NCBI GenBank assembly: GCA_003056085.1
Contig: LSNK01000002.1
Span: forward strand, 174,575-207,056
Length of the DNA: 32,482 nt
Direction: 5' to 3'
From: Parcubacteria group bacterium M6-OD1-1
GTDB lineage: Bacteria > Patescibacteriota > Minisyncoccia > GWC2-36-17 > M10-OD1-4
The notes below the pieces were generated by a model. It saw only the letters and a list, made by a program, of their open reading frames with translations. It made no database searches and had not been told where the DNA came from. Position 1 is the stretch's first letter, and every line of letters starts with the position of its first letter. Position numbers and translations under genes: made by a program. This document shows positions 1 through 32,482 of this stretch, one piece after another.

Positions 1-179
1 TTTCTCATTAATGGTATTTAAAAATTTAATAACTTACAACTTTTTTATACTATCATAATGCTTAAAATTCTCAAACAAAAAAATAATCTAAAATAAATCA
101 AAACTTAGAAATATTATAAAAAACGCCACCCAAAAAAGACAGCATTGTAAATAAAAATATTTTTGATTTTGTAAAAATA

Positions 180-698
180 CTAAAATTCAATTCCTCGTTT
201 TGCCTTAATATTTTTATTAAAAGGATGCTTTACGTCCTTCATTTCTGTCACTAAGTCCGCCGTATCTATTAACCACTTCGGTGCATTCCTGCCTGTCAAA
301 ATTAAATCTGCGCCTTTTTTATGTTTTTTTAAAAAATCCTTTACTTCATCTTTTTTTATTAGTTTTAAATCCATTGCATTATTTATCTCGTCCATTATTA
401 CAATGTCATGTTCCCCTCCAGAAATAGCATCTTTACACATCTGCCATGTTTTTTCTGCAGCTTTTTGATGTTCTTCTATTTTATGCTGATCCCCCAATAT
501 TCCAACAAATCCAATACCTCCTTTTACTAAAGAAAAATCAGGGGAAAGTCTTTTTGAAGACTCGTCTTCCCCTGATTTAAATGGTCCTTTTATAAATTGT
601 ATCATTATAACTTTTTTCTTCTCTCCCACCGCGCGCAAAGCCTGACCCAAAGCAGCCGTTGTTTTTCCTTTTCCATTTCCGGTAAACACCGAGATCAT
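180..698 (-). CDS. btuR: ATP:corrinoid adenosyltransferase (CobA/CobO/BtuR family)
   Basis: 172 aa; N-terminal P-loop MISVFTGNGKGKTTAALGQALRAVG, VIMIQFIKG, DIVIMDEINNAM, LILTGRNAP motifs typical of CobO/BtuR. Confidence 0.9.
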   Translation of the reverse strand: MISVFTGNGKGKTTAALGQALRAVGEKKKVIMIQFIKGPFKSGEDESSKRLSPDFSLVKGGIGFVGILGDQHKIEEHQKAAEKTWQMCKDAISGGEHDIVIMDEINNAMDLKLIKKDEVKDFLKKHKKGADLILTGRNAPKWLIDTADLVTEMKDVKHPFNKNIKAKRGIEF

Positions 699-748
699 AA
701 ATTTAAGTTTTTAGAAATTTAGCATCAGTCAATATGGAAATCAATCTT

Positions 749-868
749 ATAATTTCCAAAATTTAGAATAGTTCGAGAAAAAAGTGAGGAACGAAATAAG
801 TCGTACTGAATGTACGGTGTTGAGTATCTGAACTTTTGACGAAGAGATATTCAAATTTTAGAAATTAT
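749..868. repeat. Dispersed structured intergenic repeat, copy 1
   Basis: Terminal imperfect inverted repeat ATAATTTCCAAAATTTAGAATAG / ATATTCAAATTTTAGAAATTAT; core GTTCGAGAAAAAAGTGAGGAACGAAATAAGT with inner stem CGTAC-tgaat-GTACG; similar to copies at 7659, 18317 and 24586. Confidence 0.7.
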
Positions 869-3105
869 ACAATCTCGCAAAGACCGGCAACACAAGCAAG
901 CTCCTTTGCCAACTCAGTCTCATCTTCAATTTCATAAGATACAATTTTTGAAAAATCAAGTTTAGGAAATTTCTTCACCATACTTTCATAAGTTTCTTTA
1001 TCTATTGTTTCATAGGGAGCCAACTGATAAACATGATCGTCTCTGGGTAAAAATGAAAGCCCTCCAACTAAATCCCAGTTGTCGTAAATCCAATCGGCAA
1101 CATCTATCCATTCTTTATCGCTAACTGAAATCGTTACGGAAGGATTATGTTCTGTAAAATTTTCTTTTACAAGCTTCCAATGCTCTAATTGGTCTTTTGC
1201 GGTAAGATCATTTTTGAAAATTGACCCTTTCGGAGCTTTGACCGGAAATTCCAAAACATAGGTATTGGCATTTATTTTTGATTGACCAACTTCAGGATGA
1301 TACGGAACTCCTTGATCCTTTAACATTTCAAATAGCGGATCTGTAGCGGATATCCTTACCCTTCTTATATAATATTGGGAATGTCTCGGATGCATCCCGG
1401 AAGAGGAATCTACGGTTTGTGATACTGTTCCCGACGGCTTCACGCATGTAACGCAAGTTGACTGGTTAATACCGAATTTCTCTGCATATTGTTTATTTGT
1501 CTTAACAGCCTCTTTTTTTAACTTATTTAAAATATCTCCGTTTCTGGCAGCTTCAGAATCCCACTGACCGGTTATTGAAACTCCGAGTAATCTTTCTTTT
1601 TTACAATTTTTCTCCCACTCATTTGATATATATCCAAAGTTAGTCAGCGTTGACTGGTAAGTTCCTAAAATAGCCGCCAATCTTGCTTTTCTAAGAAGAG
1701 ACTTTTCATCGTCATTTGACCTTGCCACAACTTCTGATAAATTACAAAACTGTTTTGATTGAAGTATTATTTCCCCGCATGGATTTGTCCCCAAACGACT
1801 TATGTCGCCCTTTAAAGAAGTTAAACGTCTTTCCGGCAATGTCCCTAAAAGCCCCCCTCGGTTAAATATTCCTCTCTCTCCGGTGCCTGATTTCATTAAT
1901 GAAATCCATTCATCTAAAAAATCAGTAGTTCTCGGTTTTGAAAAATAAACCGCCGAATTATTAGCCATACTTCTTTGGGGTTCCGTAAGATAAAACTGCC
2001 CTTTTTTAGAGTCTCTTACTTCGTTATCATCAAGATCAGAAAGTGATATTAAAGCACTCCTGCGCACTCCACCGGAAACCACCACTTCTCCAATTTTACA
2101 AACTATATCATGAACATCTAAATTACTCAGACGCCTGCCTTGTCTTTTAAGTATTTTTTCTCTTGTAAACTCAAGTACATTTCTTAAAGGATCCGGTCCG
2201 GAAGATCTTCCACCCATTATCTTCAATTTTGCTCCTGCGGGTCTTAACTTTGAAAAATCAAAATCAACATCCTTGCCGGAAAACCAAGTTTTTATTCCAT
2301 ACACCAAAGCATCAGCCCAACCTTCTTTACTATCAGGAATAACATGAGTCGTTAATTTTTTACCGCTTTGAACTTTTATTTGAGGCAGAGCCTGAACATT
2401 TTGACTTTCAGCTGAAAAACCTACACCTGCTCCACACATCAATATATACATAATCTCTCCAAAATCTTCAAGTTTGGATGGAGCGATAAAAGAACAATTA
2501 TACGCGCAAACATTTGTTTTCCTTGCAGCATCTCCGGCAAACTGCAAAAGCCTCATAGACGGCATAACTTCTTGATTTAAAATAGCTTCTCTTAATTCTT
2601 TATGAGTCTTTTGAGAAAGTTTGTCACCAAGATTTTCTTTCATGAAATCCATATATCTATCAACCGTTTCAATCCAAGTTTCTCTTCTGCCTTCCTTTTC
2701 TATCCATCTTGCATATGTCCTATAATAAACAAATTCAGCAAGCTGGTTTTTAAAATATTTTTTACTCTCCAAAGAAAGTTTTCTTACATGCTCCGGAGCC
2801 TTAATGCCCTTTTTCCTTAGCTCAGCTCTTTTGCTTCTATATAAAATATATGCCTTTGCAACATCCGTATAACCTTCAAGCATTAAAGTTATTTCAACCA
2901 AATCCTGCACTTGCTCAACCGTAGGAATATCTCCGGCAAATTTACTCTCTATTAATTTTGTAACTTTTTTAGATATGCTGCCAATTATTTTATCATCATG
3001 TTTATCTAAAGCTAAAAATGCTTTTGAGATAGCATTTTCTATTTTTTTCGGATCAAATTTTACTACTTCTCCTATTCTTTTTTGAATGTTTTTAATTGGT
3101 GGCAT
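865..3105 (-). CDS. nrdJ: Adenosylcobalamin-dependent (class II) ribonucleoside-triphosphate reductase with N-terminal ATP-cone
   Basis: 746 aa; ATP-cone-like N-terminus, CAYNCSF, GRRSSGPDP-like and NPCGEI motifs, C-terminal Cys pair CVAGLC; monomeric RTPR-like architecture. Confidence 0.88.
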   Translation of the reverse strand: MPPIKNIQKRIGEVVKFDPKKIENAISKAFLALDKHDDKIIGSISKKVTKLIESKFAGDIPTVEQVQDLVEITLMLEGYTDVAKAYILYRSKRAELRKKGIKAPEHVRKLSLESKKYFKNQLAEFVYYRTYARWIEKEGRRETWIETVDRYMDFMKENLGDKLSQKTHKELREAILNQEVMPSMRLLQFAGDAARKTNVCAYNCSFIAPSKLEDFGEIMYILMCGAGVGFSAESQNVQALPQIKVQSGKKLTTHVIPDSKEGWADALVYGIKTWFSGKDVDFDFSKLRPAGAKLKIMGGRSSGPDPLRNVLEFTREKILKRQGRRLSNLDVHDIVCKIGEVVVSGGVRRSALISLSDLDDNEVRDSKKGQFYLTEPQRSMANNSAVYFSKPRTTDFLDEWISLMKSGTGERGIFNRGGLLGTLPERRLTSLKGDISRLGTNPCGEIILQSKQFCNLSEVVARSNDDEKSLLRKARLAAILGTYQSTLTNFGYISNEWEKNCKKERLLGVSITGQWDSEAARNGDILNKLKKEAVKTNKQYAEKFGINQSTCVTCVKPSGTVSQTVDSSSGMHPRHSQYYIRRVRISATDPLFEMLKDQGVPYHPEVGQSKINANTYVLEFPVKAPKGSIFKNDLTAKDQLEHWKLVKENFTEHNPSVTISVSDKEWIDVADWIYDNWDLVGGLSFLPRDDHVYQLAPYETIDKETYESMVKKFPKLDFSKIVSYEIEDETELAKELACVAGLCEIV

Positions 3106-3232
3106 TTGTTAAAAAAATTAATAATATTTAATCCTCTAAAAAAATAATGATTTATTTTTCGGCGACTATGCATACATAATATACCTAAAAACAAATCCTG
3201 GCAAAGAAGGGTTTTCCACAAAAACAAAACAA

Positions 3233-3262
3233 AAAACCCGTCAATATTGACAGGTTTTCAAA
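3233..3262 (-). terminator. Rho-independent terminator downstream of ftsZ
   Basis: On minus strand: GAAAACCTGTCAATATTGACGGGTTTTTTGTTTTG, stem plus T-run. Confidence 0.65.
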
Positions 3263-3319
3263 AAAATATTGTGAGTATCTACCAGAAAGCAAATTCAATG
3301 CTTTTTGGCGATTTTAGCT

Positions 3320-4570
3320 TTATTTTTTCTTTCTTCGGATAAATGCTGGAATGTCCCATTCATCAGAAGAGTCAAAAATAGACTCTGAAGAAAATAATCT
3401 TTTCTTAGGAGCAGAACTTTTCTTTTCCTCCAAGTTAGAACTTTCCGGTTTTCTTTCTTGCTCGGACCTAACCCTCACTATACCATCAGAACGATTGCTG
3501 TTTGATAACTCTTGGTCTGTTTCTTTGTTCTCTAACTTTATTTTATCATTTTCTTTACTTCTTATATCATCAAAATCAGGAGCTTGAATTGTTTCAATAT
3601 GACTTCTTATGACCTCATCACCAAATCCGGTCGCTATTACCGTTATTTTAACTTCACCTTTTTTCAGCCTTGTATCTGTTAATGCTCCAAAAATAATTTT
3701 TGCATTATGGTCAACATATTCCGATATAACTTTTGCCGCATCATTAATTTCCATCATTCCCAAGTCAGCTCCTCCGGAAACAGAAAACAACACACCTTTT
3801 GCCCCCTCAATAGATATTTCAAGTAAAGGTGAATTAATAGCAGCTCTTGCAGCTTCAACAGCTCTATCTTCTCCCGAAGAAACTCCAATACCCATGAGAG
3901 CAGAGCCGGCATCCTGCATAATCGCCTTAATGTCCGCGAAATCAACATTAATAATCCCCGGTAATGTTATAAGGTCGGAAATACCTTGAACTGCCTGCTG
4001 TAATATTTCATCCACCAAAGCAAAAGACCCCATAATGGAAGTTTTTTTCTCAATAATATTAAAAATTCTGTCATTTGGAATAACAACCAAAGCATCCACC
4101 TTTTCTTTTAAACTTGCCATTCCTTCTTCCGCCAATTCTGACCTCTGAATACCTTCAAAAGAAAAAGGTTTTGTAACGACACCTATCGTTAACGCTCCCA
4201 TATTTTTTGCAATTTCTGCCACAACCGGAGAACCTCCTGTTCCTGTTCCTCCGCCCATTCCACATGTTATAAAAACAAGATCAGCGCCTTTTAAAGCTTC
4301 CCCTATTTCTTCTCTTGATTCTTCGGCCGCTTGTCTGCCGACGTCAGGATTCATGCCAGCACCAAGACCCTTCGTTGTGCTTTTCCCAATATGGATTTTT
4401 GTTTTTGCGGCAGAATGATGCAAGTCTTGAGCATCTGTATTTACAGTGATAAAATCAACTCCTTTTATCTTTGACTCAACCATGCGGCTCACAGCATTAG
4501 ACCCGCCGCCTCCAACTCCAACGACTTTAATTCTAGCAAATGTTTCTATGTCTGGTTTTATTTGACTCAT
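3320..4570 (-). CDS. ftsZ: Cell division protein FtsZ
   Basis: KVVGVGGGGSNAV, GGGTGTGGSPVVAEIAK, tubulin-fold motifs; C-terminal EWDIPAFIRRKKK. Confidence 0.98.
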   Translation of the reverse strand: MSQIKPDIETFARIKVVGVGGGGSNAVSRMVESKIKGVDFITVNTDAQDLHHSAAKTKIHIGKSTTKGLGAGMNPDVGRQAAEESREEIGEALKGADLVFITCGMGGGTGTGGSPVVAEIAKNMGALTIGVVTKPFSFEGIQRSELAEEGMASLKEKVDALVVIPNDRIFNIIEKKTSIMGSFALVDEILQQAVQGISDLITLPGIINVDFADIKAIMQDAGSALMGIGVSSGEDRAVEAARAAINSPLLEISIEGAKGVLFSVSGGADLGMMEINDAAKVISEYVDHNAKIIFGALTDTRLKKGEVKITVIATGFGDEVIRSHIETIQAPDFDDIRSKENDKIKLENKETDQELSNSNRSDGIVRVRSEQERKPESSNLEEKKSSAPKKRLFSSESIFDSSDEWDIPAFIRRKKK

Positions 4571-4646
4571 GATAGTTTTAGCTAACTTTTTAATTTTATA
4601 TCTAATTAAACTCTAATATAAAGATTTAAATTTTGCAACAGTATTT

Positions 4647-4747
4647 CAGTTTGTAGGTTATAGGCTATAGTTGATAGGTTAAAAAATGTAAATTCTTTAT
4701 TTTGTATTTAAGTTAGTTATCAACTATTATCTATAAACTATAAACTG
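4647..4747. repeat. Long imperfect inverted repeat in ftsA-ftsZ intergenic region
   Basis: Arms CAGTTTGTAGGTTATAGGCTATAGTTGATA (4647-4676) and TATCAACTATTATCTATAAACTATAAACTG (4718-4747). Confidence 0.7.
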
Positions 4748-4749
4748 AT

Positions 4750-5982
4750 TTACGGCATAAAAACCCTTAAAGATTTCATTATTTTACTGAAAAAACCTTT
4801 TGACGTGCCAGCCCCTGCGTAGCTTACCGTATTATCTTCGGCCCCCCATAAAGTCAAACCAACCGCAACAGAATATTCAGGATCTGCCACTCTATCTAAA
4901 ATTCCGTCCAATCCTTCTCCTGGAACTCCTATCTGAACCGGAAGCTTTAAACGTTCTCTTGCAACCTCAACAATATGCGGCATCTTTGATCCTCCGCCGA
5001 CCAAAACAACTCCGCCCGGAAGCAAAGACTGCTTGGAAACTTTTTTAAGCTCTTTCTCTGTAAGTTCAAAGATCTCATCTAATCTTGCATGTATAATCTC
5101 CGCTATATGTCTTCTTAAGACACTCCCCCCTCCTTCAAAGCCAAGACTCTCAAGATCAATCATCTCTTTTTTGTTTATACTTTTAATGTCAGCCGTACCA
5201 AATTCCAACTTTACTTTTTCAGCAATATCAACTTCAGTTCTCAAACCGATAGCAATATCATTTGTAATGTGACTTGACCCTATAGGCAAAATTGCCGTAT
5301 GAGTAATACTTCCATCTTCAAAAATAGATACACCGGTAGTTCCTCCGCCAATATCTAAAACAACAACTCCTAATTCTTTTTGTCTTTTTGACAATACCGA
5401 CTTGGAAGAAGCTAAAGTAGAGACAATAAGTTCTTCTACATCAAGTCCGGCTTGAGAAACTGCTTTTGTAAAATTATTTATTACAGGAATAGAACAATCC
5501 ACAACAAGAGCGTTAACCTCAAGTCTTACTCCATTCATACCTAAAGGATCTTTTATCCCTCCCTCACCGTCAATGATAAACTCTTTTGGAATAACATGAA
5601 CTATTTTTCTGTTTGCCGGAATTGAAATAGCCTCTGTTGTTTGCAAAACTCTTTGTTTATCTTCTTTGGATATTTCTTGGTCAGCCCGAGAAACAGCCAC
5701 AACCCCCTTTGAACTTCTTGATGTTATGTGCGGACCGGAAAGATTAACAAACACGGATTCTATTTCTTTTCCTGATGTTTTTTCCGCTTTTAAAACTGCT
5801 TGATTTATACTTTCTGCCACCTCATCAACATCAACCACCATTCCACGCTTAACACCGGCAGATGGAGCCTCGCCAACACCAATAACAGAAAGTTTTTCCG
5901 CTCCCCTTCTTTTTTGAACAACTACAGCCTTTATTTTGGTAGTCCCTATGTCCAAGCCGCAAATTATTTTCTCTTTTGCCAT
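4750..5982 (-). CDS. ftsA: Cell division protein FtsA
   Basis: CGLDIGTTKIKAVV, VVLDIGGGTTGVSIF, GGVVLVGGGSKMP actin-like ATPase motifs; directly upstream of ftsZ. Confidence 0.97.
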   Translation of the reverse strand: MAKEKIICGLDIGTTKIKAVVVQKRRGAEKLSVIGVGEAPSAGVKRGMVVDVDEVAESINQAVLKAEKTSGKEIESVFVNLSGPHITSRSSKGVVAVSRADQEISKEDKQRVLQTTEAISIPANRKIVHVIPKEFIIDGEGGIKDPLGMNGVRLEVNALVVDCSIPVINNFTKAVSQAGLDVEELIVSTLASSKSVLSKRQKELGVVVLDIGGGTTGVSIFEDGSITHTAILPIGSSHITNDIAIGLRTEVDIAEKVKLEFGTADIKSINKKEMIDLESLGFEGGGSVLRRHIAEIIHARLDEIFELTEKELKKVSKQSLLPGGVVLVGGGSKMPHIVEVARERLKLPVQIGVPGEGLDGILDRVADPEYSVAVGLTLWGAEDNTVSYAGAGTSKGFFSKIMKSLRVFMP

Positions 5983-5986
5983 TTAA

Positions 5987-6070
5987 AAGAATTAAGAAGC
6001 AAGAAAAAGGAATTAAGAATAAGAAAGCTGAAATAATGTCTTAGTTCTTAATTTTTTATTCTTGATTCTT
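5987..6070. repeat. Imperfect inverted repeat immediately upstream of ftsA
   Basis: AAGAATTAAGAAGCAAGAAAAAGGAATTAAGAATAAG versus CTTAGTTCTTAATTTTTTATTCTTGATTCTT. Confidence 0.6.
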
Positions 6071-6075
6071 GAAAT

Positions 6076-6534
6076 TTATTTTTTAAAAATATAAGAAAGC
6101 ACCTTTTTTTGAATTTTATCCGTTTCCAAGCTTTCTTTTTTTGACCTCTCATGATCTATTCCAAAAAGATGAATAGTACCATGCGCCGACAGAAGCGCTA
6201 ATTCTTTATCTATACTTGTGCCCGATTTTTTTGCTTGTTTTTTTGCATATGGAAAACATATAATAATCTCCCCCATATTAAGATAAGTCTCTTTTGTTTT
6301 GGCAGCTCCAGACTTTTCAACAAAACCAAACGACAATACATCTGTAACTTTATCTTTACCTCTAAATTTTTTATTAAACTTTTTCATCCTTTTCTCTCCA
6401 ACAAAAGCGATGCTGACTTCAACGTTTTCTTTCACACCTAAATTTTTTAAAGTATTTAAAATAGTCTCTTTAAGTAAATTTACCTTAATTCTTCCTTTTG
6501 TAAAATTCACCACTCCTAAATCTAATTTTAGCAT
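6076..6534 (-). CDS. ybeY: Endoribonuclease YbeY
   Basis: KKFRGKDKVTDVLSFGF and HGTIHLFGIDHE zinc-binding motif. Confidence 0.93.
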   Translation of the reverse strand: MLKLDLGVVNFTKGRIKVNLLKETILNTLKNLGVKENVEVSIAFVGEKRMKKFNKKFRGKDKVTDVLSFGFVEKSGAAKTKETYLNMGEIIICFPYAKKQAKKSGTSIDKELALLSAHGTIHLFGIDHERSKKESLETDKIQKKVLSYIFKK

Positions 6535-6594
6535 TACTTTAAATTATAAAACAAACATTAGTACTTTTAGGGCACTGTATTCAGTATAACAATT

Positions 6595-6624
6595 TAACGC
6601 CAACTTTTGCAAGTTGGCGTTAAA
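6595..6624 (-). terminator. Terminator hairpin downstream of yqeY
   Basis: TTAACGCCAACTT-ttgc-AAGTTGGCGTTAA perfect 13-bp stem. Confidence 0.6.
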
Positions 6625-6645
6625 AATAATCCCCACAAACAACTT

Positions 6646-7092
6646 TTAAGAGAGTTTTTCTTTAACAATTTGAGCCACCAAACTTCCGTCCGCTCGTCCC
6701 TTTACTTTATCCTTTAGGCTTGCCATTACTTTCCCCAAGTCCTTTATTCCTTCTGCTCCAACCTCAGAAATAGCATCTTCAATTAATTTCTTGACCTCTT
6801 CTTCAGTTAGCTGTTTTGGCATATATTTCATCAATACTTCAATTTCTGCTGCTTCGCTTTCCGCCAAATCATTCCTTCCCGCATCAGCATATTGCTTTTG
6901 AGAATCTTTTCTTTTTTTAATTTCAGACATTATAATGCCCAAAACATCATCATCAGACAATTCCTGCCCCTTATTGTCTATTTCTTTATTTTTTATTTCA
7001 GATCTTAGCATTGCTAAAACGGACTTACTCAAGTGGTCGCCCGATTTAAATGCTGTTTTAAAGTCTGAATCAACTTCCTCTTTTAAATTCAT
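6646..7092 (-). CDS. yqeY: GatB/YqeY domain protein
   Basis: LKEEVDSDFKTAFKSGDHLSKSVLAMLRSEIKNKEID, YMPKQLTEEEV, GKVMASLKDKVKGRADGSLVAQIVKEKL. Confidence 0.93.
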   Translation of the reverse strand: MNLKEEVDSDFKTAFKSGDHLSKSVLAMLRSEIKNKEIDNKGQELSDDDVLGIIMSEIKKRKDSQKQYADAGRNDLAESEAAEIEVLMKYMPKQLTEEEVKKLIEDAISEVGAEGIKDLGKVMASLKDKVKGRADGSLVAQIVKEKLS

Positions 7093-7309
7093 TTTCGTTT
7101 ATTTTACCTAATTTAAATAATCTTTCTTTTTCTGAAGCTATATTTGATCTTCTTAAAGCTGATTCCCTTATTTTTCTTTTTGATTTTCTCGGCTCAAGGA
7201 ATCTTGCTTTTCTTGCTTTTGCCAAAATATGGCTTTGCTGAATTTTTCTTGAAAATCTTCTTAAAAAAGCTCCTGTTGATTCTTTATCTCTTCTTTTTGC
7301 TTCTATCAT
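7070..7309 (-). CDS. rpsU: Small ribosomal subunit protein bS21
   Basis: 79 aa basic; ESTGAFLRRFSRKIQQSHILAKARKARFLEPRKSKRKIRESALRR. Confidence 0.85.
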   Translation of the reverse strand: MIEAKRRDKESTGAFLRRFSRKIQQSHILAKARKARFLEPRKSKRKIRESALRRSNIASEKERLFKLGKINENEFKRGS

Positions 7310-7650
7310 TTCAAAGGCACCTCCTCTCCTTTTTTGTCAGCCAAAAGATGCATATGAATGTGATCTATCTCTTGACCACCATCTCTGCCAACATTAACCT
7401 GAAGCCTGTAACCTCCGGATACACCCAACTCTTTAGCCGCTTCTTTGGCTGTCAAAAATATTTCCCCCAAAAGAGCAACTTCATCTTTTCCCGCATGATC
7501 CACAGACTCAATATGTTTTTTAGGAACAATGAGTACATGAACGCTTGCTTTTGGGTGAATATCTTTAAAAACCAAAAAATCATCATTTTCTAAAATGACT
7601 TCCGATTCAATTTCTTTATTTGTAATTTTACAAAATAAACAATTTGTCAT
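7306..7650 (-). CDS. HIT family nucleotide hydrolase (HinT-like)
   Basis: CLFCKI, IHPKASVHVLIVPKKH, HIHMHLL histidine triad. Confidence 0.95.
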   Translation of the reverse strand: MTNCLFCKITNKEIESEVILENDDFLVFKDIHPKASVHVLIVPKKHIESVDHAGKDEVALLGEIFLTAKEAAKELGVSGGYRLQVNVGRDGGQEIDHIHMHLLADKKGEEVPLK

Positions 7651-7658
7651 AATGATAA

Positions 7659-7782
7659 ATAAATTTCATATTTTAGATGCAGATTGAGGTAAAAACTATG
7701 AGTGAAATTGAGTCGTACTTACAGTACGATGAAATAAACAAATAGTTTTTAACGACGAGATGCTCTAAAATTGAAATTTATT
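7659..7782. repeat. Dispersed structured intergenic repeat, copy 2
   Basis: Arms AAATTTCATATTTTAGATGC / GATGCTCTAAAATTGAAATTTA; core GATTGAGGTAAAAACTATGAGTGAAATTGAG; inner stem TCGTACT-tac-AGTACGA; overlaps the hisS stop codon. Confidence 0.7.
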
Positions 7783-9094
7783 TTTTTAAATGATTTTTAA
7801 TCACTTTAACTATCTTCTCTATCGGAACAGTCTCCTGAGCTCCTGTTTCCATATCTCTTAAAATAATATCTCCGTCTATTGCTTCTTTTTGACCTATAAT
7901 TAAACTCATTTTTGCGCCAAATTTATCTGCTATGCGAAGCTGGGAAGACAAACTATTTCTACCAAAAGATTCCATTACATGCAAGCCCGCCGATGAAAGA
8001 TCATCAAAAAGCTTGAGGCTCTTTTTCTTTCCTAAATCTCCAACCTGAACTAAAAATATCTGTGATTTAAATGGATTCGCCACTTTCACCCCCTGTTTTT
8101 TCATAAGGTTTATAACTCTTTCCATACCAATTGCCGCACCAACCGCTGGAGTATCTTTTCCGCCGACTATTTTTATCAATTTATCAAATCTTCCGCCACC
8201 ACCCAAAGCAAGTTTAGATCTTCTGTGAGCCTTCTCACTTCCTCCTTCTGAATGCTCATCTTCCAAGAAAACCTCAAAAACGGTTTTTGTATAATAATCC
8301 AAACCTCTTACAAGATGCGGATTGAGTGAATAAGGTATTTCAAGTTCATCTAAAAATTCTAAAACTGACTTAAAGTGGTCGTGGCATTCTTTACACAAAC
8401 TATCTATTAAAGTTGGAGCATTTACTTTTATCGGCTGGCATTTTTCTTCTTTACAATCCAAAAGTCTTAAGGGATTTGTTTTAATTCTTTTTTTGCAATT
8501 TGTACAAGCTCCTTTTATTCTTGACCTGTAATATTTTAAAAGCTGACTTCTGTAACTTGGGCGGCATTCTTTGCATCCTATGCTGTTTATCTCAACATTC
8601 AGATTTTTAAGCTTTAAACTGTAACATGTTTTTACAAAAACATTTATTATCTGAGCATCATAAACAGGATCCATATCCCCAAAAATTTCAAAACCAATTT
8701 GATGAAACTGTCTGAATCTTCCGGACTGCGGTTTTTCGTACCTAAACATAGGACCAATATAATAAAGCTTTACCGGCTGGGGTAAGTTTGCCATTCCGTT
8801 TTCAATGTAAGCTCTTACAACGCTTGCTGTTCCTTCCGGACGCAAAGCAACACTGTCTTTGCCTTTGGTTTTAAAAACATACATCTGTTTTTCAATAATG
8901 TCTGTGGCCTCACCAACAGATGTGACATAAAGATCTGAATTCTCAAAAATAGGAGTGTCTATTCTTCCAAATCCATAATGCAAAGCAATGTCTCTGACCA
9001 CATCTCTCACTTTATTCCAATATTTTTGTTCTTGAGGCAAAATATCAAAAGTTCCCTTAGGAGTTTGAAATGTTTTTTTGGGTTTTCTTGACAT
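7778..9094 (-). CDS. hisS: Histidyl-tRNA synthetase
   Basis: PKGTFDILP, MFRYEKPQSGRFRQFHQIGFEIFG, LVRGLDYYTKTVFEV, class II motifs. Confidence 0.97.
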   Translation of the reverse strand: MSRKPKKTFQTPKGTFDILPQEQKYWNKVRDVVRDIALHYGFGRIDTPIFENSDLYVTSVGEATDIIEKQMYVFKTKGKDSVALRPEGTASVVRAYIENGMANLPQPVKLYYIGPMFRYEKPQSGRFRQFHQIGFEIFGDMDPVYDAQIINVFVKTCYSLKLKNLNVEINSIGCKECRPSYRSQLLKYYRSRIKGACTNCKKRIKTNPLRLLDCKEEKCQPIKVNAPTLIDSLCKECHDHFKSVLEFLDELEIPYSLNPHLVRGLDYYTKTVFEVFLEDEHSEGGSEKAHRRSKLALGGGGRFDKLIKIVGGKDTPAVGAAIGMERVINLMKKQGVKVANPFKSQIFLVQVGDLGKKKSLKLFDDLSSAGLHVMESFGRNSLSSQLRIADKFGAKMSLIIGQKEAIDGDIILRDMETGAQETVPIEKIVKVIKNHLKK

Positions 9095-9138
9095 AATTTT
9101 TTATTTAGAATTTATGCACTTAAATACGCAAATTCTAT

Positions 9139-9681
9139 TTATTTGTAAAAACTAAATGAATCAAACGGAAATACTCTCACCGCAACCTTACCGATTAAAA
9201 ATTTGTCTTTTAAAGGACCCCATCTTCTGGAGTCAGAAGATGCCCCTCTGTTGTCTCCTAATACAAAATACTCATCGTATCCAAGCTTTACCTCGCCTCC
9301 TCCAAATGTTTCTTTCTCATTTAAAATATACTTCTCATCAAGAAAAAATCCTTTGGGGTTATCTTTGTTTTTGATAATTATTTTTCCGTTTCTAAATCCA
9401 ATTATTTCGCCGGGCAATCCAACAATTCTTTTAATATAATACTGTTTTGTGTCATAAGGATATTTAAACACAATGACATCACCTCTCTCCGGTTTGTTTA
9501 ATCTGTAAGATATTTCATCAACTATAAGATAATCGCCATTTTCAAACGAAGGCTCCATAGAAGCGCCTAAAACAAAAAACGGCTGAATAACATAATATCT
9601 TAACGGTATTATGATAACCAACGATATTAATACTAATTTTGATGTCTCCCATAAAAAGGAGAATATATTTTTAAACTTCAT
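9139..9681 (-). CDS. lepB: Signal peptidase I
   Basis: N-terminal TM; GASMEPSFENGDYLIVDEI, GDVIVFKYP, YIKRIVGLPGE, VLGDNRGASSDSRRWG boxes. Confidence 0.97.
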   Translation of the reverse strand: MKFKNIFSFLWETSKLVLISLVIIIPLRYYVIQPFFVLGASMEPSFENGDYLIVDEISYRLNKPERGDVIVFKYPYDTKQYYIKRIVGLPGEIIGFRNGKIIIKNKDNPKGFFLDEKYILNEKETFGGGEVKLGYDEYFVLGDNRGASSDSRRWGPLKDKFLIGKVAVRVFPFDSFSFYK

Positions 9682-9808
9682 AATGAAAATAATCTACCAT
9701 AAAAACCACGATATTACAATATCCGGCCGCAAAAAATAATCTTCTATCTTAATTTCTTATTTAACTGTTTTATTGACTGTCCTCCCTTTTTTATTTTATG
9801 GTATCATA

Positions 9809-10852
9809 ATGATTATGAATGAATATTATGATTACGAATTAGAAGAAAAGAAAGACTCTGAACTTCTTTTATGGTTTTTGAGAGCTTTTGGTATTTTGTT
9901 TTTTTCACTTTTCATATTTTTTTTCAATACACAAGAACTTCAAAAACCATCGCAAACGGAATTTGGGGCATCTCAAATAGTAAAAACCGCTTTTTCTTTT
10001 TTAACGGAAAAAGAAAACTACATTAAAGGAGAAAAGCAAGATAGAGTAAACATTCTTTTTTTGGGAATGCCGGGGAAAGAAAACAGTGCGCCACACCTAA
10101 CAGACTCCATTATGCTTATAAGCATACGCCCAAGCACCAACCAGCTTGCAGTTTTGTCTATCCCCCGCGATCTTTTGGTTTATCTTAAAAAAGAAAAAAG
10201 GTATGCAAAAATAAATTCACTTTTTATAATAAATGAAAAAGACCCAAAACTAATAGAAGAAAAGGTTAAGCAAATAACAGGACAGGAGATTAACTACTAT
10301 ATCGCTTTGGACATAACGGCAGTTGAAAAAGTAATTGATATTTTAGGAGGGTTAAATGTTTTTGTATCAAGAGATGTTTATGACCCAAGATTCCCCACTC
10401 CCGGCTTTGGAACTGAAGTTTTTGAAATAAAAAAAGGCTGGAGATATCTTGATGGTAAAACAGTCCAAAAATATTTAAGAACAAGAAACTCACCAAACGG
10501 AGATTTCTCAAGAATGGAGCAGCAACAGGCGGTTGTTGAAGCCATAAGAAAAAAAATGTTTGGACTTAATCTTTTTTTAGACCTGCCTACTATATTTTCA
10601 ATATTTAAAACAATGTCCGACCACACACAAACAGATATTTCAAATAATGAAATAAAAAGGCTTTATACCCTTATAAAAAACGTAAGTTATGATAAAATAG
10701 AAAATAAGGTTTTAAATGGCGGGTCAGACGATTCTTTGCTTGTCGCAGATGAGTTTATGTTCGGAAGCCAAAGAGGGTTTGTATTAAAACCAAAAGCCGG
10801 AGATTTTGATTATTCGGAAATACAAAGTCTCGCAAATTCAATTTTTAGATAA
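9809..10852 (+). CDS. LytR-CpsA-Psr (LCP) family protein
   Basis: TM segment then NILFLGMPGKENSAPHLTDSIMLISI, LSIPRDLLVYL, YLRTRNSPNGDFSRMEQQQ; ORF track starts at a TTG at 9773 but ATG 9809/9815 is more plausible. Confidence 0.92.
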   Translation: MIMNEYYDYELEEKKDSELLLWFLRAFGILFFSLFIFFFNTQELQKPSQTEFGASQIVKTAFSFLTEKENYIKGEKQDRVNILFLGMPGKENSAPHLTDSIMLISIRPSTNQLAVLSIPRDLLVYLKKEKRYAKINSLFIINEKDPKLIEEKVKQITGQEINYYIALDITAVEKVIDILGGLNVFVSRDVYDPRFPTPGFGTEVFEIKKGWRYLDGKTVQKYLRTRNSPNGDFSRMEQQQAVVEAIRKKMFGLNLFLDLPTIFSIFKTMSDHTQTDISNNEIKRLYTLIKNVSYDKIENKVLNGGSDDSLLVADEFMFGSQRGFVLKPKAGDFDYSEIQSLANSIFR

Positions 10853-10862
10853 AATAAATTTA

Positions 10863-11441
10863 CATAAAAATATGACATATTTAATCATAGGACTGGGCAA
10901 CCCGGGAGAAGAATACGAAAATACAAGACACAACATCGGACGGGATGCGGTAATTTACTTTGCTAAGAAAAATAATTTCTCGGATTTTTCAGAAAATAAA
11001 AAACTAAAGTCTCTTGTTTCGGAAGGAAAATTGGAAAAGAACAAAGTCATTTTAATACTGCCTGAAACTTATATGAATAAATCCGGTGAGGCGGCCTCTT
11101 TTGCGCAAAAATATTTCAAGACCAAACCGGAAAATATTTTTGTTGTTTATGACGATATAGACTTGTCTTTCGGAACAATAAAGATATCTTTCAATAAAAA
11201 CTCGGGAGGACACAAAGGAATCGGTGATGTAATAAAGAAATTAAAAACAAAAGAATTTTACAGAGTTCGTCTCGGTATAAACCCAACAAAAAAGAAAAAA
11301 AATGCTGCAGAAGTGGTTTTGAAAAAATTCGGAAAAAAAGATGAACTCGTTTTAAAAAAACTCAAAAAAACAATAAACGAATCTCTCCTCTGCGCTGTTT
11401 TGGAAACTCCTCAAAAAGCAATGGGAAAATTTAACCAATAA
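10863..11441 (+). CDS. pth: Peptidyl-tRNA hydrolase
   Basis: MTYLIIGLGNPGEEYENTRHNIGRDAV, PETYMNKSGEA, VVYDDIDLSFGTIKIS, NSGGHKGI; the ORF-track start at 10806 adds an unlikely N-terminal extension over the LCP 3' end, so I place the start at the internal Met at about 10872 (track 10806-11441). Confidence 0.95.
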   Translation, partial: HKNMTYLIIGLGNPGEEYENTRHNIGRDAVIYFAKKNNFSDFSENKKLKSLVSEGKLEKNKVILILPETYMNKSGEAASFAQKYFKTKPENIFVVYDDIDLSFGTIKISFNKNSGGHKGIGDVIKKLKTKEFYRVRLGINPTKKKKNAAEVVLKKFGKKDELVLKKLKKTINESLLCAVLETPQKAMGKFNQ

Positions 11442-11552
11442 CATCAGAATCAACAACTGTTGTGAAAACCGCCGCAAAAATTGTTGATTTTTTAAATAAA
11501 ATAATATTTTTTGTTTGTCATTTTAATATTTTTAATATAAGCTAAAAAGCTA

Positions 11553-13565
11553 ATGAAGTTAAAATCCGACAGCTTACTTATTGTTGCGTTAACCCCCGAC
11601 TTGGCGGAAAGGGATGTTTTTTGGTTTTCTGAAAACGAAAAAAAAATAAAAAATTTGCTGAAAATAGATTCATTCTGGCAAAACCACGCTGTATTTATTG
11701 AAACAGACCAGAACATTAAACTTTCTGAGTTTTTAAGAAAACTCAGCGACCTAAACTACGAAAAAGTAACAACTATTTCAAGGCCTGGAGAATTTTCCTC
11801 TCGAGGAGGACTTGTGTCTTTATTTCCCGTTAATTTAAACTATGCTGTTGCAATAGATTTTCTGGGAAATAAAATAGAATCAATAAAAAAGCTCGGCGTA
11901 TCTGTTTCAGAAGACAATCGAGACAAAATATTAAAAAAACAGATTAAGACTCTTGGAGCTGACCATCTCAAAAATTTAAGCCCTGGAGATTATCTGGTGC
12001 ACATTGACCATGGTATAGGAATTTACAAAGGGAAAATCACCTTAAAAACCAAAACCGATATTCAAAATGTTCGAGGTTCAACCTCGAACATAGATAAAGA
12101 ATATTATCTTTTAGAATATGCTCCCCCAAAAAATGGAGCGGACCCGGATAAGCTTTTTGTCCCAAAAGATAAAATAGAAAAATTATCTTTGTATTTAGGA
12201 TTTGTAAAACCGACCATTCACAGATTGTCGGGAAATGCCTGGGAAAAAACATTCAAAAAAGCATCCGAAGATGCAGAGGAGCTCGCAAAAGAACTTTTAG
12301 AACTTTACGCAAAAAGATCAACTGCAAGAAAAATCCCCTGCCAAAAAGACAGCATACACCAAAGAGAATTTGAAGATATGTTTGAACATCCGGAAACTCC
12401 GGACCAGAAAAAAGCCATTTCTGAAATTAAAAAAGATATGGAATCAGACGAACCGATGGACAGACTTTTATGCGGAGATGTCGGTTTTGGAAAAACAGAA
12501 GTCGCACAACGCGCTATCTTTAAAGCGGTTGATTCGGGTCATCAAGCCGCAATACTCTGCCCTACCACTATTTTGTCAGACCAGCATTTTGAAAACTTTA
12601 AAAAAAGATTTGAAAAATTTCCATTTAACATTGCCGCTTTAAACAGATTTGAATCTAAAAAGAATCAAAAAAACACTATAGAAAAATTAAAAAAAGGGAC
12701 TGTGGATATTATCATCGGAACCCACAGACTGCTTTCTGAAGATGTATTTTCCGCTTTGAGCGGGAAAAAACTGGGTCTTTTGGTGATAGATGAAGAACAG
12801 CGTTTTGGAGTAAAACAAAAAGAAAAACTTAAAAAACTAAAAGAAAATATAGATATACTAAGTTTGTCTGCAACACCTATACCAAGGACTCTTCATCTTG
12901 CTCTCTCCGGACTCAAACAAGTCAGTCAGATAAACACTCCTCCGTTTGGAAGAATGCCTATTAACACAAACGTTCTTTGTTATGATAAAAATGTAGTGAA
13001 GGAAGCAATTAAAAAAGAAATAGAAAGAAACGGACAAGTATATTTTTTACACAATAAAATTGAAACTATAAACAAAACGATGTCAGACCTTAAAAAACTT
13101 TTGCCGAAAATCAAATTTGATATTGTTCACGGCAGACTTTCTGAAAAGGAATTGAGAAATGTTATGCAAAAATTTAAAAACAAAAAATCTGATGTTTTAA
13201 TAGCAACCACAATAATAGAAAATGGACTTGATCTTAAAAATGTAAATACTTTGATAGTGGATGATGCCGCAAGACTTGGGCTTTCCCAAGCGCATCAAAT
13301 AAGAGGAAGGATAGGAAGACATACGGTTCCCGCCTACGCATATTTAATGTATCAAAAAAACTCCTTAACAGAAGACGGCAAAAAAAGACTTGATGCTCTA
13401 AAAAAATATTCAGACTTGGGTTCCGGATATCAGCTTGCAATGTCCGACCTTCAAATAAGAGGCGCCGGAAATATTCTCGGGAAAAAACAGAGCGGAACTA
13501 TAAATCAAATAGGGCTAAACCTTTATTGTGAAGTTTTAAATGATGCTATTGAAAGGTTGAAATAA
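11553..13565 (+). CDS. mfd: Short Mfd-like transcription-repair coupling factor (RNAP-interaction domain plus translocase; N-terminal region reduced, no C-terminal TRCF/D7 domain seen)
   Basis: SPGDYLVHIDHGIGIYKG (RID), DRLLCGDVGFGKTEVAQRA, VIDEEQRFGVKQKEKLK, SLSATPIPRTLHLAL, GLSQAHQIRGRIGR; 670 aa versus roughly 1100 in canonical Mfd. Confidence 0.9.
   Translation: MKLKSDSLLIVALTPDLAERDVFWFSENEKKIKNLLKIDSFWQNHAVFIETDQNIKLSEFLRKLSDLNYEKVTTISRPGEFSSRGGLVSLFPVNLNYAVAIDFLGNKIESIKKLGVSVSEDNRDKILKKQIKTLGADHLKNLSPGDYLVHIDHGIGIYKGKITLKTKTDIQNVRGSTSNIDKEYYLLEYAPPKNGADPDKLFVPKDKIEKLSLYLGFVKPTIHRLSGNAWEKTFKKASEDAEELAKELLELYAKRSTARKIPCQKDSIHQREFEDMFEHPETPDQKKAISEIKKDMESDEPMDRLLCGDVGFGKTEVAQRAIFKAVDSGHQAAILCPTTILSDQHFENFKKRFEKFPFNIAALNRFESKKNQKNTIEKLKKGTVDIIIGTHRLLSEDVFSALSGKKLGLLVIDEEQRFGVKQKEKLKKLKENIDILSLSATPIPRTLHLALSGLKQVSQINTPPFGRMPINTNVLCYDKNVVKEAIKKEIERNGQVYFLHNKIETINKTMSDLKKLLPKIKFDIVHGRLSEKELRNVMQKFKNKKSDVLIATTIIENGLDLKNVNTLIVDDAARLGLSQAHQIRGRIGRHTVPAYAYLMYQKNSLTEDGKKRLDALKKYSDLGSGYQLAMSDLQIRGAGNILGKKQSGTINQIGLNLYCEVLNDAIERLK
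12067..12091. repeat. Perfect palindrome inside the mfd coding sequence
   Basis: ATGTTCGAGGT-tca-ACCTCGAACAT, 11-bp stem, 3-nt loop, in frame (NVRGSTSNI). Confidence 0.85.
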
Positions 13566-13620
13566 AACTATCTAAAAATATAAGAGATTATAATTAAATA
13601 TTTTTTCTTTATTTTTATAA

Positions 13621-13716
13621 TATAAAGAAAGGAAGAAAAAAATAAACGAAGCACTTTTTTACGCAGTGTCAGAGCCTCCTCAAAAAGCGATGGTAGAATT
13701 TATCTCTCTTTTTTAA
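13621..13716 (+). pseudogene. Partial duplicate of pth 3' end
   Basis: Reading ...KINEALFYAVSEPPQKAMVEFISLF* versus Pth C-terminus TINESLLCAVLETPQKAMGKFNQ* (13 of 21 aligned residues identical by hand count). Confidence 0.75.
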
Positions 13717-14056
13717 AATATCTGTTTCTTACTTTCTTAAAGACAAACACGATTAGGCAAGCCAATAGGTAAAAAGTAAAAATATTTAAAATAAAATATG
13801 AAAATCCTCCAATATTAAAACATACTGAATCATTCATGCCCGTCAAAGAACATAAGTCTCCAACCGCCCCTGAAACAGCTATGGCAGGAAAATCAAAAAT
13901 GTGTTTAAGTTTAAAAAATAAAGTTTCCGTTACACTTTCAAAATTTTCTGTTGGGGTAGTTAGGGCTATTGTTATTCTCATGCCTATTATGGATAAAACC
14001 ATAAGAACAAAAGTCAACATTAACTTGAAAAAATTAAATTTTATAAATTCTTTCAT
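13700..14056 (-). CDS. Small membrane protein, two predicted TM segments, unknown function
   Basis: 118 aa; LMLTFVLMVLSIIGMRITIAL and FSYFILNIFTFYLLACLIVFVF hydrophobic stretches. Confidence 0.6.
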   Translation of the reverse strand: MKEFIKFNFFKLMLTFVLMVLSIIGMRITIALTTPTENFESVTETLFFKLKHIFDFPAIAVSGAVGDLCSLTGMNDSVCFNIGGFSYFILNIFTFYLLACLIVFVFKKVRNRYFKKER

Positions 14057-14107
14057 ATTTTATCTTTAAAATAATTATTTTTAAATTTTAAAAGACTTAA
14101 GAAATAG

Positions 14108-14134
14108 AGGGTGATTATTCAATCACCCTCTGTT
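14108..14134 (-). terminator. Terminator hairpin downstream of the 14143 gene
   Basis: AGAGGGTGATT-attc-AATCACCCTCT, 11-bp perfect stem with T-rich flanks. Confidence 0.7.
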
Positions 14135-14142
14135 GTTTTTTA

Positions 14143-14565
14143 TTACTGAATTGAAACTCGTACAGCAAGACCATTAGGAGCATCGTAATTCTTGAAGAAA
14201 AATTTATATTCTATAGAACTACTACCGCTATACAAAGATTGTTCCGTCTTCCACATATAAAAAACTCCTGCATATCTCCAAAGATGCCATGGATCCCCGG
14301 GGATAGATGCATCTCTCCAGTAAAAATTCATGTAAGCAGACTTATCCCAATAATACAATGATTCATGCCAAGTAGTGAACTCTCTAGTCCCCTGCTCGTT
14401 AGGAGAATAATAAACTGTTGCAGTATCCCACTCAGGAAGCATAAATCCTATGGTATCTCCCGTACCTATGTAGTAATCTACATTATCCGCATAAGCATTC
14501 CCCGAAAAAACAAATGCCGATAATATCAGCATTATCGCAAAAATTGCATTTTTTAGCAATTTCAT
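14143..14565 (-). CDS. Secreted protein of unknown function (signal peptide)
   Basis: MKLLKNAIFAIMLILSAFVFSGNAYA signal peptide; mature part rich in W/Y; AAAAGGAG SD. Confidence 0.7.
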   Translation of the reverse strand: MKLLKNAIFAIMLILSAFVFSGNAYADNVDYYIGTGDTIGFMLPEWDTATVYYSPNEQGTREFTTWHESLYYWDKSAYMNFYWRDASIPGDPWHLWRYAGVFYMWKTEQSLYSGSSSIEYKFFFKNYDAPNGLAVRVSIQ

Positions 14566-14699
14566 TTTACTTCTCCTTTTGACTGAAGGTTAAAAGAACA
14601 AAAAAGTTGCCAAGCCAATCTCAGCAACCAAAACCAATATACCATTTTTTTTTTGCGCCTTTGCAAATTTTTTATGTGGAAAACTTTTTTGAAAAAACC
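14566..14699 (-). promoter_or_regulatory. Duplicated promoter/leader module, copy A
   Basis: TTTTTCAAAAAAGTTTTCC ... TTTGCA ... A10 ... TATATT ... GTTGC-TGAGATTGGCTTG-GCAAC ... GTTCTTTTAA ... AGGAG; parallels copy B at 16276-16412. Confidence 0.75.
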
Positions 14700-14713
14700 T
14701 CTCGCAAAAAATT

Positions 14714-14746
14714 AACAACTTTGGGGACGGTCGTCCCAAAGTTGTT
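14714..14746. repeat. CGACCG-apex palindrome H1
   Basis: AACAACTTTGGGGACGGTCGTCCCAAAGTTGTT; reverse complement matches H2/H3 closely. Confidence 0.8.
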
Positions 14747-14807
14747 ATTGGGTTTTTTATTTTAGATTAAAAATGTTTTGAAAAAAATAAAGCAACACAA
14801 TAAATCG

Positions 14808-14838
14808 AATTCTCCATAGGACAGTCCTATGGAGAATT
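14808..14838. repeat. Near-perfect palindrome H5
   Basis: AATTCTCCATAGGAC-a-GTCCTATGGAGAATT, 15-bp perfect stem. Confidence 0.8.
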
Positions 14839-14953
14839 GATAAATTTTTATTTTCTGCTCTGTCCTTTCTTCCGTTGCTCTTGTCGGAGCGAGGCACACC
14901 CCAACCGAGTTTTTATTTAATTTCAGAATTTTTATACTTCACTAAACAACAAC

Positions 14954-15493
14954 TTAGTATCTTATAGTTTTCAAAATCAAGTTCCATGTTTCATCAAGTG
15001 AAGAATCTGTATCACTTCTAGAATAAAATAGACTAATCGGTGTGTTAGTGTATTGAGAAGATAAATATATTTTCGTGATATCCGCATGAACAGGCTGGTC
15101 GCCTGGCAATTGCTCATCTAATCTGTATGTTACAAACTCACCTTTCAACCCATTTATAACTACAGGCTGAATTAACGAAATAAACTCAGGCCTAACATTA
15201 TCCGCTAAATTACTCTTTTTATCACTGTTTTGTATTGGTTCATATATGGATATATAAGACCCATCTGGTCCAGTGATTTGCGCTCTTCTAATGCGATATT
15301 GTTTATAGAGACGATTACTCGTAATGGCTAAATCTTCAAAGTTAACTTCTTTAGAATATGAAAAAGAAATATTATTTCCTGAAAAAGTTATATAAGAAGA
15401 ATTGAAGTGACTGTATTTGGCTATACCCACTCCAAACAAAATAAAAAGAATAACGAAACCAATAATAATTTTTTTATTAAAGCTTATTTTCAT
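14954..15493 (-). CDS. Membrane-anchored/secreted protein of unknown function
   Basis: 179 aa; N-terminal KKIIIGFVILFILFGVGIAKY anchor; extracytoplasmic domain. Confidence 0.6.
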   Translation of the reverse strand: MKISFNKKIIIGFVILFILFGVGIAKYSHFNSSYITFSGNNISFSYSKEVNFEDLAITSNRLYKQYRIRRAQITGPDGSYISIYEPIQNSDKKSNLADNVRPEFISLIQPVVINGLKGEFVTYRLDEQLPGDQPVHADITKIYLSSQYTNTPISLFYSRSDTDSSLDETWNLILKTIRY

Positions 15494-15521
15494 CTGTATA
15501 TATAATTATATTTTTAAAAAA

Positions 15522-15558
15522 GAAAGGGGTTATCTATAATAAAATAACCCCTTTTAAA
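15522..15558 (-). terminator. Terminator downstream of the CHAP-like gene
   Basis: AAAAGGGGTTAT...ATAACCCCTTTCTTTTTT on minus strand. Confidence 0.75.
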
Positions 15559-15577
15559 AGGTTAAGCCTCTCTCAGA

Positions 15578-16275
15578 CTACCACTGATTCCATGTTCCTA
15601 AATAAGCCGATGTACCATGATAACCTTGACTTTGAAGATCGGCATTACTCATGAAATGCTTGCCAATAACGTATGAACCAACCCAATTTGAATCAATGAC
15701 CCACCATCCAGACACTCCACCAATCGTTGCAGGTTTTTCAGCGATAGCGTAATGAGTGTTTGTTGCGGTCATCAATATCCAACCCTGTTGAAAATGAGTT
15801 GGATTACTTTCCAATCCGTTCACATTCCCATAAACGGAATTTGGATAATTATGCATTGCATAATGATCGCTATAATACCAAGCGGTAGAACGATACAAAA
15901 CAAGACGCACAAAATACGTACATTCACCGCCGCGAAAATAGCTGCCGTAAGGCCCCCTAACGGACCAACAATGCCGTAACCCTCCTCTATAGCATTGTCT
16001 CTTGCAGTGGCATCGTCATTCGCATAATCCCAGTCACCATACCATTTTTGATAAATGTCAGAGCCATCTGAATTACTTGAATAACCATCATTGCTTTTAC
16101 TCAAAGCATGTCTCGCTTCATACAAAACTCGAGAACTCCAATCACCATGAGTCCACGCATGAGCTTCATATGGTTGAGCATTGACAGAAGACATCCCCAA
16201 AAACAACAGGACAAAGCCAAATAAAAAAGCAAAGCCACGATGGACATTACTCACCACATTGCGTTTAGCGTTCAT
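15578..16275 (-). pseudogene. Secreted CHAP-domain amidase-like protein interrupted by a one-base frameshift
   Basis: ORF 15820-16275 (signal peptide, ...EEGYGIVGPLGG) continues in the other frame as GPYGSYFRGGECTYFVRLVLYRS...THYAIAEK...WWVIDSNW (ORF 15578-15910); junction at the C5 run 15953-15957. Confidence 0.75.
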
Positions 16276-16412
16276 AACGACGCTCCTCTTAAGTTGATTT
16301 TAAAAGAACTACTTCGTCGCAAAGCCAATCTCAACGACAGAGTAACTATATCATTTTTTATGGGGGGGGGGTGCAAACTTATTTCTGGGGAAAACTTTTT
16401 TGAAAAACTAAA
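16276..16412 (-). promoter_or_regulatory. Duplicated promoter/leader module, copy B
   Basis: TTTTTCAAAAAAGTTTTCC ... TTTGCA-C10 ... TATAGT ... GTCGT-TGAGATTGGCTTT-GCGAC ... GTTCTTTTAA ... AGAGGAG. Confidence 0.75.
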
Positions 16413-16429
16413 TTTAAAACAAATCAAAC

Positions 16430-16467
16430 ATTACTACTTATTGCGCGGTCGCGCAATAAGTAGTAAT
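16430..16467. repeat. CGACCG-apex palindrome H4
   Basis: ATTACTACTTATTGCGC-ggtc-GCGCAATAAGTAGTAAT, 17-bp perfect stem. Confidence 0.8.
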
Positions 16468-16552
16468 AAAAAATATTTGATTTATTATTGAGATGAGGGC
16501 TAAAAAATAAATTATAGTATTCTCCTGCCTCTTAAATAAAATAGCAAATAAA

Positions 16553-16813
16553 TTAAGACCTGATAACCTTATGCAGTGTTGAAGAAATAAAAGTTTGATA
16601 TGGAATTCCCTCTTGGATTGCTTTTTCTTTTATCTTAATCAAGTCAACCTCTGACATTCTTATAGAAATAGTTTTGTTTTTTGCCAATGTTCCTTTGGCA
16701 ATCTTTGAATACTTTATTATTTCTCTTTTTTTATTTTTTACAGAAAAAACCCTTCCGGATTCCGCCAAATTTAAAATTTCTTTTTCTTCTTTATTTAGTT
16801 TAATTTTTTTCAT
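16553..16813 (-). CDS. CopG/BrnA-like ribbon-helix-helix antitoxin
   Basis: KTISIRMSEVDLIKIKEKAIQEGIPYQTFISSTLHKV; overlaps the upstream toxin ORF by 4 nt. Confidence 0.8.
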   Translation of the reverse strand: MKKIKLNKEEKEILNLAESGRVFSVKNKKREIIKYSKIAKGTLAKNKTISIRMSEVDLIKIKEKAIQEGIPYQTFISSTLHKVIRS

Positions 16814-17079
16814 AATTTTTCCGTTAAATATTTTTTAGTTAATTTTCTTGATGGAATAATAGTTTTTAAAAAAACTTCTTCTTTGCTTTCTATAAAAGGC
16901 ACTAAGTAAATATAGCTCTCTATCTCTAAAATAAATATTTTTTGATTTTCGTAATTTTTATTTTCCAAAATATCTAATATCTCTCCAGCTTCTATTTTTA
17001 TCAAACAAATCTCAAAGGAAATTTTTCTTTCTTTTATAAGTTTCTTATTCTTTTTAGGATTCCAATTAAAATATTTCAT
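16810..17079 (-). CDS. BrnT-like toxin
   Basis: FNWNPKKNKKLIKERKISFE ... YLVPFIESKEEVFLKTIIPSRKLTKKYL resembles the BrnT family; toxin-first order as in brnTA. Confidence 0.75.
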   Translation of the reverse strand: MKYFNWNPKKNKKLIKERKISFEICLIKIEAGEILDILENKNYENQKIFILEIESYIYLVPFIESKEEVFLKTIIPSRKLTKKYLTEKL

Positions 17080-17089
17080 ATAAATTCAT

Positions 17090-17106
17090 TATATACAATG
17101 TATATA
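17090..17106. promoter_or_regulatory. Candidate operator of the toxin-antitoxin operon
   Basis: TATATAC-aat-GTATATA perfect inverted repeat just upstream of the toxin start. Confidence 0.55.
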
Positions 17107-17327
17107 CAAAGTCAATGTTTATAAACAACTTAAATACCCCTACTTTTTTGATTGAAATTTAAAAATTTTACTTTACTGACCAACCGTAAAATTCCACTCT
17201 TAATTCAGCTAAAATTTTAGTTAAAGATGGAGTGGCAATGAAGTGAAATTTTACGTTTGATTAATAATTAAAAAATAAATCAGTCATGTTGTTTTACGTT
17301 TTTTCTTTTATCTGTTAAAATTTTCTA

Positions 17328-18182
17328 ATGCAAGAATTAAAAATAAAAGATAAAAACTTTCCGGAATCTTTAAAAAATATTCCAAAACCTCCGAAAAGAA
17401 TTTTCGTGCGAGGAGATATTTTGCAGGAAGACAAAACTGCAATTGCAATAGTTGGAGCGCGCAAGTGTTCTTCCTACGGAAAACAAACGGCATACGACAT
17501 TGCTTATGCTCTTGCAAAAAATGGAGTAACTATAATCTCGGGACTTGCTTTGGGGATAGACGGAGAAGCGCACAAAGGAGCGCTTGATGCGGGAGGCAGA
17601 ACACTCGCTATTTTGGGAACAGGTATTGACGATAATTCAATTTACCCTTACTCTCATAAGTCACTGGCAGAACGCGTTTTAAAAAACGGCGCCTTAATAT
17701 CAGAATACGAACCGGGAACTCCTGCCCTACCCCACCAATTTCCGGAAAGAAACAGAATAATCTCCGGGCTTTCACTTGGAGTTTTAGTGGTTGAAGCAAA
17801 AGAAAGAAGTGGGTCGTTAATTACGGCACACATAGCGCTTGAGCAAGGAAAGGATATTTTCTCAATACCCGGACCGATACATTCTCCAAGCTCAAAAGGA
17901 ACAAACAAACTGATACAGCAAGGAGCAAAACTTGTAACAAAACCTGAAGATATTTTGGAAGAGCTTGAACTTTCAGGAATTGAAATAAAAAAGAAAGAAG
18001 TGAATTTTTCAAAAGAAGAGAAAAATATTTTAAAAATATTGGAAACGGAAGCAATACACACAAACGACATAATAAGAATATCTAAAATGCCGACAAGTTC
18101 CGTCCTTACGACAATAACAATGCTTGAGATGAAAAAAGTGATAAAAGATGTTGGTGGAAATATGTACGTTGTAAATTTATAA
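17328..18182 (+). CDS. dprA: DNA processing protein DprA/Smf
   Basis: AIVGARKCSSYGKQTAYDIA, TIISGLALGIDGEAHKGAL, ISEYEPGTPALPHQFPERNRIISGLSLGVLVVEAKERSGSLITAHIALEQGKDIFSIPG. Confidence 0.97.
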   Translation: MQELKIKDKNFPESLKNIPKPPKRIFVRGDILQEDKTAIAIVGARKCSSYGKQTAYDIAYALAKNGVTIISGLALGIDGEAHKGALDAGGRTLAILGTGIDDNSIYPYSHKSLAERVLKNGALISEYEPGTPALPHQFPERNRIISGLSLGVLVVEAKERSGSLITAHIALEQGKDIFSIPGPIHSPSSKGTNKLIQQGAKLVTKPEDILEELELSGIEIKKKEVNFSKEEKNILKILETEAIHTNDIIRISKMPTSSVLTTITMLEMKKVIKDVGGNMYVVNL

Positions 18183-18187
18183 AGCTG

Positions 18188-18264
18188 ATTACATTTGAGG
18201 AAGATATTTTTGCCTTGCCAAAAATAATAGTAAAAGATACAAGAACATCTTCCTCAAATGTAAT
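18188..18264. repeat. Perfect 18-bp inverted repeat with 41-nt spacer
   Basis: ATTACATTTGAGGAAGAT (18188-18205) / ATCTTCCTCAAATGTAAT (18247-18264). Confidence 0.85.
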
Positions 18265-18316
18265 ACAAATATTAAATTTTAATTCTGAATTTTAAAAAAA
18301 TAATATATTTGCAAAA

Positions 18317-18441
18317 TTAGAATTTTTAAAATTAAGCATAGTTTGAGAAAAAAACGAGGAGCGGAATGAGCCGCAGTTTTACTGCAACGAGTGAGCACCA
18401 GAGTTTTTTACGAAAAAATTTGCCAATTTTAGAAATTATAA
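18317..18441. repeat. Dispersed structured intergenic repeat, copy 3
   Basis: Core GTTTGAGAAAAAAACGAGGAGCGGAATGAGCC; inner stem GCAGT-ttt-ACTGC; arms TAGAATTTTTAAAATTAAGCATA / ATTTGCCAATTTTAGAAATTATA. Confidence 0.7.
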
Positions 18442-18445
18442 ATAT

Positions 18446-20611
18446 ATGAAATTAGTTATCGTAGAATCCCCTTCCAAAGCAAAGACAATTGAAAAATATT
18501 TGGGGGCTGATTATAAAGTTCGCGCATCTGTCGGACATGTTCGTGATCTTCCAAAAAGCAACAAAAAAGCAATTGATATTGATGCCGGTTTTGTGCCCTC
18601 TTATGAAATATCAAAAGGAAAAGAAAAGATCGTCAAAGAACTAACGGAATTGTCAAAAAAAGCAAACGAGGTGCTGCTTGCAACTGACCCCGACCGTGAA
18701 GGAGAAGCTATCGCTTGGCACATTAAAGAGGCTTGTAATATAAAAAATCCAAAAAGAGTAGCTTTTCACGAGATAACAAAAGATGCTGTTTTGGAAGCGA
18801 TGACTCATCCAAGAAAAATAGATGACGACTTAAAAAAAGCGCAGGAAGCAAGAAGAGTTTTAGACAGACTTGTCGGATATGACCTTAGCGGTCTTATTTG
18901 GAAAAAAGTTCGATATGGACTTTCCGCAGGAAGAGTTCAATCCCCCGCCTTAAGAATAATCATGGAGCGGGAAAGAGAAATACGCGCATTTTCACCGGAA
19001 GACTTTTGGACAATAACGGCTAATGTTGAAAATAAAAACAAAGAAAAATTTACTTTAGTATGTTCAAAAGAGTCAAGAGATGAAAAAGAAGTGGATAAAA
19101 TTTTATCTTCCGGAGAAAAAAATGAATGGTTTGTAAAAGACATAAAAGAATCCGAAGTAAAACGGTCCACTCGTCCCCCTTTTACAACTTCAACCCTTCA
19201 GCAAACAGCCAGCACAAGACTCGGGTTCGCCCCATCAAAAACAATGGGAGTTGCCCAAAAACTTTACGAGGCCGGACTTATAACATACATGAGAACCGAC
19301 AGCACAACATTGAGTCGTCAAGCTCAAAAACAAATACTAACTTTAATCAGCAAAAAATTCGGCAAAGAATATGCTTCTGAAAATTTTTTCAAAACAAAAA
19401 GTAAAAATGCCCAAGAAGCTCATGAAGCTATCAGACCCACAAACTCAACAAAAGAAATTGCAGGAGCAACAGAAGAACAAAAAAAACTTTATAAACTCAT
19501 ATGGCAAAGAACCGTTGCTTCCCAAATGCAAAATGCGAAACTCTTAAGAACAAAAATAACCGCAAACATCAAAAATGACATCATTCCGGACTTTAACACG
19601 ACCGGATCAAGAATTATTTTTTTAGGTTGGCTTGCAGCAGACCCGGGAGCAAAAGGTGAAGACGTTATATTGCCTGAAGTTAAAAAGGACGACATGCTAA
19701 AACTTCTTTTGATAGAAAAAGAACACAAACAAACCCAACCTCCTTTCAGATACACAGAAGCCGGTCTTATTAAAGAACTTGAAAAAAGAGGTATTGGAAG
19801 ACCATCAACCTATGCAAGCACTATAAAAACAATAGTTGACAGAGGTTATGTAGAAAAAGAAAACAGAACGCTATTTCCTACAGACACAGGAGATGTTGTA
19901 AGCACATTTTTGGAGAATAATTTTGCCAACTATATATCAGATACATTTACAGCCGAAATGGAACAGGAGTTAGACGATATTTCAAACGGAAAAAGAGAGT
20001 ACGCAAAAACATTGAAAGATTTTTATGGACCATTTCAAAAAGAAATTAAATCAAAAGAAAGCATAGAAAAACTAACTACTTTGGGTGATGTGGATGAGAA
20101 AATAAAATGCCCGAAATGCAAAAGCAAAATGGTTATCAAGCTTTCAAAAACCGGCAAATTTATGAGTTGCTCTACATTTCCAGATTGTGCCGGAGCAAGA
20201 ACTATGGAAGGAAAAGAGCTTGAAGGACCAAAAGAAACAGGAGAAAAATGTCCGAAATGCGAAAAACCTTTAGTTCAAAAAGAAGGAAGATTTGGTAAAT
20301 TCATCTCCTGTTCAAACTACCCTAAATGTAAATTCATAAAAGAAGATGAGGAGGAAAAAAAGAAAAAAATGACCGGAGTTGAATGCCCCGATTGCAAAAA
20401 AGGAGAAATAATGGAAAGACGAGGACGCTTTGGACTTTTTTACAGTTGTTCCGACTACCCCGACTGTAAATTTGCAATGAAAGCAAAACCGACAGGAAAA
20501 AAATGTCCGGATTGTGAAGCTTTAATGATGGAAGGAACAAAAACAATCCCCGAGCGCTGCTCAAAAAAAGAATGCCCCAATCACAGACCCGATAAGAAAA
20601 AATCTTCGTAG
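18446..20611 (+). CDS. topA: DNA topoisomerase I with C-terminal zinc fingers
   Basis: MKLVIVESPSKAKTIEKYLG, TDPDREGEAIAWH, LITYMRTDSTTLS, C-terminal Cys4 repeats. Confidence 0.98.
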   Translation: MKLVIVESPSKAKTIEKYLGADYKVRASVGHVRDLPKSNKKAIDIDAGFVPSYEISKGKEKIVKELTELSKKANEVLLATDPDREGEAIAWHIKEACNIKNPKRVAFHEITKDAVLEAMTHPRKIDDDLKKAQEARRVLDRLVGYDLSGLIWKKVRYGLSAGRVQSPALRIIMEREREIRAFSPEDFWTITANVENKNKEKFTLVCSKESRDEKEVDKILSSGEKNEWFVKDIKESEVKRSTRPPFTTSTLQQTASTRLGFAPSKTMGVAQKLYEAGLITYMRTDSTTLSRQAQKQILTLISKKFGKEYASENFFKTKSKNAQEAHEAIRPTNSTKEIAGATEEQKKLYKLIWQRTVASQMQNAKLLRTKITANIKNDIIPDFNTTGSRIIFLGWLAADPGAKGEDVILPEVKKDDMLKLLLIEKEHKQTQPPFRYTEAGLIKELEKRGIGRPSTYASTIKTIVDRGYVEKENRTLFPTDTGDVVSTFLENNFANYISDTFTAEMEQELDDISNGKREYAKTLKDFYGPFQKEIKSKESIEKLTTLGDVDEKIKCPKCKSKMVIKLSKTGKFMSCSTFPDCAGARTMEGKELEGPKETGEKCPKCEKPLVQKEGRFGKFISCSNYPKCKFIKEDEEEKKKKMTGVECPDCKKGEIMERRGRFGLFYSCSDYPDCKFAMKAKPTGKKCPDCEALMMEGTKTIPERCSKKECPNHRPDKKKSS

Positions 20612-20675
20612 TGAAATTTTCAGATTTTGAGCGAGATGAAGTAAAGCCTTAAAAATAAATATTTTTATAGCCTCC

Positions 20676-20716
20676 CCAACAAACACCCAAATCTACAATT
20701 TGGGTGTTTGTTTTTA
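20676..20716 (+). terminator. Rho-independent terminator after topA
   Basis: AACAAACACCCAAA-tctacaa-TTTGGGTGTTTGTT followed by TTTATTT. Confidence 0.85.
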
Positions 20717-20795
20717 TTTGACGATATTTTAAGTTTAATGTAACTTTAAGTTAAAGAAAATTTTTAATTTTGTATTTTGATTTTTAATTTAAAAT

Positions 20796-22511
20796 ATGGA
20801 CGTAAATGAAATTTTAGAAAAATTAAATAATGCAACAAAAAAAGACGTTGAACAGATAACCAAAGCTTTTGAATTTGCAAAAAAGGCTCACAAAGACCAA
20901 AAAAGATACTCGGGCGAGTCTTATTTTATCCACCCGGTTGCTGCGGCAAAAATGCTTGCGGAAATCCAGATGGATACGCCAACAATTGTCGCCACCCTAC
21001 TCCATGACGTATGTGAAGACGGACATGCAACACCGGAACAAATAAAAAAAGAGTTTGGGGAAGAAGTTGCATTTTTAGTTGAAGGAGTTACAAAGCTTGG
21101 AACTGTTAAATACCAAGGGGTGGAGCGTCATGTTGAAAACTTAAGAAAAATGTTTTTGTCTATGGCAGAAGACATCAGAGTAATAATCATCAAGCTGGCA
21201 GACAGAACTCATAACATGCAAACATTAAAATATGTTCCGGAACACAAAAGAAAAAGGATAGCTCTTGAGACTTTAGATATTTATGTTCCTTTAGCCGACA
21301 GACTCGGAATGGGTAAATTTAAAGGAATACTTGAAGATTTGGCGTTTAAGTACACCTATCCGGAAGAATATGAATGGACAAAAAAACAAATAACCGGAGC
21401 AAGCTACAAGAAAGAAGAATATCTTACAAAAGTTAAAGAAAAAATCTCAGAAGAGCTGGAAAAAAATAAAATAAATATTACAAATATAGATTCAAGAGTT
21501 AAAAATCTGTATAGCGTATACAAAAAATTAATAAGAAAGGACCGGGATATTTCCAGAATTTACGACACTATTGCGGTAAGAATAATAACAAAAAACATTG
21601 AAGATTGTTATGCCGTTTTAGGAGCAATTCACAGGCTTTGGAAACCTGTTCCGGGAAAAATAAAAGACTATATAGCGCTACCAAAACTAAATGGATATCA
21701 AAGCATACATACCACTGTTTTTTGTATTGATGGAAAAATTACTGAATTTCAAATAAGAACGGAAACGATGCATGAAGAAGCGGAAAACGGCATTGTCTCT
21801 CACTGGGCATATGCTATGTCGGGGAAACAAAAAGAGGGCGGTAAAGTAAAAAAAGAATTATCTTGGGTGTCTGAACTTCGAAATTGGCAAAAAGAACATG
21901 CTGGAACCCAAGAATTTTTAGATAGTTTAAAAATTGATGTTTTTAAAAATAGAATCTTTGTCTTCACTCCAAAAGGCGATGTAATAGACTTACCTGAAAG
22001 TGCAACTCCCATAGATTTTGCATACAGCATACATTCTGGCGTAGGAGATAGTTGTTCCGGAGCGAAAGTAAATGATAAAATGGTTTCTTTGGATTACAAA
22101 CTTCAAAATGGAGAAATATGTGAAATACTAACCTCAAAAAACAAAAAACCATCCCGTGGATGGCTTCAACTTGCAAATACAAGCTATGCAAAAAATAGAA
22201 TCAGATCATATCTTAAAAAAGAACTTGGCGTAGAAGTCCCCCGGGCTCCAAAAAATTTACAGAAAATAAAAAACTTTGAATTTAAAATAGTGGCTTCTAA
22301 CAGAATTGGAATGCTGAAAGATTTACTTTCTATATTTCAATCTGAAAAAATAAATATAATAAAACTAAACACAGACTCCAGAAATAAGAAAAGACCTGTT
22401 ATTGTTATAATTTTCCCGACAAAAAGCAATACAATCGCAGACCAAGTAGCTGCAAAAATCAGGAAAGTAAAAGGAGTAAAAAGTGTTGAAAAAATGCTTC
22501 TAAAAAATTAA
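20796..22511 (+). CDS. relA: Bifunctional (p)ppGpp synthetase/hydrolase RelA/SpoT
   Basis: HD domain VATLLHDVCEDG, synthetase DYIALPKLNGYQSIHTTV, TGS and C-terminal ACT region. Confidence 0.95.
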   Translation: MDVNEILEKLNNATKKDVEQITKAFEFAKKAHKDQKRYSGESYFIHPVAAAKMLAEIQMDTPTIVATLLHDVCEDGHATPEQIKKEFGEEVAFLVEGVTKLGTVKYQGVERHVENLRKMFLSMAEDIRVIIIKLADRTHNMQTLKYVPEHKRKRIALETLDIYVPLADRLGMGKFKGILEDLAFKYTYPEEYEWTKKQITGASYKKEEYLTKVKEKISEELEKNKINITNIDSRVKNLYSVYKKLIRKDRDISRIYDTIAVRIITKNIEDCYAVLGAIHRLWKPVPGKIKDYIALPKLNGYQSIHTTVFCIDGKITEFQIRTETMHEEAENGIVSHWAYAMSGKQKEGGKVKKELSWVSELRNWQKEHAGTQEFLDSLKIDVFKNRIFVFTPKGDVIDLPESATPIDFAYSIHSGVGDSCSGAKVNDKMVSLDYKLQNGEICEILTSKNKKPSRGWLQLANTSYAKNRIRSYLKKELGVEVPRAPKNLQKIKNFEFKIVASNRIGMLKDLLSIFQSEKINIIKLNTDSRNKKRPVIVIIFPTKSNTIADQVAAKIRKVKGVKSVEKMLLKN

Positions 22512-23392
22512 TTGGAAGCGATTTTCCTGACTATATTTTTTAAATCCTCATTTGAAAAATATTTTACAACAAGCTCACCCCCATCACTTACATGCTTTGC
22601 CGGCTTAACAAGAACTTTTGTTCCTAAATAACCCTCTATCTTCGCTAAAGCCTCTTTAATTAAAGGATCTTGCCCAGCCATGCTTTTTACCGGCTTTTTT
22701 AGCATAGCTCGTGCAGCGACCTCTGTATTTCTTGCTGAAAGTTTTTGTGTTTTTACTTCTTTTAAAAGTTTTGACTGCATAGCGCCCTTTGGCAAAGACA
22801 GTATAGCTCTTGCATGATTTTCCGATATATCCCCTTCTTCCAAAGCAGTTTTTACATCATCTGGCAACTCTAAAAGCCTTATGGTATTCGAAACAGAAAC
22901 TCTTCCCTTTCCCACTCTTTCTCCTATTTGCGCATGGGTCATAGAAAACTCGTCTGCAAGTTGTTTGTATGACAAAGCTCTTTCAAGAGGCGTTAGGTCC
23001 TCTCTTTGAACATTTTCCAAAATAGCAAGCTCAAGATGCTCTTTATTTGTTTTGTTATCTTTTAATATAGCGGGGATTGTTTTAAATCCTGCTAATTTTG
23101 ACGCTCTATATCTTCTCTCTCCGGCTATTATTTGATATTTTTCTTCATCGTTATCTCCTATTTTTACCACAACGATAGGCTGTATCACTCCGTGTTTTTT
23201 TATAGAAGACGCCAAATCTTTTAAGGCGCTTTCTTTAAAATACTTTCTTGGTTGGTAGGGATTTGGAGAAATTTTATTTATACTGATATCAAAAACAGTC
23301 TTTTTATTAAGACTTTGTTTATTAACGCTTGTTGGTAATTTCCTGTCTTTTTTTTGAGGTATTAAAGATGAAAGTCCTCTGCCTAATGCCAT
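22508..23392 (-). CDS. parB: Chromosome partitioning protein ParB/Spo0J
   Basis: MALGRGLSSLIP, NPYQPRKYF, IIAGERRYRASKLAG, ENVQREDLTPLERA, HTH. Confidence 0.97.
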   Translation of the reverse strand: MALGRGLSSLIPQKKDRKLPTSVNKQSLNKKTVFDISINKISPNPYQPRKYFKESALKDLASSIKKHGVIQPIVVVKIGDNDEEKYQIIAGERRYRASKLAGFKTIPAILKDNKTNKEHLELAILENVQREDLTPLERALSYKQLADEFSMTHAQIGERVGKGRVSVSNTIRLLELPDDVKTALEEGDISENHARAILSLPKGAMQSKLLKEVKTQKLSARNTEVAARAMLKKPVKSMAGQDPLIKEALAKIEGYLGTKVLVKPAKHVSDGGELVVKYFSNEDLKNIVRKIASN

Positions 23393-23518
23393 TTTATTGG
23401 TTTGTTAACTGATTAGTTTTTAGCTTATTAGCTGAATAAATTAATAGAGCTTATGATGTTTTTATAAAACTTTTAAGATGTATAGCTCTGTCGGCTGGAA
23501 CAAAAAATGCACTTAATT

Positions 23519-24292
23519 TTAAAGATTTTGTGATAATTTAATTATTTCTTGAGCTAAGTTTTTATAAGCCCTTGCTCCTTTTGAAAATGAATTGTAATGC
23601 GAAATCGGCTTTCCATAACTTGGCGCTTCCGCCAATGAAACTGCTCTTGGTATAACGGCTTCAAAAACATTTCCAGGAAAATTTCTTCTTACTTCTTTTA
23701 TAACAGATGCGGAAAGCCTATTTCTTTTATCGCTCATGGTAAGCAAAGCTCCCATAACATCAAGATTTGGCTCGATATTTTCTTTTATAAGCTCAATAGT
23801 CTCCAGAAGCTGAGAAAGTCCTTCCAAGGCGTAATATTCGCACTGAACAGGGATTACAACCTTATCTGCGGCAACAAGCCCATTAACTGTTAATATACCT
23901 AGAGAAGGGGGGCAATCTATTATAACAAAATCATAATAATCTAAAATTTGAGCAATAGATTTTTTCAACTTGAATTCTCTGTCTTCTTCGTCTACAAGCT
24001 CCACCGCAGCGCCTGCCATATCCTGACCTCCGGGTAAAATATCAAAATTTTCCATTCCGGAATTTAAAATAACTTCATGTGCTTGTACTTGTTCACTTAA
24101 AAAGTGATACAAATTTATTTTAGCACGGTCACCATAAATTCCAAGTCCTGAAGTTGCGTTTGCTTGAGGGTCAAGATCAACAAGTAAAACCCTCTTGCCG
24201 TGTTCTGCAAGATATGCTGCCGTGTTTACCGCAGTTGTTGTTTTGCCGACTCCTCCTTTTTGATTACAAAATGCTATTGTTGTTGCGCTCAT
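23519..24292 (-). CDS. parA: Chromosome partitioning ATPase ParA/Soj
   Basis: CNQKGGVGKTTTAVNTAAYLA, LLVDLDPQANATSGLG, IIDCPPSLG. Confidence 0.97.
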   Translation of the reverse strand: MSATTIAFCNQKGGVGKTTTAVNTAAYLAEHGKRVLLVDLDPQANATSGLGIYGDRAKINLYHFLSEQVQAHEVILNSGMENFDILPGGQDMAGAAVELVDEEDREFKLKKSIAQILDYYDFVIIDCPPSLGILTVNGLVAADKVVIPVQCEYYALEGLSQLLETIELIKENIEPNLDVMGALLTMSDKRNRLSASVIKEVRRNFPGNVFEAVIPRAVSLAEAPSYGKPISHYNSFSKGARAYKNLAQEIIKLSQNL

Positions 24293-24445
24293 AAATAAAA
24301 CTATTTTTTTACTAACTCAACTATAACATAAGAAATGAAATGTATTCAAGAAATGAAAAAAAGAAATCAACAATCAAAAGCGAACAACAAGTAATTTTAA
24401 TTATATCGTTGACAATAAAAGACAAAATGTATAATCTTAGGTATT

Positions 24446-24715
24446 AAGGGTATAGGATTTAAATATAATCCAATTTAGAATCTAAAAAATAAGATGACCT
24501 TAGAGTGCAATGACAGTAGAATGACTTTATTATATTGAAAAGAAGCAATGGGAAAATCTGTTATTTAGCTTCCCGGAGGGCGGGTCAATTTTAGTCATAT
24601 TTCTTCGTTACTCGTCGCTTATGATACATAAAAGTATCGCTTCACTCCTCGTGTCTCGAATATAACTAAAATTGCCTCCGCTAAATTGATTCTATTTAAA
24701 TCCCATACCCTTTTT
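24446..24715 (+). ncRNA. Candidate structured RNA or MITE-like element bounded by a roughly 33-nt inverted repeat
   Basis: AAGGGTATAGGATTTAAATATAATCCAATTTAG pairs with CTAAATTGATTCTATTTAAATCCCATACCCTTT; TTGACA (24409) / TATAAT (24430) upstream; T-run at the 3' end. Confidence 0.4.
24586..24674. repeat. Dispersed structured intergenic repeat, copy 4 (opposite orientation)
   Basis: Arms CAATTTTAGTCATATTTC / GAATATAACTAAAATTG; inverse complement core ATTCGAGACACGAGGAGTGAAGCGATAC; inner stem GATAC/GTATC. Confidence 0.65.
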
Positions 24716-24802
24716 GCCGGAGTGATGAAATTGGTAGACATGCACGACTCAAAATCGTGTGGAGGCAACTCCATGAGGGTTCAAGTCCCTCCTCCGGCAC
24801 CA
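24716..24802 (+). tRNA. tRNA-Leu (anticodon CAA), CCA encoded
   Basis: Class II tRNA: GCCGGAG acceptor, anticodon loop CTCAAAA, variable arm GTGGAGGCAACTCCAT, TTCAAGTCC T-arm, CTCCGGCACCA. Confidence 0.95.
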
Positions 24803-24813
24803 GAATAGAACTT

Positions 24814-24867
24814 GTCCGCCTTTGGCGGACTTTTTCTTTGGCGGCGCGTAGCGCCACCAAAGAAAAA
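24814..24867 (+). terminator. Terminator (and second overlapping hairpin) after tRNA-Leu
   Basis: GTCCGCC-ttt-GGCGGAC-TTTTT; the T-run then forms the arm of TTTTTCTTTGGCGGCGC-gta-GCGCCACCAAAGAAAAA. Confidence 0.7.
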
Positions 24868-24921
24868 GCCACCCATTTTTAATGGACGGCTTATGTTTGT
24901 TGTGTATGTCAACTCAACTAC

Positions 24922-25020
24922 TTAGATTACCGCTATTGATAGCACAATACACAACGGAATAAAAACTACCAAAAAATACAACTCTGGCCAGTTTTTGTTT
25001 ATCCAGTTTAAAGTTTTCAT
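24922..25020 (-). CDS. 32-aa single-TM micro-protein
   Basis: AGGAGGTAAAAAATG start context; MKTLNWINKNWPELYFLVVFIPLCIVLSIAVI*. Confidence 0.6.
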   Translation of the reverse strand: MKTLNWINKNWPELYFLVVFIPLCIVLSIAVI

Positions 25021-25314
25021 TTTTTACCTCCTAAAATAACTACTAAATTTAATAGTAACATACTAATTAAAGAATGTCAATTTTTGTAGCATTGCAGCGT
25101 CAAGTTTACACTTGCCTTTTCTTCCAATTTTTTAAAAATATAACCAAAATACAAAACTTAAAATTTTACCTTAGAAATACTATTATTTGTATTTAATCGT
25201 CCGCATCTTAAACAAACAAAAACCCCCACTCTGGATTTTGTTGCTTTTGCGTTTGCCGTTAAGGTTAAAATTTGATAAAATTTAGTATCGGAATTTAAAT
25301 ATTAAAATACAACA

Positions 25315-25581
25315 ATGAACTCGCAAGATCAAATAATGCAATTTTTACTTTCAAATCCTTATATATTCTTACTCTTAATAAGTTGGGTGTTGTTTTGGAA
25401 AGGTATAGCTCTGTGGATGTCGGCAAAACGCGACCAAAAATATTGGTTCGTTGCGCTTTTAGTTTTAAATACTCTTGGAATTTTAGAAATACTTTATATC
25501 CTATATATAAAATATAAAGAAAAAAAGGATTCACAAGAAGAGTTGGAGGAAGCAACAAATAATAATGAAAACACAGATTAA
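25315..25581 (+). CDS. Small two-TM membrane protein (DUF5652-like)
   Basis: FLLLISWVLFWKGIALWMSAKRDQKYWFVALLVLNTLGILEILYILYI. Confidence 0.7.
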   Translation: MNSQDQIMQFLLSNPYIFLLLISWVLFWKGIALWMSAKRDQKYWFVALLVLNTLGILEILYILYIKYKEKKDSQEELEEATNNNENTD

Positions 25582-25861
25582 AACATTACTTAAAGTAACT
25601 CTCTCCTTGTTTTTAATACTTGTGGTTTTAGGATTTTATTATTTTTTTGTTGCAAAAAAATCCGGAAGCGAATTAGTTGATCCGCTTTATTGCACAGAAA
25701 GCAAAGAATGCACCACATATAGTCTTTTAAGCTGCTACAGTGCAAAGCCAATAAACAAAGACTATAAAACAAAAGTTTTAAATATCATAGAATCCGAAGA
25801 TTCTCTTTGCGGAGAAATAAAAACCTCTTGTGTGAACAACACGTGTCTAATTATAAAATAA
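25565..25861 (+). CDS. Small secreted/membrane-anchored Cys-rich protein
   Basis: N-terminal TM LFLILVVLGFYYFFV; six Cys in the mature part (YCTESKECTTYSLLSC...LCGEIKTSCVNNTC); overlaps the upstream ORF. Confidence 0.6.
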   Translation: MKTQIKTLLKVTLSLFLILVVLGFYYFFVAKKSGSELVDPLYCTESKECTTYSLLSCYSAKPINKDYKTKVLNIIESEDSLCGEIKTSCVNNTCLIIK

Positions 25862-25916
25862 AGACTTGAAAATAAAACGGCCCTGCTTCAGCTTTTTACT
25901 TCCCTTATTTTAATCG

Positions 25917-28900
25917 CTAAACAATTACATTAACCAATCTTCCTTCAACGAAGATTGTTTTTTTAATATCCTTTCCTTCTATCCATTTTTGAGCTTTTTT
26001 ATTTTCAAGAACCAATTTTTTTGCATCTTCTTCCGATATGTCAGAATTTACCAAAACAACATCTCTGACTTTTCCATTTACCTGAATAACAAAATTTATT
26101 TTTTCTTCTTTTACTAAACTCTCATCGTAACTTGGCCACAAAGAAAGATAAATACTTTCTTTATTGCCAATCATACTCCAAAGTTCTTCTGCTATATGCG
26201 GAGCAAACGGAGACAAAAGAATTAGAAACTTAGAATAGCAAACTAAAGAAATTTCTGCTTCTTTTTCCATATTATTTACCAATATCATAAGCTGAGATAT
26301 CGCCGTATTAAAATTAAAACTTTCAATATCTTCAGACACCTTTTTAATTGTTTTATGCAACAATCTTTCCAAGTCGTCATTCTTTATTTTTAATTCTTGA
26401 TCATTGATTCGTTCGTGCATTTTCCAAACCTTCTCCAAAAATCTTCTTGGACCGACAATGCTGTCCGTACTCCAAGAAACCGATTGCGAAAACGGTCCCA
26501 TAAACATCTCGTATACCCTTAGGGTGTCTGCCCCAAAAGTCTCCACTATATCATCCGGATTAACAACATTCCCCCACCTTTTTGACATCTTTCTTCCATC
26601 TTCTGCGTTTATAAGCCCTACATGCTGAAGCCTTTCAAACGGCTCTTTATAATTCACCGCCCCAATATCATACAAAAATTTATGCCAAAAACGAGCGTAT
26701 ATTAAATGCCGTGTAGCGTGTTCCGCTCCACCAACATACACATCAACAGGTGACCAGTATTTTTCTTTTTCTTTATCAACTAAAACTTCATCATTTTTAG
26801 AGTCAATATATTTTAAATAATACCAAGAAGAACCTGCCCATTGCGGCATTGTATTAGTTTCTCGTTTGCCTGCGCCTCCGCATTTTGGACATTTTGTATT
26901 CACCCACTCAGAAATCCCCGCAAGCGGAGACTCCCCTGTTCCCGTCGGCTCATAACTTTCAACTTCGGGCAAAATTACAGGAAGATTTTTCTCAAACACA
27001 GGTACCGCTCCACATTTTTCACAATGAATAATAGGTATAGGTTCACCCCAATATCTCTGTCGTGAAAAAACCCAATCACGCAGTTTGTATGTCGTTTTCA
27101 TCTGTCCCCCGACAAATTCAGTAATAGCCTTTTTCGCTTCTTCACTGTCCATTCCATCAAACTTGCCGGAGTTTACCAACCTGCCATCACCATCAAGATA
27201 AGTTGTCTTTTGTATTTGTTTCCAAATAAATTTCTGATGGTCTGGAGTTAGTAGGTCTGACACCTCATTTTCATCAACCCAAACGAGAGTATGGAGGGAT
27301 TTTTCTTTATCAGAAACTTCAACTTGAGATTTAATATTTTTAACCTCGGCAAGATATGTATGAGCAATAGCATATCTATTTTGATTTTTATGTGAAGCAC
27401 AGTAACGAGCTGAGGTTATCCAATTAAGTTTTTTTGTTATAGTTACTCCGGTTATTCCACTCTCTTCTTCAATTTCAGACAAAACTGCTTCTTCCGAAGT
27501 TTGTCCATTTTCTATACCACCCATAATTCCCGTTGTAATACCCTCTAAAGTTCCGTGCCAGTTCAAAAGAGCGTATTTGCCAGTTTCAGCATCTTTCAAA
27601 TACACAATAACTGTCTCTCTTTCAACCTCCTCTAAGCCATTTTGGGGTGGATTTTTAGAATCATCCGCGCAAGGAATAATAACTTGTTTAATCTCCAGTC
27701 CAAACTTTTTTGCAAATTCAAAATCTCGCTCATCATGCGCAGGCACCGCCATGATCGCCCCTGTCCCATAATGCGCAAGAACATAATCGGCAATAAAAAT
27801 CGGCAACTCTTCGTTATTCGCTGGATTTATCGCTTTTACACCTTTAAGCTCAACCCCCGTCTTTTCTTTCCCTTCTGCAGTACGCTCAATCTCTGTTTTT
27901 TTTGCTACTTCATCGCGATACTTTTCCACCTCGTCCCAATTTTCAATTTGCCCCTTCAACTCATCAACAAGTTCATGCTCCGGAGCAAGCACACAATACG
28001 TCGCGCCAAACAGAGTATCTGGCCGAGTGGTAAATACTGTAATTTTTGGAGTTTGTATAATTTCCTCCAATAATTCCGGAAACTTATCTGTTCCCATATG
28101 CCTTTGTACGAAGTGTCCATGACCTTTTAACTCTTTTACTTTTGCCTCCAATCTATCCTTAAATAATTTAGCAGTATCTTTTCCAATTTCTTCTTCATTA
28201 TCTGAAGTAAAAACAATAATATTTTCTACTTGTAATTTAATATTGCCGTTAACACTATAAGTATAAAATTCTCCGCAAATAGGATTTTCATCATTCTCGT
28301 CCTTCCATGGAGCAACCATTATTAATGACTTAACTTTTTTACCTGTTTCACCAAGCCATCGCACAAGAAATGATGCACCACAACTGTGTCCTATAAGAAT
28401 TGTATTTTCATTAATGTCCAATTTTTCAAAAACTTTTTTATGCTCTTCATATTTAGGCGCCCATGGATGTGGCATTAAAGGAAGCTCAACCTTTACTCCT
28501 GCTTCTTCGAGTATATTTTTAATCCAAGGTTGCCAGTGTTTGTCATAAGTTCTTGTTCTATGATCCATCTCTTTTTCAGCATTTGACGGACATCCATGAA
28601 TAATAATTACATTGTTTTTTTTATCGTTGGTCTTTGAACTTTTTACTTTAAACTCTATCTCCGCCCCCTCTGATTTCCCTATCCAATTTTTTTGAGACTC
28701 TTTTATGGATTCCGGCCAATTTAAATTTTCCAAATCCTCAAGCATTCTGTCGGCATAATCCGTAATTTTTAAAACCCATTGACGCATCATTTTTTTCTCA
28801 ACCACTGTTCCGCACCTCTCACACTTATCCCCCTCCAAGTCTTCGTTTGCAAGTCCTGTTTTGCATTTTGGACACCAATTTATCGGTTCATTTGACTCAT

Positions 28901-29348
28901 ACGCCAATCCTTTTTTAAACATCTGTAAAAATATCCACTGTGTCCATTTATAATATTCAGGATTAGTCGTATTTATCTCTCTCTCCCAATCATAATTAAA
29001 ACCAATTTTCCCCAACTGCTCTTTGAATCTTTTTATATTTTTCTTAACTGCCAAAGAAGGATGGACTTTGTTTTTAATTGCATAATTTTCCGCAGGAAGA
29101 CCAAAAGCATCCCACCCCATGGGGTGCAACACATTAAACCCGTTCATTTTTTTAAAACGAGAATAAACATCAGTAGCAATATATCCCTTTGGATGTCCAA
29201 CATGAAGCCCTTCACCCGACGGATATGGGAACATGTCTAAAACATAGCACTTGGGCTTGTCTTTTTGTTCGGTGGTTTTATAAACCCCACCTTCCTTCCA
29301 CTTTTTCTGCCACTTTTTTTCTATTTCTTTGTGATTATATTCTTTCAT
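25917..29348 (-). CDS. leuS: Leucyl-tRNA synthetase with two inserted domains in the CP1 region (alpha/beta hydrolase and NUDIX-like)
   Basis: PYPSGEGLHVGHPKGY (HIGH), GRKMSKRWGNVV (KMSKS), TTRPDTLFGATY; 1143 aa; inserts at about aa 240-433 and 558-717. Confidence 0.95.
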   Translation of the reverse strand: MKEYNHKEIEKKWQKKWKEGGVYKTTEQKDKPKCYVLDMFPYPSGEGLHVGHPKGYIATDVYSRFKKMNGFNVLHPMGWDAFGLPAENYAIKNKVHPSLAVKKNIKRFKEQLGKIGFNYDWEREINTTNPEYYKWTQWIFLQMFKKGLAYESNEPINWCPKCKTGLANEDLEGDKCERCGTVVEKKMMRQWVLKITDYADRMLEDLENLNWPESIKESQKNWIGKSEGAEIEFKVKSSKTNDKKNNVIIIHGCPSNAEKEMDHRTRTYDKHWQPWIKNILEEAGVKVELPLMPHPWAPKYEEHKKVFEKLDINENTILIGHSCGASFLVRWLGETGKKVKSLIMVAPWKDENDENPICGEFYTYSVNGNIKLQVENIIVFTSDNEEEIGKDTAKLFKDRLEAKVKELKGHGHFVQRHMGTDKFPELLEEIIQTPKITVFTTRPDTLFGATYCVLAPEHELVDELKGQIENWDEVEKYRDEVAKKTEIERTAEGKEKTGVELKGVKAINPANNEELPIFIADYVLAHYGTGAIMAVPAHDERDFEFAKKFGLEIKQVIIPCADDSKNPPQNGLEEVERETVIVYLKDAETGKYALLNWHGTLEGITTGIMGGIENGQTSEEAVLSEIEEESGITGVTITKKLNWITSARYCASHKNQNRYAIAHTYLAEVKNIKSQVEVSDKEKSLHTLVWVDENEVSDLLTPDHQKFIWKQIQKTTYLDGDGRLVNSGKFDGMDSEEAKKAITEFVGGQMKTTYKLRDWVFSRQRYWGEPIPIIHCEKCGAVPVFEKNLPVILPEVESYEPTGTGESPLAGISEWVNTKCPKCGGAGKRETNTMPQWAGSSWYYLKYIDSKNDEVLVDKEKEKYWSPVDVYVGGAEHATRHLIYARFWHKFLYDIGAVNYKEPFERLQHVGLINAEDGRKMSKRWGNVVNPDDIVETFGADTLRVYEMFMGPFSQSVSWSTDSIVGPRRFLEKVWKMHERINDQELKIKNDDLERLLHKTIKKVSEDIESFNFNTAISQLMILVNNMEKEAEISLVCYSKFLILLSPFAPHIAEELWSMIGNKESIYLSLWPSYDESLVKEEKINFVIQVNGKVRDVVLVNSDISEEDAKKLVLENKKAQKWIEGKDIKKTIFVEGRLVNVIV

Positions 29349-29495
29349 TTTTTAACTTAAATACAATTTCTAAATATTCTTATAATTACATATATAATAT
29401 ACAAAAAACTAACTAAAAAAGCAAAAGTCAAAATCAATTTTAAATAAATTAAACCCATAACTATTGCTCCAAAAATAAAAACAACTACACCCCCT

Positions 29496-29539
29496 CCAAT
29501 GACAACTATGGGGACGACCGTCCCTATAGTTGTCATTGG
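29496..29539. repeat. CGACCG-apex palindrome H2
   Basis: CCAATGACAACTATGGGGACGACCGTCCCTATAGTTGTCATTGG. Confidence 0.9.
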
Positions 29540-29604
29540 ATGATTTTTCTATTATAATTTAAATAGAAAAATAGAAGATATTAAAAAAATTAATGTTATA
29601 AAAA

Positions 29605-30222
29605 ATGAAAGGAGACATAACACTCAAAATACTCGAAACTCTTAAGAAAAACACCTTAGACAGCATAGACTTGCTTGAGGCATTTTTAACTTCCGGCTAT
29701 GGATCATCTTTTGCCGCTATAGAATACAATTGGAATCGCATATCTAAAAAAAGAAGTTATAAAAATAGCACTGAGAAAGCAAAAGATATCTTAACAAAAA
29801 AAGATTGGGATAAAATAAATAAAAGATTTAATGCCATGTTAAGTAAATTAAAAAAAGATGATTTGATAGAAAAATCCAAAAATAAATCAAAAATTATTAT
29901 TAAAATAACAGAAAAGGGAAAGAAAAAAATAAACGATATAAAAAAGAAAAATTCCATATTCCCTAACAATAATTATAAAACAGCTAAAAATAATAATTTT
30001 ATACTTTTTATGTTTGACATTCCGGAAAAAGAAAGAAACAAGAGAAAATGGATAAGATCTGTTTTGACTCGTATGGAATTTAAATTAATTCAAAAAAGTG
30101 TCTGGCTTGGAAAAACAAAAATACCGAAAGAATTTTTAAATGATTTAAGAAAATTGGGAATAATCCAATTTATAGAAATCTTAGAAATAACCAAAACAGG
30201 AAGCCTCAAACAACTAACTTAA
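29605..30222 (+). CDS. PaaX-like protein: N-terminal winged-helix plus C-terminal Cas2-like ferredoxin domain
   Basis: ILETLKKN... wHTH; FILFMFDIPEKERNKRKWIRSVLTRMEFKLIQKSVWLGKTKIPKEF Cas2/PaaX_M-like. Confidence 0.75.
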   Translation: MKGDITLKILETLKKNTLDSIDLLEAFLTSGYGSSFAAIEYNWNRISKKRSYKNSTEKAKDILTKKDWDKINKRFNAMLSKLKKDDLIEKSKNKSKIIIKITEKGKKKINDIKKKNSIFPNNNYKTAKNNNFILFMFDIPEKERNKRKWIRSVLTRMEFKLIQKSVWLGKTKIPKEFLNDLRKLGIIQFIEILEITKTGSLKQLT

Positions 30223-30230
30223 AAAGTTCT

Positions 30231-30272
30231 CAATGACAACTATGGGGACGACCGTCCCTATAGTTGTCATTG
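30231..30272. repeat. CGACCG-apex palindrome H3
   Basis: CAATGACAACTATGGGGACGACCGTCCCTATAGTTGTCATTG, identical to H2 over its length. Confidence 0.9.
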
Positions 30273-30371
30273 GGGGGTTATTTAAAATATTAAACTAATT
30301 GATTTTTGGATTTATTTATTATAGTATTTAAAAGATTAATCTCCCTACAACCTGCTCAACTCATCTTAAAT

Positions 30372-30446
30372 GCCCTCGTAGTTTAATGGATAAAACAAGC
30401 CCCTCCTAAGGGCTAGATCCAGGTTCGATTCCTAGTGAGGGCACCA
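30372..30446 (+). tRNA. tRNA-Arg (anticodon CCU), CCA encoded
   Basis: GCCCTCG acceptor, anticodon arm AGCCC-CTCCTAA-GGGCT, GGTTCGATTCC, GAGGGCACCA. Confidence 0.93.
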
Positions 30447-30491
30447 AATAGTACTTCTTGCGCTGAAAGCGCAAGAAGTACTATTTGGTGC
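30441..30491. repeat. Perfect 24-bp hairpin overlapping the tRNA-Arg 3' end
   Basis: GCACCAAATAGTACTTCTTGCGCT-gaa-AGCGCAAGAAGTACTATTTGGTGC. Confidence 0.9.
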
Positions 30492-30649
30492 AGAAATACT
30501 AACCTTTGCTCGAACCTATTTTGAAAAGCAATCGCGGAGCGATTAATCTCTTTCACGCGCCGAGCGCGTGGTGGCTCTAAACAATGTCTTACGCGCGGAG
30601 CGCGTGGTAACTCTCCGCGCCATCGCCTCCGCTAAAGCTACGGCGACCG

Positions 30650-30753
30650 CCCGACCAAAACCATTTCCTTTCAATTTTTTGTCGTGCTCCTCCCCAAACC
30701 CCTCCGCCGACAGGCGAAAAAAGAAAGGTAAGGAAATGGTTTTGTCGGTCGGG
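30650..30753. repeat. Long inverted repeat in a GC-rich noncoding block
   Basis: CCCGACCAAAACCATTTCCTT... / ...AAGGAAATGGTTTTGTCGGTCGGG. Confidence 0.7.
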
Positions 30754-30959
30754 TTCGCTACAGAAATCTCAAAACAACTCACTAAAACAAGTTTTATTGC
30801 TTACGCAATACCGCTCGTTGTTTCGCTATTCCTTTGCGAACTGTGGCGCTACGCCTGTGGTAAATCGTCCATCCGCTCACTCACGAGAAACACCTGCGCA
30901 TTAACTACTCACTTCGTTCGTAAGCCTCTACGGTATTCTCGTGGCTCGCTTGGCTTTGA

Positions 30960-31466
30960 TTAAAGTTTAGTAATAAGTCTTGGTATATTATTTTGTCCCC
31001 AATCAATTAACTCCGTAAACCGTAAATAGAAACCAAATAGATCAACCATGCGAAAATCCTTCCACTTGTGTCCATGGTCTTCTAACTCCTTAATTTCACG
31101 CACAATATATTCCTTGAGATTTTCTTGTGCTAATTTGTAGACTTCTGCTATGTTATTGGTGGTTATTGTTACTTCACTTGCGTAACCTCGTTTTGTGTCT
31201 TTGGAAAATTGTTTAAAAAATGACTGGCTGTAAACTCTTTCATCACCTCCATAAAAATTAAGCATTGTACTACCCAAACTGTCTTGTCTTGTCATGGTTA
31301 TATAGCCGAGCTCCTTGTCGTTTACTTCGTCGTTCATTGTGAGTTCAAAACCAAGTTTTGAATAAAAATCTTTCACAGTCTCTAAGTCTGGAACATGTAA
31401 TTCAATTATTAAATTGTTTCTTATTGGATTTTTCATATTTTTATTAACCCCTAATTGCAATAACAT
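30960..31466 (-). CDS. Glyoxalase/bleomycin-resistance (VOC) fold protein
   Basis: NNLIIELHVPDLETVKDFYSKLGFELTMNDE ... MLNFYGGDE ... FRMVDLFGFYLRFTELI. Confidence 0.8.
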   Translation of the reverse strand: MLLQLGVNKNMKNPIRNNLIIELHVPDLETVKDFYSKLGFELTMNDEVNDKELGYITMTRQDSLGSTMLNFYGGDERVYSQSFFKQFSKDTKRGYASEVTITTNNIAEVYKLAQENLKEYIVREIKELEDHGHKWKDFRMVDLFGFYLRFTELIDWGQNNIPRLITKL

Positions 31467-31836
31467 CTATCTCAATATCACAACCCTCATGAACTGTGTT
31501 GGAAATTTCTATGAGAGTTGAGACTGGCTTTGATTTTTTAAAGTATTTGTTTCTAATTGGAGAAATTTTTGAAAAGTCTTTTATATCTTTGATATAAATC
31601 ACGGCTTTTACAACATCATCCAAAGATGAGCCTGCTTCTTTCAAGATATTGTCAATTGCCTCAAAAATAAATTCTGTTTGTTTTTCAATATTGTTCGGAG
31701 TAATTGCTTTGCCGTTCTTTGCTGCAATTTGTCCTGTTATAAAAATCATTTCTTTGTCCCCGATAGGAACTGCAATTCCGTGAGAATATGTTTTTTTGGC
31801 TTTTGAACCTTTTGGTATTAATATTTTATTGTTCAT
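31444..31836 (-). CDS. RidA family protein (reactive imine deaminase-like)
   Basis: YSHGIAVPIGDKEMIFITGQIA, QTEFIFEAIDNILKEAGSSLDDVVKAVIYIKDIKDF, EISNTVHEGCDIEIDVIAI. Confidence 0.85.
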   Translation of the reverse strand: MNNKILIPKGSKAKKTYSHGIAVPIGDKEMIFITGQIAAKNGKAITPNNIEKQTEFIFEAIDNILKEAGSSLDDVVKAVIYIKDIKDFSKISPIRNKYFKKSKPVSTLIEISNTVHEGCDIEIDVIAIRG

Positions 31837-31839
31837 ATG

Positions 31840-32427
31840 CTATTTTTTGATTTTGTTTAATAATTCAGGAAATTCCTCTGTTCCCATATCGTTCAAAGTG
31901 AAATGTCCGTGCTTCTTAAATTCAACCTTTTCTATGTCGTCAATGTTGTTTAATATTCTATTAACACTTATTTGAATATCATTGTCATCGTCTTTACTTA
32001 CAAAAAGAGTGATTCCCTTGGTTTTGCTAACTAAATCTTTTTGCATTTCAAAATCAAAGAAGTCATTATCAACACCTTTTCTTTTTTCTGGGTCTAACCA
32101 CGGTGCAACTAAAACAACTTTCTCGACTTTTACATCATTTTCTGAAAGCCATCTCACTAAAAATCCGCCACCACAACTATGCCCGACTAAAATGGTTTCT
32201 GAATCAATATCAAATCTTTCAAACTCCTTTTTCCAAACAACATAGTCTGGCATATAAGCATTTGGTATTTCTAGTGAAACTGTTGGAATATTTAATATCA
32301 TCAGCTGCTTTGATAGCCACGGTAACCAATGACTATTGCTCAAAGTCGGATACTGGTCAGAATAATATTCATCTTCACTGCCAGCACCGTGTATTAAAAT
32401 TGCATTTTTTTGTTTGGTTTCTTTCAT
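31840..32427 (-). CDS. RBBP9/YdeN-like alpha/beta serine hydrolase
   Basis: AILIHGAGS, ILVGHSCGGGFLVRWL nucleophile elbow, HGHFTLNDMGTEEFPELL. Confidence 0.85.
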   Translation of the reverse strand: MKETKQKNAILIHGAGSEDEYYSDQYPTLSNSHWLPWLSKQLMILNIPTVSLEIPNAYMPDYVVWKKEFERFDIDSETILVGHSCGGGFLVRWLSENDVKVEKVVLVAPWLDPEKRKGVDNDFFDFEMQKDLVSKTKGITLFVSKDDDNDIQISVNRILNNIDDIEKVEFKKHGHFTLNDMGTEEFPELLNKIKK

Positions 32428-32482
32428 ATTTTTATTTTGTCAAATCTCCAACACTAACTCCAAGCGGTGTGTGCGTGGTCGG

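Follow-up and report, generated by a model that had tools for sequence, protein, structure and literature searches.

Several described mobile palindromes resemble the element that we report here. The RUP of pneumococcus, reviewed in PMC2229807, is a MITE proposed to be mobilised by IS630-Spn1. Like RUP as portrayed there, our element is short, non-coding, multi-copy and hairpin-forming, and it has its terminal repeats in common with a transposase-supplying insertion sequence (IS). Unlike RUP, it has IS701-type ends and a 5-bp target duplication where RUP has TA, an interior conserved across a phylum, and a preference of fixed polarity for stop codons. The same source describes ERIC/IRU of enterobacteria as a 127-bp imperfect palindrome and mentions a reported orientation-dependent effect of ERIC on upstream mRNA. 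Our element agrees with that description in its length, in being an imperfect palindrome from end to end and in its intergenic position, but its host belongs to another phylum, and no sequence relation was noted in a comparison made without alignment. With the GTAG/CGTC-tagged REPs described in PMC3733652, it shares the form of dispersed palindromes in intergenic DNA; those repeats are 20-40 bp long with an unpaired tag, whereas the element is about 120 bp long and has fully paired ends and no tag. The (C/T)AGGACTTACGCA terminal repeat and the 5-bp target duplication are shared with the ISPlag1 group of IS701 insertion sequences (NF049921), from which the element differs in having no transposase gene and an interior that bears no relation to the IS ends with which it was compared (those of L336 and L371). 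Literature searches found no description of the element family, and an Rfam search returned no relevant match to it.

The family consists of non-coding hairpin elements of about 120-165 bp with many copies per genome. In our judgement its members are probably non-autonomous cut-and-paste transposons (MITEs) with IS701-type ends and a conserved structured core, retained at stop codons. The window, by which we mean the whole 32,482-nucleotide stretch of DNA analysed, holds four copies (Table 1). A preliminary description had taken four of its intergenic segments for members of one family of shared layout with at least four copies, and a covariance-model search of the own genome shows all four to be genuine: over about 714 kb of this 766-kb genome, extending up to the last 52 kb of contig C3, the model (R1) found 30 copies at E<0.01, of which 24 also reach E<1e-9. 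R1 was built from an alignment of 18 sequences (A3) that includes copies 1-3 of the window, whose match is therefore partly by construction; copy 4 stands outside the training set. BLAST with copy 1 alone as query retrieved copy 3 and two copies beyond the window (E 1e-13 to 6e-10), and model searches of related genomes yielded further copies there as well. The layout given in the preliminary description also holds, with an outer inverted repeat of about 18 bp, a bulged A, purine-rich cores and an inner hairpin that varies yet stays paired. The 5' core is present as described, but its consensus is looser than had been quoted (copy 2 reads GATTGAGGTAAAAACTATGAGTGAAATTGAGT).

Table 1. Copies of the hairpin element in the window, with the parts of copy 1 (positions in the window).
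Feature	Positions	Strand	Remarks
Copy 1, full-length	748-869 (R1 match 749-868)	+	R1 E 1.6e-23
Copy 1, outer stem, left arm	749-766	+	Pairs with about 852-868
Copy 1, 5' purine-rich core GTTCGAGAAAAAAGTGAGGAACGAAATAAG	771-800	+	Alternating short helices and G/A mismatch loops
Copy 1, inner hairpin, around CGTACTGAATGTACG	801-816	+	Covaries between copies
Copy 1, 3' core, around CTTTTGACGAAGAGAT	834-849	+	Partner of the 5' core
Copy 2, full-length	7659-7781	+	R1 E 2e-16
Copy 3, full-length	18319-18439	+	R1 E 4e-24
Copy 4, short degenerate variant	24584-24676	-	R1 E 3.2e-4

Copy 1 lies between nrdJ, the upstream gene on the minus strand, and a cobO/btuR-like gene, and it has an orthologue in the congener G001 (L123:3912-4034). 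It had been said to end on the nrdJ stop codon, and this codon (865-867) indeed falls inside its right tip; the naming of nrdJ as a B12-dependent reductase is backed by Pfam. We note that in this part of the window (180-3105) the next gene after nrdJ (B12-dependent ribonucleotide reductase) encodes a corrinoid adenosyltransferase, and that copy 1 lies between the two. The right tip of copy 2 overlaps the stop codon of the opposite-strand histidyl-tRNA synthetase gene (7778-9094). Copy 3, between a dprA-like gene (17328-18182) and topA (18446-20611), belongs to a minority class at start codons, its right tip lying 6 nt upstream of the topA start, and copy 4, which has no A/T helix, is near a tRNA gene (24716-24799). 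The window also contains a second palindromic repeat family (14710-14761, 29497-29548 and 30231-30282), with hairpins centred on GACGGTCGTC/GACGACCGTC. This second family numbers 17 hairpins in the genome sequence searched, and its arms are of two types, either TGACAACTTTGGG or GTAGCATATGGT, which starts with GTAG; the genome in which it occurs has five Y1 transposase matches.

Read 5' to 3' on the purine-rich strand, the outer stem of about 18 bp has the consensus TARRAYTTNNNNATTTG, and its sequence varies between copies while pairing is kept. Inward of it come a bulged A, a five-pair stem and TTC/GAA, followed by a core of short helices split by purine-rich mismatches (for example CGAG/CGAAG and GGAA/TGAC), most of them tandem G/A, and an inner hairpin whose usual form is GTA...TAC. 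Full-length copies carry the tip consensus T-A-R-R-A-Y-T at both ends. A kink-turn reading of the G/A loops was rejected, the second strand not being consistently GA. Every tested copy folds better than 200 of 200 dinucleotide shuffles, and the 18-sequence alignment gives one fold with at least one double change in 36 of its 41 predicted pairs. In larger alignments of 77 and 76 copies, which were fitted to the covariance model and so lean towards its structure, 93.8% and 92.3% of cells are paired (67-68% in shuffles, about 33-45% with slid partners), double changes occur in 42 and 43 of 44 pairs, and the covariation score is 0.706 against 0.21 for shuffled and about 0.10 for slid controls. The covariation claimed for the inner stem is thus strongly confirmed, and it extends over the whole hairpin of about 44 pairs, outer repeat included. 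With further copies and covariation both clearly present, the family is more than a chance resemblance among AT-rich segments. Purines make up 84-86% of the unpaired columns, which exceed the paired ones in conservation. Some lineages (L316-L322, L278, L332) have an extra GC-rich hairpin in the 3' outer arm, such as GACCCGGCTTTGCCGGGTC. Others (L272, L274, L277) join the same core to quite different outer arms, such as CCTAACGTTCAGCTGCAG, which suggests drift or an exchange of ends.

The element occurs in 18 of the 54 relatives searched and in at least 47 of 381 sampled Patescibacteria genomes, the latter a lower bound obtained with strict filters, and reaches 31 copies per genome (in G028). 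When named genomes were scanned by pattern and the hits checked against the model, members appeared only in records of Patescibacteria lineages or in bacterial MAGs, the lineages being Azambacteria, Gracilibacteria, Magasanik-, Moranii-, Doudna-, Yanofsky-, Sung-, Specht- and Nomurabacteria. Outside Patescibacteria, none of 149 genomes had the element, 18 further genomes gave no solid match (one at E 0.004), and a third set of 146 genomes had one positive (L376 on contig C398 of G457). This single copy is well-formed and GC-rich, on a GC-rich contig outside the phylum of the window. It may reflect contamination or transfer; because it looks genuine, Patescibacteria may not be the only hosts of the family. 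The plasmid and phage collections searched contained no homologues. A link to viruses was discarded, as the single pattern match among viral contigs failed the covariance model.

The ends of the element point to a particular family of transposases. In two related genomes (G209 and G315) near-identical copies sit at unrelated sites and have the tips TAGGACTTACGC...GCGTAAGTCCTA. When the five bases before the leading T are compared with the five after the trailing A, 9 of 13 of these copies show a perfect 5-bp target duplication, a count that was at most 6 in 5000 shuffles. Among the relatives searched first, 8 of 41 copies match at four or more of the five bases, with 1.65 expected. In the window, copy 3 matches at four of five, and no duplication was seen for copies 1, 2 and 4. 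A TA-only (IS630-like) duplication, suggested by the TA at both tips, gave way to the 5-bp duplication in recent copies. The terminal pattern TAGGRCTTACGC occurs 64 times in G209 and its reversed form not once; in Azambacteria the tips have diverged (TARAACTTTC). Insertion sequences of the IS701/ISPlag1 type have TAGGACTTACGC as their terminal repeats: in ISPlag1 and its relatives from Moraxella and Paraburkholderia, the ends read (C/T)AGGACTTACGCA and are flanked by 5-bp duplications (TTCAA, GAATA, ACCTC). An IS-sized pair of such tips (L336) in G379, on a short contig that could be mis-binned, encloses a 338-aa transposase of the IS701 family (NCBIfam NF049921, E 6e-100), and G301 has another IS701-type IS (L371) with CAGGACTTACGCATTTT ends. 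At one place in G054 (L312:4586-4820) the tip of an element contains two more palindromes that look like nested insertions.

Inspection by eye showed no hairpin core near the ends of L336 or L371, and the interior is thus not derived from the IS in those two. Many MITEs have no IS-derived interior, and a resident autonomous partner is not strictly required for a MITE. The NF049921 transposase was found in none of the 54 relatives, own genome included, and above cut-off in only two of 34 other element-positive genomes, and no gene flanked by two half-elements, as in an autonomous copy, turned up in the DNA examined. Given the IS701/ISPlag1-type ends of the element, transposases of that type are the most likely agents of its movement, acting in trans where they are present. 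As NF049921 is missing from the own genome and from most positive ones, we infer this mobilisation from the ends only, and it was probably episodic.

Filled and empty orthologous sites are found in congeneric genomes. Two genomes of one genus (G028 and G054) differ at several sites with the 3' end of the gene intact on both sides, as at ...CAAAAATTC-TAGAAC... (filled) and ...CAAAAATTTTAA... (empty); the stop-abutting empty sites in this pair show no clear 5-bp duplication. The copies that G001 has at GAPDH and at two further genes are missing from G000, as is a G002 copy; the copies at nrdJ and ftsX are common to G000 and G001. Together with the target duplications and the IS701-type terminal repeats, these sites support the MITE-like character proposed in the preliminary description. 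Orthologous copies surpass the far intergenic flank in conservation in eight of eight pairs, weakly so at C3:5909 (0.41 vs 0.37), and in most of the eight the conservation of the element is comparable to that of the adjoining coding DNA. Compensatory changes are seen at one locus among these pairs; the apparent compensation in pair e (G054) resembles replacement by the sequence of another family copy.

Position relative to genes was scored for 88 good copies drawn from 14 genomes. In 51 of them an opposite-strand gene has its stop codon no more than 6 nt from the right tip, and two show the mirror arrangement; of the intergenic TA sites in G000, about 8% are equally near any stop. The purine-rich strand in this main class is antisense to the abutting gene, and the genes next to copies are unrelated (nrdJ, hisS, topA, ftsX, GAPDH). 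In ten of the 88 the right tip is near a start codon, as it is for copy 3 at topA. Only 4 of 19 recent copies have the right tip at an opposite-strand stop (Fisher p 0.005), in a comparison of sets from different lineages in which the recent copies are not independent. That recent copies abut stops much less makes selective retention likely, and retention rather than a targeting of stops is supported, short of proof. Along contigs, the C-rich strand carries the purine strand of 24 of 27 copies in the own genome, a same-strand bias that start-abutting copies also follow. The bias was considered as a replication signal and is largely explained by leading-strand genes together with elements at gene ends.

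The preliminary description had also offered a structured RNA family, and the MITE interpretation is the better of the two. A structured RNA as such is not supported, given an orientation to genes that is not cis-regulatory, the unrelated neighbours, the lack of an Rfam match and an outer stem without a preference for G-U. For a cis-regulatory RNA or riboswitch, no fixed same-sense position upstream of one gene class was found, copies being mostly 3' and antisense. Across three alignments, mispairs in the outer stem are G-U in 140 cells and A-C in 136, and this equality suggests that outer pairing is kept at the DNA level. Core pairs, in contrast, have more G-U than A-C, and as RNA the purine strand gives a better fold than its complement in each of the four copies tested. 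It is conceivable, if rather doubtful, that the core is a functional RNA or single-stranded DNA hairpin used at gene 3' ends, which transposon ends merely spread. The covariation would then exist because of selection on the fold; the 93.8% of cells paired, the double changes in 42 of 44 pairs, the purine-dominated loop columns more conserved than their paired neighbours, the excess conservation of all eight orthologous pairs over their far flanks and the compensatory changes at one locus would all be in keeping. An outer stem that is not RNA-like, the antisense orientation of the main class, the patchy distribution (47 of 381 genomes) and the likeness of pair e to another copy argue against it. 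We are similarly hesitant about a transposon-borne core with tandem G/A motifs that IS701-type ends have spread through the Patescibacteria and that is kept at stops because its folded form, as RNA or single-stranded DNA, would benefit the host, for example by setting mRNA 3' ends or stability where a genome has few other means of regulation. Alternatively, the covariation may be mainly mutational, through quasipalindrome correction during replication or gene conversion between copies. This is compatible with a MITE, and we take it seriously while stopping short of calling it probable. Double changes whose intermediates are scarce (CG 46, UA 20, AU 6, UG 2 in one instance), the symmetry of G-U and A-C in the outer stem and pair e all fit such an origin, under which covariation would say little about selection. 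The G/A mismatches, however, stay uncorrected and are the most conserved part of the element, so correction alone cannot be the whole story, and exchange between copies leaves their persistence equally unexplained; these mismatches are the main reason that a functional core stays under consideration.

Two other proposals were also weighed. If the elements were bidirectional transcription terminators of the abutting genes, their location at stop codons, the A-tract/hairpin/T-tract layout of many copies and the longer leftover intergenic space between tandem genes (median 145.5 vs 71, p 0.018) would be accounted for. We consider this unlikely, as the A/T helix is swapped for other pairs in some copies, the sole terminator-like site in copy 1 is a 5-bp inner stem, a start codon follows some copies after only 6-9 nt, and the element does not have the GC stem followed directly by a conserved U-tract of an intrinsic terminator. 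Repeats of REP type, moved on single-stranded DNA by a Y1 (RAYT/IS200-like) transposase, would explain the same-strand bias, here 24 of 27 copies, and would suit the long hairpin and the five Y1 matches of the own genome. This origin is very improbable: five element-bearing genomes (G014, G015, G044, G046, G052) have no Y1_Tnp match, the element ends carry no GTAG tag, and the target duplications in recent copies largely refute it. Y1 enzymes are not known to make 5-bp duplications.

As a MITE with AT-rich targets, the element would insert by cut-and-paste, generating a 5-bp target duplication, and IS701/ISPlag1-type transposases, when present, would move it in trans. Many copies would be lost after insertion. 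Most survivors would directly abut a stop codon, their purine-rich strand running antisense to the gene, probably since a copy in that place does no harm or is mildly useful. It is possible that the benefit, if any, is an ERIC-like effect on upstream mRNA. For a MITE, conservation of the interior across a phylum is unusual, as are outer arms that drift yet stay complementary and the polar preference of one tip for stop codons.

The genomes of Patescibacteria are very small and should shed useless DNA. The element nevertheless persists in these streamlined bacteria at up to about 30 copies per genome, and some copies have stayed beside the same gene in species that share only about 77% protein identity. 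Its ends and target duplications link a palindromic repeat to a transposase family. The family also carries a caution for RNA discovery, as a mobile palindrome can give overwhelming covariation whose cause may lie partly at the DNA level. The polarity at stop codons makes it possible to test whether selective retention followed insertion. The most interesting point, in our view, is that a streamlined phylum keeps a conserved core.
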